DNA from: Chryseobacterium angstadtii
GTDB lineage: Bacteria > Bacteroidota > Bacteroidia > Flavobacteriales > Weeksellaceae
Direction of reading: 5' to 3'
Length of the DNA stretch: 64,000 nucleotides
Assembly (NCBI RefSeq): GCF_001045465.1
Contig: NZ_LFND01000006.1
Location: forward strand, 372,001 to 436,000
Below, one piece after another: positions 1 to 64,000 of this stretch. Both the position numbers and the translations under genes were made by a program. The stretch's first letter is position 1; every line of letters starts with the position of its first letter. A model generated the notes under the pieces. That model was given only the letters and a program-made list of their open reading frames with translations. It ran no database searches and had not been told where the DNA came from.

Positions 1-24
1 TAATACTTCAGACTACCCAACTCA

Positions 25-133
25 CAAACCGGATCTCGCAGCTCAAAAACTTGTACCTCATACCTCGCATCCCAAAACTCATAACGCTCAAACCCTCTTA
101 CTCTCCCACTCTCAAACCCAAAACCCGCCACCA
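25..133. repeat. Degenerate 7-bp repeat tract (YYCRNAN type)
   Basis: This stretch is almost free of G on the plus strand and can be cut into successive heptads such as CTCATAC, CTCGCAT, CCCAAAA and CTCATAA. The same pattern recurs more cleanly at 9560-9630 (other strand) and 60195-60240. I see no gene in 1-184. The tract sits downstream of the M13 peptidase gene and beyond its terminator. Confidence 0.55.
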
Positions 134-137
134 AAAC

Positions 138-165
138 AAAAACCGCTCATTGCTGAACGGTTTTT
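138..165 (-). terminator. Rho-independent terminator of the M13 peptidase gene
   Basis: Read on the minus strand the sequence folds as AAAAACCG paired with CGGTTTTT, extended by four more pairs with one G-T wobble, and ends in a T-run. It starts about 20 bp past the stop codon of the peptidase gene. Confidence 0.65.
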
Positions 166-184
166 GAGTATGACGATCTGATGA

Positions 185-2242
185 CTACCAGATTTTGATT
201 CTGTCTGCAGGAGTTTTGTACAATTTGTCTCCCTGTTTTACGTCGAATGCTTTATAGAAAGCGTCTACGTTGATTAGCGGACCGAAGCTTCTGAAATATC
301 CCGGAGAATGCGGGTCTGTTTTCACCTGGTTCACCATGTATTTTTCACTGGATAAAGTTCTCCAAACGGTTGCCCAGCTTAGGAAGAATCTCTGATCCTG
401 AGAGAATCCGCTGATTTTTCCTGGGTTTCCTTTATCTTTTAAATACATCTGAAGGGCATCGTAAGCGATATTTACACCTCCTAAATCGGCAATATTTTCA
501 CCGTTGGTGAAAGTACCGTTGACGAAAGTTCCTTTTACCGGCTCGTATTTGTCATACTGAGCAGCCAATGCTTTTGTTGCTTTTTCGAAGTTGGCTTTAT
601 CTTCCGGCGTCCACCAGTCTACTAAGTTTCCGTCTGCATCAAACTGAGCACCTGAATCATCAAAACCGTGGCTCATTTCGTGTCCGATTACAGCACCGAT
701 TCCTCCAAAGTTCACAGCAGCATCCGCTTTAGGATTAAAGAACGGCGGCTGAAGGATAGCAGCAGGGAAAACGATTTCGTTGTTTACCGGGTTGTAATAA
801 GCATTTACGGTTTGTGGAGTCATTCCCCATTCTGTTTTATCTACAGCTTTACCGATTTTAGCTATATCTTTATTGTATTGCCATTCAGAGATATTCTGAA
901 GGTTTTTGTATAAAGTTCCTCCTTTAGCTTCAGGAATGATTTCTAATTTTGAATAGTCTTTCCACTTGTCCGGATAAGCCACTTTTACCGTAAACTTGTT
1001 CAGTTTGGTCATTGCCTTTTCTTTCGTTGTAGAAGACATCCACGCCAGGTTATTGATGTGAACTGCGAAGCTTTTCTTCAAATAATCAATCAGCTCCACC
1101 ATCTGTGCTTTTGCTTCAGCAGGGAAGTATTTTTCAACATATAATTTCCCGAAAGCTTCACCAAGAGAACCGTTGATTAATTCGAAACCTCTTTTGTTCA
1201 ATGCTCTCTGCTCCTGCTGGCCTCTCAGATATTTACCGTAGAAAGCAAATCTCATATCACCCAGTTTTTCGCTTAAATAAGAAGCGCTTCCGTGGATCAT
1301 GTGGAATTTCAGATAATCCTTGATGACAGGAAGATTCTGAGCATTCACTAATTTATCGAAGTTCTTGTAATACCCGATTTCTCCGATGATTACTCTATCG
1401 GTGTTCACCCCTACTTTTTTAAGATAAGCAGGAATATCAACTCCTTTTACAAGGGTTGAAAGCTCAGCCATAGTCTGAGGGTTGTACTGAAGCGTATTGT
1501 CACGGCTCTGCTCATTCGTCAGATACGTTTTAGCAATGCTTTTTTCATAGTCTACAATACCTTTTGCCGCAGCATCAGCATTTTTATAGCCTAATTCTTT
1601 AAGCATAGAAGCTACATATTTCTGATATTCAGCAATAGCTTCCGTATTTTTTTCGTTTACTTTCTGATAGTAGTCTCTTCCTAATCCTAAAGAAGCATCT
1701 CCTAAATACACTGCATTCATTTTGGAGTCTTTAAGATCTGCATCAATTCCCCATCCGTAAAGCGTATTTTCACCGTCTTTTGTTACAGAAATCAGGTAAT
1801 TCTGAAGATCAGCAAGGTTTTTGATGGCGTCAATTTTATTCAGGTTTTCCTGGATAGGTTTGATTCCGTCTGCATTTCTTTTCTGCATGTTCATATACGA
1901 TGCGTACAGATCCTGAATTTTTTTCCCTTCGCTTCCGTCTGCAAATTTATCTTTCAGAAGAGAGTTCAAAATAGTCATGGAATTGTTGTCCGTATCTTCT
2001 GCCAGTTTGTTGAAACTTCCCCATGTAGGTTTATCGGACGGAATTTTAGCCGTCTTCATCCACGTTCCGCTTACGTAATTATAAAAATCGTCCTGCGGAC
2101 GTACGGAAGTATCCATAAGGCTGATGTCTAAGCCTTTATCGGTGCTGTTTACTGCTGTTTTAGTAGCTTTTGTCTGTGCACTTACTGTATTTTGAGAGCA
2201 CACGCCAGCCAATAAAAACAAAGAAAGCGTTAGTTTTTTCAT
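185..2242 (-). CDS. M13 family zinc metallopeptidase (neprilysin/PepO-like)
   Basis: This 685-residue protein is a gluzincin endopeptidase of the neprilysin family. The zinc site is complete: HEMSH at residues 521-525 gives two histidines and the catalytic glutamate, and GENIADLGG supplies the third ligand at about E582. The family's DPHSPGYFR-type motif follows near 644. Residues 1-22 form a signal peptide ending in VSAQ, and there is no membrane anchor, so it probably acts on peptides in the periplasm or outside the cell. The length matches bacterial M13 enzymes. It is transcribed alone, with its own terminator at 138-165. The substrate cannot be read from the sequence. The family assignment is firm. 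Confidence 0.95.
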   Translation of the reverse strand: MKKLTLSLFLLAGVCSQNTVSAQTKATKTAVNSTDKGLDISLMDTSVRPQDDFYNYVSGTWMKTAKIPSDKPTWGSFNKLAEDTDNNSMTILNSLLKDKFADGSEGKKIQDLYASYMNMQKRNADGIKPIQENLNKIDAIKNLADLQNYLISVTKDGENTLYGWGIDADLKDSKMNAVYLGDASLGLGRDYYQKVNEKNTEAIAEYQKYVASMLKELGYKNADAAAKGIVDYEKSIAKTYLTNEQSRDNTLQYNPQTMAELSTLVKGVDIPAYLKKVGVNTDRVIIGEIGYYKNFDKLVNAQNLPVIKDYLKFHMIHGSASYLSEKLGDMRFAFYGKYLRGQQEQRALNKRGFELINGSLGEAFGKLYVEKYFPAEAKAQMVELIDYLKKSFAVHINNLAWMSSTTKEKAMTKLNKFTVKVAYPDKWKDYSKLEIIPEAKGGTLYKNLQNISEWQYNKDIAKIGKAVDKTEWGMTPQTVNAYYNPVNNEIVFPAAILQPPFFNPKADAAVNFGGIGAVIGHEMSHGFDDSGAQFDADGNLVDWWTPEDKANFEKATKALAAQYDKYEPVKGTFVNGTFTNGENIADLGGVNIAYDALQMYLKDKGNPGKISGFSQDQRFFLSWATVWRTLSSEKYMVNQVKTDPHSPGYFRSFGPLINVDAFYKAFDVKQGDKLYKTPADRIKIW

Positions 2243-2318
2243 TATGATAACAATTTATACTATATGTATGTTCTTTTTAATCTTTGTTACTTTTACAGAA
2301 AACAAATTTAAACAAATA

Positions 2319-5300
2319 TCAGGAAGCGGCTATCTCTTTCACATTTCCTGTTCTTTTTAGAAATCCCCAGGACTGCATTTCTCCTTTCAGCGCTTTTCTT
2401 AAACTTCTGAATAACACAATATACATGAGCCATCTGTACCCAAAACGCTGCGGAATAATATACAGCAAGCCAATCAGTTTTTCCCGCTGCATAATAAATG
2501 TCATCAAAGCCAGGGAAGCGTCCACCAGAAGGAATATCAGATAATAACTGAAGATTTTCTCTCCGTTTCCTGATAAAATTCCAAAAAACATAATCACATC
2601 AGCCAAAGGTGAAAAGAAAGGAATAATATACTGGAAAAGCAATATATTAGGCATTGCCCAAAGTCCCAGTCCTTTGTATTTCGGGTTCAGGAAGGTCTGA
2701 CGCTGTTTCCAGAACATCTGCATAATTCCATAGGTCCATCTGAAACGCTGCTTTAAGAATTGTTTTACACTTTCTGGGGCTTCCGTTACGGCAACCGCTC
2801 TGTTTTCATTGGCAACCGTATATCCGGCTCTTAAAATTTTCACCGTGATATCACAGTCTTCCGCAAGAGTATCTGTGGAATATCCTCCGGCTTCTGCAAT
2901 CACTGACTTTTTGAATGCTCCTATAGCACCGGGAATGACTGTAATAGCGTTGATATGAGCGTAAGCCAGTCTGTCGAAATTCTGACTTGTCGTATATTCT
3001 ATCGACTGCCATCGGGTGAGCCAGTTCACCGTATTTCCTACTTTCACATTTCCGGCAACGGCGGCGATCTTTTCTTCAGACTTTGAGTTTAAAAACCTTG
3101 CCATCAGATATTTTACGGCATTTTGCTGAAGTTTTGTATCTGCATCAATACAGATTACATATTCCGCATCGGTCTGTGAAATCCCATAGTTCAGAGCTGT
3201 GGCTTTTCCTCCGTTTGATTGGGTTAAAACTTTAAGTTTCGGATGGTTCGGAAATGCATTTTTTGTTTTTTCATAAGTTGAATCCTTACTTCCGTCATCA
3301 ATCATAATGACATCAAAATTCGGATAATTCTGTTTCAGTAAATTATTCAGGGAGGATACAATATTTACCTCCTCATTGTATGCCGGAACAATGATGGATA
3401 CTTTCGGATAGGATTCCAGAACAGGAAATTCTCCTGATCCTTTTTCTTTTCTTCTTTCTTTAAAAGCCCAATACATCATGATTACCAGTCTGAACAGCCC
3501 CAGAACAATAAAAATCGTGAAAAGTGCGACCAGAAAATGACTTACTCCGTAAATAACTGTCGCCAGTACCAGATTGAGCTGCATAATATAATAGGATCTC
3601 GTTTTAGGAACTCCCGGCATCAGTATATTTTTGTTTTTATGCAGAATACTGGAAAGGTTTGTAAAGTGGTATCCCTGTTTCTGAAGGGTCGGAATCAAAA
3701 ACTGAAGTGCTTTTACCGTTTCTTCTCTGGTATCTCCGCCTGCATCATGCAAAAGAATAATATTTCCTCGCTCCTGTTTTATGCCTGCCATTACCCGTTT
3801 GATGATCTCATTGGCTTTTATTCCCGGCTGCCAGTCCTCAGGATCGATGCTTTCACCAATATCCAGATAATTTTGCTGTCTGGCCAAAGCTACGGGAATA
3901 ATTTCTTCAGAAGTGGTAGGCTCGGAATCTGCATTATAAGGAGCTCTGAACAGAATGGTGCTGTGTCCTGTGATACACTCTATTAGCAGCCTTGTCAGTT
4001 TCATTTCCAAAAGAGCTCTCGCCGGGCTTACTCTGGCTACATTTTCGTGGGTAAAGGTATGGTTTCCAATTTCATGACCTTCCCGGAAAATCCTTTTAAC
4101 CAAAGGAAGATTCTTTTCTGCATTCAATCCTACGAGGAAGAACGCAGCGGGAACGTGGTATTTTGAAAGAATATCTAAAATCTGCGGTGTGTAGGTTTCG
4201 TCCGGCCCGTCATCAAAAGTAAGCACCAGTTCTTTTTGCGGAGCTTCTCCATATTTTTTCACTTCGTACGAACTTGGGTACGTCACATAATTCTCGTCGG
4301 TGATTATTTTTTCTTTGGGATCTATTTCGAGGGCAATTTTTCCGTCGTGAGGTGTATTCAGAACATCCAGAACTTCTCCGTCTCCGATATAATCTACCAT
4401 AGTCTGCCCTTTTACATTTTCCAGCGTTTTTAAATTAAGCTTGGAAAGGCCTACCAGCGTAAGATCTTTATCATAGAAATTCCAGATTCTGCTGTCTTCA
4501 CTTCCGAGTCTCCAGATGGCTGTTCCGGCGAGCGGATATTCGGAGGAAAACCGCATCGTATTAAAATTGGAGGCTGCATCGTTGAAAAAAACCGTGTGGG
4601 TATTTTTTTTAGAATCGGTGTAGGAATAATTTAAATTGAATGTGTTGTCATCAAAGTTCATCACCGCCTTACTTGCATTCGCTTTGGTAATAGCCTGCAT
4701 GTAAGTGACAGAAGTATTGTCATCTTTGTTCCTGCTCCAGTCGTAACCGTAAGCTGCAAGTCCGAGAATGATTTTTTCCGGAGTGGTTTTCTTAACTATC
4801 TTCTCAGTTTGCGCTTCGATCCACTTTTGGGAAGATACAGGTCCGGCATCGCTGTCTACGGCATATTCGTCGTAAGCCATGAGAATGAAATAATCTACAT
4901 AAGGATTCAGTTTCTGGATATTATAATCGTCGTTATCCGTCATGATGTCCATAGTCACCAGCAATTTATTCTGTTTGAACGTTTCTGAAAGCTCCTTCAT
5001 AAAAGCAACAAGATATTCATCAGAATCCAGGTTCATATCTTCAAAGTCAATATTAATTCCTTTAAAATGAAATTTCTGGCATTGCTGTGCCAATTTCCGG
5101 ATAAGCTGTGTTCTTCTGTTCGGGTCTTTCAAAACTTTGCCCAGTCCTTCAGAACGGAATTCTCTGTCTGAATTATTGCTTAAAATAGGCATGGCTGCGA
5201 CTCCGGTTCTTTTAATGACCTTATAGCCTTCCGGATCTATATTGGTTTTTAAATCTCCGGTTTTAGGATCCAGGAAAAACCATTCCGGAAACACCAGATT

Positions 5301-5717
5301 GATATGTCTGATATTTCTTTTGAGGGACATCAGAGACTGCGGATCCCATGCTACATAGAATGCCGAACGTATGCCGCCCGGAAACCGGGACCAGCTGCTG
5401 TTTTGGTTTTTAAGTCTTTCGGCTCTTGCTACCTGAATTTTGGCAAGATTGGTATGAATGTTTTTCTCAGAAATAAAACTTCTGAATCCTTTATATTCTT
5501 TCGAAATTTTATTTTCCTGAAGATAGGGTTTACTGGCTGTAATTACGGCTTTATAATCTTCTTTAAAAGGAATTTTCGGGCTTTTGTCCAGCTTCATCAT
5601 CAGTCCTAAAGCAAGCAGAAGCAATACTGCAACGAAAATAAAAATACGGGTTCCCCACTGCACGCCTCTCCAGCGTTTTTTGCTGTCGGTCTGAAAAATC
5701 TGTTTTGAGTTTTCCAC
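2319..5717 (-). CDS. GH18 / polysaccharide deacetylase / GT2 fusion protein
   Basis: This is a 1132-residue three-enzyme protein. After an N-terminal membrane segment (about 24-41) comes a GH18-like domain with INIDFED at 221-227, where E226 fits the catalytic acid. A NodB-type deacetylase follows, with FDDGPD at 501-506, the metal histidines of HTFTH at 553-557, RAPY at 591-594 and LLHDAG at 655-660. After further membrane segments (about 710-750) there is a processive family 2 glycosyltransferase: VPAYNEE 777-783, DAD 858-860, AED 952-954, QRFRW 990-994, then C-terminal membrane helices. The set recalls PgaB plus PgaC of poly-N-acetylglucosamine export in one chain. I infer synthesis and trimming of an aminosugar polymer at the inner membrane; the product is unproven. 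Confidence 0.9.
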   Translation of the reverse strand: MENSKQIFQTDSKKRWRGVQWGTRIFIFVAVLLLLALGLMMKLDKSPKIPFKEDYKAVITASKPYLQENKISKEYKGFRSFISEKNIHTNLAKIQVARAERLKNQNSSWSRFPGGIRSAFYVAWDPQSLMSLKRNIRHINLVFPEWFFLDPKTGDLKTNIDPEGYKVIKRTGVAAMPILSNNSDREFRSEGLGKVLKDPNRRTQLIRKLAQQCQKFHFKGINIDFEDMNLDSDEYLVAFMKELSETFKQNKLLVTMDIMTDNDDYNIQKLNPYVDYFILMAYDEYAVDSDAGPVSSQKWIEAQTEKIVKKTTPEKIILGLAAYGYDWSRNKDDNTSVTYMQAITKANASKAVMNFDDNTFNLNYSYTDSKKNTHTVFFNDAASNFNTMRFSSEYPLAGTAIWRLGSEDSRIWNFYDKDLTLVGLSKLNLKTLENVKGQTMVDYIGDGEVLDVLNTPHDGKIALEIDPKEKIITDENYVTYPSSYEVKKYGEAPQKELVLTFDDGPDETYTPQILDILSKYHVPAAFFLVGLNAEKNLPLVKRIFREGHEIGNHTFTHENVARVSPARALLEMKLTRLLIECITGHSTILFRAPYNADSEPTTSEEIIPVALARQQNYLDIGESIDPEDWQPGIKANEIIKRVMAGIKQERGNIILLHDAGGDTREETVKALQFLIPTLQKQGYHFTNLSSILHKNKNILMPGVPKTRSYYIMQLNLVLATVIYGVSHFLVALFTIFIVLGLFRLVIMMYWAFKERRKEKGSGEFPVLESYPKVSIIVPAYNEEVNIVSSLNNLLKQNYPNFDVIMIDDGSKDSTYEKTKNAFPNHPKLKVLTQSNGGKATALNYGISQTDAEYVICIDADTKLQQNAVKYLMARFLNSKSEEKIAAVAGNVKVGNTVNWLTRWQSIEYTTSQNFDRLAYAHINAITVIPGAIGAFKKSVIAEAGGYSTDTLAEDCDITVKILRAGYTVANENRAVAVTEAPESVKQFLKQRFRWTYGIMQMFWKQRQTFLNPKYKGLGLWAMPNILLFQYIIPFFSPLADVIMFFGILSGNGEKIFSYYLIFLLVDASLALMTFIMQREKLIGLLYIIPQRFGYRWLMYIVLFRSLRKALKGEMQSWGFLKRTGNVKEIAAS

Positions 5718-5807
5718 GTTTTTTGAAATTTTATGGAATGGATCTCAAAAAGTGTGAAAAACAGTGTTGGTTTTAATTAAAAAAAAATTAAAAAAACAAA
5801 AAGAATT

Positions 5808-7058
5808 TTAAGCATTTATCAGAAGGCTTACCACATCCTGAATAACTTTCTGGGAAACAAAATCCATAAAATCAAGTCTTTCCAAATGAGGCAGATACAG
5901 TTTTGAAGTAACTTCCTGATCTTTAATTCTTATGGTATAAAAAACCGTTCCCACTTCTTTCCCGTCCTCTCCCCTTCCCGGGCCCGCAACGCCGGTTGTA
6001 GACAAGGAAATATCTGTATCAAACAGTTTCTGACATCCTTCTGCCATTTCAGCTGCCACCTGCTCACTTACGACGGTAAACTGCTCTACCGTTGCTCTGG
6101 AAACTTTCAGAATATCAATTTTCTTTTCCGTAGCATAGGCTACCATCCCTCCCATAAAATAGGCTGAGCTTCCGGGATTAGAAGTGATCATTTTGGCCAG
6201 TTCTCCTCCGGTACAGCTTTCTGCCGTGGAAATAGTCAGCTTTCTTTCGGTAAGAATTTCTGCCAGAATTTTCTCTATTTTATCCTCAGATACAGCAATA
6301 ACCTTATCTCCCAACAGCGGAAGCAGCTTCTGAACCTCATCTTCTGCCTGCAGTTTCAGGGCTTCTTCGTTATCTCCTGATGCCGTTAATCTCAGTTTTA
6401 CACGGGTGCCTACCGGAAGATAAGACAATGCGAAATTTCCGGGAAGTGCAAGCTCCCAGTCTTCAATGGTGTCTGCGAGAATACTTTCAGGAATTCCCAC
6501 CACGGAAACAATCCGGGTATGAATATAATTAAGACTGAATTTTTCCTGTAAATAAGGAACAATCTGATGTTTAATCAAAGGTTTGACTTCATAAGGTACC
6601 CCCGGAAGACTGAAACACAGCTTTCCGTTCTGTTCCATCATCATGCAGGGAGCTGTTCCAAAGTGGTTTTGAAAAACAAGAGATCTGGAAGGCACAAAAG
6701 CCTGTTCTTTATTTCTTTCCAGAATATCCAGACGGCCTCGCTTTTCCATATATTTTTTAAGATGGTTGAATGTGACTTCATCCAATACAATTTCATCATT
6801 GAAAAACTCTGCCAGTGCTTTTTTGGTTTTATCATCTCTTGTCGGGCCTAAGCCTCCGGTGGTTATGATTAGTTCACCCAATTCAAAAGCCGTTTTTAAG
6901 GTGTCTTTAATGGTATCAATTTCATCTGATATTGTAAAAATCCGGGTAACCTGTATCCCGATATTTTTAAGTTCGGTAGCAATAAAATTAGAATTAGTAT
7001 CCACGGTGTTCCCGGAAAGGATCTCGTCTCCGATGGTGATCAGAACTGCTTTTTCCAT
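5808..7058 (-). CDS. cinA: CinA family protein (nicotinamide-nucleotide amidase type)
   Basis: The 416-residue protein has the two domains usual for CinA. The N-terminal molybdopterin-binding-like domain (about 4-170) carries GDEILSGNTVDTNS at 10-23 and TTGGLGPTRDD at 66-76. The C-terminal deamidase domain (about 262-416) carries AESCTGG at 279-285, with the likely nucleophilic serine, and TTGVAGPG further on. In other bacteria CinA proteins hydrolyse ADP-ribose and/or deamidate NMN, recycling pyridine nucleotides. It lies 90 bp upstream of the GH18/GT2 gene on the same strand, with no obvious functional link to it. Confidence 0.93.
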   Translation of the reverse strand: MEKAVLITIGDEILSGNTVDTNSNFIATELKNIGIQVTRIFTISDEIDTIKDTLKTAFELGELIITTGGLGPTRDDKTKKALAEFFNDEIVLDEVTFNHLKKYMEKRGRLDILERNKEQAFVPSRSLVFQNHFGTAPCMMMEQNGKLCFSLPGVPYEVKPLIKHQIVPYLQEKFSLNYIHTRIVSVVGIPESILADTIEDWELALPGNFALSYLPVGTRVKLRLTASGDNEEALKLQAEDEVQKLLPLLGDKVIAVSEDKIEKILAEILTERKLTISTAESCTGGELAKMITSNPGSSAYFMGGMVAYATEKKIDILKVSRATVEQFTVVSEQVAAEMAEGCQKLFDTDISLSTTGVAGPGRGEDGKEVGTVFYTIRIKDQEVTSKLYLPHLERLDFMDFVSQKVIQDVVSLLINA

Positions 7059-7089
7059 ATCGTATCAATTGTCATGCAAAGGAAGTTAA

Positions 7090-7260
7090 AAAATGTAGAA
7101 GGGCAAAATGGTTGAAAGGCGAAGATGGCTGAGATGGCGAAAAGGCTAAGATGCAAAAATGAGAAAGGACAGAAAGGCAGATGAGGTAATAAGCTGATTG
7201 ACAAGTCTGATGTTTTGCCATTTCGCTCCTTCGCTTTTTCAACCCTTTACTTTTTAGCTT
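7090..7260. repeat. Degenerate 8-9 bp purine repeat with inverted pyrimidine half
   Basis: The intergenic region 7059-7456 has no convincing gene. Its first half is a run of units like GATGGCGAA and AAGGCTAAG with a GG every 8 or 9 bp (7095-7190). From 7212 the complement appears (GCCATTTCGCTCC, TTCGCTTTTTC), so the whole could fold as a large imperfect hairpin. Shorter relatives occur at 19623-19664 and around 23840-23880. The rest, 7320-7456, is very AT-rich and probably holds the promoter of the next gene. Confidence 0.5.
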
Positions 7261-7456
7261 GTTAAAATTTTCGTGCAAAGTAACTGGGGACGTAGAAATT
7301 CTGAAAAACAACGAATTGCTACTTGTGCGAATTTCAATTTAATTTAACATTATTTTTATGTTAATTTGTGTTAAATATTGATTTTTATTGAATTATTAAT
7401 ATACAAATGAGATAATTTAATATAAATTTATAAAACAATTCAAAAACAATTTTATT

Positions 7457-8332
7457 ATGAAACAAACTCTACTTTTTTTCAATTTATCAGATTTAATCCG
7501 GAAAATCTTTAGGAAAAGGATACTCTCACTGAGCTTATTCTTCGCTCTTTTAGCTCATGTTAATGCACAAATCGTTTATACTGACATTACCGATTGTACC
7601 ACAACTATGACAGCCGGCGATAGCGGTTTTCAGCTTTGCAGTATAGATTTCGATAACGACGGAATGAGAGAATACAGTTATAGATGGGATGATTGGGGCC
7701 CTCAAGGCTGGTTTATGCATTTGGTTCCGGGAAATTTTAATTCCGCAATAGCACTGAAAGGCACAACCACTAATGCATTCGGAGGAAGATTTGTAAAATC
7801 ATTTTCTTCCAACGAGACTATTGGAAATACTGAAACATGGGGTTCTTCACAACCTGAACCTTTTATAGGAGAATCTACAACTGATAGCAATTTTTTGGGC
7901 CTGGGAGATAAATACATTGGTGTACGGTTCATCAAGAACGGTGTTAATTATTATGGCTGGATTTTAGTGAATTTTTCGCAAACAGGCAACGCAAGAAGTC
8001 TAACCGTGAAATCCTACGCTTATAATTCCACGGCTAATCAGTCAATTTTAGCAGGCCAGGGCAGCAATCTTAGTGTCAATGAAACGAAGGCGGCTGAAAA
8101 TTTTAAAATTTACCCTAATCCTGTAAAAAAATCTTTTACCATTGAGCATACTATTAAGAGTGGTGATATCAAGTATGAGATCTATAACACTTTGGGACAA
8201 ATCGTAAAAACAGACGTACTGCATAGCAAAGAAAAGCAAATACATGTTTCCGAACTGGATAAAGGTGTTTATTATATCAAGCTATATGATAAAGCAGGTA
8301 CATTAGGGCAGCAAAAATTCATTAAAGATTAA
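7457..8332 (+). CDS. Secreted protein with type IX secretion C-terminal sorting domain
   Basis: The 291-residue protein has a long signal peptide ending near HVNAQ (about residue 38), a middle domain of about 170 residues that I do not recognise, and a type A sorting domain from about 213 to the end. That domain has the usual KIYPNPV start, a GVYYIKL core and a closing KFIKD. Family knowledge says such domains direct export through the type IX system and are cleaved off at the surface. The middle part is rich in aromatic residues and glycine and contains an F-x-G-x-R-F-V-K patch, but gives no catalytic motif. It is a single gene with its own terminator. Confidence 0.88.
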   Translation: MKQTLLFFNLSDLIRKIFRKRILSLSLFFALLAHVNAQIVYTDITDCTTTMTAGDSGFQLCSIDFDNDGMREYSYRWDDWGPQGWFMHLVPGNFNSAIALKGTTTNAFGGRFVKSFSSNETIGNTETWGSSQPEPFIGESTTDSNFLGLGDKYIGVRFIKNGVNYYGWILVNFSQTGNARSLTVKSYAYNSTANQSILAGQGSNLSVNETKAAENFKIYPNPVKKSFTIEHTIKSGDIKYEIYNTLGQIVKTDVLHSKEKQIHVSELDKGVYYIKLYDKAGTLGQQKFIKD

Positions 8333-8490
8333 TTTGGCAGGCTCTACAAATACTATCGGTGTCTCAGAAGAAAGTACAAAGAATAGATGAAGGAATGTTC
8401 GCAGAAACTATATTTCTTCAAACTGAACTATAAATTTTCAGTACTAAATCTTTCCCGTTTCAACAGAATTCTCATTATAATTTAGGTTTT

Positions 8491-8538
8491 AAAAAGACCA
8501 TCATTCAATTATTAATTTAAATTGAATGGTGGCTTTTA
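8491..8538 (+). terminator. Terminator after the T9SS cargo gene
   Basis: CCATCATTCAATT pairs with AATTGAATGGTGG across a 9-nt loop, with one mismatch. A-rich sequence precedes the stem and TTTT follows it. It lies about 160 bp after the stop codon. Confidence 0.55.
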
Positions 8539-8540
8539 TT

Positions 8541-8743
8541 TAACCTGAGTTCGCGTTAAGACATTTCAGTTTTTATCATGAGGTAAGGAAGTCAGAAGCT
8601 TGAAGATGGAAGTTATTGAAGTCCAAAGATAGAAATGCAGGGGTATTTTATTAATATTTTTAAAACGACTTCAATACATGTAAAAGAAATTGTTAAATAC
8701 TTACCATCCAATAGTAACTTCCATCCTCCATCTTCCATCTTTT
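8541..8743. repeat. Dispersed intergenic repeat with inverted ends, copy 1
   Basis: The stretch starts with TAACCTGAGTT and contains GATGGAAGTT at 8605-8614, matched by its inverted copy AACTTCCATC at 8716-8725; the right end repeats CCATC and TTCC. A related arrangement stands at 57868-58036. Apart from this and the terminator I see nothing in the 481-bp gap 8333-8813. Confidence 0.5.
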
Positions 8744-8813
8744 AATCTTAATCTCTTATCCTGAACTCTCAGGTTATTTATATTCCATTGAGCTCTGTTT
8801 AAAAATAATAATT

Positions 8814-9548
8814 CTAGGAAAAGACCTTCAGAAAATTATCTTTAAAACTTCCGGAAACTTCAATCTCCGTATCATCCGAAAGCATTACAGTACCACTTTT
8901 ATGGTAAGATTTTACAAATCCTGCATTGATGATATGGGACCTGTGAACTCTTACAAAAGGGTTTTCCAGTAAATCATCAAAATGCTTCAGGAACCGGCAG
9001 ACCATTTTTTTTGATCCGTCCGTAAGATAAACCTGGGTGAAATTTCCGTCGGCCTGCAATCTCAGGATATCTTCGGTTTTTACGACATCAAATCCCTGAA
9101 GTGTAGGTAAAATAAGCTGTTGCTTTTCAGGTTTAAGTTTTAAGTTTTCCAGAAGAATTTTATTCCGGTTGAGCTCTTCTTTTCTTTCAAGGCTTTCCGC
9201 CACCTTATTCACCGCCAGAATAAGCTCATGAATATCAATTGGTTTTAAAATATAATAACTTGCAGATTTATTAAGTGCCTGCAGGGAATACTGGGAAAAC
9301 GCCGTAATAAATATGGTTTCATAGGAAAAGTCTTTGGTAGCCTCTAGCACATCGAAAGCGTTTCCGAAAGGCATTTCCACATCCAGAAATACAAGCTGCG
9401 GCTGCACTTCAGCAATAAGAGGAACGGCTTCTTTGATATTTTCTGCTTCTCCAACTATTTCAACCTGCGGGCAGTATTTTGTGATATAATTTCTGAGAAC
9501 CTCTCTTGCAATGATTTCATCGTCTATGATTACGGATTTTATTTTCAT
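8814..9548 (-). CDS. LytTR family response regulator
   Basis: The 244-residue protein has an N-terminal receiver domain with the acidic pair at D9-D10, the phospho-acceptor D56 in LDVEMP and K102 in LKPID, followed by a LytTR DNA-binding domain (about 140-244) containing HRSHIINAGFV. LytTR proteins bind two direct repeats spaced about 21 bp. The cognate sensor is most likely the histidine kinase at 10359-12149, which belongs to the class usually paired with LytTR regulators. The two genes are separated only by one gene and a repeat tract. Three sites with the expected geometry lie at 12196-13292, so I infer that it controls those genes. Confidence 0.93.
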   Translation of the reverse strand: MKIKSVIIDDEIIAREVLRNYITKYCPQVEIVGEAENIKEAVPLIAEVQPQLVFLDVEMPFGNAFDVLEATKDFSYETIFITAFSQYSLQALNKSASYYILKPIDIHELILAVNKVAESLERKEELNRNKILLENLKLKPEKQQLILPTLQGFDVVKTEDILRLQADGNFTQVYLTDGSKKMVCRFLKHFDDLLENPFVRVHRSHIINAGFVKSYHKSGTVMLSDDTEIEVSGSFKDNFLKVFS

Positions 9549-9554
9549 TTTTTG

Positions 9555-9631
9555 GGGGATTAGATGGTAGGTTGTGAGTTGTTAGTTGCGGGTTTCGAGA
9601 TGCGGGTTACGGGTTACGGGGTGCGGGTTAC
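9555..9631. repeat. Degenerate 7-bp repeat tract (CYCGNAN on the minus strand)
   Basis: On the minus strand this reads as heptads: CCCGCAC, CCCGTAA, CCCGTAA, CCCGCAT, CTCGAAA, CCCGCAA, then weaker units. It fills the gap between the response regulator and the upstream gene, and its first unit contributes the TAA stop codon of that gene (9628-9630). The same unit type recurs at 25-133 and 60185-60240. Confidence 0.7.
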
Positions 9632-10347
9632 AGGTATTTGCCGTTTTTAAATTTTAAGATGCGGTAGGAGGTTTTGGAGGTTTCATTTTCTTTGCAGTCT
9701 CCGTTTACTTCTTTGGTTTTCCTGTTGACCGAAATGGTTTTGATTTTAAGATCTGTGAAATGATTCGTTTTTGTCTTGTCCATCATAATTACAGAATGAT
9801 CATCATCGGACTCACCGGTGCATCTAGTATCCCACTCTCCGCTGTAACGGCTTAATTCAAATTCATTTAAAACTTTTTTAAGGGTTTGCGCTGCAGGATA
9901 ATACAATGAGATCGTTTCTGAAGAATAAGGATTGGGCTGGCTGCCGTTTTGAACGTACACTTTCAAACCAAAAGCACGGATTTCGCTGCTAATGTTGTAC
10001 AGGCCAGTATCAATCGTTAAGCCTCTCAACATAATTGCATCTGAAGTAATTTCAACCGGATCAAAATACTGATTTTTAATTCCGCCCTTTTCATCTGTGA
10101 TCACAATATAATTCCGGATCACGAAAAAATCCTCTTCTTCTTTTCCTTGTAAAATAGGCAGAACAGCGATATAGGCATTTTCCGCATTCGGCATTTTCTT
10201 TTCTGTACAGAATTCTTCTTTAATTTTAACTTTATCCAGTTTTAAGCTTTTTATGATATTTTCAAACCGGACACTGTTGATTTCCTGCCCCTGCAAAACA
10301 CCGGCAAATGAAAAGATCATCATCCCTATGAATATATATTTCCTCAT
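9628..10347 (-). CDS. Secreted protein of unknown function in two-component locus
   Basis: I do not recognise this 239-residue protein. It has a clear signal peptide (residues 1-20, ending VLQGQ) and no further membrane segment, so it is probably periplasmic or outer-membrane associated. The body is of mixed composition, with two cysteines (in EFCTEK and DTRCTG) that could form a disulfide, and a third in the lysine- and glutamate-rich C-terminal part. It begins 11 bp after the histidine kinase gene and precedes the response regulator, so it is likely cotranscribed with the kinase and may be an accessory or signal-input component. That role is inferred from position only. Confidence 0.75.
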   Translation of the reverse strand: MRKYIFIGMMIFSFAGVLQGQEINSVRFENIIKSLKLDKVKIKEEFCTEKKMPNAENAYIAVLPILQGKEEEDFFVIRNYIVITDEKGGIKNQYFDPVEITSDAIMLRGLTIDTGLYNISSEIRAFGLKVYVQNGSQPNPYSSETISLYYPAAQTLKKVLNEFELSRYSGEWDTRCTGESDDDHSVIMMDKTKTNHFTDLKIKTISVNRKTKEVNGDCKENETSKTSYRILKFKNGKYL

Positions 10348-10358
10348 TTCTAAACGGT

Positions 10359-12149
10359 TTAAAAAAGATTGATTTTTATATTCACTACAACCCCGGCACC
10401 GTCTTCCTTATCTTTTATAGAACAGGTGATTTCTTTTTTGTAAAGGTCATTCAGCAGGCTGATTCTTTCCAGCGTATTTTTCATTCCGCGGCCTTCTCTG
10501 GTCTTCTGATGCTCGGTTTTCTGTTTTTTACTTTCCTCAATGCCTATTCCGTTATCTTCAACGGTGATTTTCAAATGCTGAGATTCTTTTGTAAAACTCA
10601 ATTTCAAAAATCCTTTGTCGCTTCTGTAGCGTAATCCGTGCCATACCGCATTTTCCAAGAACGGCTGAATAAGCATTCCGGGAACTTTGAGGCTTTGCAT
10701 ATTCAGGCTTTCGTCTACCTCAATTTCGTAATCAAATTTATCGGCAAAACGTGTTTTTTCTAAAGCCAGATAATTTTGAAGCAGATCCAGCTCCTGCTGA
10801 AAAGGAATAAAATCTTCGGCAGAGTTTTCCATGACGCCCCGCATCAGTTTGGAGAATTTCGTAAGATATTGGTTAGCTTCCAACTCGTTATTCGTTGCAA
10901 TAAAATGATTGACACTGTTTAAACTGTTAAAGATAAAATGCGGATTCATTTCACGCCGTAACGATTGTAAGGCTATTTTTTTGTTTTTAATCTGAACTTT
11001 CTTGAGCGTTCTGAAAATAAAGATGACCAGCCCGGTTAACAGAACCAAAACCCCGATCAGGCTGTAATTAAATACATTTTTCTTTCGGATGAGCGCATCT
11101 TTCAATTCTTTTTCTTTTTCCAACTGGGAAATTCTCTGTTCGGTATCTTCCAGTATTTTATTGTCTACAAGGCTTCTGTCTTTGGATACAAGATCCGGAA
11201 GCTTTCCGAGAAAATCTCTGTACAGCGAAACCGATGCGTCCGTATTTCCTGCTATATTATAAAGGCTGTCCAGTTTCTTGACACTTTTCTGAGCTTCCAT
11301 GGTATGGCCTTTTTCCAGGGCAATTCCATAGGCATTTTTTAAAAGAGCCACAGCTTCCCGGGGATCATTTTTCTTGATATAAATATCAGCCAGCTCCTGA
11401 ATCTGGTTGACTTTCTCCTGAGAATTTTCTTTAACAAAATCTTCTTTCAGGACGCTTTTTTTGGCTTCAATGGCTTTATCAAAATTCCTGTTTTCAACAT
11501 AAAAATTGGTCAGTTTCTGATTGATTTCCAACGCCTGCTGAGGGGCTTCTTTCTTGGAAATCACATAAGCATTATTCAGGTTTTCTTCCGCTTTGGGAAT
11601 ATCTTTCTGCTGAATATTCACATCTGCCATTTGGCTGTAACTGGCTGCAAGATCGCCTTTATCTTTTGTTTTAAGACCTATATTGATATTATCCTGAATG
11701 GCTTCTTCTTTTTGTTCGGCAGTAGGAGAAGAAAGTCTTGCCACATCATTGGCATTCACTGCCCTGCTCTTTTCACTGTAGCTTATCTCGGCAGCCATGC
11801 TGTAATTGCTGATTGCCGGAGTTATTTTGTTCTGCTTTTCCTGTGACTGAGCAATTTTCCGGGTAACAGATTCCAGATTTTTTTTATCATTAAGGTTTTT
11901 ATAAATAGTTCTGGCCTTCACCAAAAACTCTTCACTCTTGGCATAGTTTCCCTGATTATAGTAATTGTTGGCAATTCCTACATAGGTGTCGGCAACTCCT
12001 TTATCATCATTATTATCCACCGCTTTTTTCAGCTTCGCAGCAGATTTGTAGGCTTGGGTAACCCGCGTGGAATCCTGTGCTGTACAGAAATTTCCTGCAG
12101 CAAGAATGAAGATGAAGAATATTTTCACAATTAAATTCACGGATTTCAA
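10359..12149 (-). CDS. TPR-containing LytS-type sensor histidine kinase
   Basis: The 596-residue protein has a signal peptide (1-24), a periplasmic region of tetratricopeptide-like helical pairs (about 30-320), a short coiled segment, one membrane helix (361-380) and a cytoplasmic kinase. The phospho-acceptor is H404 in LRREMNPHFIFNSLNSV, the signature of the His_kinase (PF06580) class. The ATP-binding part has ENAVWHGL near 503 and EDNGIGI near 540. This architecture is common in Bacteroidetes and pairs with LytTR regulators, here the one at 8814-9548. A LytTR-type repeat pair at 12196-12226 lies in its own upstream region, suggesting autoregulation. Confidence 0.93.
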   Translation of the reverse strand: MKSVNLIVKIFFIFILAAGNFCTAQDSTRVTQAYKSAAKLKKAVDNNDDKGVADTYVGIANNYYNQGNYAKSEEFLVKARTIYKNLNDKKNLESVTRKIAQSQEKQNKITPAISNYSMAAEISYSEKSRAVNANDVARLSSPTAEQKEEAIQDNINIGLKTKDKGDLAASYSQMADVNIQQKDIPKAEENLNNAYVISKKEAPQQALEINQKLTNFYVENRNFDKAIEAKKSVLKEDFVKENSQEKVNQIQELADIYIKKNDPREAVALLKNAYGIALEKGHTMEAQKSVKKLDSLYNIAGNTDASVSLYRDFLGKLPDLVSKDRSLVDNKILEDTEQRISQLEKEKELKDALIRKKNVFNYSLIGVLVLLTGLVIFIFRTLKKVQIKNKKIALQSLRREMNPHFIFNSLNSVNHFIATNNELEANQYLTKFSKLMRGVMENSAEDFIPFQQELDLLQNYLALEKTRFADKFDYEIEVDESLNMQSLKVPGMLIQPFLENAVWHGLRYRSDKGFLKLSFTKESQHLKITVEDNGIGIEESKKQKTEHQKTREGRGMKNTLERISLLNDLYKKEITCSIKDKEDGAGVVVNIKINLF

Positions 12150-12159
12150 ATCTTTAATG

Positions 12160-12167
12160 CAAAGTAA
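12160..12167 (-). promoter_or_regulatory. Possible -7 box of the histidine kinase gene
   Basis: On the minus strand the sequence is TTACTTTG, matching TAnnTTTG in seven of eight positions, with the kinase start codon only about 10 bp downstream. It lies 28 bp from the nearest LytTR-type repeat unit (12196). Confidence 0.35.
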
Positions 12168-12195
12168 CTAAAACTTTATGTATCCTTTTCTATTC

Positions 12196-12226
12196 TTTAC
12201 CAAGTCAAAACCTTATTTCACCCAGT
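12196..12226. promoter_or_regulatory. Candidate LytTR operator upstream of histidine kinase
   Basis: TTTACCAAGT at 12196-12205 and TTCACCCAGT at 12217-12226 are direct repeats exactly 21 bp apart. They match the two cleaner sites at 12434-12464 and 13262-13292 in unit sequence and spacing. The site is 47-77 bp upstream of the kinase start codon. Confidence 0.5.
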
Positions 12227-12344
12227 TCTGTACCTTCAGGAATGTACAACGGACAATTTGAAACTTAAAATCAAAAGATAAGTTTTGGGACTGAATGCAG
12301 AACTGAAGGACCAATCCTTGTCAAGGTTTTGAATTTTGACAAGG
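12223..12344. other. Inverted repeats in the gap between kinase and SIMPL genes
   Basis: The 374-bp gap 12150-12523 holds, besides the operators, several inverted repeats: CAGTTCTG with CAGAACTG, CCTTCAG with CTGAAGG, AAACTTA with TAAGTTT, and CCTTGTCAA (12316-12324) with TTGACAAGG (12336-12344). No gene fits. The last hairpin could end transcription but lacks a T-run. Confidence 0.4.
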
Positions 12345-12433
12345 GTTATTGATTAAGATACGGGTGGTTTAAAATTTAATTTCAAAACGCTTTAAAAGGC
12401 AAGTGTTAAAGGAATCCCGCCTTTTTCCAGCCA

Positions 12434-12464
12434 TCCACCAAGTGAAAAGCTTCTTTCACCAAGT
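12434..12464 (+). promoter_or_regulatory. Candidate LytTR operator upstream of the SIMPL gene
   Basis: CACCAAGT occurs at 12436-12443 and 12457-12464, period 21 bp. Read on the other strand it is ACTTGGTGA, 12 bp, ACTTGGTGG, the 9-N12-9 arrangement known for LytTR sites. The right edge is 27 bp from the -7 box at 12492 and 59 bp from the start codon. Confidence 0.65.
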
Positions 12465-12491
12465 CTCTTCATTCCGGGTTTCCTATCGCCG

Positions 12492-12499
12492 TAATTTTA
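12492..12499 (+). promoter_or_regulatory. -7 box of the SIMPL gene
   Basis: TAATTTTA matches the Bacteroidetes -7 consensus TAnnTTTG in seven of eight positions. The wider context TAATTTTACTnCAG is repeated at the same distance from the operator in front of the DUF4139 gene, which supports it as a real promoter. No good TTTG is present at -33, in keeping with activator dependence. Confidence 0.55.
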
Positions 12500-12523
12500 C
12501 TCCAGAATTTAAAACAAGAAATT

Positions 12524-13198
12524 ATGAAATTGAGACATTTTTTATTAATCGGAATCTTTACTCTGGGAAGTTTTGTTCATGCACAGGAAGTAAAGAAAAA
12601 TGCTATTGAAGTAACAGGTATTGCAGAAATGGAAGTGGAACCGGATGAGATCATCTTCAGCATCGGCATTAAAGCGGATAACAAAAACGATCTGGCAGAC
12701 AATGAAAAGAAACTGTTTGAAACATTGAAAAATTCCGGCGTAAAGAACGAGGACATTAAGTTTAAATCTATGTACCAGAATATATACGCCAAAAACGGAA
12801 AGTTCACAAAAAGCTACCAGTTCAAAGCCAGTACAAAAGCCAATATCAGTAAGTTATTCGAAGATCTGAATCAGAAATGGGTAAGCAACCTGAATATTGC
12901 AGAAGTGAAGAATACAAAAATCGCCGACTTCAAGAAAACAGTGAAGATCAATGCTTTAAAAGCAGCCAGAGAAAAGGCAGATTATCTTCTGGAAAGCATG
13001 GGCAAAAAGACCGGCGCACCTCTTGAGATCATCGAAATTGAAGACTATACCAGCGATATGATTCTTCCCGCAGCTTATAAAAGCAGCATGAGCAATGTAC
13101 GGCTTGAGGCGGCAGATGCTCCGGTAGATTTTTCTTTTGATAATATTGAGAATATCAAACTTAAATACAGTATCAAAACAAGATACGAAATCCTTTAA
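12524..13198 (+). CDS. SIMPL (DUF541) domain protein
   Basis: The 224-residue protein has a signal peptide (1-20, ending VHAQ) and one SIMPL/DUF541 domain over the rest, opening with the typical VTGIAEMEVEPDEIIFSIGI. A helix rich in AREKADYLLESMGKKTG and a final KYSIKTRYEI strand are also family features. SIMPL proteins such as E. coli YggE are periplasmic or outer-membrane proteins linked to stress tolerance, with no known catalysis. The gene is preceded by a LytTR-type operator and followed by its own terminator. The next gene, DUF4139, has an almost identical control region. Confidence 0.9.
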   Translation: MKLRHFLLIGIFTLGSFVHAQEVKKNAIEVTGIAEMEVEPDEIIFSIGIKADNKNDLADNEKKLFETLKNSGVKNEDIKFKSMYQNIYAKNGKFTKSYQFKASTKANISKLFEDLNQKWVSNLNIAEVKNTKIADFKKTVKINALKAAREKADYLLESMGKKTGAPLEIIEIEDYTSDMILPAAYKSSMSNVRLEAADAPVDFSFDNIENIKLKYSIKTRYEIL

Positions 13199-13214
13199 AA
13201 TTAACAGATTTAAG

Positions 13215-13246
13215 AAACAGTCCGAAAGGGCTGTTTTTCTTTTTTA
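13215..13246 (+). terminator. Terminator after the SIMPL gene
   Basis: AACAGTCC pairs with GGGCTGTT (one G-T wobble) around a GAAA loop, followed by a long T-rich run. It separates the SIMPL gene from the DUF4139-VWA operon. Confidence 0.7.
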
Positions 13247-13261
13247 GCCCCGGTATTTAAG

Positions 13262-13292
13262 TTCACCAAGTGAAAGCAGGGTTTCACCAAGT
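13262..13292 (+). promoter_or_regulatory. Candidate LytTR operator upstream of the DUF4139 gene
   Basis: TTCACCAAGT occurs at 13262-13271 and again at 13283-13292, an exact ten-base direct repeat with a 21-bp period. It is 27 bp from the -7 box and 60 bp from the start codon, the same layout as the SIMPL site. Confidence 0.7.
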
Positions 13293-13319
13293 CTCCGGAT
13301 TCTGAGCTTTAAATAGGGA

Positions 13320-13327
13320 TAATTTTA
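13320..13327 (+). promoter_or_regulatory. -7 box of the DUF4139-VWA operon
   Basis: TAATTTTA followed by CTACAG, closely matching the SIMPL promoter (TAATTTTA, CTCCAG) and at the same 27-bp distance from the operator. Confidence 0.55.
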
Positions 13328-13352
13328 CTACAGGAATTTAAAATAATATACT

Positions 13353-14954
13353 ATGAAACGCTATTTAATACTATTCATTACATTCTCTGTTTCCCTGTTA
13401 CGGGCACAGGAAATTAAAAAAGAAATTGAAGTAAAACAGGCCACTGTATTTCTTCAGGGAGCCAAAGTTTTCGGAAGCACCAATGTAAGTCTTCAGAAGG
13501 GAAGAAATAAGGTGAGAATCATTAACCTTCCCAATAATCTGGATGAGAATACTTACAAAATCAATCTTGAAAAAAGCACGACTCTTCTTTCTATAACGCC
13601 TCAAAGTAATTTTTTGAAAACGGAAGATCTGTCCGAAGGTGAAAAGAAACTGGATGATGAGAGAAAGAAACTGCAAAAACAGGTTAATCTGCTGAATATT
13701 CAGATTAAAAATCTAACGGGTGAACAAAACATCATTAATGACAATTTAAAAGTCTCTACCAATGATAAATCCACTCCGCAGGAACAACTGATTAAGCTAA
13801 CCGAATTTTACAGAAAAAGAATGCTGGAAATAGATAATCAGGTTTTTATTTTGAATGAGCAAAAAGCTGTTTTAGACGAAGGTATTGCTAAGATTAATAA
13901 GCAATACGCAGAAGAGCAGACCCACAAAAATACCAACAGAAAAGAACTTATTCTGGAAATCCTTGCAGACCGCGAAACCAATCTCAATCTGGGAGTAAGT
14001 TATATCGTTTCTGATGCAGGCTGGATACCGTCTTATGATCTGCGGGCAGAATCTGTGAAGAAACCACTCGAAATGGTTTACAAAGGAAAAATCTATCAAA
14101 AAACCGGACAGGACTGGAAAAATGTAAAGCTTTTTGTTTCTACCTACAGACCATCTTACAATCAGGACAGACCTATTCTTTCTCCTCTTTACGTTGCTGA
14201 ATACACTCCTTACAATGAACGGGCTGAAACCGCCAACTACAGTTTGAAAGCTGCTACAAAAGAAGTGAATTCCTACCAGATAAGACAGGATGCCGCTATT
14301 TCGCAAAGCCAGATTCCGGTAGCTACTGTTTCGGACAGCCAGATGAACGTTATTTATGAACTTAATTACGAACAAACCATAGTAAGTCAGGAAAAAGAAC
14401 AGTATGTCATCCTTGATAAAAAACAGATTGACGCTACCTACAAATACCACACGGTTCCGAAACTGAACAATCAGGTGTTCCTGATGGCCTTTATTAAAAA
14501 CTGGCAGAACCTCAATCTGATCTCGGGAGAAGCCAATATTTATTTTGAAGATAATTATATCGGAAAAACAAATATCACCAGCCATTATGTAAAAGATGAA
14601 TTCCCGATTTCCCTGGGTGTAGATGAAAGAATCACCGTAAAAAGGATTAAACTGGAAGACAAAACATCCCAAAAGAACTTTAACACCAATAAATGGGAAA
14701 CAGAATCTTTCCAAATCATTATCAGAAACAATACAAAAGAAAATATTGAACTGGAAATCCTTGATCAGCTCCCGATCAGCGAAAATTCTAAAATACAGGT
14801 CAAAGCCTTAGAAATAGGCAACGGAAGCCTTGACGGGAAAACAGGAAGCATTCTTTGGACCAGAAACATCGGCAGCGGAAGTTCGGACAAGATTAATTTC
14901 TCTTACGAAGTGAAGTATCCAAAAGACATGCAGATTCAATATTACAGCAGATAA
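13353..14954 (+). CDS. DUF4139 (mucoidy inhibitor MuiA-type) protein
   Basis: The 533-residue protein has a short signal peptide (about 1-18), an N-terminal DUF4140 domain that opens with IEVKQATVFLQGAKVFGS, a coiled coil at about 90-190, and a C-terminal DUF4139 domain (about 205-530) with SYIVSDAGWIPSYDLRAE and a final SYEVKYPKDMQI. Proteins of this build are widespread in Bacteroidetes; one is named for a mucoidy-inhibitor relative, but no biochemical role is established. It is the first gene of an operon with the VWA gene 17 bp downstream and has a LytTR-type operator, so it probably belongs to an envelope-response regulon. Confidence 0.9.
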   Translation: MKRYLILFITFSVSLLRAQEIKKEIEVKQATVFLQGAKVFGSTNVSLQKGRNKVRIINLPNNLDENTYKINLEKSTTLLSITPQSNFLKTEDLSEGEKKLDDERKKLQKQVNLLNIQIKNLTGEQNIINDNLKVSTNDKSTPQEQLIKLTEFYRKRMLEIDNQVFILNEQKAVLDEGIAKINKQYAEEQTHKNTNRKELILEILADRETNLNLGVSYIVSDAGWIPSYDLRAESVKKPLEMVYKGKIYQKTGQDWKNVKLFVSTYRPSYNQDRPILSPLYVAEYTPYNERAETANYSLKAATKEVNSYQIRQDAAISQSQIPVATVSDSQMNVIYELNYEQTIVSQEKEQYVILDKKQIDATYKYHTVPKLNNQVFLMAFIKNWQNLNLISGEANIYFEDNYIGKTNITSHYVKDEFPISLGVDERITVKRIKLEDKTSQKNFNTNKWETESFQIIIRNNTKENIELEILDQLPISENSKIQVKALEIGNGSLDGKTGSILWTRNIGSGSSDKINFSYEVKYPKDMQIQYYSR

Positions 14955-14971
14955 CCAATAAAAAAAATAAT

Positions 14972-16165
14972 ATGACAACTTTAAAAATCTTAGCAATGAC
15001 AGCTGCAACCGCTTTTTTAAGCTCAGGCAGTTTTTCAGACATCCGCTGTTCAAACAGCACAACAACAGACAGAGCAACATTGGTACAGAATGCTTCTATA
15101 CCCAAGATACCCACTCCGTCAAAAGACAATAAAATTCAGGTTGCCCTTCTTCTTGATACGTCCAACAGTATGGACGGCCTTATTGATCAGGCTAAATCAA
15201 GGCTGTGGAATATTGTGAATACATTAACCACATTAAAGTATAACGGACAGGCTCCTCAGATAGAAATTGCGCTTTATGAGTATGGTAATGACGGGATTCA
15301 TGATGAGAACTACATCCGCCAGGTAGCCCCATTAACACAGGATCTTGATTTGGTTTCTGAAAAATTATTCGCCCTGAGAACCAATGGCGGCAGCGAATAC
15401 TGCGGTGCTGTGATCCGGGATGCTTCCATGAATCTGAACTGGGACGGCAACGAAAAAAGCATGAAACTGATCTACATTGCAGGAAATGAACCTTTTGACC
15501 AGGGAAGGGTAAATTACAAAGAAGTGATCTCCAAAGCCAAGAGTAAAAACATCTACACCAATACTATTTTCTGCGGAAGCAAAGAGGAAGGAATCCAAAC
15601 TTTCTGGCAGAACGGCTCTGTTCTCGGCGGCGGAAAATATTTCAATATCGACAGTGACAGGAAGGTGATTTATATTGAAACGCCTTATGATGTGAGAATT
15701 TCAGAATGCAATACAAAACTGAATGACACCTACATCTACTACGGAAGTCATGGCTCCGAATATAAGCTAAAACAGGCAGCTCAGGACAAGAATGCAGAAG
15801 TACAGTCCGTATCCAATTATGTGGAAAGAACCGTTGCCAAGTCTAAAAAGAATGCTTACAAAAATGATCATTGGGACCTTGTAGACAAAGCTGAAAAAGA
15901 TGCCGGATTTATTGCTACCGTTAAAGACGATGCACTTCCCGCCGAACTGAAAGGTAAAAGCAAAGAAGAGATTAAAAAAGCGGTTGCCGTAAAATCTACC
16001 GAACGGGGAAAAATCCAGAAGGAAATTGAGGAACTGTCCGGAAAACGTCAGAAATACATTGATGCTGAAATGAAAAAAAGAGGCAGTACAGATGCCGATG
16101 ATCTTGGAAAAGCTATTGAAAGATCAATCCTTGATCAGGCCAAAAAGAATGGCTACACCCAGTAA
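14972..16165 (+). CDS. Secreted von Willebrand factor A domain protein
   Basis: The 397-residue protein has an N-terminal hydrophobic export segment (about 4-20), a VWA domain (about 55-250) with an intact metal site DTSNS at 62-66, and a C-terminal lysine- and glutamate-rich helical region (about 270-397). VWA domains bind protein partners through a metal ion. The segment LRTNGGSEYCGAVI with its cysteine is conserved-looking, but I cannot assign it. It follows the DUF4139 gene by 17 bp and is surely cotranscribed. The operon ends in a strong terminator. Confidence 0.9.
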   Translation: MTTLKILAMTAATAFLSSGSFSDIRCSNSTTTDRATLVQNASIPKIPTPSKDNKIQVALLLDTSNSMDGLIDQAKSRLWNIVNTLTTLKYNGQAPQIEIALYEYGNDGIHDENYIRQVAPLTQDLDLVSEKLFALRTNGGSEYCGAVIRDASMNLNWDGNEKSMKLIYIAGNEPFDQGRVNYKEVISKAKSKNIYTNTIFCGSKEEGIQTFWQNGSVLGGGKYFNIDSDRKVIYIETPYDVRISECNTKLNDTYIYYGSHGSEYKLKQAAQDKNAEVQSVSNYVERTVAKSKKNAYKNDHWDLVDKAEKDAGFIATVKDDALPAELKGKSKEEIKKAVAVKSTERGKIQKEIEELSGKRQKYIDAEMKKRGSTDADDLGKAIERSILDQAKKNGYTQ

Positions 16166-16201
16166 ACAAAATGCCCGTTCATGATGAGCGGGCATTTTGT
16201 T
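16165..16201. terminator. Bidirectional terminator between convergent genes
   Basis: AACAAAATGCCCG and CGGGCATTTTGTT form a perfect 13-bp stem with an 11-nt loop. A- and T-runs on both sides let it serve the VWA operon and the convergent gene, whose stop codon it touches. Confidence 0.85.
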
Positions 16202-16883
16202 ATTTGATCTGATAAATTGAAAAAAAGGATGAACTTCCAGCCAGCAATTCTAAAGACAAAAGGCTGGTTCTTGCGCCGAAAAAAACCTGATCACCCGCAT
16301 CCAGTGCCACAATATTCTGGGTTTTTCTTGTGGGAGGTGAAACGTTTACATTTAATAGACTGATATTCAGATAGCTTTCGTCTGCAATCAATTCCGGAGG
16401 ATTATTTCCTCTTTTAACAAAAATTCCTGCTCCGAAATCTCCTACTCCAACAAGAGAAGAGGCTTTCAGCTGAACATAGATGTCATAGATTCCCTTTCCG
16501 GGTGCCGTAAATGTGTAATTTCCCACATCAAAATCATTATTTTCATCAATAATTTCTCTGTCGAATCCTACTTTCAACCAGTTTGAAAGTATTGATAGGG
16601 ACAGTAGTATAGTTCCATCGGTACCGGCACCGGATACATACGACTTTATATTCTGATTCAGTAACTGTTGTTTTGAAATGGTCTGCACATACCCACCGCC
16701 AGTTTTTACAAGGATAGAATCCGCACATGAACCTCCTTCACATTGCTCTGCAACCCGTACCCGAAGATCTCCGTTAATATCAAGCATCGCTTCCGGAACT
16801 GCAGTATTGATACCCATCTGAGCTGCTGTTTTTATCATAATAAAAATAAACAGCACTACGAAAATATTTCTATTATTTCTCAT
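16200..16883 (-). CDS. Secreted protein, C1q-like fold suspected
   Basis: The 227-residue protein has a signal peptide (1-22, ending TAAQ) followed by MGINTAVPEAMLDINGDLRVR, a sequence type seen at the mature N-terminus of many flavobacterial surface proteins. The C-terminal 130 residues are rich in beta strands, with FTAPGKGIYDIYVQLKAS and VALDAGDQVFFGAR patterns reminiscent of C1q/TNF-like jelly-roll domains. No catalytic motif or sorting domain is visible. It is transcribed alone. Role unknown, possibly surface adhesion; the fold assignment is tentative. Confidence 0.75.
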   Translation of the reverse strand: MRNNRNIFVVLFIFIMIKTAAQMGINTAVPEAMLDINGDLRVRVAEQCEGGSCADSILVKTGGGYVQTISKQQLLNQNIKSYVSGAGTDGTILLSLSILSNWLKVGFDREIIDENNDFDVGNYTFTAPGKGIYDIYVQLKASSLVGVGDFGAGIFVKRGNNPPELIADESYLNISLLNVNVSPPTRKTQNIVALDAGDQVFFGARTSLLSLELLAGSSSFFSIYQIK

Positions 16884-17208
16884 GGTATTAGGATTTAATT
16901 AGTCTAAATTATGATTTTATGAAAAATAAAGACCTATAATAAAAGGCTTAATCATGGTTTATTAACTTAGGTTAAATGATTTATTTGCTAAGGTTAATAA
17001 AGCAGGCAGCATAGAATAAAATCTATAAAAAAAACCACATACATTTCTTTGAAAATCAGTAAATTGTATAGTCAAACAATTAGATCTGAGTGGGAAAACC
17101 AAACGGAAAAACAGCGTATTTTAAGGCGTATTCCTATTTTATAATCAGTAAATATATTTTCCCATGAGGAATGATTATGCTGTTTGGGGAAGTGGAATAC
17201 TATTTACG

Positions 17209-17234
17209 TTCAGTATAGAAAATTGCATACTGAA
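17209..17234. promoter_or_regulatory. Inverted repeat upstream of Crp-family regulator gene
   Basis: TTCAGTAT (17209-17216) and ATACTGAA (17227-17234) are perfect inverted 8-mers separated by 10 bp, 74 bp before the regulator start codon. A related half, GAATACTA, lies just upstream near 17195. It could be an autoregulatory operator. The rest of the 424-bp gap 16884-17307 is AT-rich and shows nothing else I can name. Confidence 0.45.
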
Positions 17235-17307
17235 TGATAATAAGATGTAAAAAATAGTTTCAATAAATTTTTAAATTAAAATTCATAAATTAAACAAAAA
17301 ACACAAT

Positions 17308-17904
17308 ATGAATTACGAAGAATTCATCAAAATATATTTCGAAGAAAATAGTTTTTTAAACAAAAAAGATCGGGACAAGCTTACAGAAATGATCAGGATC
17401 GTAAGCTATCCCACCAATAAAATAATTTTACCCCGTGGTGAAAAAAGTAATCAGGTAGGGATCATTTCAAAAGGACTTATCCGTGGCTATGATAAAAGTG
17501 ACCGGACCGTATGGCTTCTGCACGAAGACAATGTGTACGGGCTTACAAAGACTGCTTCTCTGGAGTATTCTTCATCCCTTACTTATGAAACACTGGAGGA
17601 AACCACATTATTTTTATTCAATTATCCGGATCTTGAAAATACCATCCGTGAATATCCCAATGTAGCTGCCCTGATGATGATGTTCTGGAAAAATATGACT
17701 GAGGAAGTCTGTAAAAATTACTACGTATTTCTTCATTCTACTCCTGAGGAAAGGTATCTGCATCTTCTCAACCAGGATTCCAAACTGATTTTAAGGGTAA
17801 AATCCAAAGATATTGCCACTTATCTGGGAATCCATCCGGCATCTTTAAGCAGACTTAAAAAGAGGCACTTCAACCCTTCTCACAATCCCAAAATAAGTTC
17901 TTAG
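17308..17904 (+). CDS. Crp/Fnr family transcription regulator
   Basis: The 198-residue protein has an N-terminal cyclic-nucleotide-binding-like beta barrel (about 20-120; ILPRGEKSNQVGIISKGLIRGY) and a C-terminal winged helix whose recognition part is KDIATYLGIHPASLSRLKKR (about 168-187). The glycine- and arginine-containing cAMP-contact signature is not obvious, as usual in Bacteroidetes members, so the ligand is unknown. There are no cysteines suited to an iron-sulfur cluster of the Fnr type. It is convergent with the FAD oxidoreductase gene, with only 6 bp between the stops. Confidence 0.9.
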   Translation: MNYEEFIKIYFEENSFLNKKDRDKLTEMIRIVSYPTNKIILPRGEKSNQVGIISKGLIRGYDKSDRTVWLLHEDNVYGLTKTASLEYSSSLTYETLEETTLFLFNYPDLENTIREYPNVAALMMMFWKNMTEEVCKNYYVFLHSTPEERYLHLLNQDSKLILRVKSKDIATYLGIHPASLSRLKKRHFNPSHNPKISS

Positions 17905-17910
17905 ACTTTT

Positions 17911-19116
17911 TCATCGTCCGAATTTAAAATACCGGGACAGCGGGTGTTTTTTATTTTTCATAAACAGAGAGGTCATCTCCATTCCTGCCACCGAAAAAGT
18001 GATCCCGTTTCCTCCGAACCCCAGTACAAAATAAGAGTTTTTAAACTTTTTATGTTCGCCGATATAAGGCAGCCCGTCTTTGGTTTCTCCGAAAGTTCCT
18101 GCCCAGACGAAATCGGTGTAGAAACGCTCACCGGGTTTTATTTTTTTCAGATTTCTCAGAATTTCTTTTTCCTTTTTATTCAGAAGGGCATCTCTTTTTT
18201 CTGCATCATAGAAATCTTCGTCTCCCCCGCCAATCAAAAGCCTGCCATCGTCTGTAGTTCTCATATAGAGATAAGGATCAGCCGTATTCCAAACCAGTAA
18301 GTTGCTCATATTTTTCAATGGCTTCTCATCTATTTCCGAAACAATGGCATAGGTACTTTTTAAATCTACAAAGTTTTCTTTGAGTAAATTTTTACTTTCA
18401 TATCCGATACAGTAAATCACTTTTTTTGCTTTAATCTGAAAGCCGCTGTCTACAGTGACCAGATTAAAACCTTTGTGAAATTCTACAGTTTTCATTGCAG
18501 TTTTATCGAATATTTTCAATCCCTTCTTCGTATTATATTCGAATAATTCATGGGCCAGTTTAAAAGCATCTACACTGGCGCCTTGTCCGGATAAAATCCC
18601 ACCGTATGTATTTTCAAATCCGAATTCTTTCAGAATCTGTCTCGGCTCGAGCCATTTTACTTCAAAACCGGCCTCTTTTCTTGCTTTATATTCTTCTTTA
18701 AGCCAGCTTACATCTTTTTTCCGGGAAGCGAAATACAGAGATTTTTTACGTTTAAATCCTGCATCCGAACGGATCTGTTTTGAAATTTCCTCAAGGGTAT
18801 CTATGGCATCCGAACAGGCTTTATAGCTTTCATAAGCGCCTTTTTTGCCTATTTTTTCTGTCAGTTCAAAAAGCGGAACATCTATTTCGTACTGCAGCAT
18901 GGAAGTGGTGGCTGAAGTGCTTCCGTTGCAGATCTCACGTTGATCAATTAAAATGGTTTTATACCCGTCACTTATCATCTGATGGGCAACAAGGCTTCCG
19001 GTAATACCGCCGCCTATGATCAACACATCACAGTTTTCATTTGATTTTAACGAAGGATAGGAAGCTGTAAGCCCGTTTTTTAAAAGCCAGAAAGGTTCGT
19101 TTGATTTTAAATCCAT
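17911..19116 (-). CDS. FAD-dependent oxidoreductase (DAO family)
   Basis: The 401-residue protein belongs to the D-amino-acid-oxidase-like FAD family. The dinucleotide-binding fold is near the N-terminus: CDVLIIGGGITGSLVAHQMI at about 29-48, followed by an ILIDQREI strand and the GSTSATTSMLQ stretch. A second FAD-contact region near the C-terminus contains YIGEHKKFKNSYFVLGFGGNG. There is no signal peptide, so it should be cytoplasmic. The amine or amino-acid substrate cannot be deduced and the neighbours give no hint. Confidence 0.9.
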   Translation of the reverse strand: MDLKSNEPFWLLKNGLTASYPSLKSNENCDVLIIGGGITGSLVAHQMISDGYKTILIDQREICNGSTSATTSMLQYEIDVPLFELTEKIGKKGAYESYKACSDAIDTLEEISKQIRSDAGFKRKKSLYFASRKKDVSWLKEEYKARKEAGFEVKWLEPRQILKEFGFENTYGGILSGQGASVDAFKLAHELFEYNTKKGLKIFDKTAMKTVEFHKGFNLVTVDSGFQIKAKKVIYCIGYESKNLLKENFVDLKSTYAIVSEIDEKPLKNMSNLLVWNTADPYLYMRTTDDGRLLIGGGDEDFYDAEKRDALLNKKEKEILRNLKKIKPGERFYTDFVWAGTFGETKDGLPYIGEHKKFKNSYFVLGFGGNGITFSVAGMEMTSLFMKNKKHPLSRYFKFGR

Positions 19117-19231
19117 AATTGAGTTTTATGTTAAAAACAGTAATAATTATAAGTATTTTAACTATTATTTTTCAAATTATGGTGCAATTATTGTACCCCG
19201 TTTAAAATCCAACCATCCAAAAATAATTATT

Positions 19232-19612
19232 ATGATAACGATTATTCCAGAAGCTCCGGAAAATGTTGCTGCATTTAATGCAACCGGAGAAATCACTAAA
19301 GAAGATTTTGAAAATCTTGTAATTCCTCATGTAAAAGAAAAGGTAGAGCAGTTTGGCGAGCTGAATTACTTATTGTATTTAGATACAGATCTGGATAATT
19401 TTACGATGGGTGCATGGCTTGAAGATGTACTGTTAGGATTAAAAAACCTTACCAAATGGAACCGTACAGCGATAGTTACAGACCAAGAAGGTGTACAGAA
19501 TTTCACCGATATATTCAGTGTTCTGATGCCCGGGGAATTTAAATCTTTTCCTAAAGAAAACCTATACAATGCCCTTTACTGGTGTAAAAATGGTAATGAG
19601 GTAGAAGTTTAA
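19232..19612 (+). CDS. SpoIIAA-like (STAS fold) protein
   Basis: The 126-residue cytoplasmic protein fits the SpoIIAA-like family: an opening strand MITIIPEAPENVAAFNATGEIT, a helix starting with KEDFENLVIPHVKE, then the LYLDTDLDNFTMGAWLED strand-helix and a C-terminal helix ending in ALYWCK. Family members are often stand-alone and of unknown partner. It is transcribed alone and shares a terminator with the convergent MFS gene. Confidence 0.85.
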   Translation: MITIIPEAPENVAAFNATGEITKEDFENLVIPHVKEKVEQFGELNYLLYLDTDLDNFTMGAWLEDVLLGLKNLTKWNRTAIVTDQEGVQNFTDIFSVLMPGEFKSFPKENLYNALYWCKNGNEVEV

Positions 19613-19622
19613 TAAAGGTAAA

Positions 19623-19664
19623 AAAGCGAAAGGGCAAATTTGTTTTTTTACCCTTTCGCCTTTT
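19623..19664. terminator. Bidirectional terminator (SpoIIAA-like gene / MFS gene)
   Basis: AAAGCGAAAGGG pairs with CCCTTTCGC (then C and TTTT) around a T-rich loop. It lies between convergent stops at 19612 and 19667. The stem resembles the intergenic repeat type at 7090-7260. Confidence 0.7.
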
Positions 19665-19666
19665 AA

Positions 19667-20869
19667 CTATTTATCACAAGGTACACATTCTATTGAAGCA
19701 TCTTCATTATCGGGATTTTCTTTACCGTACAGATACCTGTATCTCAAGCTTATGGCCAGCCCAATGAACGTCATTCCCACTCCTACCAGCGAAGGATATT
19801 TAAAGGAAAGTCCGTATTCTAAAGGAATTCCGCCTAAAAAAGCTCCCATTGCATTCGCAATATTAAAAGCAGCCTGCATAAACGCAGCAGCCATCATTTC
19901 ACTTTTAGGAGCAGCCTTCATCATCATAATATTAATTGGGGCAGCCACCGACATGGATAAAGCTCCACATACAAATGTCAGGATAAGTGCCGTATTCTGA
20001 TGTTCTGCAAAGAAAAATACACCCGCAAGAGAAATCATCATCAGAAAAATCAATAATACACATGTTTTTTCAGGTCCAAGCCTGTCGGAAACAAACCCTC
20101 CGGCAAGATTACCCACTACCATTCCGGCACCGGCCAGAATCATTACATAAGCCATCTGATTGCTTTGAATGCCTGCAACAATGGTCATTAAAGGAGTAAT
20201 ATAGCTAAACCAGGTGAAGAGCCCTCCAAACCCAATCGCTGTAATTCCCAAAACCAGCCATGACTGCTTATTCTTAAGGAATTTGAGTTCTTCCAGAAAA
20301 TGGGTATCCTGATTGGATTCTATTGCCGGAAGCCATAATTTGAGGAACAGAATAGCAAAAAGACCAATCAGTGCTACAATGGCAAAGTAAAGTTTCCAGT
20401 GATAGGTATGCCCGATATAGGTAACCAGCGGAACCATAAGTAAATTGGCTACAGTAAGTCCCGTAAACATCAGAGAGATATAAAGTGCCTCCTTCCCTTT
20501 TCCGGCCATTCGGGAAGCCACCACAGTTCCTACTCCGAAAAATGCTCCATGAGGAAGTCCGGACATAAATCTGATGATAAGCATACTTGTATAATCGGGA
20601 GCTATTGCGGAAAGTCCGTTGAATAAGGTGAAGAGGATCATTAAAACCATCAATACCTTTTTAGGGGGAAATTTCACAGAATACCCGATCAGAATCGGAG
20701 CTCCGATTACTACTCCCATAGCGTAAGCGGAAATAAGGTGTCCTGCCTCAGGAATACTAATTTTTAAAGTATGGGCTATATCCGGAAGCAATCCCATCAC
20801 GGTAAACTCGGTAGTCCCGATTCCCAGACCGCCTATAGCCAGCGGTATTATTCTTTTATCAATCTTCAT
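19667..20869 (-). CDS. MFS transporter, AraJ/YdhP-like
   Basis: The 400-residue protein has twelve hydrophobic segments and major-facilitator signatures: GTTEFTVMGLLPDIA near the first helix, the RFMSGLPHGAFFGVG segment typical of the AraJ/YdhP/PbuE branch of drug:H+ antiporters (DHA1), and GGFVSDRLGPEKT after the midpoint. The likely role is efflux of a small molecule, unidentified. An AraC-type regulator is transcribed divergently 193 bp away, which suggests local control. Confidence 0.92.
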   Translation of the reverse strand: MKIDKRIIPLAIGGLGIGTTEFTVMGLLPDIAHTLKISIPEAGHLISAYAMGVVIGAPILIGYSVKFPPKKVLMVLMILFTLFNGLSAIAPDYTSMLIIRFMSGLPHGAFFGVGTVVASRMAGKGKEALYISLMFTGLTVANLLMVPLVTYIGHTYHWKLYFAIVALIGLFAILFLKLWLPAIESNQDTHFLEELKFLKNKQSWLVLGITAIGFGGLFTWFSYITPLMTIVAGIQSNQMAYVMILAGAGMVVGNLAGGFVSDRLGPEKTCVLLIFLMMISLAGVFFFAEHQNTALILTFVCGALSMSVAAPINIMMMKAAPKSEMMAAAFMQAAFNIANAMGAFLGGIPLEYGLSFKYPSLVGVGMTFIGLAISLRYRYLYGKENPDNEDASIECVPCDK

Positions 20870-21062
20870 CGTCTGTAAGCTCTTTTGAGAGTTAATTGTA
20901 AACAGTTTTCACTTCAAAACAAAAATAAGTTGCCCTCTTTATTTTGAAAGGGCAAAATTCGCAAGAAATATTGGTTTTCACTTCTCCTGAAATGATAAAA
21001 ATTTGCTCTATATTAACCTTTTTATGTAATTTTAAAATCATAATTAATTAAAATAGAACAAA

Positions 21063-21917
21063 ATGAAGATCCAGAAAGAAATCATAGAGTTTGAAAACGG
21101 AAAGTCTTTTAAACTTTTCTCACCCTCTTTGAAAAACTGTTTTTTCTGGCATTACCATCCTGAAATAGAGTTGGTATATGTAGAAGCTGTCAACGGAATC
21201 CGCCATGTAGGAAGAGATATCTCCGGTTTCTCGGAAAGTGATCTTCTGCTGATCGGTTCCAATGTTCCCCATCTGAATTTTGATTATGGAATTCAGACAG
21301 AATGCAGGCAGCTGGTTCTTCAGATGAGAGAAAGTTTTCTTCTGGAGATAATTTTTCCTGTTCCTGAGTTTGACCCTATCAAAAAGCTTCTTGAAAAATC
21401 CTATTTGGGGCTTTCATTCTCGGGAGAGACAAAGAAAAAAGTGGTTGAAAAGCTTCATGAAATGAAAGATAAAAATGCTTTCGATTCTTTAATGGGACTG
21501 ATTGAAATCCTGCAAACCCTTTCTGCTTCAGACGAAGTAAAGGAACTCAACAAAGAAGATACAAGAATCAAATGGTTTCTGAATGACAAAATCAGAATGG
21601 GAACTATTTATGATTATATCCACGAAAATTATGACAAAAAGCCCAATGTCAATGAAATTGCAAAGATAGTCAGTCTGAGTACTCCTGCTTTCTGCCGGTA
21701 TTTTAAAAAGCAGACGAATATGACGTTTACCGATTTCGTTAACAACTACAGAATCAATCAGGCAAAGATATTTCTGCTGAAGGATTATTCTGTGACCGAG
21801 GTTTGTTTTCAGGTAGGATTTGAAAGTCTTTCTTATTTTAATAAACTATTTAAGCAGCATACGGGTGAAACACCATCGGAATTCAGAAAAAAATATTTGA
21901 AGAATATTGAAGTATGA
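21063..21917 (+). CDS. AraC family transcription regulator
   Basis: The 284-residue protein has a cupin-type N-terminal domain (about 20-110; FFWHYHPEIELVYVEA with the metal- or ligand-site histidines) and a C-terminal pair of helix-turn-helix motifs (about 185-280) ending in the AraC signature VCFQVGFESLSYFNKLFKQHTGETPSEFRK, given here only as a description of residues 245-274. It is divergent from the MFS exporter gene and is probably its activator. The inducer is unknown. Confidence 0.92.
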   Translation: MKIQKEIIEFENGKSFKLFSPSLKNCFFWHYHPEIELVYVEAVNGIRHVGRDISGFSESDLLLIGSNVPHLNFDYGIQTECRQLVLQMRESFLLEIIFPVPEFDPIKKLLEKSYLGLSFSGETKKKVVEKLHEMKDKNAFDSLMGLIEILQTLSASDEVKELNKEDTRIKWFLNDKIRMGTIYDYIHENYDKKPNVNEIAKIVSLSTPAFCRYFKKQTNMTFTDFVNNYRINQAKIFLLKDYSVTEVCFQVGFESLSYFNKLFKQHTGETPSEFRKKYLKNIEV

Positions 21918-21966
21918 AATTAATTTTTTGGGATAAATTTTTAAATATTTCTCCCTTTTTATTATG

Positions 21967-22029
21967 TTTTGGCTAAAGCCAAAAATCCATTGATCTTAAA
22001 AACAAAGGCGAAAGCGGGCTAAAGCCCGC
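21967..22029. repeat. Dispersed double-hairpin element (REP-like)
   Basis: Two palindromes share the same TAAA loop: TTTTGGC-TAAA-GCCAAAA at 21967-21984 and GCGGGC-TAAA-GCCCGC at 22014-22029. They are joined by 29 bp containing AAAGGCGAAAG. The layout resembles paired-stem dispersed repeats of many bacterial genomes. It lies between the convergent AraC and lipA genes. Confidence 0.6.
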
Positions 22030-22052
22030 CCCTATTGAATTTTAATAAGATC

Positions 22053-22100
22053 CATTAAATCATTAAATCATTAAATCATTAAATCATTAAATCATTAAAT
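22053..22100. repeat. Six perfect tandem copies of CATTAAAT
   Basis: The 8-mer CATTAAAT is repeated six times without a mismatch, then decays into CTTTTAAT. It stands between the double-hairpin element and the lipA terminator, outside any gene. Confidence 0.9.
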
Positions 22101-22110
22101 CTTTTAATCT

Positions 22111-22152
22111 AAAAAAACAGAGCCGCTTCGAATGAAGCGGCTCTGTTTTTTT
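22111..22152. terminator. Strong terminator of lipA, usable in both directions
   Basis: A perfect 19-bp stem (A7 then CAGAGCCGCTTC, pairing with GAAGCGGCTCTG then T7) with a GAAT loop. It overlaps the lipA stop codon and can also end transcription from the AraC gene side. Confidence 0.9.
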
Positions 22153-23017
22153 AGTGTATATGCTTTTCAGCGTGGTAAGAACTTCTCACCAACGGTGAAC
22201 TTTCTACATGTCTGAATCCTAAACTTCTTGCAAAATCTCCAAACTCATCAAACTCTTCCGGTGTGATGAATTTTTTTACCGGTAAATGTTTTTTGGTAGG
22301 CTGCAGATACTGCCCAAGTGTAATGACGTCTACATTGGCATTTCTGATATCTTCAATGGTTTGGAAAACCTCATCTCTGGTTTCCCCCAACCCAAGCATT
22401 ACTCCGGTTTTTGTTCTTCTCTGGCCTGCTTCTTTTAAGTACCTCAGTACTTCTAAGCTTCTTTCATATTTAGCCTGAATTCTTACTTCTCTCGTAAGAC
22501 GTTTTACGGTTTCCATATTGTGAGAAATCACTTCAGGAGCTACGTCTACCAGTCTGTCAAGATGCTTGGTCAGCCCTTGAAAATCAGGAATAAGGGTTTC
22601 CATAGTAGTTCCCGGAGAAATTCTTCTAACAGCATTTACAGTTTCACCCCAAAGAATGGAACCCATATCTTTCAGATCATCACGGTCTACAGAAGTAAGA
22701 ACAGCATGCTTGATTTTCATTAATTTAATGGAACGGGCCACTTTTTCCGGTTCATCCCAATTTACATCAAGCGGTTTTCCTGTTTTTACACCGCAGAATC
22801 CGCAGCTTCTGGTACAGATATTTCCTAAGATCATGAACGTTGCCGTTCCTTCTCCCCAGCATTCTCCCATATTCGGACAGCTTCCGCTCTGGCATATGGT
22901 ATTTAATTTATATTTGTCGACCAAAGTTCTAAGCTCTCTGTAGTTCTTTCCGGTAGGAAGTTTTACACGAATCCACTTTGGTTTTTGAACGGTAGTATCT
23001 TGAACTAAATTTTCCAT
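22151..23017 (-). CDS. lipA: Lipoyl synthase
   Basis: The 288-residue protein inserts two sulfur atoms into protein-bound octanoyl groups to make the lipoyl cofactor of 2-oxoacid dehydrogenases and glycine cleavage. Both iron-sulfur sites are visible: the auxiliary CX4CX5C set at C42, C47, C53 and the radical-SAM CX3CX2C set at C68, C72, C75. The C-terminal serine ligand motif RSSYHAEKH is also present. It is a cytoplasmic single gene with its own terminator. The assignment is secure. Confidence 0.97.
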
Positions 23018-23239
23018 TTCTAAAATTGAAGTTCAAAGTTAAGGAATTTTTAATGGAAACCATCTAATGGAAAAATTGATGGAACAGATAATTCGAAATA
23101 CTGTTGTAGTTTGAGGGAGTTAAAATTAAAAGTGAGTTGGGAAAATTTTGAACTGTTAAGGGTTTATTAAGTTTTGAAGATCGTTCAGGTGAGCTTTGCT
23201 TTAAGTTTAATGAGTAAATAAATTTGCATCAACTTTTAT

Positions 23240-23800
23240 TTAATCTTCATCAAACTCATTATTTTTAAGCAGCTCTGCAAGAACTTTCTTGGCACGCATA
23301 ACCCTTACTTTTGTATTCGCCACGGAAATTCCAAGTTCCTCTGCGATTTCTTTGATGCTTTTTTCTTCAAAAAATCTTAATTTGATAATATCCTGATAAT
23401 TGGCATCCAGAGATTCGATGGTTTTGATGATCTTTTTCTGTTCTTCATTAGAGATCATCAGCTCTTCCGGAGATTTTGCAAACTGGTTTTTAACTTCATC
23501 CAGATTTTCAGTTGGATCCTGATTTTCACGACTCCTTTTTCTCCAGAAATCAATGACCGTATTTTGGGCGATGGTTAATACCCAAGTTTTAAACTGAAAA
23601 TGCGGATCAAACATATCCAGTTTTGACAGGACTTTTGAAAAAACATTCACCGTGATTTCATCTGCATCATTTTCATCTCTTACTTTCTTCATTACAAAAG
23701 AAAAAACATCCACCCAAAAAACATTGATGAGTTTGGTCTGGGCTTTCTGATCCTTTTCTTTTGCCTTTTGAATAAGCAGAAATAGCTGTTCGTCGTTCAT
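23240..23800 (-). CDS. RNA polymerase sigma factor (sigma-70 family, ECF-like)
   Basis: This 186-residue protein has sigma region 2 (about 15-85; DEITVNVFSKVLSKLDMFDPHFQFKTW, residues given as landmark) and region 4 (about 125-180) with IIKLRFFEEKSIKEIAEELG and VANTKVRVMRAKKVL. An upstream start would add 18 residues (to 23854); I prefer ATG at 23800 because MNDEQLFLLIQKAKEKDQ is the usual family opening and the added part is unlike sigma factors. No anti-sigma gene is adjacent, so its signal is unknown. Confidence 0.9.
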   Translation of the reverse strand: MNDEQLFLLIQKAKEKDQKAQTKLINVFWVDVFSFVMKKVRDENDADEITVNVFSKVLSKLDMFDPHFQFKTWVLTIAQNTVIDFWRKRSRENQDPTENLDEVKNQFAKSPEELMISNEEQKKIIKTIESLDANYQDIIKLRFFEEKSIKEIAEELGISVANTKVRVMRAKKVLAELLKNNEFDED

Positions 23801-23903
23801 TAATAACAAATATAAATGATTTGGGTGAAATTGCAAAAAGGTAATTTTGCCCATTTGCCTTACAGCCCTTCCGCCTTTTTACCCTTCATACTCCTGAATT
23901 TAC

Positions 23904-23911
23904 TATCTTTG
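23904..23911 (+). promoter_or_regulatory. -7 box of tyrS
   Basis: TATCTTTG is a perfect match to TAnnTTTG, 28 bp before the tyrS start codon. A clear TTTG at -33 was not seen. Confidence 0.6.
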
Positions 23912-23939
23912 CACCATAAAATTTTAAAGAAAAGTATAG

Positions 23940-25235
23940 ATGAATTCCTTTATAGAAGAACTGAAATGGCGTGGTCTTTTTGCTGATATGATGCCCGGAA
24001 CCGATGAACAACTGAATAAAGAGGTAACTACTGCTTATATTGGTTTCGACCCGACTGCTGATTCTTTACATATCGGAAGTCTTATTCAGATCAAAATTTT
24101 AGCTCACTTTCAACAGCACGGGCATAAACCCATTGCTTTGGTAGGAGGAGCTACAGGGATGATTGGTGATCCTTCAGGAAAATCTGCCGAAAGAAATCTG
24201 CTGGATGAAGCGACCCTGCTTCACTATGTTGACTGTTTAAAAAATCAGCTTTCAAAATTCCTTGATTTTGACGGAAACGGGCCTAACAAGGCTGAGCTGG
24301 TGAATAACTACGACTGGATGAAGAATATTTCTTTCCTTGATTTTGCTAAAAACGTAGGAAAAAATATTACTGTAAATTATATGATGGCGAAGGATTCCGT
24401 GAAGAAGAGATTTTCGGGCGACGGAAGTGCTGAAGGGATGAGTTTTACGGAATTTACCTACCAGCTTATTCAGGGATATGATTTCCTTCACCTGTATCAA
24501 AATAATAATGTGAAACTTCAGATGGGAGGTTCTGATCAGTGGGGAAATATCACTACAGGGACAGAACTGATCCGCAGAAAGGTACAGGGAGAAGCATTTG
24601 CATTAACGGTTCCTTTAATTACGAAAGCAGACGGTTCTAAATTCGGTAAGTCTGAAAGCGGAGAAAATTACTGGCTGGATAAAAAGAAAACATCTCCTTA
24701 TAAATTCTACCAGTTCTGGCTGAATGCTACAGATGATGATGCTGAAAGGTTTATCAAGTTCTACACATTCATCGGAAAAGAAGAAATTGACGCTTTAATT
24801 GAAGAACATAAAACCGCTCCTCACGAAAGAAAGCTACAAAAGAGACTGGCAGAGGAAGTTACGGTATGGGTACACGGCATAGAAGAATATCAAAAAGCAC
24901 TGAAAGCTTCAGAAATTCTTTTCGGACGTTCCACGGCTGAAGATCTGGTAAGTCTGGACGAAGAAATTTTCCTTGAAGTTTTTGACGGAGTTCCACAGAA
25001 AGAGCTTCCGAAAGCTGATGTACTGGGCGTATCCATTATTGATCTTCTTTCCGAAAAATCAGGGTTCTTAAAATCCAAAAGCGAGGCTCAGAGAGAAATC
25101 AAGGGAAATGCAATCTCTGTGAACAAGAATAAAGTAAATGATACTTATACAGCGAACGAAAGTGATCTTATTGACAGTACATTTCTTTTGCTTCAAAAGG
25201 GTAAGAAAAGCTATTTTATTGTAAAAGTTATCTAA
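23940..25235 (+). CDS. tyrS: Tyrosyl-tRNA synthetase
   Basis: The 431-residue enzyme charges tRNA-Tyr. The class I signatures are present: LHIGSL at 43-48 for the HIGH motif and KFGKS at 234-238 for KMSKS. The tyrosine pocket is visible in [20 protein letters not shown] and GSDQWGN. A C-terminal S4-type RNA-binding domain (about 360-431) begins near [15 protein letters not shown]. Length and order are those of the bacterial TyrS with S4 domain. It is transcribed alone. Confidence 0.97.
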
Positions 25236-25258
25236 GAATTAAATTCTACAATTATATC

Positions 25259-25286
25259 AAAAGGCTGTTTTATACAGTCTTTTTTG
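25259..25286 (+). terminator. Terminator after tyrS
   Basis: AAAGGCTGT pairs with ACAGTCTTT (one G-T wobble) and is followed by a run of T, 24 bp after the stop codon. Confidence 0.7.
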
Positions 25287-25417
25287 TTTTGGTTTACTCA
25301 ATATTGCTTCTCAGTTCCATTCGGTCTTTCACATTTGTATTTTGTTTATGATCATATATCTGCTCCTGTTTATCAAATAATTTTTTGACACAGTTCTATT
25401 TTTAAATCAAAAAATTC

Positions 25418-25429
25418 AATCATTTGATT
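25418..25429. promoter_or_regulatory. Candidate TetR operator 1
   Basis: AATCATTTGATT is the exact reverse complement of the core of operator 2 at 26145-26156. It lies 6 bp upstream of the -33 element of the TetR gene, a position suited to autorepression. Confidence 0.6.
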
Positions 25430-25435
25430 AAAACA

Positions 25436-25468
25436 TTTGGATAAATTAGAATTTGATTTATATATTTG
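25436..25468 (+). promoter_or_regulatory. Promoter of the TetR-exporter operon
   Basis: TTTG at 25436-25439 and TATATTTG at 25461-25468, 21 bp apart, form a good Bacteroidetes promoter (-33 TTTG, -7 TAnnTTTG), leaving a leader of about 20 nt before the ATG at 25494. Confidence 0.65.
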
Positions 25469-25493
25469 TTGTCAGAAATAATTTCAATCTAAA

Positions 25494-26126
25494 ATGGCGA
25501 AAACGAAAGAAGTAAAGAAGCTGGATATATCTACGGAAGAGAAAATAAAGGAAGCAGCCCGTGTGGTATTCCATAAGAAAGGCTATGCAGCAACCCGGAC
25601 AAGGGATATAGCTGAAGAAGCGGGAATCAATCTAGCTTTGCTTAATTATTATTTCAGAAGTAAGGAAAAACTGTTCAATATCATCATGACCGAAACCTTA
25701 TCGGGCTTTGTTCAGAAAATGTTTGTCATATTAAACAATGAAAAAACAACTTTAGATAAGAAAGTAGAGCTGGTTGCCGCCAATTATATAGACCTGTTAT
25801 TGGAAGAACCTGAAGTACCCGTTTTTATTTTAAGCGAAGTTAGAAACAATCCGGCTATTCTAATAGAAAGACTGCCTGTAAAACAGATAATAACTCATTC
25901 AGTATTTTTTAAGCAGCACCAGAAGGCAGTAGCGGACGGAAAGATAAAAGAACCCAATCCCTTGCATTTTCTGATGAACTTAATCGGGTTAATTGTTTTC
26001 CCGTTTGTAGCAAGCCCTATGCTGAAAATAATTGGCAATATGCAGGATCAGGATTTCCATCAATATATGCAGGAAAGAAAAACACTTATACCTAAGTGGA
26101 TAAAAGCAATGATGAAAGCATCATAA
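25494..26126 (+). CDS. TetR/AcrR family repressor
   Basis: The 210-residue protein has an N-terminal TetR helix-turn-helix (about 14-60) with AARVVFHKKGYAATRTRDIAEEAG, LALLNYYFRSKEKLF, and a helical C-terminal ligand-binding domain. It heads an exporter operon. E. coli ybhGFSR is controlled by the TetR-type protein YbiH (CecR), a parallel arrangement. Two candidate operators that are reverse complements flank the gene, one at its promoter and one 51 bp past ATG-proximal sequence of the next gene's leader at 26143-26158, so it probably represses itself and the exporter. Confidence 0.9.
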   Translation: MAKTKEVKKLDISTEEKIKEAARVVFHKKGYAATRTRDIAEEAGINLALLNYYFRSKEKLFNIIMTETLSGFVQKMFVILNNEKTTLDKKVELVAANYIDLLLEEPEVPVFILSEVRNNPAILIERLPVKQIITHSVFFKQHQKAVADGKIKEPNPLHFLMNLIGLIVFPFVASPMLKIIGNMQDQDFHQYMQERKTLIPKWIKAMMKAS

Positions 26127-26142
26127 TTTTTTTACCTATAAA

Positions 26143-26158
26143 TTAATCAAATGATTAA
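26143..26158. promoter_or_regulatory. Candidate TetR operator 2
   Basis: TTAATCA-AA-TGATTAA is a palindrome with 7-bp arms, 18 bp before the TolC start codon and 17 bp after the TetR stop codon. Confidence 0.65.
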
Positions 26159-26176
26159 AATAAAAAAATAAATAAG

Positions 26177-27454
26177 ATGATTAAAAAATTCATTTCTATA
26201 ATAAGTTGTTGGCTTTTGACATTTGGCTATGTCCAAGGCCAATCGTTAACGTTGGAGGAATGTTACCGTCTGGCAAAAGAAAATTATCCTGCAGTTAAAA
26301 AAATAGATTTAGTAGCAAAGTCTGCCGACTATACGATCAGGAATGCCAACAAAAAGTTTCTACCTCAATTCAACATTTCGGGACAGGCAACCTATCAATC
26401 ACAGGTCGTCAATTATGCCGAACTGCTCGGAGGAAGTTCATCTCCTTTGGGGGTAGACTTCCCCACTTTCAGCAAAGACCAGTACAGGATACAGGGCGAG
26501 GTGGAGCAAATGCTGTTTGATGGTGGAAATACCCGTTTCCAAAATGAGATCACCAAAGCCAATGCACAATTACAGAAACAGAACGTTGAAGTGGAACTGT
26601 ATGCAATAAACGACCGCATCAATTCCATTTTCTTTTCTATCTTCTTACTGGATGCACAATTGGAACTCAACACCCTGAAAATAGACAACTTACAAACCCA
26701 ATTAGACAAGACAGAGGCGGCATACAAATACGGAACGGCTTATGCAAGCGACGTAAACGAAATCAAAGCCGAAATTGAGAATACCAAATCTACAAACATT
26801 GATTATCAGGGGAACCGTTCGGCTTTCTTAAAAATGCTTTCCATTTTTATCGGTAAGGAAGTGGCATCTTCTTCAGAATTGGTAAAACCCGAACCTGTGC
26901 TGTTATCAGAAACCATCAACCGACCGGAGTTGAAAACCTTCGATTTGCAGAAAAGCATGTATGAGACACAGACAAAACAACTGAGATCAAGCTATCTGCC
27001 CACATTCAAAGCCTTTTTTCAAGGGGCTTACGGAAGACCTACGCTTAATCCCGTTTCTAATGACTTTGGAGCGTGGTATATTACAGGTATACGTCTGAAC
27101 TGGTCGCTTGGAAGCCTTTATACTATAAAAAACCAACGGGCCATGTATGATCTGAACAGCCAAACTGCCGATGCCGACAGGGAAACCTTTATACGCAATG
27201 TGAAAATGGACATTGCCCAACAGGATGAAAATGTACGAAAATATACAGAAATGATGGGACAGGACGAAAAGACCATTGCATTAAGGGAAGCAGTTACCCA
27301 ATCGGCTTCTGCACAGCTGGCAAACGGCGTCATTACCACCCACGAATACATCCAAAAAATCAATAACGAAAATGCGGCAAAGCAAAACCTTATTCTTCAT
27401 CAAATACAGTTATTACAGGCACAGTATAATGTAAAGTTCAAATCAGGCAATTAA
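26177..27454 (+). CDS. TolC family outer-membrane efflux protein
   Basis: The 425-residue protein has a signal peptide (1-22, ending VQGQ) and two outer-membrane efflux repeats (about 25-210 and 230-420) of long helices with short strands, as in TolC. The start SLTLEECYRLAKENYPAVKK is characteristic of the family. It should form the outer-membrane channel for the ABC exporter encoded by the next five genes. It follows the TetR gene by 50 bp and precedes the HlyD gene by 16 bp. Confidence 0.93.
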   Translation: MIKKFISIISCWLLTFGYVQGQSLTLEECYRLAKENYPAVKKIDLVAKSADYTIRNANKKFLPQFNISGQATYQSQVVNYAELLGGSSSPLGVDFPTFSKDQYRIQGEVEQMLFDGGNTRFQNEITKANAQLQKQNVEVELYAINDRINSIFFSIFLLDAQLELNTLKIDNLQTQLDKTEAAYKYGTAYASDVNEIKAEIENTKSTNIDYQGNRSAFLKMLSIFIGKEVASSSELVKPEPVLLSETINRPELKTFDLQKSMYETQTKQLRSSYLPTFKAFFQGAYGRPTLNPVSNDFGAWYITGIRLNWSLGSLYTIKNQRAMYDLNSQTADADRETFIRNVKMDIAQQDENVRKYTEMMGQDEKTIALREAVTQSASAQLANGVITTHEYIQKINNENAAKQNLILHQIQLLQAQYNVKFKSGN

Positions 27455-27470
27455 TAATAAACGTAAGAAA

Positions 27471-28403
27471 ATGAAACAGATAATAGTATTTATTTCAGCG
27501 GCATTGTTATTCAGTGCCTGTACACAGAAGAATGATTTCGATGCTTCGGGAAATTTCGAGGCGGATGAAGTCATCGTATCGGCACAGCAAAGCGGTGTAT
27601 TGCTTTCTTATGCTGTAAAAGAAGGCAACCCACTCAAAGCCGGAGATAACATTGGGCGGATTGACGTTAAAATCGTAGAGCTTCAAAAACAGCAGACCGA
27701 AGCCAGTATAAACGCTTTGAGTGAGAAAACGTTGACAACCAATGATCAGACGGAATTGGTACGCCGTCAGCTTGATGTGCAAAAATCACAGTTATCCCAG
27801 CAGTTACGCGAAAAGACACGAACCGAAAATCTGGTAAAGGCTGATGCGGCCACACGTAAACAACTGGACGACATTAATTCCTCGATAGACCAGTTACAAA
27901 AGCAGATTGCAGTAACGGAACAGCAACTGAAGCTAAACACCTATAACACCGATACCCAAAACCGCAGCATATTAAGTGAAAAAGCCCCAATGGAGAAAGC
28001 TGCAGCACAGTTTCAGGAACAAATAAACAGAGGACAAATCATTAATCCTATTAACGGAACGGTATTGACCAATTATGCCCTGCAAGGCGAAATGCAGACT
28101 GTGGGCAAGCCACTTTATAAAATAGCCAATACAGAAACGCTTGATTTGAGAGCCTACATTACTGGAACGCAGCTTCCGCAAGTTAAAATAGGGCAAAAGG
28201 TAACGGTAAGGATTGATAACGGTAAAGACGGCTATAAAGAATACAAAGGTTCCATCACCTGGATTTCCGATAAATCGGAATTTTCACCCAAAACCATTCA
28301 AACCAAAGACGAAAGAGCCAATCTCGTTTACGCCATTAAAGTACATGTAAAGAATGACGGCTATCTGAAAATAGGAATGTACGGGGAGGTTTTGTTTAAA
28401 TAG
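27471..28403 (+). CDS. HlyD family periplasmic adaptor, lipoprotein
   Basis: The 310-residue protein is a membrane-fusion adaptor. A lipobox LLFSAC (lipidated cysteine at about residue 17) opens the mature protein. A biotinyl-lipoyl-like half (EADEVIVSAQQSGVLLSYAVKEG), a long coiled coil (about 65-165) and a beta-barrel domain (LRAYITGTQLPQVKIGQKVTVRID) follow. It corresponds to YbhG of E. coli and would link the ABC permease pair to the TolC-type channel. Confidence 0.93.
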   Translation: MKQIIVFISAALLFSACTQKNDFDASGNFEADEVIVSAQQSGVLLSYAVKEGNPLKAGDNIGRIDVKIVELQKQQTEASINALSEKTLTTNDQTELVRRQLDVQKSQLSQQLREKTRTENLVKADAATRKQLDDINSSIDQLQKQIAVTEQQLKLNTYNTDTQNRSILSEKAPMEKAAAQFQEQINRGQIINPINGTVLTNYALQGEMQTVGKPLYKIANTETLDLRAYITGTQLPQVKIGQKVTVRIDNGKDGYKEYKGSITWISDKSEFSPKTIQTKDERANLVYAIKVHVKNDGYLKIGMYGEVLFK

Positions 28404-28417
28404 TCAACAACTAAAAA

Positions 28418-29368
28418 ATGAGTTCAGTAAGTGTAAAAAATATAGTCAAAACCTACGGAGGTGTAAAGGCTGTAAACGATATTTCTTTTGATGTGCAAAA
28501 GGGCGAATTGTTCGGACTAATTGGTCCCGATGGAGCGGGGAAAACGTCTATATTCCGTATTCTTACCACCCTATTACTTGCCGATAGCGGAACTGCGACG
28601 GTAGAAAATTTCGATGTGGTCAACGATTACAGGGAAATCCGTAACAGGGTTGGCTATATGCCGGGTCGGTTTTCGCTGTATCAGGATTTAACGGTAAAAG
28701 AAAACCTGACTTTTTTTGCAACAATATTCGGGACAACCATTGAAGAAAATTATGACCTCATTAAAGACATTTACGAACAGATTAAACCTTTTAGCGACCG
28801 CAGGGCCGGTAAACTTTCAGGAGGTATGAAACAGAAACTGGCCTTGTGCTGCGCCTTAATCCATAAGCCTGAAGTTTTGTTTCTGGACGAACCCACCACA
28901 GGAGTAGATGTGGTTTCAAGAAAAGAGTTTTGGGAAATGCTCGACAAACTGAAAAAACAAGGTATTACCATTGTTGTTTCTACCCCGTACATGGACGAAG
29001 CCACCTTATGTGACCGCATTGCGCTGATACAGAATGGTATTATTATGTCCATAGACACGCCTGATCATATCATAAGACGATTTCCAAAGACGCTGTTTGC
29101 TGCCAAAGCAGATAATATGTACAAGCTCCTGGAAAATTTGAGGAATAATACCGAGGTAGAAAGCTGCTACGCATTTGGAGAATACCTGCACCTCACACTG
29201 AAAACAGATGATACAGATCCTTCGACAGTCATGCAAATTGTGAGAGATCAAAACGTTTCAGGACTTGAAACAAAAGTAGTAACACCGACTATTGAGGACA
29301 GCTTTATCCGTTTGATGAATGAGAACACCCATGATGAAGCATTAAAAGAAAAAGCCAATGGAAAATAA
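28418..29368 (+). CDS. ABC transporter ATPase, subunit 1 (intact signature, no H-loop His)
   Basis: The 316-residue ATPase has Walker A GPDGAGKT at 36-43, signature LSGG at 133-136, Walker B LFLDEPT at 154-160, and a C-terminal regulatory extension. At the switch position it reads STPYMDEA (188-195): the usual histidine is P190. Its own ATP site should therefore hydrolyse poorly, while its LSGG can complete the site of subunit 2. Together the two genes look like a split YbhF. The reading frame overlaps subunit 2 by 11 bp. Arginine codons here are about half CGN, more than in neighbouring housekeeping genes by my rough count. Confidence 0.93.
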   Translation: MSSVSVKNIVKTYGGVKAVNDISFDVQKGELFGLIGPDGAGKTSIFRILTTLLLADSGTATVENFDVVNDYREIRNRVGYMPGRFSLYQDLTVKENLTFFATIFGTTIEENYDLIKDIYEQIKPFSDRRAGKLSGGMKQKLALCCALIHKPEVLFLDEPTTGVDVVSRKEFWEMLDKLKKQGITIVVSTPYMDEATLCDRIALIQNGIIMSIDTPDHIIRRFPKTLFAAKADNMYKLLENLRNNTEVESCYAFGEYLHLTLKTDDTDPSTVMQIVRDQNVSGLETKVVTPTIEDSFIRLMNENTHDEALKEKANGK

Positions 29369-30101
29369 AGCAATTATCTGTAAAGGATTAACCAAACAAT
29401 TCGGTGATTTCAAAGCCGTTGACGGTATTTCCTTTGATGTTGAGCAAGGTGAAATTTTCGGTTTTCTCGGAGCGAATGGTGCCGGAAAAACAACGGCAAT
29501 GCGTATGCTCTGCGGGCTTTCCTATCCCACATCCGGCCAGGCCACAGTAGCAGGTTTCGATGTATATAAACAGCAGGAAAATATCAAAAAAAATATTGGC
29601 TACATGAGCCAGAAATTTTCACTGTATGATAACCTTACCGTATTAGAGAATATCGAGTTTTATGGTGGTGTATATGGCGTATCAAGACCCGACATAAAAG
29701 CACGAAGCAGTGAACTCATTACCACACTTGGGTTGGAAAAAGAGGCCAAAAAGCTCGTCAGCGAACTGCCTTTGGGCTGGAAACAGAAACTGGCTTTTTC
29801 AGTAGCTATTTTCCACCGTCCGAAAATTGTGTTTTTGGATGAACCTACAGGAGGCGTTGACCCTATTACCCGCAGGCAGTTTTGGGATATGATTTATCAG
29901 GCAGCAGAAGATGGCATCACGGTATTTGTCACTACACATTATATGGATGAAGCCGAATATTGCAACCGTATCAGCGTAATGGTTGACGGACGTGTGGAAG
30001 CATTAGATACCCCTACCAATTTAAAAAATCAGTTCAATACCCATTCCATGGACGAAGTATTTTATCAATTGGCAAGAGGAGCGAAAAGAAAATCGGATTA
30101 A
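29358..30101 (+). CDS. ABC transporter ATPase, subunit 2 (degenerate signature)
   Basis: The 247-residue ATPase has Walker A GANGAGKT at 38-45, Walker B FLDEPT at 159-164 and the switch histidine H194 in TTHYMDEA. The signature is degenerate: ELPLGWKQK at 136-144 replaces LSGGxKQ. It thus complements subunit 1: a heterodimer would have one canonical site (this Walker A and histidine with LSGG of subunit 1) and one degenerate site. That pairing is inferred from sequence. It overlaps subunit 1 and is followed by the permease gene after 1 bp. Confidence 0.93.
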   Translation: MENKAIICKGLTKQFGDFKAVDGISFDVEQGEIFGFLGANGAGKTTAMRMLCGLSYPTSGQATVAGFDVYKQQENIKKNIGYMSQKFSLYDNLTVLENIEFYGGVYGVSRPDIKARSSELITTLGLEKEAKKLVSELPLGWKQKLAFSVAIFHRPKIVFLDEPTGGVDPITRRQFWDMIYQAAEDGITVFVTTHYMDEAEYCNRISVMVDGRVEALDTPTNLKNQFNTHSMDEVFYQLARGAKRKSD

Positions 30102-30102
30102 G

Positions 30103-31209
30103 ATGAAACAACTATTTGCATTTATAAAAAAGGAATTTTATCACGTATTCAGGGATAGGCGTACTTTATTGATCCTCTTCGGGCTTCCCATTGCGCAAAT
30201 CATACTTTTTGGTTTTGCATTGAGCAGCGAGGTGAAAAATATTGGTATTGCCGTCCTGGACAATGCCCGTGATCTACAATCTCAGCAGATTGTCGCAAAA
30301 ATAAATTCAAGTTCCTATTTTCAAATCAAACCACCTGCCCTGAACTATCAGGAAATTGAACGGCGCTTTAAAGAGGGTGAAATAAAATGTGCCATCCTGT
30401 TTCCGGCCAATTTCGGTTCAGACTTATATAAAACAGGCGGAGCACAGGTTCAGGTTATAGCGGATGCTTCCGACCCTAATACGGCAACGACGGTAACCAA
30501 TTATCTGAACGCTATTATCGGCAATTACCAACAGGAACTTAACCCCACGGCAAAACCTTCCTACCAAATCATTACTGAAACGCGCCAGTTATACAACGAG
30601 GAACAAAACGGTTCGCTCAACTTCATTCCCGGCGTAATAGCACTGATATTTATGATCGTGAGTACCGCCCTTACATCGGTGTCCGTGGTACGTGAAAAAG
30701 AATTGGGAACCATGGAAATTTTATTGGTATCCCCCTTTAAGCCTATCATGGTATTGATTGCTAAAGCCGTTCCTTATCTGGTGCTTTCGCTCATTGATTT
30801 TATCATTATTTTATTGCTCTCTGTATTCCTCCTTGATGTGGAAATCAGGGGAAGCCTTTTGCTCATTTTTGCAGAAAGCATCCTGTTTATCATTACTTGT
30901 CTTTCTTTAGGCCTATTGATTTCAAACCTTACCAATTCTCAACAGACGGCTATGATGATATCCATGATGGGGATGATGTTGCCTACCATGTTGCTTACAG
31001 GGTTTATGTTCCCTCTGGAAAATATGCCCAAAGCTTTTCAGATAGCTTCTTATATCTTACCCTCAAAATATTATTACACCATTATAAAGGCGGTCATGCT
31101 CAAAGGGCTTGGCTTTAGCTATGTGTGGAAAGAAACGCTCATTTTGGCAGGAATGGCAACCGGCTTACTGACCTTGACATTAAGAAAGTTTAAAATCAGA
31201 TTATCATGA
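30103..31209 (+). CDS. ABC-2 type permease, subunit 1 (YbhS-like)
   Basis: The 368-residue protein has one N-terminal membrane helix (about 20-40), a large periplasmic domain (about 45-170) and five C-terminal helices, the ABC-2 permease plan. The opening FIKKEFYHVFRDRRTLLILFGLP is typical of the YhhJ/YbhS/YbhR branch, and the VVREKELGTMEILLVSPFKP coupling segment faces the ATPase. It forms the membrane channel with the next gene, overlapping it by 4 bp. Confidence 0.93.
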   Translation: MKQLFAFIKKEFYHVFRDRRTLLILFGLPIAQIILFGFALSSEVKNIGIAVLDNARDLQSQQIVAKINSSSYFQIKPPALNYQEIERRFKEGEIKCAILFPANFGSDLYKTGGAQVQVIADASDPNTATTVTNYLNAIIGNYQQELNPTAKPSYQIITETRQLYNEEQNGSLNFIPGVIALIFMIVSTALTSVSVVREKELGTMEILLVSPFKPIMVLIAKAVPYLVLSLIDFIIILLLSVFLLDVEIRGSLLLIFAESILFIITCLSLGLLISNLTNSQQTAMMISMMGMMLPTMLLTGFMFPLENMPKAFQIASYILPSKYYYTIIKAVMLKGLGFSYVWKETLILAGMATGLLTLTLRKFKIRLS

Positions 31210-32330
31210 AAATATTGCGTTTTATATTACAAAAAGAATTCCGGCAGATATTCAGAGATAAGACCATACTGGCCATGATGTTTGTAATGCCAACCGTTCA
31301 GCTTATCATCATGCCATTGGCAGCCAATTTTGAGGTGAAGAATGTCAATGTGGCCTATGTTGATCAGGACCATAGCACATACTCTCAAAAGCTTAAAAAC
31401 AAAATAGCATCATCAGGTTATTTTAAGATGGCAGATAATCCAAAGTCCTACAAAGAAGGATTGGAAATGATTGAATATGGTAAAGCCGATCTGGTGTTGG
31501 AAATTCCGTCCGGTTTTGAAAAAAATCTCATCCGTGAGGGAAGCCAAAAGATCAATCTTTCCATTGACGCCATTAACGGGACTAAAGCTTCCTTAGGCAG
31601 TGTTTATCTATCGTCTGTCATCAAGGATTTTAACAGCAGTCTTGATGTCAATATAAAACTGCCCAATGGAGCAATGACAGCTCCTGATGCAAAAATCACC
31701 GTAGCAAGTTCCAACTGGTATAATCCGAGAGCGGAATACAAGTACTATATGGTGCCTGGCATTTTGGTACTGTTGCTTACACTGATTGGAGGTTTTATTA
31801 CCGCGTTGAATATTGTTAAAGAGAAAGAAATAGGCACTATTGAGCAAATTAATGTAACCCCTATTCAAAAATGGCAGTTTATTTTGGGTAAGCTCATCCC
31901 TTTTTGGATTGTGGGCATGATTGTGTTCACTATTGGGCTGACAGTCATGTATCTCGTTTACGGCATTTTTCCTGCAGGCAGCCTGTTGGTTCTTTACGTA
32001 TTTGCAGCAGTTTATCTTGTGGCGCTACTAGGCTTGGGCCTGCTTATTTCCACCTTTGCGGATACCCAATTACAGGCTATGTTCATCGCTTTTTTCTTTA
32101 TGATGATATTTATGCTGATGAGTGGTTTCTTTACAAGCACCGATAGTATGCCGGACTGGGCAAGAACAATGTCTGAGTTTACGCCGGTAACACATTTTAT
32201 AAAGGTGGTAAGGCTGATTGTATTGAAAGGAAGCGGTTTTGCCGAAGTAAAAAATGAATTGGGCTATCTCGCCATTTTTGCCCTGGCACTGAACGGATTT
32301 GCCATTTGGAATTACAGAAAAACGAGTTAG
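31206..32330 (+). CDS. ABC-2 type permease, subunit 2 (YbhR-like)
   Basis: The 374-residue protein has the same plan as the preceding permease, with the opening LQKEFRQIFRDKTILAMMF, a periplasmic domain and the coupling stretch NIVKEKEIGTIEQINVTPI. The two are paralogs that probably form a heterodimer. It is the last gene of the exporter operon; the terminator follows about 80 bp later. Substrates of the E. coli relatives include some antibiotics and cations; nothing here fixes the substrate. Confidence 0.93.
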   Translation: MKILRFILQKEFRQIFRDKTILAMMFVMPTVQLIIMPLAANFEVKNVNVAYVDQDHSTYSQKLKNKIASSGYFKMADNPKSYKEGLEMIEYGKADLVLEIPSGFEKNLIREGSQKINLSIDAINGTKASLGSVYLSSVIKDFNSSLDVNIKLPNGAMTAPDAKITVASSNWYNPRAEYKYYMVPGILVLLLTLIGGFITALNIVKEKEIGTIEQINVTPIQKWQFILGKLIPFWIVGMIVFTIGLTVMYLVYGIFPAGSLLVLYVFAAVYLVALLGLGLLISTFADTQLQAMFIAFFFMMIFMLMSGFFTSTDSMPDWARTMSEFTPVTHFIKVVRLIVLKGSGFAEVKNELGYLAIFALALNGFAIWNYRKTS

Positions 32331-32410
32331 AGATCATGCAATACAACATGTATGAAACCGAAACAGGAAGACTTTACGGAAACACATTGAAAGCCAGCTT
32401 TAAAATAAAA

Positions 32411-32433
32411 AAAACCGCTTTGAAAGCGGTTTT
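32411..32433. terminator. Terminator of the exporter operon
   Basis: AAAACCGCTT and AAGCGGTTTT form a perfect 10-bp stem with a TGA loop, between convergent genes, so it may act both ways. Confidence 0.8.
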
Positions 32434-32453
32434 ATATATTAAGTAATTATAAC

Positions 32454-32873
32454 TTACAATTCTAAGAAGCTGTAATCAATAGAAGCTACTAAAGGACCTG
32501 CTCCAACCATCTTTTTGGTTCTTACAATTTCTCCGTCTATCCAAAGATTAACCACCAGTTCCGAATCCGGGTTAGGAAGGTCTGCTTTCGCATCAAGATT
32601 AAGCTGTGCCTGGCTTGAATTCACGAAAAACTCACCACTTGACCAGGTTGTTCCTACAGGATCGAAAATATCGGTTTTAGTAGTACCTACCTGTGTTACG
32701 ATAGCTCTGATAACTCCTCCGGTAGTAGTTTTCACTTCAAATTGAACAACGTGATCTGCAAATTCTTCATCATCATCCTTTTTACAAGAATTCACCACAG
32801 TAATTACAGAAAATAATAGAACGAATAAAAAAGAAAGTCTTAGTAAACTTTTTGATTTGTAAAATTGCTTCAT
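32454..32873 (-). CDS. Small secreted lipoprotein of unknown function
   Basis: The 139-residue protein has a hydrophobic N-terminus with VVNSCKKDDDEE near residue 30, a lipoprotein signal followed by the acidic stretch often seen in surface lipoproteins of Bacteroidetes. The rest is a short beta-rich domain (VQFEVKTTTGGVIRAIVTQVG) without recognised motifs. It is single and probably displayed on the outer membrane. Function unknown. Confidence 0.8.
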   Translation of the reverse strand: MKQFYKSKSLLRLSFLFVLLFSVITVVNSCKKDDDEEFADHVVQFEVKTTTGGVIRAIVTQVGTTKTDIFDPVGTTWSSGEFFVNSSQAQLNLDAKADLPNPDSELVVNLWIDGEIVRTKKMVGAGPLVASIDYSFLEL

Positions 32874-33086
32874 TTCTCCAAATAGATTTTTAATGTTTCA
32901 AATATAAGTTTTTTATTAATATAAAAATAACTTTTATGAAAAATTTCCAACAAAGATTTCCAAATAATATCAAATCAATAAAAGCCTTGTTTCACGGCGA
33001 ACCTGTCTTTAAGCCTAACTTCCCTCCCCATCCTTTGTAAAAGTAAAGCTTCACTGTTAGGAGACATTACAATATGATTTATTAAT

Positions 33087-33094
33087 TATATTTG
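33087..33094 (+). promoter_or_regulatory. -7 box immediately before the esterase gene
   Basis: TATATTTG matches the -7 consensus perfectly and ends only 4 bp before the ATG at 33099. With the usual spacing the transcript would start at or next to the start codon. Confidence 0.55.
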
Positions 33095-33098
33095 CTGT

Positions 33099-33737
33099 AT
33101 GAATTTAGATTATATAGTAAGAGAACCGGAACATATTACACCCAACACCACTGTCCTTTTTATGCTTCATGGCTATGGCAGTAATGAACAGGATCTTTTC
33201 AGCTTCAGGGAAACGCTTCCTGCCGAGTGGCTTATCGTAAGTTTCAGAGCCCCTAGAGATACCCAGTTTGAGGGGTATTCATGGTTTGATATTGATTTTA
33301 ACAGTCCTGATAACTTTATTGATGTTCCCCAGGCTAAAGAATCTCTGAACGGAGCGCTGGAAAGCATTCTGAAAATAGTTAATCATTATGGAGTTACCGA
33401 AGGAAAGGTTCATTTGTGCGGATTCAGTCAGGGTGGTATATTATGCTATGCGCTGGCTTTAAAACATCCGGATATGTTCAATTATGTAGCCTGTTTGAGC
33501 AGTTATCCCGAAGAAAAGCTTCTGGATGGTATTGTAAAAGATAAAAAGAAACTGGAAAGGCTACGTTTTTTCGTATCACACGGGTCAGACGATGCTGTTA
33601 TCCCTTTGGAATGGGGAAGAAAAGCGGCAGACCTTCTGTATGATCTGAGCTGCTATTTTACATTCAGAGAATATATGAGCGGGCATGGCGTTAACCAGAA
33701 GAATTATATGGATCTGATGGATTTCTTTTCGAAATAA
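33099..33737 (+). CDS. Carboxylesterase/phospholipase-type alpha/beta hydrolase
   Basis: The 212-residue protein is a small serine hydrolase of the phospholipase/carboxylesterase family. Catalytic residues are visible: S110 in GFSQGG, aspartate in HGSDDAVI (164 or 165) and H196 in SGHGVNQ. The oxyanion segment LHGYGSNE is at 24-31. There is no signal peptide, so it is cytoplasmic. Family members cleave carboxyl esters and sometimes lysophospholipids; the substrate here is unknown. The start codon lies directly after a -7 box, suggesting a leaderless mRNA. Confidence 0.92.
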   Translation: MNLDYIVREPEHITPNTTVLFMLHGYGSNEQDLFSFRETLPAEWLIVSFRAPRDTQFEGYSWFDIDFNSPDNFIDVPQAKESLNGALESILKIVNHYGVTEGKVHLCGFSQGGILCYALALKHPDMFNYVACLSSYPEEKLLDGIVKDKKKLERLRFFVSHGSDDAVIPLEWGRKAADLLYDLSCYFTFREYMSGHGVNQKNYMDLMDFFSK

Positions 33738-33794
33738 ATAATCATTCATTTTAAACAAATTCAATCTACATCAACAATCCGTTGTAATTTATAC

Positions 33795-33822
33795 AAACAT
33801 TCCTGCATTTGGAATGTTTTTT
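33795..33822 (+). terminator. Terminator after the esterase gene
   Basis: AAACATTCC and GGAATGTTT form a 9-bp stem with a 7-nt loop, followed by further T residues. Confidence 0.7.
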
Positions 33823-33858
33823 CATTGATAATAGAGATTATTTCACTAAATTCAGTAA

Positions 33859-35187
33859 ATGAAACATAAGCTTTTTTTACTGGTCTTGTTCTTCAGCATT
33901 TTTTTCAGTGCCCAGAATTCTTTTGAGCTTCTCAATACTAAAAAAGCAGTGATCCCTTTTAAGCTTATCAACAATCTTATCTTCATTCCCATCAATGTTA
34001 ACGGAGCTGAACTTACTTTTATGCTGGACACGGGAGTGGCGGAAACCATTCTTTTCAGTCTGGATAATAAAGAAATCAAATTTCTGAATGTAGAAAAAGC
34101 AAAATTTTCAGGACTGGGGGGGAATGTAAGCATAGACGGTTTTAAATCTACCAACAATGTGGCGAAGATAGGCGATCATATTATCAATCCGTCCATGCTT
34201 CTTTTTATTGTGATAGATGAAGAATTTAATATTTCATCCCACATCGGAATTCCGGTGAATGGTGTGCTTGGCTATCATTTCTTCAAGAACCATCCGATTT
34301 CAATAGATTATTCTTCAAAAAAAATAACCATTTATGAGGACAATGAGTCTGAACAGTTTAAAAAGAAAATAAGAAAATTTGATGTATTGCCCATGAGTAT
34401 TGAAAAAGATAAACCTTATATTTTTGCTGATGTGGAAATGACGAACGAAAAGAAAAGTTCAAAGCTGCTTATTGACCTCGGTAACAGTGATGCCATATGG
34501 CTCTTCCCTACCCTCATCAAAGATTTTGTCTATAACAGACCTAATATTGATGATTATCTTGGCCGTGGATTCAACGGGGATATTTATGGTAAAAGAAGCC
34601 GGATCCATAATTTTTATCTTAATGATTTTAAATTTGAAAAGCCACTTACGGCGATGCCAGACGAATATTCCATTCAGCACGTTAATCTCGTAAAAGACAG
34701 AAAAGGATCTGTAGGAGGAGAAATAATGCGGAGATTCTCTATCATTTTCGATTATACAGGAGGAAAGCTATACCTGAAAAAGAACAGAAACTTCGACGAT
34801 CCTTTCCATTTTAATATGAGCGGACTGGATTTTAAGCAGGACGGACTGGAATGGCAGGAAGACCGAGTGAAAATCGAGCCTAAAAAAACATCTGAAACCG
34901 GTTCTGAAGTTACTGCCAATAATAATTTTCAGTATAAATTCTTTTTAAAACCTATTTTTTCAATTGCAGGAATAAGAAAAGACTCACCCGCATTTAAGGT
35001 AGGATTGCTGAAAGACGACCGCATCATCACCATCAACGGAAGTAAAACCTCGGATATGACCATGGAAAAAATTATGGAACTGATGAAATCTGAAGAAGGA
35101 CGGAGCATTACTATGGTGATCCAGAGAAAAAACAAGGAAATGACCTTTCATTTTGTATTAGAAGACCCTATCCCGTATCAAGAATAA
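33859..35187 (+). CDS. Secreted retropepsin-like aspartyl protease with PDZ domain
   Basis: The 442-residue protein has a signal peptide (1-18, ending FFSAQ), an aspartyl-protease-like region with the active-site type motif FMLDTG (D57), a second related half with LLIDLGNS (D206), and a C-terminal PDZ domain (about 350-435: IRKDSPAFKVGLLKDDRIITINGSK, residues as landmark). Two DxG half-sites in one chain suggest an internal two-lobe arrangement, though the second DLG is not the classical DTG/DSG. The gene precedes a membrane protein gene by 3 bp. Confidence 0.88.
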   Translation: MKHKLFLLVLFFSIFFSAQNSFELLNTKKAVIPFKLINNLIFIPINVNGAELTFMLDTGVAETILFSLDNKEIKFLNVEKAKFSGLGGNVSIDGFKSTNNVAKIGDHIINPSMLLFIVIDEEFNISSHIGIPVNGVLGYHFFKNHPISIDYSSKKITIYEDNESEQFKKKIRKFDVLPMSIEKDKPYIFADVEMTNEKKSSKLLIDLGNSDAIWLFPTLIKDFVYNRPNIDDYLGRGFNGDIYGKRSRIHNFYLNDFKFEKPLTAMPDEYSIQHVNLVKDRKGSVGGEIMRRFSIIFDYTGGKLYLKKNRNFDDPFHFNMSGLDFKQDGLEWQEDRVKIEPKKTSETGSEVTANNNFQYKFFLKPIFSIAGIRKDSPAFKVGLLKDDRIITINGSKTSDMTMEKIMELMKSEEGRSITMVIQRKNKEMTFHFVLEDPIPYQE

Positions 35188-35190
35188 AGT

Positions 35191-35718
35191 ATGAAAACTG
35201 AAGAAAGTACCATAGATAAAATAAGAACCCGCCCAAGATTCAAGATGTTTACCCATCTTACCAAAGAAGAATATGCGGAGAACTTAAAAGAATATCTTGC
35301 CAACCATAAAGATGAATTTTCCGGAAACATCAATAAAGAAGTAGCCACCATCTGGGTAGCCACTGAATATGACAGCTACTGGAAACCCAGGCTTGCTTTA
35401 CGAGTGGAAATTGAAGATGACGAAACAGCTATACGGGGCGTGTTTGGTCCCAGTTCTGCCGTTTGGACCTTTTTCATGTTTCTGTACTTTTCGTTCTCTA
35501 TACTGTGGATGACCTTTTTTACAATGTATTACGTAGAAAAGCAGATAAAAAGCGCCGAGTTCCCGTGGGCCCTGAGCGCTTCATTTGTTATGGTGCTATT
35601 CATTCTGCTTACCTATGCAGCTGCCAGATTCGGGCAACACAAAGGGAAAGAAGAAATGCTTAAGCTCAGAAGATTTGCTGAAGAATCTACTTTACAGTTC
35701 GAAAAGAAAATTAATTAG
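35191..35718 (+). CDS. Membrane protein with two helices, unknown function
   Basis: I do not recognise this 175-residue protein. It has an N-terminal soluble part (1-88) rich in charged residues, two membrane helices at about 90-111 and 127-149, and a charged C-terminal tail, with no signal peptide. It follows the aspartyl protease by 3 bp and is probably cotranscribed. The stop codon overlaps the convergent transpeptidase gene by 8 bp. Confidence 0.75.
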   Translation: MKTEESTIDKIRTRPRFKMFTHLTKEEYAENLKEYLANHKDEFSGNINKEVATIWVATEYDSYWKPRLALRVEIEDDETAIRGVFGPSSAVWTFFMFLYFSFSILWMTFFTMYYVEKQIKSAEFPWALSASFVMVLFILLTYAAARFGQHKGKEEMLKLRRFAEESTLQFEKKIN

Positions 35719-36748
35719 CAGGAACTTCTTCAGATTTTTCGTTTTGGACAGGAGGCGCCATCGCTTTAGCCATTCGAATGGAATCTGCCACTTTCTCCCT
35801 GTTGTCCTGTTCTCTGATCATTTTTTCAACATTGGGTTCCAGAAGCTTCGTCATTTCCTCCACTGAAATATTATTAGCATTAGGATCATCCAAAAGCTTT
35901 CTCCACGGTTTTCTACCACCCCATTTATAATCCCCGAATACCATCACCGGCGTTCCTTTCGCTTTCGTAGTGGCTCCACCCGGATTCAGGATCCAGGTAT
36001 CTGCATAAGAATAAAGCCATTGGGCATCTTTCATCAGCAGACGCAGACAGGAATGTGAGGCAGGATATCCCGGAAGGTCATACTGATGCCATCCGATCCC
36101 TCCGATATTATGGATATTGAAATTATAAGGAAGTTTCCATTCGCTGCTTACCGTAGAAATAGACAGTTTCTTTTTCCAGTTGGCAAAAGTAAGTCCTCGC
36201 GTGGTTTGGGCTGCTTTTTTTCCCATACTCGTAGGTCCCCATTTTACAAGGCTTCCATTGGAATATACTCCATAAGCCTGTATAGGATAAGAAAAGATAA
36301 CGAATTTTTTCACTCCGCTGAGGACATCCAGCTGCATGGGAAAAGGCGAATAAGACATCAGTGTAGTATCTATTTTCGCGGGAACCACCAATGTATCAGA
36401 ATTCCATTTGTTTTTAGAATCTAGCCTGTTTAAAGCAAGAATGGCATAACGTTCCTTCTCGCTGTATTTTTTACTGAATTCCGCGTATACGGAATCTCTC
36501 AGTTTTTTATCTTTCGGAAGAACAAAGGCATTATAAAAACCATTTTCCTGCATGGCAGGCGGAACAGATTCTTTTTTCACTACAGAATCCTTCTTAATGG
36601 AATCTTTTTCTACTTCCGGCGTTTCCGATGAGGAAACTGTATCTTTAAAAGTGTCGCTTATTTTTTCAATCTCCTTCTTACATGAAACCAGCATTGCGGC
36701 ACAGAAACAGGCGTATAAAAATATTTTTTTCACAGGTATGTTTTTCAT
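35711..36748 (-). CDS. L,D-transpeptidase (YkuD domain) lipoprotein
   Basis: The 345-residue protein has a lipobox ending LVSC (C23), a Ser/Lys/Glu-rich linker (25-65) and a YkuD catalytic domain (about 145-265). The active site is visible in HQYDLPGYPASHSCLRL, with H232 and catalytic C234 in SHSCLR. Such enzymes make 3-3 crosslinks in peptidoglycan or attach proteins to it, acting in the periplasm from a lipid anchor. A proline- and acid-rich tail follows. It is transcribed alone. Confidence 0.92.
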   Translation of the reverse strand: MKNIPVKKIFLYACFCAAMLVSCKKEIEKISDTFKDTVSSSETPEVEKDSIKKDSVVKKESVPPAMQENGFYNAFVLPKDKKLRDSVYAEFSKKYSEKERYAILALNRLDSKNKWNSDTLVVPAKIDTTLMSYSPFPMQLDVLSGVKKFVIFSYPIQAYGVYSNGSLVKWGPTSMGKKAAQTTRGLTFANWKKKLSISTVSSEWKLPYNFNIHNIGGIGWHQYDLPGYPASHSCLRLLMKDAQWLYSYADTWILNPGGATTKAKGTPVMVFGDYKWGGRKPWRKLLDDPNANNISVEEMTKLLEPNVEKMIREQDNREKVADSIRMAKAMAPPVQNEKSEEVPAN

Positions 36749-36861
36749 AGATAAAATCGGTCATTTAGTTTGGTTACCCATTGCAAATATCAGACCTAAA
36801 TTTGAATCATAAAAGACCTTGTAAAAAATACCGTAAAAAAACGGTAATTAAGATTATTGGT

Positions 36862-37620
36862 TTACAACAACTTATTGGTTTTAGCGAAAGCCAGAGCTTC
36901 TGCAATATTATTGACTCCAATTTTATCGAAGAGTTTTTTACGGTGAAATTTCACGGTATCCGCTGAAATAAAAATTTTATCTGAGATTTCATTGATCGTC
37001 AGCCCGCTGGCATACAGACTCAGGATTTCGTATTCTCTTTGGGAAAGCTTGATCTTTTCCTCTTTTTCCCATCGGTTGGCTTCCACATCATATTTCCAGA
37101 ACGCTTCCGAACCTTCTCTGCTCACTACAACATTCCCGGAAGATGTGTTATTGGAAAGCGAAACAATGCACAGTGCTTTCCAGATCTGGCCTTCTTCGGT
37201 GAGGAACATAGGGGTAAGCTTATGATTAACAAGAACCTTATTCTTCTTACTGTTAATAAGAGAAAAATCATAAGAAATGCTGTACAGCTTCCGTTCGTGT
37301 ACGGGAATATTCTCGTAGAACTCGAATCCGGCTTCATTAATCTTAATTAAAAGCTCTACGTCTTCAGGTTTTACATTCTGAAAATAGAAAGCATAGCCCA
37401 GTTCTTTTACTTCTTCCGAAGATTTTCCGCACAGAAACAATGGATTTTCCGACACATAATCGAAAGCCCTGGTCTGATAATCTATTACATATAAACTCTG
37501 ATAAGTGAGTCTGGAAAAGGCTTTTACCGCCTCAAGATATTCTGAAGCCTGGCTGCGGTCTATATCCGCATCACTGCGAACCTGATTTTTATCGTTAAAA
37601 AATTTATTTATTTCTTCCAT
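36862..37620 (-). CDS. LuxR-type regulator with PAS-like sensor
   Basis: The 252-residue protein has an N-terminal PAS-like domain (about 30-160; VIDYQTRAFDYVSENPLFLCGKSSEE near the start, described as landmark) and a C-terminal LuxR helix-turn-helix (about 190-250) with LSQREYEILSLYASGLTINEI and ISADTVKFHRKKLFDKIGVNN. No receiver domain is present, so the PAS part is the likely sensor. Two 16-bp palindromes lie between this gene and the divergent small gene and may be its binding sites. Confidence 0.9.
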   Translation of the reverse strand: MEEINKFFNDKNQVRSDADIDRSQASEYLEAVKAFSRLTYQSLYVIDYQTRAFDYVSENPLFLCGKSSEEVKELGYAFYFQNVKPEDVELLIKINEAGFEFYENIPVHERKLYSISYDFSLINSKKNKVLVNHKLTPMFLTEEGQIWKALCIVSLSNNTSSGNVVVSREGSEAFWKYDVEANRWEKEEKIKLSQREYEILSLYASGLTINEISDKIFISADTVKFHRKKLFDKIGVNNIAEALAFAKTNKLL

Positions 37621-37645
37621 ATATATTCCTTAGTATCTCAAAAAA

Positions 37646-37661
37646 CTACCCTAAAGTGTAG
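37646..37661. promoter_or_regulatory. Palindromic site 1 in LuxR divergent region
   Basis: CTACCCTAAAGTGTAG is an imperfect 16-bp palindrome that matches site 2 at 37684 in 14 of 16 positions. It is 26 bp upstream of the LuxR gene start. Confidence 0.55.
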
Positions 37662-37683
37662 TATTGATCATCCTTAAACAAAT

Positions 37684-37699
37684 CTACACAAAAGTGTAG
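37684..37699. promoter_or_regulatory. Palindromic site 2 in LuxR divergent region
   Basis: CTACAC-AAAA-GTGTAG is a perfect palindrome, 38 bp (start to start) from site 1 and 22 bp upstream of the -7 box at 37722, near the -33 region of the divergent gene. Confidence 0.6.
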
Positions 37700-37721
37700 T
37701 GGTTATCAAAGCAACGTGGTA

Positions 37722-37729
37722 TAATTTTG
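37722..37729 (+). promoter_or_regulatory. -7 box of the small interrupted gene
   Basis: TAATTTTG fits TAnnTTTG perfectly, 38 bp before the ATG at 37768. It rules out the upstream GTG at 37699 as start. Confidence 0.55.
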
Positions 37730-37767
37730 CGAAAAATAACCTTTATTCTGTACGTAGAAACAATTTA

Positions 37768-38187
37768 ATGGCCCGAAAAATGAAAAATATTTCTTTTTAC
37801 ACCGTGTTTATTTTATTTACAGCCTGGGTTATTTATATTTCTTCTTTCCCAATCACGAAAAACAGAACCTCCTATTGTGATCAATGGGAAATTCCTGCGG
37901 ATAAAAATGTGAAAATTACCAACCCATTAAAAGAAAGTCCTGAAGTCACTCTATCTGTTTCTTCACCGGAAAATAATTTAAATATGCCAACAATAACCAT
38001 GAAATAAATAAAGTAGCTGCCTGTAAAAGATTCGGTCCACGTTAAAGTAGATTTCAACCATGAAGTTTTTATCGTAAATAACCCAAACTCATTGCATGAG
38101 ATGCAATTCAGACTGAAAATATTAAATAACAACGGCCGAATTAAAGCAGCCTTTAAAGATCAGCTAAAAATCAGAATTAATTTCTGA
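37768..38187 (+). pseudogene. Small exported protein gene interrupted by two in-frame stops
   Basis: From ATG at 37768 the frame encodes an N-terminal membrane or export segment (about residues 5-22: ISFYTVFILFTAWVIYISS) and ends at TAA 38005-38007. In the same frame, after a second stop (TAG 38014-38016), a 56-codon stretch continues to TGA at 38185-38187 with protein-like composition (KDSVHVKVDFNHEVFIVNN). The simplest reading is one gene of about 139 codons disabled by two nonsense changes. Alternatives are two separate pieces or a truncated but functional 79-residue protein. I do not recognise the family. It is divergent from the LuxR regulator. Confidence 0.6.
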
Positions 38188-38362
38188 AGTAAAAAAAACC
38201 ACAAACTGATTGAAACATCATATCAGCTGATCTCAAAATATTACTGTCTTCCTGACAGTAATTTTTGTTTTTAAGAAGTAAGGGTTTCCCGCAGATTAAT
38301 CAGATAGAGCAAATTTTCTTTGTCCTCTGTTTGAAATTTTATACCGAAATCCGGCCGGACTT

Positions 38363-38998
38363 CTACTTGCGGGCAATCATGATTACATGTGTGGCCACGC
38401 TTTCGTCATTGTTGATATATGCTTTACTGAACGTGTCGGTAAGTCTGAAAGATCCATGCCTGATCATTTCTGCCAGTTCTGTCGCCGCATAATAATAAAA
38501 ATAAACACGGTCTCCACTGCTTCCGGTTAAAAAACCGGATTGTTCATAATCTCCTTCCTCAAAGCTACAATAAAGGATTCCGCCCGGTGCCAGTAATCGA
38601 TACGCATCGCCGATCAGTTTTTCTACCTCTCCCTGGTCAAGGTAAGGTATGCAGAAACCACAAATAATACCGTTATAGGTTCCAGCAGTAGCAATCATGC
38701 TGATATTCCTTACATCCATCACCCGGAAACGGGCCCGGGTATTGAGCTTTTCTGCTAATGCGATCATGTTGGGGGCCATGTCTACCGCCTCGATCTGCCA
38801 GCTGGGATTCCTGTTGAGCAGATAACGGGTTATATTGCCGGGACCGCAACCCAATTCCAGGATACGGGCATCTTCTTTAGCAATTGCAGCTGCAAAAGCA
38901 TCATACGTATCATCGTATAGATCCAGGTCCATAAACTTGCCCGCATAAAGCCCGGCAACGGAATTCCAGGTATTAAATGTTTCGGTGTATTTATCCAT
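38363..38998 (-). CDS. Class I SAM-dependent methyltransferase
   Basis: The 211-residue protein has the SAM-binding motif I at 46-55 (ILELGCGPGN), the acidic ribose contact in IEAVDMAPNM, and motif IV/post-II around GIICGFCIPYLD. It is cytoplasmic, without a fused domain, so the substrate is unknown. It is an isolated gene between the interrupted gene and the tRNA cluster. Nothing else is evident in 39000-39267. Confidence 0.9.
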   Translation of the reverse strand: MDKYTETFNTWNSVAGLYAGKFMDLDLYDDTYDAFAAAIAKEDARILELGCGPGNITRYLLNRNPSWQIEAVDMAPNMIALAEKLNTRARFRVMDVRNISMIATAGTYNGIICGFCIPYLDQGEVEKLIGDAYRLLAPGGILYCSFEEGDYEQSGFLTGSSGDRVYFYYYAATELAEMIRHGSFRLTDTFSKAYINNDESVATHVIMIARK

Positions 38999-39267
38999 GG
39001 TATTGAACAGCTAGTTATCAGTATAAATATACGATATAAAAAACAGCTCCGAAAATGGTTACCGGAAGCAAAATGATTTTGTGCTCCTTACCTGATGCTC
39101 TTTAGAAGTGATGACATTAAGATCATCATTATAGAGACTTAGTTGTTGTTGAGTCCACAGCTTTTGTACCTAACCCTCCATCCTTAATTTTAGATCAATC
39201 GAAAATCCTCATCATAAGTACAAAAAAAATCCCTCCAAATAATTGAAGGGATTTTAAAAATATCTTG

Positions 39268-39341
39268 CGATCCGGACGGGACTCGAACCCGCGACCTCCG
39301 CCGTGACAGGGCGGCATTCTAACCAGCTGAACTACCGGATC
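39268..39341 (-). tRNA. tRNA-Asp(GTC), copy 4 in transcription order
   Basis: On the minus strand the 74-nt sequence folds as a cloverleaf: acceptor GATCCGG/CCGGATC, anticodon stem CCGCC/GGCGG with loop CTGTCAC (anticodon GTC), T-arm GCGGG-TTCGAGT-CCCGT, discriminator G. CCA is not encoded. Confidence 0.95.
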
Positions 39342-39373
39342 AATTTTTTTAAAGTAAATTGACAAAACTTCTG

Positions 39374-39447
39374 CGATCCGGACGGGACTCGAACCCGCGA
39401 CCTCCGCCGTGACAGGGCGGCATTCTAACCAGCTGAACTACCGGATC
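39374..39447 (-). tRNA. tRNA-Asp(GTC), copy 3 in transcription order
   Basis: Identical to the neighbouring copy over all 74 nt; 32 bp separate them. Anticodon GTC. Confidence 0.95.
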
Positions 39448-39480
39448 AATTTTTTTAAAAAGAAATTGACAAAACTTCTG

Positions 39481-39554
39481 CGATCCGGACGGGACTCGAA
39501 CCCGCGACCTCCGCCGTGACAGGGCGGCATTCTAACCAGCTGAACTACCGGATC
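39481..39554 (-). tRNA. tRNA-Asp(GTC), copy 2 in transcription order
   Basis: Identical tRNA-Asp sequence; spacer to the preceding copy is 33 bp and T/A-rich. Anticodon GTC. Confidence 0.95.
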
Positions 39555-39588
39555 TAATTTTTTTTAAAAGTAAATTGAAAAACTTTTG

Positions 39589-39662
39589 CGATCCGGACGG
39601 GACTCGAACCCGCGACCTCCGCCGTGACAGGGCGGCATTCTAACCAGCTGAACTACCGGATC
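39589..39662 (-). tRNA. tRNA-Asp(GTC), first copy in transcription order
   Basis: Identical tRNA-Asp sequence; spacer to the next copy is 34 bp. The four genes probably form one transcript processed into separate tRNAs. Anticodon GTC. Confidence 0.95.
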
Positions 39663-39749
39663 ATTTTCTGTTGTTGTAAAGAACGTTGTTTCTTTTTTGT
39701 GATTGCAAAACTACAACTTTTTTTATTACCTGCAAATTATTTACAAAGA

Positions 39750-39775
39750 AAAAGCCTTCCAAAAGCGGAAGGCAT
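39750..39775 (-). terminator. Terminator after trxA
   Basis: On the minus strand GCCTTCC and GGAAGGC form a stem with a 6-nt loop followed by TTTTTC. Confidence 0.75.
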
Positions 39776-39794
39776 TCATTATCAAAGTTATTTT

Positions 39795-40112
39795 TTACAA
39801 GTGTGCGCTTAATTTTTCAGCGATTACCTCTTTTGGAGCCACACCTACTAATTTATCAACCACTTCACCGTTCTTAAAAATCAGAACTGTAGGAATGTTT
39901 CTGATGCCATACTGCATAGAAATCTCCTGGTTGTTGTCTACATCCACTTTTCCTACCACTGCTTTTCCTTCAAAATCTGAGGCTACTTCTTCGATGATTG
40001 GTCCTAAAGTTCTGCATGGTCCGCACCATACTGCCCAAAAGTCTACCAATACCGGCTTATCTGATTTTAAAACCGTGTCCTGAAATGAGCTGTCCGTAAT
40101 TTCTAAAGCCAT
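39795..40112 (-). CDS. trxA: Thioredoxin
   Basis: The 105-residue protein reduces disulfides in cytoplasmic proteins, using the WCGPC active site with C30 and C33 (WAVWCGPCRTLGP). The family cis-proline segment IRNIPTVLIFKNGEVV is present at about 70-85. Length is standard and there is no signal peptide. A -7-like TAATTTTG lies on the minus strand at 40171-40178. Confidence 0.96.
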   Translation of the reverse strand: MALEITDSSFQDTVLKSDKPVLVDFWAVWCGPCRTLGPIIEEVASDFEGKAVVGKVDVDNNQEISMQYGIRNIPTVLIFKNGEVVDKLVGVAPKEVIAEKLSAHL

Positions 40113-40197
40113 TTTGTTTCTTTTATTTAAATTAATATTATATTCCTATTTCAATCCTTAATTGGATAATCAAAATTACGATTTTTAAGCAATAAGA

Positions 40198-41373
40198 CTA
40201 TCTATGCTCAACATTTGTTTTTTCTATAGCGAAATCTTTAGAAATTTCAATCAAAGCCTCTGCCAGTGCATCTATCTCTTCTTTTGTGGTCATATGACTG
40301 AATGAGATACGCAATGGGGTACAATGATCCATTTCATCCTCAGAAAGAACCATCATCATCACCATTGAAGGCTTAGAAGCTCCCGAAGAACATGCGCTGC
40401 CCTGGGAAATAGCAATTCCTTTCATATCCAGCTGAAGACCGATCAGCGGGTTTTTATAAGGCAATAAAGCACTTAAAACCGTGTAAAGACTGTTTTCCTT
40501 CTCTGCACTCCTTCCGTTGAATTTAATGCCCGGAATAGCAGCGAAAAGTCTTTCTATAGCATAGTCTTTCACTTCCTGCATGTGGCGGGTATATTCCTCC
40601 ATATGATTTAGAGAAAGTTCCAGTGCCTTTCCAAGACCTACGATACCGCTTACGTTCTCAGTTCCTGCTCTAAGGCTTCTTTCCTGAGGTCCGCCTGTAA
40701 TAATCCCTTTCATTCCGGTTGCCTTTCTGATAAAAGCAAAACCTACTCCTTTCGGACCATGGAATTTATGGGCACTGCACGAAGCAAAATCTACTTTGAT
40801 ATCGGAAAGATCCAGATCCATGTGAGCCATAGTCTGTACCGTATCTGAGTGGAAAAGAGCATTGTTTTCTTTACACAGTTCAGCTATTTTTTTGATATCG
40901 ATAATATTTCCGATCTCGTTGTTGGCATGCATTAAGCTTACCAGTGTTTTTTTATCTGAAGCTTTTAATAATTCTTCCAGTTTATTAAGATCAATATCTC
41001 CTTTTTCGTTCGGGCGGATGTAATTTACCTCTACTCCTTTTCTGCTTTTCATATCCAGAATACTTTCCGAAACACATTTATGTTCCAGTGGAGAACTGAT
41101 GATTCTTTCTATCCCCAGGTGTTCTACACTGGATTTAATGATCATATTGTTCGATTCTGTTCCGCACGAAGTGAAAATAATCTCCGCAGGGGTTACATGA
41201 AGATAGTCTGCCACCTGCCTTCTTACATTTTCAATCTGGATCTTTGCTTCCTGACCAAAACTGTGGGTAGAAGAAGGGTTTCCGAAATTCATTTTCAGGG
41301 TGCTCACCATTGCATCTATGACTTCTTCTGAAAGAGGGGTCGTTGCAGCGTTATCTAAATATATTTTGTTCAT
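40198..41373 (-). CDS. Cysteine desulfurase (NifS/IscS-like)
   Basis: The 391-residue PLP enzyme removes sulfur from cysteine for cofactor and tRNA thiolation. The PLP lysine is K203 in SCSAHKFHGPKGVGF and the catalytic cysteine is C328 in QGSACSSG. DNAATTPLSEEV opens the chain. The length fits the NifS/IscS group rather than SufS. No IscU or other cluster-assembly gene is next to it; it follows the PrcB-like lipoprotein gene by 2 bp at the end of a long close-packed gene run. Confidence 0.93.
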   Translation of the reverse strand: MNKIYLDNAATTPLSEEVIDAMVSTLKMNFGNPSSTHSFGQEAKIQIENVRRQVADYLHVTPAEIIFTSCGTESNNMIIKSSVEHLGIERIISSPLEHKCVSESILDMKSRKGVEVNYIRPNEKGDIDLNKLEELLKASDKKTLVSLMHANNEIGNIIDIKKIAELCKENNALFHSDTVQTMAHMDLDLSDIKVDFASCSAHKFHGPKGVGFAFIRKATGMKGIITGGPQERSLRAGTENVSGIVGLGKALELSLNHMEEYTRHMQEVKDYAIERLFAAIPGIKFNGRSAEKENSLYTVLSALLPYKNPLIGLQLDMKGIAISQGSACSSGASKPSMVMMMVLSEDEMDHCTPLRISFSHMTTKEEIDALAEALIEISKDFAIEKTNVEHR

Positions 41374-41375
41374 TT

Positions 41376-41840
41376 TTAATTTGAATATTTTAATTCTACG
41401 GATGTAAACTGATAGTCTGAAGGAACGGTAAAGATAAACCAGGGATTTGAAAGTACCTGTATCTCCATACCTCCGGAGGGTTCAGCCGGAATTTCCACAT
41501 ACAGTATATTATTTTTCACAGATACACTTTTAATCGCTGTCACTCTATGACTTCCCGATCTGAAATTCCCCATATTGTACAAAACTACTTTTTTGTTTTT
41601 CGGAAACTTCGGGTAGTTCACAGAAGGTTCTTTCTTGAGGTCGATAAGACCGAAACTCCCTTTGATGGAGTTACGGAATTGCTGTTCGTTTTTGATGATC
41701 ACAAATCCTGCAGTATCCGGGCCTCCCTGTGTTTCAGAAACAAGAAGTTCTCCACTTTTCTGCATATCTGATGATGTCTGAGACGGCGTCCCGGCACAGC
41801 TCATTAACACGGCGGTACCTATAATAAGCAGTCTTTTCAT
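41376..41840 (-). CDS. PrcB-like lipoprotein
   Basis: The mature-start choice is ATG at 41840 because MKRLLIIGTAVLMSCAG then gives a proper lipobox (cysteine at about 15); a longer frame from 41861 would add seven residues that do not fit. The protein (154 residues) ends in a domain resembling protease complex subunit PrcB: VVLYNMGNFRSGSH, ITAIKSV and EIPAEPSGG type segments. PrcB of oral spirochetes stabilises a protease complex, but no such protease is adjacent here, so the role is open. Confidence 0.78.
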   Translation of the reverse strand: MKRLLIIGTAVLMSCAGTPSQTSSDMQKSGELLVSETQGGPDTAGFVIIKNEQQFRNSIKGSFGLIDLKKEPSVNYPKFPKNKKVVLYNMGNFRSGSHRVTAIKSVSVKNNILYVEIPAEPSGGMEIQVLSNPWFIFTVPSDYQFTSVELKYSN

Positions 41841-41863
41841 TTTTACATTTTTACCACCCAAAA

Positions 41864-42451
41864 TTAGTGAAAAAATTGGTAATGACCTTCATTTGCCCAT
41901 TTAAGCATCTGGCGGTCTCCGGAAGTATCTCCGAAAGCAATTATTTTATCGTATTTAGAGTCATGGATCTCGGCTTTTATCCTTACCAGTTTTTCTTTTC
42001 CATTGCAGTTTTTCCCAATGAAATTTCCTGTAAAAATACCGTTTTTAAACTCTGCCCGTGTAGATATCAGCTGCATTTTCAATTCTTCGGCGAAGGGCTT
42101 TACCCAGATATCCAGCGAGGCCGTCACCAATAAACTCTGTGTATTATCTCTATCGATATTTTTTATAAAGTCGAGGGCGTTTTCTCTTACGATCTTAGGA
42201 TAATGATGCTCGAAAAACTGCTTAGACTTCATTTCAATTTTTTCCTGGCTCTGCCCTTTCAGAATAGATCCGATAAAGCTTTTCTTCACCTTTTCTGTTT
42301 CGGCAAGCTTGAGTTTCAGCAGGATAAAAAGAGGGACATGTCTTAAAAATTGTATCCGGAATTTTGTAGAATCGTAGAATTTAAGATACATGAACATGGT
42401 ATCTTTATACGTTAAGGTCCCGTCAAAATCAAAACAATACAATTTTTTCAT
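41864..42451 (-). CDS. HAD-IB family phosphatase
   Basis: The 195-residue hydrolase has the HAD nucleophile pair D8 and D10 in FDFDGTL, motif II near LLVTASLDIW and motif III/IV FGDTSGDRQML. HAD-IB enzymes include phosphoserine phosphatase and lipid-precursor phosphatases. In the same operon as UbiA/DprE1/DprE2-like genes, a plausible but unproven role is dephosphorylation of the phosphoribosyl-lipid intermediate, a step needed in the decaprenyl-phosphoarabinose pathway of actinobacteria. Confidence 0.85.
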   Translation of the reverse strand: MKKLYCFDFDGTLTYKDTMFMYLKFYDSTKFRIQFLRHVPLFILLKLKLAETEKVKKSFIGSILKGQSQEKIEMKSKQFFEHHYPKIVRENALDFIKNIDRDNTQSLLVTASLDIWVKPFAEELKMQLISTRAEFKNGIFTGNFIGKNCNGKEKLVRIKAEIHDSKYDKIIAFGDTSGDRQMLKWANEGHYQFFH

Positions 42452-42473
42452 AAATCTATGACTTAGGGTAGTT

Positions 42474-43082
42474 TTACAAGTTATTTATTAAAGCATTTGA
42501 TAATCCAGCAATCAAAAATAAGCAAATTATTAAGAATAAAGTAACCGGTAAGTTTTGAAAGACAAATTCTGCAGCAGTTAATGTCTTAACATCAAACGTA
42601 CATTCCTTTCGTTTTATTTTTTCTATTAATTTTCTCACCTCCTTCAATTCAAAATCGTTTAAGGCATAGTTTCTGATTTTTTTGCCGTTTTTCAGAATAA
42701 TGAATGTTTCAAAAATAGTATAAACCGTTGTCTGTTTTTCAAATCCTTTCGAATACTTTACAGGTCTTGGGATCTGTTTAAATCCCACAATATCCTCAAG
42801 CAAAATCTTTCTTGAAAAAGGTAAAAACTGGTAGGAAACCATCAGATAATCCGGGGTTATCTTAATGATCTGAGTCTTTAGAAAATAAAACAATGAGCCT
42901 GACGCAAACAGCAAAAAGATAGAATTAATAATATAAACCGCCATTTTCGAATCTGCATCCGGATTTTGTTCCAGCGTGCTGTAAGTAAAACCCATCATTA
43001 AGCTGAATAAAATAAATCCTATAAAGAAAATGAAAAGATTAATAGAAAAAGGACTGGATTTATAAATGATTTTATCCTTCAA
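42474..43082 (-). CDS. Membrane protein with PH-like core, unknown function
   Basis: The 202-residue protein has two N-terminal membrane helices (about 13-33, 47-66), a soluble middle part with a beta-rich pattern (IKITPDYLMVSYQFLPFSRK, DIVGFKQIPRP) of the kind seen in bacterial PH or YcxB-like domains, and a C-terminal helix (about 180-200). I do not recognise it further. It sits between the DprE2-like and HAD genes, so it belongs to the same operon. Confidence 0.7.
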   Translation of the reverse strand: MKDKIIYKSSPFSINLFIFFIGFILFSLMMGFTYSTLEQNPDADSKMAVYIINSIFLLFASGSLFYFLKTQIIKITPDYLMVSYQFLPFSRKILLEDIVGFKQIPRPVKYSKGFEKQTTVYTIFETFIILKNGKKIRNYALNDFELKEVRKLIEKIKRKECTFDVKTLTAAEFVFQNLPVTLFLIICLFLIAGLSNALINNL

Positions 43083-43089
43083 AATAACA

Positions 43090-43815
43090 CTAAAGCTTTA
43101 ATTTTTTAAATATAAACTCAGGTATATTTTTTATAATCATCATAATAATGCCCCAAACCGGTAAAACGTAGGCCACGTTCTTTTGTTTTTTAAAGGCCTT
43201 ATAAATGCAGGCTGCTGCCTGTTTTGGGGTTGCAGTCAGTTTGGGATTCAAAGGCAGTCCTTCCGTCATTTTCGTCGCCATAAAGCCCGGTTTTACGGTA
43301 AGAACATGCACTTTTTTATCAAACAGATAATTTCTGAGTCCGCTGAGATAGGCTGTAAAAGCTGCTTTGGCACTTCCATAGATAAAATTACTCTGTCTTC
43401 CGCGTTCACCTGCTACCGATGAGAGGCCGATAATGGTTCCGGATCTTCTGCTTTCAAATTTCTGTGCAAAATAGTTCATCACGGGAATCAATTTTGAATA
43501 ATTGACTGCAATGATTTTTTCCGTATTCCTGTTGTCATAAAGACCTTCTTCTGTCCCTTCACCTAAATATCCTACAGCACAAAACAGTACATTTGAGCTT
43601 ACATGATCAAATGTGTTATAATCAATCTCTTTCATCAGATCGATTTCAATAACTTCAGACTGCTGCAGAAATTTTACATCAAGGTGCCTTGCAAATCTTT
43701 CCGTAGTTTCTTTACTGGAGGTAAAAAGATATATTTTTTCAAACTTTTCTCCTTCCTGGAGAGCCTTTTCCACAAAAGCCTGTGCCACTTCAGACGTACT
43801 TCCCAGAATTATCAT
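43090..43815 (-). CDS. SDR oxidoreductase, DprE2-like
   Basis: The 241-residue short-chain dehydrogenase has the nucleotide motif IILGSTSEVAQA, the catalytic serine in GLSSVAGERG and the YxxxK pair in FIYGSAKAAF. A hydrophobic C-terminal helix (about 215-235) is typical of DprE2-type members that reduce a keto-sugar lipid. It overlaps the FAD-oxidase gene by 1 bp, the same gene pair order as actinobacterial dprE1-dprE2. The substrate here is unproven. Confidence 0.85.
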   Translation of the reverse strand: MIILGSTSEVAQAFVEKALQEGEKFEKIYLFTSSKETTERFARHLDVKFLQQSEVIEIDLMKEIDYNTFDHVSSNVLFCAVGYLGEGTEEGLYDNRNTEKIIAVNYSKLIPVMNYFAQKFESRRSGTIIGLSSVAGERGRQSNFIYGSAKAAFTAYLSGLRNYLFDKKVHVLTVKPGFMATKMTEGLPLNPKLTATPKQAAACIYKAFKKQKNVAYVLPVWGIIMMIIKNIPEFIFKKLKL

Positions 43816-45134
43816 TATGAATTGTTGTTTATGATTCTTTTGTGCTGTAATGACACAAATTTTGAACTTTGAATATTTTTAAGGTAATTGGTGAGTGAAG
43901 ACTTACTCATACTGTCTTTGGTAAGATAAATTCTCCCTCCGAACTGCTGAACAATATCATCCAGTTTTTCAACCAGTTTTTTCAATTTGGAATTCACTTT
44001 AAAATCGAGTGCCAGCGTATATCCTTCGAATGGAAATGAATTATAAGCTTCGGGATTATTTTTTCCGAAAAGCTTTAAAACAGCCAGAAAAGATCCGTTT
44101 CCGCTTGCTGCAATCGTTTCAAGGATCTGTTTCATTCCTTCCTTGCCTGCTTCTTTGGGGATGACCATCTGATACTGGATGAATCCTGATTTTCCGTAAA
44201 TTTTATTCCAGTCGGTGATTGCATCCAACGGATAGAAAAAGGTTTCATAATCAATAAAAGTTTTCACTTCTTTCTTGGCCTGCTTTTTAAAATACAGAAG
44301 ATTGAAGATCTTTACCGTCAAGGCATTCAGGACAAATCCCGGAAAATAAAACGGAACAGTCGGCTGGAATTTTTTCTTCAGTCTTAATGGCTGTTTGGCC
44401 AGATTCTGAGGCAATTCGTGCTGAAAAGCATGTTCTCCTCTCATTAAAATACTTCTTCCCAGGTTTTTCCCTTTCTGAAGGCAATCGATCCACGCTACGG
44501 TATACGTCCAGCTTTCACTTTCTTCAAAAAGTCTGAAAATTTCATCCAGATTCTCTGCTTTGATACTTTCCTGACGGATGTAGGCAGATTCTATATTTTT
44601 AAGTTTAAATTTTACCGTAAGGATGATCCCCGTAAGCCCCATTCCACCGATGGTTGCCCAGAATTTATCAGAATTCTCTTCTCTGGAGCATGTAATGATG
44701 TCTCCATTTTCTGTCATTAATTTAAATTCCGTTACATATTCTGAAAAGCAGCCTTCCGCATGATGGTTTTTTCCATGAACGTCCGAGGCAATAGCTCCGC
44801 CCACCGAAATAAATTTTGTCCCGGGAGTCACATACAGGAAATAGCCCTGCGGAACAGAGATTTCAAGTACATCGGAAAGAAGTACCCCGGATTCACATTC
44901 TATAATCCCGTTCAGACGGTCGAAACTGATGAATTTGTTTAATTTTTTGGTGGAAAATATGGTTTCACCCAGAGAGGCATCTCCATAGCATCTTCCGTTT
45001 CCTCTGGCGATCACTTCATTATGGCTGAGTACAAATTCTTTTATTCTTTTGAAGCTGTCCTCAGATCTCATTTCTTTTTCTACCACCGGGAAATTACCCC
45101 AGTTTGTAACTTTTTGTGTGAAATTCGGCTTCAT
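43815..45134 (-). CDS. FAD-linked oxidase, DprE1-like
   Basis: The 439-residue protein has the FAD-binding motif ARGNGRCYGDASLGE (about 43-57) of the vanillyl-alcohol-oxidase fold and a C-terminal active-site region with RIYLTKDSMSKSSL, aligning with the catalytic lysine region of DprE1. In mycobacteria DprE1 oxidises decaprenylphosphoryl-ribose to the 2-keto form. It lies between a UbiA-type prenyltransferase and a DprE2-type SDR, supporting the same reaction order on a lipid-linked pentose. Confidence 0.87.
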   Translation of the reverse strand: MKPNFTQKVTNWGNFPVVEKEMRSEDSFKRIKEFVLSHNEVIARGNGRCYGDASLGETIFSTKKLNKFISFDRLNGIIECESGVLLSDVLEISVPQGYFLYVTPGTKFISVGGAIASDVHGKNHHAEGCFSEYVTEFKLMTENGDIITCSREENSDKFWATIGGMGLTGIILTVKFKLKNIESAYIRQESIKAENLDEIFRLFEESESWTYTVAWIDCLQKGKNLGRSILMRGEHAFQHELPQNLAKQPLRLKKKFQPTVPFYFPGFVLNALTVKIFNLLYFKKQAKKEVKTFIDYETFFYPLDAITDWNKIYGKSGFIQYQMVIPKEAGKEGMKQILETIAASGNGSFLAVLKLFGKNNPEAYNSFPFEGYTLALDFKVNSKLKKLVEKLDDIVQQFGGRIYLTKDSMSKSSLTNYLKNIQSSKFVSLQHKRIINNNS

Positions 45135-46018
45135 TTTTTAAAATAAATCTGGATTAAAAATGCGGCTACCCAAAGGATTAAAGTCACCTGAATATATCGG
45201 TCTCTGTACACAATTTTTGTGGGAGATTCTGTTCTGTTGTATACCAGTGTCTGCTGAAGGTATCTTAAAAAAGCAAATACAACGAATATAACGGTATAAA
45301 AAACCCTCTGATGAAATCTTCCCTGAACCTCAGGCGAAAGTGTAAACATCAGATAGCAGACAATAGCGAGCGTTACTGAAATGGAAAGTGTAATATCTGC
45401 AAACTGTACATTATAGCCGTCCAGGGCTCTCCTCGTCTTTCCTGAAACCTGCGCATTGATCAATTCTCCTCTCCTTTTCCCTATTGCCAGTACAAGCGCC
45501 AGTACAAAGGTGAGCAGAATGGCCCATTGAGAGATTCCTATTCCTGTAATATAACCTCCTGCCAATACCCTGAGTACGAAACCGCAGGCAATAATGAAGA
45601 TATCAATAATCGGAACGTGTTTAAGCTTAAAGGTATACGCCAGATTCATCACAATATAAAAAGCGATAATCGTAATGAATTTCCATAGGGATTCGTGGAA
45701 ATAAAGCTGCGCCAGGACCACAAGAGCTGCATCTGCAACAATAAGTCCTATAAGAATTCCTATTGCTTTCGATTTTGAAACAGCACCGCTTGCCAGTGGT
45801 CTTCTTCTTTTTTCGGGGTGTTTTCTGTCTGCTTCAATATCATTATAATCATTGAGTATATACACCACACTTGCTGCAAGGGAAAAAATGATAAAGGCGA
45901 AAATACTTTTGGAAAGCAGATCTAAATTTGTAATATTTCCTGAAAAGAACAGAGGGACAAAAACAAACAGGTTTTTCACCCATTGCTCCACACGGAGGAG
46001 TTTGAGATATTTCTTCAT
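45131..46018 (-). CDS. UbiA-type prenyl-phosphate phosphoribosyltransferase
   Basis: The 295-residue protein has eight or nine hydrophobic segments and the UbiA motif NDYNDIEADRKHP at about 56-68 with RRRPLASGAVS just after. This variant resembles the decaprenyl-phosphate phosphoribosyltransferase branch (as Rv3806c) rather than menaquinone or heme UbiA. It starts the operon and would attach phosphoribose to a polyprenyl phosphate, feeding DprE1/DprE2-like enzymes. Confidence 0.85.
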   Translation of the reverse strand: MKKYLKLLRVEQWVKNLFVFVPLFFSGNITNLDLLSKSIFAFIIFSLAASVVYILNDYNDIEADRKHPEKRRRPLASGAVSKSKAIGILIGLIVADAALVVLAQLYFHESLWKFITIIAFYIVMNLAYTFKLKHVPIIDIFIIACGFVLRVLAGGYITGIGISQWAILLTFVLALVLAIGKRRGELINAQVSGKTRRALDGYNVQFADITLSISVTLAIVCYLMFTLSPEVQGRFHQRVFYTVIFVVFAFLRYLQQTLVYNRTESPTKIVYRDRYIQVTLILWVAAFLIQIYFKK

Positions 46019-46035
46019 TTATGCAATTTCGGTTA

Positions 46036-46043
46036 CAAAAATA
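46036..46043 (-). promoter_or_regulatory. -7 box of the lipid-linked pentose operon
   Basis: On the minus strand TATTTTTG matches TAnnTTTG, 17 bp before the start codon of the UbiA-type gene. No convincing -33 element. Confidence 0.45.
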
Positions 46044-46073
46044 GTGATTTCAAAATTTACACCCTAAAAATAC

Positions 46074-46100
46074 AAAAAAAACCGCCGAGGCGGTCTTTTA
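46074..46100 (-). terminator. Terminator of the lipocalin-ompA operon
   Basis: On the minus strand GACCGCC and GGCGGTT form a short GC-rich stem followed by T7. It ends the OmpA transcript before the UbiA-type gene. Confidence 0.75.
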
Positions 46101-46125
46101 CGAAAATATTTATAAAATAAATTGA

Positions 46126-46815
46126 TTACTGTCCTTGCTTGGCTTCGTTAATCATTTTTTCATTAGCAGTAATGGCAAATTCCACTCTTCTGTTTTTAGC
46201 TCTTCCTTCGTCTGTATCGTTGGTAGCTACAGGCATAGATTCACCTTCTCCTTTAGTAAACATTCTGTTCGAAGCAATTCCTTTTCCGGAAAGATATGCT
46301 TTTACGGCATCTGCTCTTCTCTGAGAAAGAGATAAGTTGTAAGAATCAGAACCTTTGCTATCAGTATGTCCGTAGATATTGATGTTGGTATCAGGATTAT
46401 CAGCAAGAACTTTTGCTAATTTATCAAGGTTGGTCTGAGCAGCAGAAGTAAGGTTTGAAGAATCGAATGCAAAGTTTACGATGCTTTCATTCATGGTGAT
46501 CTTAATACCGTCTCCTACTCTTTCTACTTCAGCACCAGGCAGAGTTTCTTTAATCTGCTTCGCCTGCTTGTCCATTTTGTTTCCGATAACGTTACCGGCA
46601 ACACCACCGATAATACCTCCTAATACTGCACCTAAAGCTGAATTTTTACCACTTCCTACATTATTACCCAAAATACCTCCGATTACAGCTCCCGAAGCCA
46701 CACCTACTGCGGTACCTCTTTGCTGGTGGTTTGAATTCTGTACAGCTTCACAGCTGGTTAATAATAGTGCTGATGATAAGAATAGTGCTCCTATATATGT
46801 TTTAGTAAGTTTCAT
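46126..46815 (-). CDS. OmpA-family lipoprotein with glycine-zipper domain
   Basis: The 229-residue lipoprotein (lipobox ending LLTSC, C22) has a glycine-zipper membrane-inserting segment (about 37-85: GGILGNNVGSGKNSALGAVLGG as landmark) and a C-terminal OmpA domain (about 105-220) with NIYGHTDSKGSDSYNLSLSQRR for peptidoglycan binding. It probably links the outer membrane to the cell wall. It follows the lipocalin-like gene by 25 bp and shares its transcript. Confidence 0.92.
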   Translation of the reverse strand: MKLTKTYIGALFLSSALLLTSCEAVQNSNHQQRGTAVGVASGAVIGGILGNNVGSGKNSALGAVLGGIIGGVAGNVIGNKMDKQAKQIKETLPGAEVERVGDGIKITMNESIVNFAFDSSNLTSAAQTNLDKLAKVLADNPDTNINIYGHTDSKGSDSYNLSLSQRRADAVKAYLSGKGIASNRMFTKGEGESMPVATNDTDEGRAKNRRVEFAITANEKMINEAKQGQ

Positions 46816-46840
46816 TTTTTTGATCTTTTATGTTGATAAA

Positions 46841-47332
46841 TTATTTCATTCCTGTTCTCTGGAAGTTGTAAACAACCTGTACTGTGCTTCCATCGAAAGG
46901 AACATTCTGTACAAGTGAAAACTGATCTGTAGACTGGTTGGTAATAGTTAAAGAGTATCCTACAGTATTTTGCTTAGCTTTAGTTCCTGCAGCGATTTTT
47001 TTAAACAAGAAAGTATTGCCATCTTTCACTTCAAATTTAATGGGCTGAGTAATGCTTGGGCAAGCTCCACCGCCATTTAAAGTATAAGCACCTGTGTAGT
47101 TATTAGGAATTAATCTCCAATGGCTACCTACAAAACATTGAGCATCTGCACCTTCGTCAAAAGGCTTGATTTTGAATCCTTTTTCATAATCAACGCTAAC
47201 GATTTGCCAGTCGCCTTTTAATTTAAGGTATTCAACTCTTTGGTTTTGTGACGTTTCTGCTTTTTTCACTGAGGAACAAGACACTGCAAAAAGTGATGTT
47301 CCGATCATCCCTGCAAGTAGTAACTTTTTCAT
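46841..47332 (-). CDS. Lipocalin-like lipoprotein
   Basis: The 163-residue protein has a lipoprotein signal (LFAVSCSSVKK, C19) and a beta-rich body typical of the lipocalin-like family of Bacteroidetes: LKGDWQIVSVDYEKG at the start and FQRTGMK at the end. The internal CFVGSHW and GGGACPS cysteines could form a disulfide. It probably carries or senses a small lipophilic molecule at the outer membrane; the ligand is unknown. Confidence 0.82.
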   Translation of the reverse strand: MKKLLLAGMIGTSLFAVSCSSVKKAETSQNQRVEYLKLKGDWQIVSVDYEKGFKIKPFDEGADAQCFVGSHWRLIPNNYTGAYTLNGGGACPSITQPIKFEVKDGNTFLFKKIAAGTKAKQNTVGYSLTITNQSTDQFSLVQNVPFDGSTVQVVYNFQRTGMK

Positions 47333-47398
47333 TTTGTTGTTTATTATTTTGTTATATATAAAGTTACAAAAAACCGTGCCAAATTGAAAAATAAAAAT

Positions 47399-47425
47399 AA
47401 AAAAAGTCCGAAAATTTCGGACTTT
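47399..47425 (-). terminator. Terminator of the subtilase gene
   Basis: On the minus strand AAAGTCCGAAA pairs with TTTCGGACTTT, then T-rich sequence follows. It lies 30 bp past the subtilase stop codon. Confidence 0.8.
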
Positions 47426-47457
47426 AGATGGTTTCCCCTTATATACAGGAAGATATA

Positions 47458-49140
47458 TTATTTTTTAACAGCCTTTTTTACGGATTTCGCAGGCTTCTTA
47501 CTTACGGAAGATTTTCCGTTGTAAAAATTGGTGTACGCATACTCCGCAGCTTTCTGAAGATCTATTACCCCTCCCGCCTGAGAATATTCAGGGAATTTGT
47601 TTTCGGTATTCGGGTTACTACTCTTCACAAGTGCTTCAATGATCTGATCCGGTTTCAAATCAGGCATATAAGCCAATAATACGGCAGCAGCTCCTGCTAC
47701 AACAGGTGATGCCATAGAAGTCCCCTGAAGATATTTGTATTCGTTTTTAGGAACGGTAGAATAAATTTCTTCTCCCGGTGCAAAAACGTTTACCATTTTC
47801 TTGTTATAGTTAGAGAAATCTGCTCTCAGCTCGTTATTTCTATTGGTGCTTGCTCCTACTACCAATACGTTGTTTACGAATGGTTTTTCATCGGTAACGT
47901 TTTTAAAGTTGGTAGGGAAAGCAAGGTGCTCAGCTACGTCTTCATTTTCATTACCTGCTGCTTTTACCAGAAGTACTCCTTTATCCTGTGCATATTTAAA
48001 GGCATCCCATACTACATTTTTCCCCGGAGATACAGGTTTTCCGAAACTCATGTTCAGAATCTTAGCTCCGTTGTCTACAGCATATCTGATGGCATTTGCA
48101 ACGTCTTTATCTCTTTCATCCCCGTTAGGAACAGTTCTTACCGACATGATTTTAGCTACTTTTGAAGCAACTCCGTACTGTATTTCTTTACCCTGAGGAA
48201 GTCCTGCAATAATTCCGGCAACGTGTGTACCGTGTTCCGCATCAGGTCCTTCATAATCATTGTTTCCGTAGCTTTTCTCAGAATAATCATCGTAGTTGTC
48301 TCCTACGATTTCTTTTCTCGGATCATAGCTCAGGTCATACTGTTTGGATTGCGGAGCAAAATGATCGATAGCTTCTTTCATCTGTTCTTTCATCAGCTTT
48401 TCAAAATCAGCGGAAGATTTTCCTTTGAATTCCGGACTTTGAGAAACCTGTCCTAAAACCTGAAGTGCAATAGCATCTTTCTGGTCAGTAGGTGGTTTAA
48501 TGCCTTCCAGCGTTTCTGCCGTAACCGGTTTTCCTCCCAAAAGTTTTACCATATTCGGGATAATGCTGTTGATCATGGTATAGGTCTGCAGGCTCTGTTT
48601 TGCTTCGATGCTTTTTTTGTTGAAAAGCTCTTTAGATTTCATATACATCGCAAACTCTTCCGGCATTTTTGCCTGATTGGCTTTGTTTTTTGCAGAATCA
48701 TCCCCTTCAAAAAGAGGTTTATATTTAGCAACAACTCTAGTTACCTCCATATTGTCGATATCAATATCGCCGTTTTTTCCGCCGATAAAGTTCCATCCAT
48801 GTACATCATCAATGTATCCGTTTCCATCATCATCTTTTCCGTTTCCAGGAACTTCATTAGGATTCGACCATACATTTTTAACAAGTCCCGGGTGATCTAC
48901 CTGAACACCACTGTCTAAAACCCCTACAACAACTGTTTTAGGTTTAAGACCTTTGGACTCTAAATATTTATAGGCATTGGCCGTATTCACGCCATATACT
49001 TTTGTAGCCGAAAAATCTTTATGATACCATGTCATAAGATCTTTATCTTCTTTTGGGTCAACGCTCGTAGCCTTAGCTTCCTGAGCATAAGAAAAACTAA
49101 AACCTGCCAGAAAAACAGCAGCTAATAATACCTTTTTCAT
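47458..49140 (-). CDS. S8 family serine peptidase (subtilase) with long insertion
   Basis: The 560-residue secreted protease (signal peptide 1-20) has the full triad: D76 in VGVLDSGVQ, H303 in AEHGTHVAG and S475 in GTSMASPVV, with N395-region oxyanion asparagine in AAGNENE. Between D and H lies an unusual stretch of about 220 residues (about 95-300) with charged helices, far longer than in ordinary subtilisins. The C-terminus is a lysine-rich tail (SKKPAKSVKKAVKK). It is transcribed alone and is probably periplasmic or surface located. Confidence 0.92.
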   Translation of the reverse strand: MKKVLLAAVFLAGFSFSYAQEAKATSVDPKEDKDLMTWYHKDFSATKVYGVNTANAYKYLESKGLKPKTVVVGVLDSGVQVDHPGLVKNVWSNPNEVPGNGKDDDGNGYIDDVHGWNFIGGKNGDIDIDNMEVTRVVAKYKPLFEGDDSAKNKANQAKMPEEFAMYMKSKELFNKKSIEAKQSLQTYTMINSIIPNMVKLLGGKPVTAETLEGIKPPTDQKDAIALQVLGQVSQSPEFKGKSSADFEKLMKEQMKEAIDHFAPQSKQYDLSYDPRKEIVGDNYDDYSEKSYGNNDYEGPDAEHGTHVAGIIAGLPQGKEIQYGVASKVAKIMSVRTVPNGDERDKDVANAIRYAVDNGAKILNMSFGKPVSPGKNVVWDAFKYAQDKGVLLVKAAGNENEDVAEHLAFPTNFKNVTDEKPFVNNVLVVGASTNRNNELRADFSNYNKKMVNVFAPGEEIYSTVPKNEYKYLQGTSMASPVVAGAAAVLLAYMPDLKPDQIIEALVKSSNPNTENKFPEYSQAGGVIDLQKAAEYAYTNFYNGKSSVSKKPAKSVKKAVKK

Positions 49141-49226
49141 ATGTTGATATTTACTTTTTTTAAGTTGTATGCAACCGCCATTTCATTAATTTATTTCCGC
49201 AGAACTTCTTAAACGGCGATTTCATG

Positions 49227-49850
49227 TTAATATGCTTGCTTAATATTTTTTATATAAGTCAGAGATTCAGGTCCTTTGTTACAGATAAGATCTAAAACCG
49301 ACAAATCTTTCAAGAATCCAAGTTTATCTGAGAAGGTCTGGTAATATTCTTCCATTTCAAATTCGGAAGGGTGTTTTGCAGAAAATTTCTCTCTGAAACT
49401 GATGCATTCAGGATTTTTGATATATTCTTCATTCAAAGACTGTGCCTTTTCTGTTTTAAGGATCTGCTGAATAATTTCCAGTCCTTTCAGATTGAAATCA
49501 AGAAGAAATTTTTCATTAAGATCAAACATTTTTCTGAATTTATCTTCATAATATTCAAAATAAGGCGAACTCTGGTAAGCCGTTTTGATGGATTTCCAGT
49601 GCAGATTTTTCCAGTCTTCACGGTACGAGATCTCAATATCTTTAAATTCTCTTTTACCGTTATGATTGATCGGAATTATTAAGGAAAGCTTTCCGTTTGC
49701 CCCATAGATATTGGTTCTGTTTCTGTAGGTCTGTTTCGGAAAATTTTCAAACTGTTCAAATATAATTTCATTTTCAGGATTTAAAAACACTGAAAACCAT
49801 GAAACCGGAGGCATATAAAATACCGGCAATAATACATTCGTCATATTCAT
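49227..49850 (-). CDS. WbqC-like family protein
   Basis: The 207-residue protein matches the WbqC family: the N-terminal segment VLLPVFYMPPVSWFSVF, the KQTYRNRTNIYGANGKLSLIIPI strand pair (landmark) and a C-terminal PSEFEMEEYYQ helix. Family members occur near polysaccharide and lipoprotein-processing genes; their reaction is not settled. The start could be two codons later (ATG at 49844). It follows the signal peptidase gene in the same direction, a pairing often seen in flavobacteria. Confidence 0.85.
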   Translation of the reverse strand: MNMTNVLLPVFYMPPVSWFSVFLNPENEIIFEQFENFPKQTYRNRTNIYGANGKLSLIIPINHNGKREFKDIEISYREDWKNLHWKSIKTAYQSSPYFEYYEDKFRKMFDLNEKFLLDFNLKGLEIIQQILKTEKAQSLNEEYIKNPECISFREKFSAKHPSEFEMEEYYQTFSDKLGFLKDLSVLDLICNKGPESLTYIKNIKQAY

Positions 49851-49913
49851 TATACAAAAATGAAGTATTTTTTCAAATACTTCATTCTATTTTAAGTTTT
49901 AATTTAATTCTAC

Positions 49914-51563
49914 TTATTCTTCCGTGTTTTTCTTTCTGAATAATTTCACGAAATATTCCCATCCGAAGAAAAGAATAAGGATCATAGCAGCAATCCACCA
50001 GTAAGAAGTTTTATTGGCTTCTCCCGTATTGGTTGCTTTGAACATTCTGTCCCAACGGAATCTCCATCCCTCAGCCTGATAAGAAGAGCTTGAATCTTTA
50101 AATGCGCCTTCAATACTCATCCAGGTGAACATAGGCTTTCCTACAATATTTTCTTCCGGAACAAAACCAAAGAATCTCGCATCCAATGAAGCATCTCTGT
50201 TGTCCCCAATCATCATATAATAATCCTGTTTGATGGTATACTGAGTTGTTTCCTTACCATTAACAAAAATTTTCCCGTTTTTATTTTCCAGGCTGTTGTG
50301 CTCATATTCAGAGATAATCCAACGGTATTCCGAAAGGGTTTCCTGATTCAGAGTTACTACATCTCCTTTTTTCGGAATTTTTAAAGGTCCGTACCAATCC
50401 TGATTCCAAGGTTTGTTAACAGGGAAAATAGATTGAGTCGTATCGATTTTTGTTTTTGCCTGGTCTTTATAATATACTGCAGCTTCTCCTCTTGGCGTAA
50501 TATCTTCTTTCATATCAACAACCTGAGGAATCGCTTTAATTTCTTTAGCAATTTTATCCGTCAGTCCCTGGAAAATATAGACATAACCTGATCCCATTGG
50601 TGCAGGCTGCTCCACTACCGGTAAAAAGCCATAAATCTTATACAAGGCAGGAATATCCAACTGACTTCCTGTATTCACAACATATCTGTGCTGTACTTCC
50701 TGATCTCCTAAAACAGTCTCCGGTTTTCCGTTCACGAAAAGTCTTCCGGCTCTCATTTCGAAAGTATCTCCTGCTACAGCGACACATCTTTTAACGTAAG
50801 GATCTTTTCTGTCAATCGCCGTATGTACGGAATCCTGAGGATAGTTGAATACAACCACATCATTTTTCTGAGGCTTATTGAACTGGAAAATTCTTGTGTA
50901 AGGCAGCTTGATGCCATCAACATATGATTTTGGATCATCTTTCGGGTTTCCTTTCTGCCCGGTATCCATAATGGTTCCCTGCAGGAATGGTATAGCTACA
51001 GGACGCATCGGCAGTCTGTATCCGTAGCTCCATTTGTTTACGAAAAGGAAATCACCTACCAGAAGTGTCCTTTCCATGGAACCTGTTGGAATTCCGAACG
51101 GTTGTGTAACGAAAACGTGGATAATGGTTGCAAAAACCACTGCGAAAGTGATAGATCCTATGAAAGTATCTTTCTTTTTAGTCTCTTTTTCTTCTTCCGT
51201 AGCAAAAAGATCGTTGGCATTTTCATCTTCTACTTCTGCATCTTTGGAATAGTTCACCGTAGCCATATAAATAAACGGCAGGATCACCGTAAGAAGCTGG
51301 TTCTGGAAAAGAGTCTTTCCGAATTTTTTCATCAGATAAATATGAAAAACAGACATCATAATAGGCCCTACTATCGGAAGATAGGAAAGAATGGCCCACC
51401 ATTTCGGATGCTTTGTTTCCTTTAAAATAATGAAATAATTATAGAAAGGTATAAATGCAAATAAGGGACTGTGCCCCATTTTTTTGAACAGCTTCCAAGT
51501 GGAAATCCCCATCAGTACAGACAAAATGAGAACGAATACTGTATAAGTTAAAAAATAATTCAT
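49914..51563 (-). CDS. lepB: Signal peptidase I, long form with extra N-terminal helices
   Basis: The 549-residue enzyme cleaves signal peptides from exported proteins. The catalytic serine is S162 in GIPTGSMERTLLVGD and the general base lysine K258 in YVKRCVAVAGD; MMIGDNRDASLDARFFGFV near the end is the box E region. An unusual N-terminal part (1-105) has three hydrophobic segments before the catalytic domain, and one C-terminal helix (about 525-541) follows it. The long insertion between serine and lysine is usual for large flavobacterial LepB proteins. Confidence 0.94.
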   Translation of the reverse strand: MNYFLTYTVFVLILSVLMGISTWKLFKKMGHSPLFAFIPFYNYFIILKETKHPKWWAILSYLPIVGPIMMSVFHIYLMKKFGKTLFQNQLLTVILPFIYMATVNYSKDAEVEDENANDLFATEEEKETKKKDTFIGSITFAVVFATIIHVFVTQPFGIPTGSMERTLLVGDFLFVNKWSYGYRLPMRPVAIPFLQGTIMDTGQKGNPKDDPKSYVDGIKLPYTRIFQFNKPQKNDVVVFNYPQDSVHTAIDRKDPYVKRCVAVAGDTFEMRAGRLFVNGKPETVLGDQEVQHRYVVNTGSQLDIPALYKIYGFLPVVEQPAPMGSGYVYIFQGLTDKIAKEIKAIPQVVDMKEDITPRGEAAVYYKDQAKTKIDTTQSIFPVNKPWNQDWYGPLKIPKKGDVVTLNQETLSEYRWIISEYEHNSLENKNGKIFVNGKETTQYTIKQDYYMMIGDNRDASLDARFFGFVPEENIVGKPMFTWMSIEGAFKDSSSSYQAEGWRFRWDRMFKATNTGEANKTSYWWIAAMILILFFGWEYFVKLFRKKNTEE

Positions 51564-51697
51564 AGTTTTTTGTGCCTATTCTAGATATATAAATGATAAA
51601 TGATGAGTAATAAATGATTACAGCGTTCTGCTATTTATAATTTACTATTCATCATTCTCCTTTTTATTGGTATGCAATTTAAAGATTTTGTTACAAA

Positions 51698-52399
51698 TTA
51701 AAGCCCCAAAACGTCTTTCATTGTGAAGTTTCCTTTTTTGTCTTTAATCCATTCTGCAGCAACCACAGCTCCAAGGGCGAACCCGCTTCTATTGAAAGCT
51801 GTATGTTTGATTTCAATTTCGTCTACTTCACTTTTATAATAAACGCTGTGGGTACCGGGAACTTCATCTTCACGAACAGCAAAGATTCCCAGTTCACTGC
51901 CCTGAGTTTCTTCCAGTTTCCAGGAATTGAATTTCGGATTATTTTTGATAATGCCTTCCGCAATGGATATAGCCGTTCCACTAGGGGCATCTTTTTTATG
52001 GATATGGTGAATTTCTTCCAGCTGGCAGGAATATTCATCCACATTTTTCATAATGTCCGCTACTTTTTCGTTCAGAGCAAAAAACAAATTCACTCCCAGA
52101 CTGAAATTGGAACCGTACAGAAAAGCGCTCCCTTGTTCTACAGCTATTTTTTCAACTTCTTCTTTTTTCTCCAGCCAGCCTGTTGTTCCGCAAATCACAG
52201 GAACTTTGTTTTCAAGACAGGCTTTGATATTATCGTAAGCTACTTCAGGCAGTGAAAATTCAATAGCTACATCCGGATTATTAAGGTTTTCTGCTGTTGG
52301 AGTCTCTTTTAAACGGGCCACAATTTCATGCCCTCTTTTCTGAGCAATTTCATCGATGATCTTCCCCATTTTTCCGTATCCAACCAGTGCTATTCTCAT
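51698..52399 (-). CDS. dapB: 4-hydroxy-tetrahydrodipicolinate reductase
   Basis: The 233-residue enzyme makes tetrahydrodipicolinate for lysine and peptidoglycan. The nucleotide motif is VGYGKMGK at 6-13, and the substrate/catalytic segment EEIHHIHKKDAPSGT at 128-142 has H131, H132 and K135/K136. Length is slightly under the usual 240-270, as in other flavobacteria. It is cotranscribed with parB-DUF5683 upstream and lepB downstream on the minus strand. Confidence 0.95.
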   Translation of the reverse strand: MRIALVGYGKMGKIIDEIAQKRGHEIVARLKETPTAENLNNPDVAIEFSLPEVAYDNIKACLENKVPVICGTTGWLEKKEEVEKIAVEQGSAFLYGSNFSLGVNLFFALNEKVADIMKNVDEYSCQLEEIHHIHKKDAPSGTAISIAEGIIKNNPKFNSWKLEETQGSELGIFAVREDEVPGTHSVYYKSEVDEIEIKHTAFNRSGFALGAVVAAEWIKDKKGNFTMKDVLGL

Positions 52400-52466
52400 G
52401 TAATATCTTTATTTTATTTTGATCAGTCAACCTTTCGGCCGGATCATCTTTATTAAAAATTCTGTT

Positions 52467-53126
52467 TTAAAATCTATAACTTAAACTCAACCCTGTTTTA
52501 GGTGTGGTAATCCCATACTGATCCTGGATTACGGCAGGTGTGAAACTAAGATCCGGGTCATGGCGGCTTTCGTAAAGATGAGCATCTACCACGGCATCTA
52601 CAATATTCAGGATGTAGATAAGCCCCGTAATCGCTATTGCATAATCTCTTTGCCTTTTGTATCGGTCTTGGGCATTTCCAAAAGCTCTCTTATCAAGCCA
52701 TGGACGGCTGTCCACAAATTCATTCGGGGTCCCGTTCAGTTTTGCGATGTAATATTCCCTGTATTTTCTGTATTGGTTGTTGCTCCAGATGGTGTACCCT
52801 ATACCGGCACCTACAGCTCCCCAGACAATAGGAATTTTAATGTATTTTTTGTTGTAATACTGCCCTAATCCCGGAAGCACTGCAGAATACAGCCCTGCTC
52901 TGGTAGGATTCAGTTTGACCGTTTTTTTAGTAGGCCCGTTTGCTTTTTCCAGATCTTCGATGATCTTGGCTTCTGTTTTCACAGATTTTGCCGGCTTTGC
53001 AGGTTGAGTAATCACAGCAACACTGTCCTTCGGAAGAGGTCCTATACGAACTGTATCGCCGGGCGTTACCTGCGAATAGGCGAAAGCAAAAGTGCACAGA
53101 AAAAATGTGAAAAATATTTTCTTCAT
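52467..53126 (-). CDS. DUF5683 membrane protein
   Basis: The 219-residue protein has a signal peptide (1-19, FAYSQ), a Lys/Pro-rich segment, and a DUF5683 domain (about 75-205) opening with RAGLYSAVLPGLGQYYNKKYIKIP and further hydrophobic segments. Function is unknown. It is the conserved neighbour of parB and dapB in flavobacteria; its ATG overlaps the parB stop codon (TAATG), so the two are translationally coupled. Confidence 0.87.
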   Translation of the reverse strand: MKKIFFTFFLCTFAFAYSQVTPGDTVRIGPLPKDSVAVITQPAKPAKSVKTEAKIIEDLEKANGPTKKTVKLNPTRAGLYSAVLPGLGQYYNKKYIKIPIVWGAVGAGIGYTIWSNNQYRKYREYYIAKLNGTPNEFVDSRPWLDKRAFGNAQDRYKRQRDYAIAITGLIYILNIVDAVVDAHLYESRHDPDLSFTPAVIQDQYGITTPKTGLSLSYRF

Positions 53127-54016
53127 TATTTAATATGGGATAAAATATATTCCAGCTCTTCTTCATTTTTGAAGTCCAGAACAATTTTACCTTTTTTACC
53201 GTTTCCGGATGTTTTGATCTCTACTTTTACGTCTAAAATATCAGCAATCGTTTTCTGGGCTCTCTTAAAATTGTTGGAAAGCTCAGCATTCATCTTTTTC
53301 GCTGCCGGTGATTTAGGATTTTTCAATGCCGTTGCAGCCTGTTCCGCCTGACGTACATTGAGTTTTTCTTTAATAATCAGATCAAACAAGATCTGCTGGT
53401 GTTCTTCACTTTCAAGGCTGATGATGGCTCTTCCGTGTCCTGCAGAAATTTCACCACTTCTGATGGCATTCTGAATATCAGGATTAAGCCTTAACAATCT
53501 GATGGAGTTGGTAATGGTACTTCTGTCCTTTCCTACTCTCTGACTCAGATTTTCCTGGGTAAGCCCAATCTCATCTAAAAGTCTCTGGTAAGTAAGAGCG
53601 ATCTCAATAGCATCAAGATCTTCACGCTGGATGTTTTCAACAAGGGCCATTTCAAGCAGCTCCTGATCATTTACCAAACGGATATAGGCAGGAATTGTCG
53701 GAAGTCCGGCAATTTTACTTGCACGGTAACGTCTTTCCCCTGATATGATTTCGAATTTCTCGCCGTCTTTTCTTAAAGTAACCGGTTGGATTACACCTAA
53801 GTTTTTGATTGACAGGGCAAGTTCGTTTAATGCTTTTTCATCAAAATAAGTTCTCGGCTGGGTAGGATTCGGATAGATATCTTCGAGAGCTACCTCAACG
53901 ATATTGCCCACAAACTTATCTGCTCCTTCATCGGTAGCGGAGTTGATACTCGCTTTGGATTCAGCGCTTAGAATAGCACCCAAACCTCGTCCCATAGCTC
54001 TTTTTTTGTCCTTCAT
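53126..54016 (-). CDS. parB: ParB/Spo0J-type chromosome partition protein
   Basis: The 296-residue protein has the ParB N-terminal CTP/DNA domain (about 35-125) with ISGERRYRASKIAGLPTIPAY and a central helix-turn-helix (about 130-190; VGKDRSTITNSIRLLRL). The C-terminus is a coiled dimerisation part. It binds parS and loads SMC-type complexes in other bacteria. It lies 72 bp downstream of parA on the same strand. No consensus parS site was recognised in this window. Confidence 0.95.
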   Translation of the reverse strand: MKDKKRAMGRGLGAILSAESKASINSATDEGADKFVGNIVEVALEDIYPNPTQPRTYFDEKALNELALSIKNLGVIQPVTLRKDGEKFEIISGERRYRASKIAGLPTIPAYIRLVNDQELLEMALVENIQREDLDAIEIALTYQRLLDEIGLTQENLSQRVGKDRSTITNSIRLLRLNPDIQNAIRSGEISAGHGRAIISLESEEHQQILFDLIIKEKLNVRQAEQAATALKNPKSPAAKKMNAELSNNFKRAQKTIADILDVKVEIKTSGNGKKGKIVLDFKNEEELEYILSHIK

Positions 54017-54087
54017 AGATATAATTGATAAATGATAATGACTCAGTGAAAATCATACGATTCACTGATTGTCCATTTATTATTAAA

Positions 54088-54861
54088 TTAATTTTTTACT
54101 AAATTTTCGTTCTTCAGCAAAACTTCTTCTGCCAGCTGAATGTACTGGATGGCTCCTTTACTCTCTGCATCATAATTCAGGATACTTTCCCCAAAACTAG
54201 GAGCTTCACTTAATCTTACGTTTCTGCTGATGATGGTTTCGAAAACCATGTCAGGGAAATGGGAATTCACTTCTTCCACTACCTGATTGGATAATCTCAA
54301 TCGGCTATCGTACATGGTAAGAAGAAGACCTTCGATTCCAAGATCTTTATTATGGATCTTCTGAACATTTTTAACGGTATTCAAAAGCTTACCCAGCCCT
54401 TCTAATGCAAAATATTCACACTGGATCGGGATGATCACAGAATCTGCTGCAGTAAGTGCATTGACGGTAATAAGTCCTAAACTCGGCGCACAGTCTATAA
54501 TAATATAATCGTAATCGTTTCTGACCTCAGCTAGTGCTTTTTTCAACATATACTCGCGGTTTTCTTTGTCCACTAGTTCAATTTCCGCTGCTACCAGGTC
54601 AATATGTGAAGGGATAATATCCAGGTTGGGAGTAGCTGTTCTTTTGATACAGGATCTTGTATCTGCGCTATGCTCCAGAAGATTATAGGTAGAATACTGA
54701 ACGTCTTCCACACCGAGTCCTGAGGTTGCATTCGCCTGAGGATCAGCATCAATGATCAATATTTTTTTTTCCAATACCCCTAATGCTGCCGCCAAATTTA
54801 CAGCTGTTGTTGTTTTTCCAACTCCTCCTTTTTGATTAGCGATACCTATGATTTTTGCCAT
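54088..54861 (-). CDS. parA: ParA-type chromosome partition ATPase
   Basis: The 257-residue ATPase has the deviant Walker A motif KGGVGKTT (11-18) of the MinD/ParA family, a switch region around IIDCAPSLGL and C-terminal dimer contacts. An upstream ATG at 54882 adds seven residues; ATG at 54861 fits the family start MAKIIGIANQ. It forms a chromosome-type parAB pair with the next gene. Confidence 0.95.
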   Translation of the reverse strand: MAKIIGIANQKGGVGKTTTAVNLAAALGVLEKKILIIDADPQANATSGLGVEDVQYSTYNLLEHSADTRSCIKRTATPNLDIIPSHIDLVAAEIELVDKENREYMLKKALAEVRNDYDYIIIDCAPSLGLITVNALTAADSVIIPIQCEYFALEGLGKLLNTVKNVQKIHNKDLGIEGLLLTMYDSRLRLSNQVVEEVNSHFPDMVFETIISRNVRLSEAPSFGESILNYDAESKGAIQYIQLAEEVLLKNENLVKN

Positions 54862-54971
54862 TATTAGAACTTTAAGTTTCAAAAATACACTTTTTTCTTT
54901 GCTCTCGATGAGTGGAGAAATTCAAAATTGAGTTAAAATATTGTTAATAAGCGATTTAACAATTAAAAAAA

Positions 54972-55001
54972 TTATCCACAAAAAAAATTCTTTGTGGATA
55001 A
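54972..55001. other. Two consensus DnaA boxes as an inverted repeat
   Basis: TTATCCACA at 54972-54980 and its inverted partner TGTGGATAA at 54993-55001 are both perfect 9-mers, separated by 12 bp, in the gap between parA and tonB. Read on the minus strand the same palindrome, followed by T7, is also a possible terminator of tonB. I cannot decide between the two from sequence. Confidence 0.5.
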
Positions 55002-55027
55002 CTATCAAGATTTGTTTTTTACATCAA

Positions 55028-55879
55028 CTATTCAAAGTTCATCGAGATCGGAAATTTAAAATAACTTCTTACCGTTTCACCTTGCTTATTTTTAGCAGGT
55101 TTCCATACTCCCTTAATATTTTTAATAGTTCTTATGGCTTCACTATTAAACTGAGCATCTTTACCATTGGCTTTAATTCCGGAGATGGTTCCGTCTTTTT
55201 CAACAACAAAGGTGATCACAGTTCTCATAATATCCCCGGTACCTTCAAAGCCAGAGCTGTCGAAGTTGTTCATTACTTTGTTTCTGAATGAATCAATTCC
55301 TCCTGCAAATGCCGCTTCTGCTCCCAATTCGTCGCCGCTAGCAATACGATTATCATCAACTTTTGGAGCTGGCGGAGTTGGCGGAGTATTAGTTACAGGT
55401 CCTGTACCTATTACCGGAGGTGTCGGAATGTAAGTATTATTTTTCACCGGATCTCCTTTAAGGTTATCTACTAGCCCCGGAGCCGCATCTTTAGGCTTAT
55501 CCTGTTTAATTGGTTCTACTGCATCAATTTTAGGCTCCGGTACCGAAGTATTAACTTGTTTTATATTAGGTGGAGCTACAGGCTGAACTGGTTTTACAAT
55601 CTCTACAGGTGGTCTTTCATTGGTATCCACCTTTTTTAACTTAATCACTACCGGAGGTCCGTCTGTTGGTACATGTACCGAAGGTCCGCTTCTAAATGCC
55701 GAAATCACCAACGGAGTTATTGAAACGGCAGCTAATAAGCTTACGCCCACAAAAAGTGCTTTGGTTAATATTCTATCTGATTCATTTCTTAATGCATAGG
55801 CACCGTATTCTTTGTTGCGGTGCTCGAAAAGAACTTCGTTAAAACGAAATTCCTGATTTTGGTTTAGGTGTTTCATCAC
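55028..55879 (-). CDS. tonB: Energy transducer TonB
   Basis: The 283-residue protein has a short cytoplasmic N-terminus, a membrane helix (about 35-56), a long proline- and valine-rich periplasmic spacer (about 70-175) and a C-terminal TonB domain (about 195-283) with SGIKANGKDAQFNSEAIRTIK and VWKPAKNKQGETVRSYFKFP. It transmits proton-motive energy to outer-membrane receptors. No exbB or exbD gene is adjacent. Confidence 0.93.
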   Translation of the reverse strand: MMKHLNQNQEFRFNEVLFEHRNKEYGAYALRNESDRILTKALFVGVSLLAAVSITPLVISAFRSGPSVHVPTDGPPVVIKLKKVDTNERPPVEIVKPVQPVAPPNIKQVNTSVPEPKIDAVEPIKQDKPKDAAPGLVDNLKGDPVKNNTYIPTPPVIGTGPVTNTPPTPPAPKVDDNRIASGDELGAEAAFAGGIDSFRNKVMNNFDSSGFEGTGDIMRTVITFVVEKDGTISGIKANGKDAQFNSEAIRTIKNIKGVWKPAKNKQGETVRSYFKFPISMNFE

Positions 55880-56186
55880 TATTAAATATTTAAACTGTTA
55901 AAATCAGTGATTATTAGTTTTACAAGCTCTTATCGATAAGCAATGTTTCAATATCAAAATATCTGCCAAAATTTTATCAAAACGTCAGTATTTCTAAAAA
56001 TACAATGACAATATGCAAACTTTAACATAATTATCTTTTTTATATACTCAAAAAACAATCTGCAAGCGTTTCATTTTCCGTAAAAAAATCACTCCTATTT
56101 AAATTTTACGCACCATAAAATAAAAAACAGTGAAAAACACATTAAAAAACAGGAAAAACACTGTGGATTTAATCCAGCAACCCAAA

Positions 56187-56194
56187 TACCTTTG
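56187..56194 (+). promoter_or_regulatory. -7 box of the first paralog gene
   Basis: TACCTTTG fits TAnnTTTG perfectly. It supports the start codon at 56264: an upstream in-frame TTG lies within this box. The gap 55880-56263 holds this box and AT-rich sequence; nothing else is recognised there. Confidence 0.55.
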
Positions 56195-56263
56195 TCATGT
56201 AGAAAATCGGGGACGCTGAAAACCGAAAAGAGTAAGCAAAGAACATTTTTAAAACTTATAACT

Positions 56264-57865
56264 ATGCCAACTTTAACTCAAGAAGCCAAAACAAATTCAT
56301 TGATGAGTATGCTTTTAAAGCAAGTCTATGACACTGTAACCAACGGAGGAAATCCGGAATCTTTAGGAACTGATGATTTTATCGCCTTTGATCCGGTAGG
56401 GATTACTCTTTCTGAAGATACTTTCGATTATGCCCTGAATGGTCTTTTCGGAGATGCTCCTTCACCAAAGCCTATGCTTGACGGTACAGGGAAACCTATT
56501 TTGGATGCCAACGGAAATCCTAAAATAGATATGGAAGCTTACCAAACGGCTTTATCTAACAGTAAATTCAAAAAGTATCTGCAGATGGAGCAGTTTGCCG
56601 CAATGGTGGATGCTATCCCTTCACAGCTCCCTCCTCTTACTGAAGACGGAAAAGGAAGAGCCATCACCATTATGAATGATTCTCAGAAAAGGGTATCAAA
56701 AGTATATGAGGATCTTTTGCAGTGGTCTGTAGTGGTAGATACGGATTTTGATCAGAAAGTAGAGAAAAAACTGGATTCTCTGAGAGACAAATTATTCAAA
56801 ATAAAAAAGGTAAAAAATCCTGATTTTGATGAAAACGCTCCGGTAGATGATTTGAACAAACCAGAACTGATTCACACTTTCGTAGCACCTACTTATGCTA
56901 AATATGTAGAGTACCAAATGAAGTATTATGATGTAGTAGATGCCAACAATGAAGTAAGAATTGCAGCAGACAATGGAGATACAGACGCTATGGCTAAGCT
57001 ATCTATTGACGGGAAAAACATGAAAAAGCGTGAAGATGCGGCATTAAAAGCGTGGCAGTCTTTAGGATACAAAGAAGCTGTGGAGAGAATTCAGAATTAT
57101 TTGAGCGAAATTGAAGAAAAACACATGCTTGTCATCAAAAAGAGAATCCAGGCTGAGTTCAGAAACAGCCAGAGAACAAGAATTTTGGATTATACCAATT
57201 ACTCTCCATGTATTCCTGTAGCCGCCAATGCTTTGAAGGAATCGAAAGGTTGGCCAGAAATCTCTATTTCGCAGGGAAAAGCCAATTCCGATTATTCTAA
57301 AACCATCCACAACTGGGGAGCAGCAGGAGGTTTCAGTATGGGATTATTCTCTATCGGAGCAAAAGCCGGAGGAAAAAATGAAAAAACACAGATCAATTCT
57401 GACTATACCAGTATGGATATTTCTTTCAAAATCGGTAAGGTAAGAGTAGAAAGAGGTTGGTTCAATCAGCAATTCATAGAATCTAAATACTGGAAACTTC
57501 ACGAACAGTCTCCACAAACTTTAAACGGCGACATGATCAGTGACGGAAAAGGCAAAGGACTTATGCCGTCTATCATTACAGAGCTGATTATTGCTAAAGA
57601 TGTTTCTTTAAACTTTAAAGACAGCAGTTCAGCCTACACAGATGTTAAAAACTCAGTATCCGCAGGTGGTGCAGTTGGAATAGGGCCTTTCATGATTGGA
57701 GGAAGCTACAGCTACGACAACCAAAATGTAAAATCCAGTTACGCATGGGAAGGCAAGAAACTGGTATCCAAAGGAATCTACATTATCGGCTACAAATGCC
57801 ACATTGTACCGAAGTCCCCGAATCCGAATCCGGAAATCAAAAAATGGGCAGACGGAAAATCGTAA
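56264..57865 (+). CDS. Unrecognised cytoplasmic-type protein, paralog A of a two-protein family
   Basis: I do not recognise this 533-residue protein. It has no signal peptide. The N-terminal half is helical and charged; the middle contains YAKYVEYQMKYYDVVDANNE and a helix ALKAWQSLGYKEAVERIQNYL. Toward the C-terminus there is a core with RGWFNQQF at 397-404 and ISDGKGKG at 425-432, then a glycine-rich strand region and a closing GIYIIGYKCHIVPKSPNP tail (about 504-521). All these landmarks recur in paralog B at 58111-59979. It is followed by its own downstream hairpin and lies upstream of a muramidase gene. Confidence 0.85.
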   Translation: MPTLTQEAKTNSLMSMLLKQVYDTVTNGGNPESLGTDDFIAFDPVGITLSEDTFDYALNGLFGDAPSPKPMLDGTGKPILDANGNPKIDMEAYQTALSNSKFKKYLQMEQFAAMVDAIPSQLPPLTEDGKGRAITIMNDSQKRVSKVYEDLLQWSVVVDTDFDQKVEKKLDSLRDKLFKIKKVKNPDFDENAPVDDLNKPELIHTFVAPTYAKYVEYQMKYYDVVDANNEVRIAADNGDTDAMAKLSIDGKNMKKREDAALKAWQSLGYKEAVERIQNYLSEIEEKHMLVIKKRIQAEFRNSQRTRILDYTNYSPCIPVAANALKESKGWPEISISQGKANSDYSKTIHNWGAAGGFSMGLFSIGAKAGGKNEKTQINSDYTSMDISFKIGKVRVERGWFNQQFIESKYWKLHEQSPQTLNGDMISDGKGKGLMPSIITELIIAKDVSLNFKDSSSAYTDVKNSVSAGGAVGIGPFMIGGSYSYDNQNVKSSYAWEGKKLVSKGIYIIGYKCHIVPKSPNPNPEIKKWADGKS

Positions 57866-57867
57866 CC

Positions 57868-58036
57868 TAACCTGAGTTTAATAAGGTCAGGAAGATGGAA
57901 GCTATTGAAAACTGAACATACGAGTATACCGGAGTTTTATATCCCTTTAAGACTACTTTATAAGTTTACGACATCTATTTAATGTAAATGTCCGGCAACA
58001 GTTTCCATCATCCTTCTTCCTATCTTATAACCTAAT
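57868..58036. repeat. Dispersed intergenic repeat with inverted ends, copy 2
   Basis: TAACCTGAGTT at the left edge and GAAGATGGAAG at 57891 followed by TTTCCATCATCCTTCTTCC at the right match the plan of 8541-8743. It lies between the two paralog genes. Confidence 0.5.
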
Positions 58037-58058
58037 ATATCCTTCTCAATAAGAGTAG

Positions 58059-58082
58059 CCGGCAGGAGTTTTTTCCTGTCGG
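58059..58082 (+). promoter_or_regulatory. GC-rich hairpin in front of paralog B
   Basis: CCGGCAGGA and TCCTGTCGG pair (one mismatch) across a T-rich loop, 28 bp before the start codon of paralog B. It could be the terminator of paralog A or a leader structure for paralog B; no strong T-run follows. Confidence 0.45.
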
Positions 58083-58110
58083 TTATTCATCTAAACTAAA
58101 AACTATAGCC

Positions 58111-59979
58111 ATGAAATATTTTGTAGCCGTCTACCAGAAACTCAAGAATATTTATATGTCTCAGAGTTCGATGGAGAATGATCTTTCTATGATCTGTCCT
58201 TCCCTCAGAGTATATGAGAATGAGGAGCTGGAACTGCTGAAACCTCAGAGCCTGCTGAATGATGAGCAGAAAAAAGCACTTTCTATTATTAAAAAGCAGA
58301 ATGTAGCCTATGAACTGAACTCAGTTCCTATTTCCCCGAATTTCTGGGATCTGAACCCCAATAATTCATTGTTTGATATTTATCGTGATATTCTGGACAA
58401 AAACAATCTGAAGAATCTGGAGGAAAATCTGAACCAGGTTCTTGAAAACAAAAGCACGGTTCTCTTCGATGCCAAAAACAGCGACACCAAAGAATTCAAA
58501 GCTTATAAAAAATACAGAACACTGTACGAAGATACCATTAATAAAGTGAGTGATCATTTACTACTGTTTGACGGACTTGATACAGATGAAGAGAAAAGCA
58601 ACTGGAACGACAGACTCATCAGTCTCAACAATCTGAAAGAACTTGCTTTTTCCGAATGGAAAGTAAAAGGCAGCAAAGACCTTATTGAAAAAGAGCTGGC
58701 AAGAATCAACAAATCGTCTGATGCTGATCTTTATCTTGCTATGGCACAGAATGCAAAACACATATTCGAAGCGGCAGAGAAAACAGATGTGATCAACAAT
58801 GCGTCTATTCATGACATTAATTTCATTCCTTATGACTTTATGGAAAATGAGTCAGGGTGGAACAGCATGCGTATTGAAAAATCTGAACTCGAAGGCCTGC
58901 ATTCCGAAGCTAAAAACAACAATGAAAATATTCCTACAGAAATTCTTTCTATAGATTATGACGAAAGCATGATACAAGCTGTAGAAGTAGAATATTCTTT
59001 TGTTCATCTAAAAAGAAACTGGTTTAATAAAAATTTCATGCTGTCTGAGCATTTTGAATGGAAAGAACCTAAGAAAATATCGGACGGGCAAACTATTTCC
59101 AATGATTTTAAACTGCCAGCCTTTCCAAAAACCATGATTCTGATTAAAAATCTGAAAGTAATTCTGGATCCATCCATTATCAATGCCAGTGTAAGCAATA
59201 CGGAACAGTTGGTCTACTTCGGGCCTATGGTGATGAAGCAGCAGGTTTTTGTTAATAAAAGCAATAATCAGAAATTCCTGAAGGCCATCACGAATGTAAA
59301 AACCATCAAATCCGACCAACTCAATTATCTGGCTAAAAAAACGATGATCGCAGACGCTCAAAAGGTAGCTGTACTCAACACCAATTTTTCAGCAAAAATG
59401 GAATCTGTTGAAACACTGAAAACTGATAACAACGCAGCATTTGCAGGAAAAATAAATACAGGAAATATTCTGGGAAATATTAAAAATCTACGCCCGCTTA
59501 CTCCTGTTCCTCACGGAGCAAGTCCGGTACAGCCAAGCCCCCAGCCTTCCAACCCCATTAAAGTACCCTGGGGTTCCTGGGGACCTAAATTTCCGACTAT
59601 TCCGACTCCTACCCCAACGCCGATACCGGTTCCTGTTCCACAACCTCCTCTAGGCGCGATTGTACAGTTTAAAGTATCGGATAAGATCAATAACGACCCG
59701 ATCTACAAATGTGCTATCTCTATTAAAGGAACCAATAACAACCGGATTTTTGAGATTGAAAGCAACGAAATAGGAATTATAAGTCAGTTAATTCCTATCG
59801 GAGAATACAGCATTGAACTGAGGATTGACGATTATGCTGTTTTAAACCAGAATTTCAGTGTTAATAATGCAACACCTATTAATCTTGAATACAAACTTCA
59901 GAGGGAAGAAGTAAAATTTAAGTCTTTTTTTCTGATCGGGATGATTTGTGAGAGAATGCCGAGGATACCGGTTGATTAG
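58111..59979 (+). CDS. Unrecognised protein, paralog B, with Pro-rich linker and Ig-like domain
   Basis: This 622-residue protein resembles paralog A over its first 350 residues: AYKKYRTLYED at 131-141, the helix SEWKVKGSKDLIEKELARI at 181-199, RNWFNKNF at 302-309 and KISDGQ at 322-327. It then carries a Pro/Thr-rich linker (464-513; PTIPTPTPTPIPVPVP), an immunoglobulin-like beta domain of the carboxypeptidase-regulatory type (514-597), and a final KSFFLIGMICERMPRIP tail (604-620) matching the paralog A tail. No signal peptide or sorting domain is visible. Function unknown. Confidence 0.85.
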   Translation: MKYFVAVYQKLKNIYMSQSSMENDLSMICPSLRVYENEELELLKPQSLLNDEQKKALSIIKKQNVAYELNSVPISPNFWDLNPNNSLFDIYRDILDKNNLKNLEENLNQVLENKSTVLFDAKNSDTKEFKAYKKYRTLYEDTINKVSDHLLLFDGLDTDEEKSNWNDRLISLNNLKELAFSEWKVKGSKDLIEKELARINKSSDADLYLAMAQNAKHIFEAAEKTDVINNASIHDINFIPYDFMENESGWNSMRIEKSELEGLHSEAKNNNENIPTEILSIDYDESMIQAVEVEYSFVHLKRNWFNKNFMLSEHFEWKEPKKISDGQTISNDFKLPAFPKTMILIKNLKVILDPSIINASVSNTEQLVYFGPMVMKQQVFVNKSNNQKFLKAITNVKTIKSDQLNYLAKKTMIADAQKVAVLNTNFSAKMESVETLKTDNNAAFAGKINTGNILGNIKNLRPLTPVPHGASPVQPSPQPSNPIKVPWGSWGPKFPTIPTPTPTPIPVPVPQPPLGAIVQFKVSDKINNDPIYKCAISIKGTNNNRIFEIESNEIGIISQLIPIGEYSIELRIDDYAVLNQNFSVNNATPINLEYKLQREEVKFKSFFLIGMICERMPRIPVD

Positions 59980-60050
59980 ATATCAGATTTCAGACTGAGG
60001 TTGAGGATAAGGTAGGAAAATGGTGAGTTGTATGGGTTTGGGGGAGTAAT

Positions 60051-60128
60051 GGTGGCTTCGAGAGCCTCAGCCACCAGATATGAGTCATCATACATAAGAC
60101 ACCAGATATGAGACGCCATACATAAGCT
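60051..60128. repeat. Hairpin and two 28-bp tandem repeats
   Basis: GGTGGCT (60051-60057) pairs with AGCCACC (60069-60075). The 28-bp unit ACCAGATATGAG...CATACATAAG then occurs at 60073-60100 and 60101-60128, with a partial third copy. Each unit is four heptads long. It fills the gap after paralog B. Confidence 0.7.
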
Positions 60129-60184
60129 ACCGAATATAAGCTAACAAATTATTTGTTCTACATTTTATATTTCCGGACCTACAT

Positions 60185-60240
60185 AACTCTAAAACACTTA
60201 AACTCGAATCCCGCACCTCGTAACCCGAAACCCGAAACCA
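60185..60240. repeat. Degenerate 7-bp repeat tract (CYCGNAN)
   Basis: Heptads CTCGAAT, CCCGCAC, CTCGTAA, CCCGAAA, CCCGAAA stand in a row just before the muramidase gene. They match the minus-strand tract at 9555-9631 in unit and phase. Confidence 0.7.
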
Positions 60241-60262
60241 TCATTTATAAAAAACAATAACC

Positions 60263-61090
60263 ATGAAACTTTTAAAATACTATACAAAAGCACCAGAAGT
60301 AACCACACTATGTGAAATTCTTTACAAACTGGGATACGACATTAAAATTTCAGATTCATTTACTTTGGAAGTAGATGAAGCTGTAAAGGATTTCCAAAGA
60401 AAAAACTCTTTGGTTGTAGACGGAATCGTCGGGGTAAAAACCTGGTCCGTTCTCCTGGAAGGTGATGAAAAACCTCTAAGCTCAACCGACAAATTTCTCA
60501 AAGAAAGCGATTTGGTTGACTTTGCCCATGAATACAATCTGGAACTGGCCGCCGTAAAAGCTGTCAATGAAATTGAAAGCAGCGGAAAAGGTTTTTTAAT
60601 TAACAATAAGCCCAAAATATTGTTTGAAGGACATGTTTTCTGGAATGAACTCAGGAAAAGAGGCATCGATCCTAATACTTATTACAATGCAGAAAGCAAA
60701 AATGTTCTTTACCCAAAATGGACAAGAGCCTTTTATCAGGGCGGGGTAAAAGAATACGACCGTTTAAATGAGGCCATCAATCTTAACAGCAACTCCAACT
60801 TTGAAGAAGCAGCTTTATCTTCTGCTTCATGGGGAAGTTTTCAGATTATGGGTTATCATGCAAAAAATCTTGATTATAACGATGTGCATCATTTTGTCTC
60901 TAAAATGGAGCTAAATGAAGGTGAGCACTTGAAAGCCTTTGGAAAATTTCTGGAGAAAAACGGCTGTCTGGTTCATCTGAGAAATAAAAACTGGGCAGGT
61001 TTTGCCAAGCTTTATAACGGAGCAGGATATCGTGAGAATAAATACGATGAAAAGCTGGCTAAGGCTTATGCAAAATATGCACAAAATTAA
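60263..61090 (+). CDS. Peptidoglycan-binding muramidase (DUF3380-like)
   Basis: The 275-residue protein has an N-terminal PG_binding_1 repeat domain (about 5-68; DEAVKDFQRKNSLVVDGIVGVKTW) and an N-acetylmuramidase domain of the DUF3380 type (about 80-275) with the catalytic glutamate region AVNEIESSGKGF (E103 or E105) and the substrate-groove segment SSASWGSFQIMGYH. No signal peptide is present, so reaching the cell wall would need a non-classical or lytic route. It follows paralog B and the repeat tract. Such enzymes occur in phage lysis modules and as secreted effectors; neither origin is proven here. Confidence 0.9.
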   Translation: MKLLKYYTKAPEVTTLCEILYKLGYDIKISDSFTLEVDEAVKDFQRKNSLVVDGIVGVKTWSVLLEGDEKPLSSTDKFLKESDLVDFAHEYNLELAAVKAVNEIESSGKGFLINNKPKILFEGHVFWNELRKRGIDPNTYYNAESKNVLYPKWTRAFYQGGVKEYDRLNEAINLNSNSNFEEAALSSASWGSFQIMGYHAKNLDYNDVHHFVSKMELNEGEHLKAFGKFLEKNGCLVHLRNKNWAGFAKLYNGAGYRENKYDEKLAKAYAKYAQN

Positions 61091-61165
61091 ATATGGAGTT
61101 TTTAATTTTAGTTCCTGCAGGTAGTATATGCTGTCTGTGGGAATTTTTCTTTTGCAGAGGTTATA

Positions 61166-61230
61166 AACCACCCCGTCAAAAATTCTTTGAATTTTCGCCA
61201 CCCCTCCAGAGGAGGGGAATCTTCCCTCGG
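61166..61230. repeat. Dispersed repeat with two palindromes
   Basis: AAAATTC (61179-61185) pairs with GAATTTT (61189-61195), and CCCCTCC-AGA-GGAGGGG at 61201-61217 is a perfect palindrome. I recall similar sequences as common intergenic repeats in flavobacterial genomes; that recollection was not checked. Confidence 0.5.
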
Positions 61231-61320
61231 CTCAATAATTATTATTCATCAGTATAAAAATCTTTGATTTTTTAAAAACTTATATGAACTTTTCATACAT
61301 AAAGCATTCAACTTAAAAAA

Positions 61321-61380
61321 CTTTTGTGACTTTTGTGGTTGATATTTTTTGACCACGGATTGCACAGATTTACACAGATG
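61321..61380. repeat. Dispersed repeat (CCACGGATTGCACAGATTTA type)
   Basis: CTTTTGTGAC and CTTTTGTGGTT are followed by ACCACGGATTGCACAGATT and ACACAGATG. Together with 61166-61230 it fills the 559-bp gap 61091-61649, in which I find no gene. Confidence 0.45.
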
Positions 61381-61620
61381 TTTATGTGTATTTTATACTG
61401 GAGAAAAGATTTTAATGTATTTTAAACATGATTTTTTAGTCATCGATATGAAGAAATTGAGGCTAAAACTACTTCAAAATCACGCTTTCATGGGTTATCT
61501 TTATAGTCAGATGATCATCTTTTACTATTCTTTTTTTGACAAAACAATATTCCAAAGCTACAAACTGATAATCAATGGGTTATATTTGTTATTTTTTAAC
61601 ATTAGTTTAACATTTTTGCT

Positions 61621-61628
61621 TATCTTTG
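61621..61628 (+). promoter_or_regulatory. -7 box of the FkbM methyltransferase gene
   Basis: TATCTTTG is a perfect -7 match, 21 bp before the ATG at 61650. A second TATATTTG stands at 61581. Confidence 0.55.
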
Positions 61629-61649
61629 CTTTTCGTCAAATAACTAAGG

Positions 61650-62444
61650 ATGTCTTTATACCAAAAAATTGCAGAAAAACTACAATATATAAGTCCGAGT
61701 TTTTATAAGAAGAGATACTTTAAAAGTTTAAGCCATCTTACCAAAGATAATTTTTCGGCACGGAATGTAGAACCGGAACTGGTATGGATCAAAGAATACC
61801 TTCCTAAAAGTGCTGTAATACTTGATATTGGTGCCAACGTGGGAACTTTTCTCTATCAGTTGGAAGATAAACTGAATCATGAGAACATTTATGGTTTTGA
61901 ACCGAACAAGAAGCTTTACCGCCGATTGAAAAGACTTTTCCCAAGAATGAGGGTATTTCCACTAGCCCTTTCTGATGAAAACACAACGGCTGAGTTCAAG
62001 GTTCCTATCATTAATGGTAAACAGATCGCTTCCCGCGGTACTTTGAAGACTTCCTATAAAGAAAAAGGCGAGGAAAAAAGCTATACGGAAAAAGTAAAGG
62101 TGATAAAACTGGACGAATGGGCTGCTATAGAACATTTTAACAGACTGGATTTTATCAAAATAGATGTAGAGGGTAATGAAATGAAAACTTTGTACGGAGC
62201 TAAGGAAATCATCAGGCAGTTTCTTCCCACACTAATGGTGGAAATGGAACAGAGACATCACGACAACCCCATCTGGAAAGATATTTCTGAAGTAAAAAGC
62301 TGGGGATACGAAGCCCAATATCTCAACCGTAACAGCTTTACACTGGAACTTCTGACGGAAGAGATCCTGACACACAACACTAATGACGAAAAAAACAAGA
62401 CCAGCTATATCAACAATATTATTTTTACACCAAAAAACCATTAA
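61650..62444 (+). CDS. FkbM family methyltransferase
   Basis: The 264-residue protein has the SAM motif DIGANVGT at 59-66, an acidic partner in GFEPNKKLY and the FkbM-specific DFIKIDVEGNEM near 168-179. FkbM enzymes methylate sugar hydroxyls in polysaccharides and antibiotics. It precedes a flippase-like gene by 9 bp, so a role in modifying an exported glycan is likely. Confidence 0.9.
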   Translation: MSLYQKIAEKLQYISPSFYKKRYFKSLSHLTKDNFSARNVEPELVWIKEYLPKSAVILDIGANVGTFLYQLEDKLNHENIYGFEPNKKLYRRLKRLFPRMRVFPLALSDENTTAEFKVPIINGKQIASRGTLKTSYKEKGEEKSYTEKVKVIKLDEWAAIEHFNRLDFIKIDVEGNEMKTLYGAKEIIRQFLPTLMVEMEQRHHDNPIWKDISEVKSWGYEAQYLNRNSFTLELLTEEILTHNTNDEKNKTSYINNIIFTPKNH

Positions 62445-62453
62445 AAAGACAGT

Positions 62454-63929
62454 ATGAGTTTAGTAGCGAGACAGGGCTTCAAATATTCCATCATAGGTTA
62501 TATTGGTTTTCTGCTGGGTACCATATCCGCCATTTTTATTTTTCCGTATAATTTTGAATTTTACGGCAAGCTCCGTTACATTCTGCCTGCTGCTGAGATG
62601 TTGGTTCCCTTTGTTGTACTGGGGATTTCTTATTCAAACGTAAAGTTTTTTCACAGGACGGAAAGGGACGGCAAGAAACAGAATATGCTGTCGCTGTCGC
62701 TGCTTGTGGTTTTTATTAATTTTATCATTTTTACGGGTGTATTTTTTGTACTCCCCTATTTTTTTCCCAAATTCAGACATTCTGAGGCCTGGAAATTCAA
62801 GGAAATGATTCTTCCGCTGATTCTCATTCTTTCTTTCTGCGCAATTTTTAATAAATATGCATCCAATTACAAAAGGATTGTAGTCTCCAATATTTTTGAT
62901 AATCTTCTTCCTAAAATAGCCAATCTGGGAGCTTTTGGCCTTTATATTTATTTTGCATCTCAAAAACCTGCTTTCGCTTTTTTCTTTGGAATGTTTGCGC
63001 TGATGCTTTTCGGATACGTTTATTACACCAACAAGCTTGAAAAAATACAGCTGGATTTTAATACAGATTACTTTAAAAAAGACCATTTCTGGAAAGAATT
63101 CTTTAATTACAGTTTCTTCGGATTTTTGGGAACTTTTGGAAATTATCTAGCTATCAACAGCCTTATGGTGGGTGAATATATGGGAATGGAGGAAGTAGGA
63201 ATCTATTCTGTTCTGTACGCACTGATCTCTCTGATTTCTATTCCGCAGTTGGGGCTTTTCAATATTTCGGCTCCGATTATTAACAAAACGCTGGCTGACG
63301 GCGATATGGAGGAACTTGACCGATTTCATAAAAAAACCTCTTTGTCTTTATATTTTTTAGGTGCCGTTCTGTTTTCATGTATTATGGTAGGATTCCCTTA
63401 TCTTACGCAATTCATGCCTAAAAACGGGACGATGCTCAGGGAATACGAGCCCGTAGTCTGGATCTGGGGATCTGCTGTTTTGATTGATCTCGCAACCGGT
63501 TTTAACGGAAATATCATTTCCCTTTCAAAGTACTACAGATTCAATATTCTGATTATGCTTTTACTGGCGGGACTTACGGTTGGGCTTAATTATTATTTCA
63601 TTAAAAATACGGATCTTAAACTGATTGGAATTGCTTTATCTACGGCTATTTCTCTGACCACTTACAATGTCATCAAAATTGCTTTCAACTATTTCGTATT
63701 CAAAGTTTCTCCGCTATCCATCGAGATGATTTTCGTTTCCATTATCTGTACTTTGGCCATTACGGTAGCTATTGTCCTTCCAAATTTCAACAACAACTTC
63801 ATCAATCTGATTTATAAACCTGCCGTGGTTCTGATCCTGATTTATATTGGAAATTATTTCACAAAAGTTTTCCCTCTTGAGGATTATCTGAATGCAAAAT
63901 TTATTAAAAGTATTTTTAAATTTAAGTAG
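62454..63929 (+). CDS. Polysaccharide flippase (Wzx/oligosaccharide exporter type)
   Basis: The 491-residue protein has about twelve to fourteen hydrophobic segments and the general pattern of the polysaccharide_synt/MATE-like exporters that flip lipid-linked oligosaccharides across the inner membrane. Landmarks include GVFFVLPYFFPKFRHSEAW early and LSTAISLTTYNVIKIAFNY late. It is coupled to the FkbM gene and its 3' end overlaps a convergent gene by 8 bp. Confidence 0.88.
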   Translation: MSLVARQGFKYSIIGYIGFLLGTISAIFIFPYNFEFYGKLRYILPAAEMLVPFVVLGISYSNVKFFHRTERDGKKQNMLSLSLLVVFINFIIFTGVFFVLPYFFPKFRHSEAWKFKEMILPLILILSFCAIFNKYASNYKRIVVSNIFDNLLPKIANLGAFGLYIYFASQKPAFAFFFGMFALMLFGYVYYTNKLEKIQLDFNTDYFKKDHFWKEFFNYSFFGFLGTFGNYLAINSLMVGEYMGMEEVGIYSVLYALISLISIPQLGLFNISAPIINKTLADGDMEELDRFHKKTSLSLYFLGAVLFSCIMVGFPYLTQFMPKNGTMLREYEPVVWIWGSAVLIDLATGFNGNIISLSKYYRFNILIMLLLAGLTVGLNYYFIKNTDLKLIGIALSTAISLTTYNVIKIAFNYFVFKVSPLSIEMIFVSIICTLAITVAIVLPNFNNNFINLIYKPAVVLILIYIGNYFTKVFPLEDYLNAKFIKSIFKFK

Positions 63930-64000
63930 AAATTAAATCTCTCAGAACCTCTTCCAGTTTTTCCAGAACTGTTGCTTTGCTGTAGTTTGTCCGGAAATCG
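63922..64000 (-). CDS. C-terminal end of a gene running out of the window
   Basis: On the minus strand a frame runs from the window edge to TAA at 63922-63924 and encodes at least 25 residues ending KLEEVLRDLIST. The fragment NYSKATVLEKLEEVL is compatible with the end of a glycosyltransferase, which would fit the polysaccharide genes beside it, but it is too short to assign. Confidence 0.55.
   Translation of the reverse strand, partial: DFRTNYSKATVLEKLEEVLRDLIST

Follow-up and report, generated by a model that had tools for sequence, protein, structure and literature searches.

Paired direct repeats with a 21-bp period in Chryseobacterium are very probably docking sites of a nearby LytTR two-component regulator

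Published LytTR operators consist of 9-bp direct repeats with spacers of 11 to 13 bp, located just upstream of a promoter (PMC6193735). In Streptococcus mutans, the LytTR Regulatory Systems (LRS) HdrR and BrsR have two direct repeats of 9 bp, mostly with 12-bp spacers, upstream of the promoter, and they regulate their own operons; their regulators pair with a membrane inhibitor protein (PMC6193735). LRS-like operons of Bacteroides thetaiotaomicron and B. ovatus carry direct repeats with a 22-bp period (11-bp repeats, 11-bp spacer) upstream of a Bacteroidetes promoter given as TGTA-19 bp-TATCTTTG, and their LytTR proteins have membrane segments (PMC6193735). In Staphylococcus aureus, a dimer of the LytTR protein AgrA sits on two direct repeats upstream of promoters P2 and P3, in the position of an activator (PMC4227749). 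LytS/LytR-type systems, such as BtsSR, combine a PF06580 kinase domain with a LytTR regulator. The LytTR half-site consensus has a GTT core.

We analyzed a 64,000-nt stretch of Chryseobacterium angstadtii contig NZ_LFND01000006.1, which we call the window; positions are 1-based within it. The genes under consideration are as follows.

8814..9548, minus strand: LytTR response regulator (receiver plus LytTR DNA-binding domain; PF00072 at 3e-15, PF04397 at 4.9e-11), the proposed operator binder
9628..10347, minus strand: PA3715-family protein (NCBIfam NF052451 at 4.7e-60), between kinase and regulator
10359..12149, minus strand: TPR-containing sensor histidine kinase (Pfam His_kinase PF06580 plus HATPase_c)
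12524..13198, plus strand: SIMPL (DUF541) protein (Pfam PF04402 at 1.8e-19), proposed target
13353..14954, plus strand: DUF4139/DUF4140 protein of the mucoidy inhibitor MuiA family (PF13598 at 1.4e-47, PF13600 at 5.1e-14, TIGR02231 at 1.7e-76), proposed target
14972..16165, plus strand: VWA-domain protein (PF00092 at 3.2e-6), second gene of the DUF4139-VWA operon, proposed target

With 56.8 bits for PF00072 (cut-off 30.2) and 43.2 bits for PF04397 (cut-off 22.6), the regulator qualifies as a LytTR response regulator, and a PDB sequence search returned receiver-domain relatives among its best 60 matches. In S. mutans the partner is a membrane inhibitor, whereas here a regulator with a receiver domain stands beside a His_kinase/HATPase_c sensor kinase (PMC6193735); the membrane inhibitor in place of a sensor kinase that marks an LRS was not found at this locus. 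The combination of a PF06580 kinase domain with a LytTR regulator is that of LytS/LytR-type systems. Unlike in those systems, however, the kinase has TPR repeats, and the regulator falls far below the NCBIfam equivalog cut-offs for both BtsR (98 of 246 bits) and LytR (86.3 of 375 bits). Because the kinase, PA3715-family, and LytTR genes follow one another in this order on the minus strand and are closely spaced, they probably form one operon, which would make the system auto-regulated. Apparent signal peptides and a transmembrane segment suggest that the SIMPL, DUF4139, and VWA proteins are exported and that the TPR part of the kinase may sense in the periplasm. The kinase frame opens at TTG 12149, and the leader of the kinase transcript would be very short; when orthologues are compared by eye, the start codon is probably GTG 12140, a position that they keep.

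Reading of the sequence together with a pattern scan identified three pairs of 10-bp direct repeats, all in plus orientation and all with a 21-bp period.

12196..12226, plus strand: operator 1, TTTACCAAGT-N11-TTCACCCAGT (halves at 12196/12217, one mismatch in each), flanked by the divergent kinase promoter and a decayed plus-strand promoter
12434..12464, plus strand: operator 2, TCCACCAAGT-N11-TTCACCAAGT (halves at 12434/12455, one mismatch in the first), SIMPL promoter
13262..13292, plus strand: operator 3, TTCACCAAGT-N11-TTCACCAAGT (halves at 13262/13283, both perfect), promoter of the DUF4139-VWA operon

An initial annotation of this DNA had reported three such pairs, and the 21-bp spacing between repeat starts that it gave is present in each. 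It located the first and third pairs exactly and the second, at 12436/12457, 2 bp off; it also assigned only two of the three to the plus strand, whereas operator 1 has plus orientation as well. Halves of 10 bp with an N11 spacer fall within the LytTR operator format of 9- to 11-bp direct repeats and 11- to 13-bp spacers. The half-site, ACCAAGTSA, has no GTT at the consensus core position. Operon repeats that diverge from the LytTR consensus have also been reported (PMC6193735). The S. mutans repeats (e.g., ACCACTTAC) share ACCA with the half-site found here and otherwise differ in sequence, while the Bacteroides systems differ in repeat length and sequence, in the membrane segments of the LytTR protein, and in partner domains (PMC6193735). 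AgrA differs in repeat sequence, signal, and targets, and P2 and P3 each have repeats, whereas here one site lies between two promoters (PMC4227749).

Single 10-mers with up to two mismatches showed no enrichment in the window (60 against an expected 72), so the signal lies in the pairing of the repeats. We carried out the genome scan that had been proposed along with the repeats. Across the whole genome, with both halves matched to HCACCAAGT, up to two mismatches yielded four pairs (the three window sites and one other) against one in a reversed control, and up to three mismatches yielded 14 pairs against 21. Only the three window sites among these 14 carry a conserved [GC]AAA extension. After correction for strand, the other 11 pairs all lacked both this extension and a -7 box 27 or 28 bp away, and we claim none of these places as part of a wider regulon in C. 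angstadtii.

The operators of the window stand at a fixed distance from likely promoter elements.

12160..12167, minus strand: -7 box TTACTTTG of the kinase operon, 28 bp from operator 1 on the kinase side
12253..12260, plus strand: ACAATTTG, probable decayed -7 box of a plus-strand promoter, 26 bp downstream of operator 1, with no gene following
12492..12499, plus strand: -7 box TAATTTTA of the SIMPL gene, 27 bp from operator 2
13320..13327, plus strand: -7 box TAATTTTA of the DUF4139-VWA operon, 27 bp from operator 3

At operators 2 and 3 we recovered the geometry first noticed, an identical TAATTTTA exactly 27 bp downstream and the ATG at 59 and 60 bp. The -7 box of Bacteroidetes sigma-A and of flavobacteria is given as TAnnTTTG (PMC9723704). 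The boxes of the window conform to it closely: TTACTTTG is off by one base, and the target boxes TAATTTTA are off in the last base. Operator 1 carries the [GC]AAA extension but has no TAnnTTT box at 27 or 28 bp.

The initial annotation had named a lack of conservation upstream of orthologous genes as grounds for rejecting the regulon. We examined 77 regions, made up of 60 around orthologous clusters, 16 further useful ones (including three other genera), and the window, and we counted a site when it had up to two mismatches and lay within 160 bp upstream of the gene; genes were excluded if their match started beyond residue 45 or fell too close to the end of the locus. The repeats proved to be conserved: a site precedes SIMPL in 65 of 67 cases, DUF4139 in 34 of 36, and the kinase in 72 of 73, and it precedes other genes (LytTR, the PA3715 gene, CinA, GH18, CRP-like, FAD oxidoreductase, and one more) in 0 of 255. 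Both SIMPL exceptions (L105 and L122) have the site beyond 160 bp, where a 200-bp window found it. At the DUF4139 exceptions, another gene intervenes (L133) or the site lies ~150 bp before the frame (L195); in G175, the kinase has no site before it. A site precedes the VWA gene in 9 of 54 loci, and none of these 9 has a DUF4139 match; loci that lack DUF4139 may keep the site in front of VWA. The PA3715-family gene was counted in 26 loci and was missing from view in many relatives.

The layout of the sites was as constant as their position. When the period of the best pair was left free between 11 and 40, it was 21 in all 67 SIMPL promoters, in 34 of 36 DUF4139 promoters, and in 71 of 73 kinase promoters. 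A consensus of 192 sites reads TTCACCAAGT-[GC]AAA-N7-TTCACCAAGT, with conservation of 0.77 to 1.0 in half-site columns against 0.41 to 0.55 in spacer columns, the half-site figure being biased upward because the rows were chosen by pattern. A TAnnTTT[AGT] box follows 27 or 28 bp after 154 of the 192 sites (1.7 expected), which places them just upstream of promoters. Among the 80 closest LytTR loci (88 to 97% identity, all but one from Chryseobacterium), every one has at least one site: 6 have one, 33 two, 39 three, and 2 four. Throughout the genus, 169 of 173 genomes contain a pair at up to two mismatches, a count that includes chance pairs, since the reversed control also matches in many genomes. 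Targets that are unlinked from the regulator still have sites, whether ~2 Mb (G003) or ~210 kb (G029) away along the contig or on another contig (G175).

The role of operator 1 required separate consideration. On the kinase side, a T[AT]NCTTTG box at a gap of 27 or 28 bp gave 69 matches over 70 sites (TATCTTTG in 44, TTACTTTG in 25), and the kinase operator thus lies about equally far from two divergent promoters. Given its plus orientation and the plus-strand gene that stands behind it in many relatives and is absent here, operator 1 looks like a shared divergent operator. The 72 kinase-side sites precede a second SIMPL paralogue in 18 cases, a 191-aa protein in 7, a 461-aa VWA protein in 5 (Pfam was run on three representatives of the genes behind these sites), the SIMPL gene itself in 5, other frames in 13 (10 of them of 583 to 587 aa), and nothing callable in 24. 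The kinase had been listed as a member of the regulon, and the site before it in 72 of 73 loci agrees with this; an operator for the kinase only is not what we found, as in relatives the same site often also precedes a plus-strand gene.

It could instead be that operator 1 served only the lost plus-strand gene, that the kinase is no target, and that the site is a relic here. We regard this as unlikely, though it accounts for the orientation that operator 1 shares with operators 2 and 3, for the genes found behind the site in relatives, and for the ACAATTTG left in the window where a plus-side box would be, with no gene behind it. However, 37 of the 72 sites kept before the kinase have no plus-side -7 box, the -7 box of the kinase keeps its distance of 27 to 28 bp to the operator, and the kinase loci of G003 and G029 have a site despite lying far from the SIMPL locus.

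We consider it highly likely that the three pairs are operators of the LytTR regulator at 8814-9548, in an auto-regulated TPR-kinase/LytTR system that probably activates the SIMPL, DUF4139, and VWA genes. Under this model, which draws on sequence comparison, the TPR-domain sensor kinase (10359-12149) would sense a signal, probably in the periplasm, and phosphorylate the LytTR regulator, whose need for phosphorylation we infer. Two LytTR domains would then bind both half-sites on one face of the DNA, since 21 bp make two helical turns, at about -40 to -70. Bound in this way, LytTR would help RNA polymerase at the -7 box 27 to 28 bp further on, and the SIMPL gene and the DUF4139-VWA operon would be switched on. 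Operator 1, between the promoter of the kinase operon and, in many relatives, a plus-strand promoter, would let the system control its own operon. The kinase site is read in the opposite sense, so that this autoregulation may be of either sign. Counting against the model, kinase-side sites are more decayed where no plus-strand box faces them (mean of 0.97 mismatches versus 0.31).

The regulator might repress these promoters rather than activate them, a reading that we judge improbable. In its favor, the kinase promoter of some relatives has near-consensus -33 and -7 elements by eye, and activation would be unneeded there. Against it, the position of the sites is not over the promoter but upstream of it, from about -40 to -70, which is the place of published LytTR activators (PMC6193735, PMC4227749). 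Moreover, we saw no clear -33 element by eye at the SIMPL and DUF4139 promoters. Half-sites two turns apart, centered near -55, at promoters of this kind fit an activator that touches RNA polymerase.

We then compared the distribution of the sites with that of the regulator. With an orthologue of LytTR defined by a best E below 1e-100, 11 of the 173 Chryseobacterium genomes have none. Our sample comprised 149 genomes of the genus, 140 with and 9 without the orthologue; G128 and G135, incomplete assemblies (75 and 73%) with sites and no full LytTR match, were left out. The exact HCACCAAGY pair occurred in 129 of the 140 genomes with the orthologue and in 1 of the 9 without it; Fisher values in our co-occurrence comparisons are inflated by the relatedness of the genomes. 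In the one exception without an orthologue (G020), a contig ends 1.7 kb from the site, and all 11 genomes with an orthologue and no exact pair have matches at up to two mismatches. Among 35 genomes of other genera in the family, the three with an orthologue (85, 76, and 71% identity) all have exact pairs. In one genus, G206 has both regulator and site and G176 has neither. Exact pairs also turned up in 2 of the 32 genomes without an orthologue (G260 and G297); these have neither the [GC]AAA extension nor the box, and we took them as chance. In the eight complete Chryseobacterium genomes without LytTR, the SIMPL, VWA, and LytTR genes are absent together, which indicates that the module moves as a block and that co-occurrence cannot separate LytTR from the rest of it.

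More distant regulators provided a finer comparison. Among 346 genomes of the order, a genus of a different family (g35 of f3), perhaps Flavobacterium, has LytTR proteins at 65 to 69% identity; there, the operator (at least 16 of 20 letters) was found in 12 of 12 loci, beside the kinase and with a SIMPL paralogue, a VWA gene or (in L246) some other gene behind it, and the box lies at a gap of 27 in 18 of 18 sites. Where the LytTR protein of this family is at 46 to 48% identity, beside kinase and SIMPL or VWA genes, a TTYACTCAWT-like repeat with the same 21-bp period appeared in all five loci examined. Four of these changed repeats (L256, L257, L258, and L260) score 17 to 19, which 0 of 1,000 letter shuffles reached in each case; that of L255 is weak, with 15 of 20 letters, which 7 of 1,000 shuffles reached. 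Exact TTHACTCAWT pairs were present in 6 of 16 genomes with a LytTR at 44 to 49% identity versus 2 of 330 others, a count that treats two samples with the same size and handles as identical. A box at 28 bp accompanies 6 of the 11 pairs in the former genomes and 0 of the 2 in the latter; the pair of G384, which has no -7 box at 28, may be a chance match like those of G471 and G062. The TTYACTCAWT operator also stands at unlinked targets (L261-L273), before genes for a VWA/TonB-plug protein and a DUF6146 protein, suggesting that the regulon there may be larger.

In a LytTR tree of 44 rows, the five rows with the changed repeat (CTCATT) form one clade (100/100) inside a module clade of 34 rows (100/99); in the ten outer rows, no site was found in the DNA examined, which amounted to only ~3.7 kb for nine of them. 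Within the DNA-binding part of the protein, 18 columns separate the two repeat types. One protein from another family (L254 of f7, 46% identity) falls with the CTCATT side, yet its locus has a perfect TTCACCAAGT pair at 13945 (turned), with no TAnnTTT box within 45 bp. In this protein, 5 of the 18 columns, including Met182, Cys184, and Arg185, match the CCAAGT clade, and 13 differ from it. This one informative case, which is not proof, suggests that Cys184-Arg185 may go with the AAGT half-site. Overall conservation of the protein lends no support, because the DNA-binding part (0.945) is no more conserved than the receiver (0.952).

These results bear on whether the sites, although real operators, belong to another transcription factor, one that accompanies the module or has its gene elsewhere. 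What co-occurs with the sites is the whole module and not LytTR alone. However, the regulatory genes that stay constant across the loci are the kinase (74 of 77) and LytTR (73 of 77), while 8 were counted with a CRP-like gene; direct repeats in pairs, two helical turns apart and immediately before a promoter, match the form described for LytTR operators (PMC6193735); and the repeat type follows the LytTR tree, down to the Cys184-Arg185 pair and its AAGT half. We therefore find a different factor highly improbable and favor LytTR as the candidate binder. That the repeats are chance matches or a dispersed element without regulatory role is a reading we give almost no weight, since it fits only the count at up to three mismatches, where pairs are no commoner in this genome than in the control, and is already contradicted by placement, period, and -7 distance conserved in two families.

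The grouping of the kinase, SIMPL, and DUF4139-VWA genes in a single regulon, as the initial annotation had put forward, gains support from the conserved placement of the sites, their co-occurrence with LytTR, the change of the repeat as LytTR diverges, and the sites at unlinked genes. A broader picture, to which we give about as much credence as doubt, would be a so far unrecognized envelope response across the Flavobacteriales in which the TPR kinase and LytTR control apparently exported SIMPL, DUF4139, and VWA proteins that act jointly, in which operator and regulator coevolve (AAGT with Cys184-Arg185, CATT with Ser-Lys), and in which one operator serves two divergent promoters at nearly equal distance. 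The SIMPL, DUF4139/DUF4140, and these VWA proteins have no settled function in the family libraries that we searched. A common operator across genera, present even at unlinked genes, indicates joint expression and probably a joint function, and the predicted operator names a regulator and sensor through which the genes could be switched. The matched series of regulators and operators also offers material for studying how LytTR specificity evolves.

Our literature search on LytTR in Flavobacteria and Bacteroidetes, which covered mostly freely accessible papers, found no paper on this operator, and the only Bacteroidota LytTR repeats that it found were those of Bacteroides (PMC6193735). A search on SIMPL/DUF541 and DUF4139 returned no title on their regulation in this bacterial group. 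In Flavobacterium johnsoniae, parallel mutations have been described in a LytTR regulator and a histidine kinase of neighboring number (PMC10197871). Finally, a 9-bp inverted repeat, CCTTGTCAA ... TTGACAAGG, lies at ~12317-12345 between operators 1 and 2 and may be a terminator or a remnant of the lost gene.
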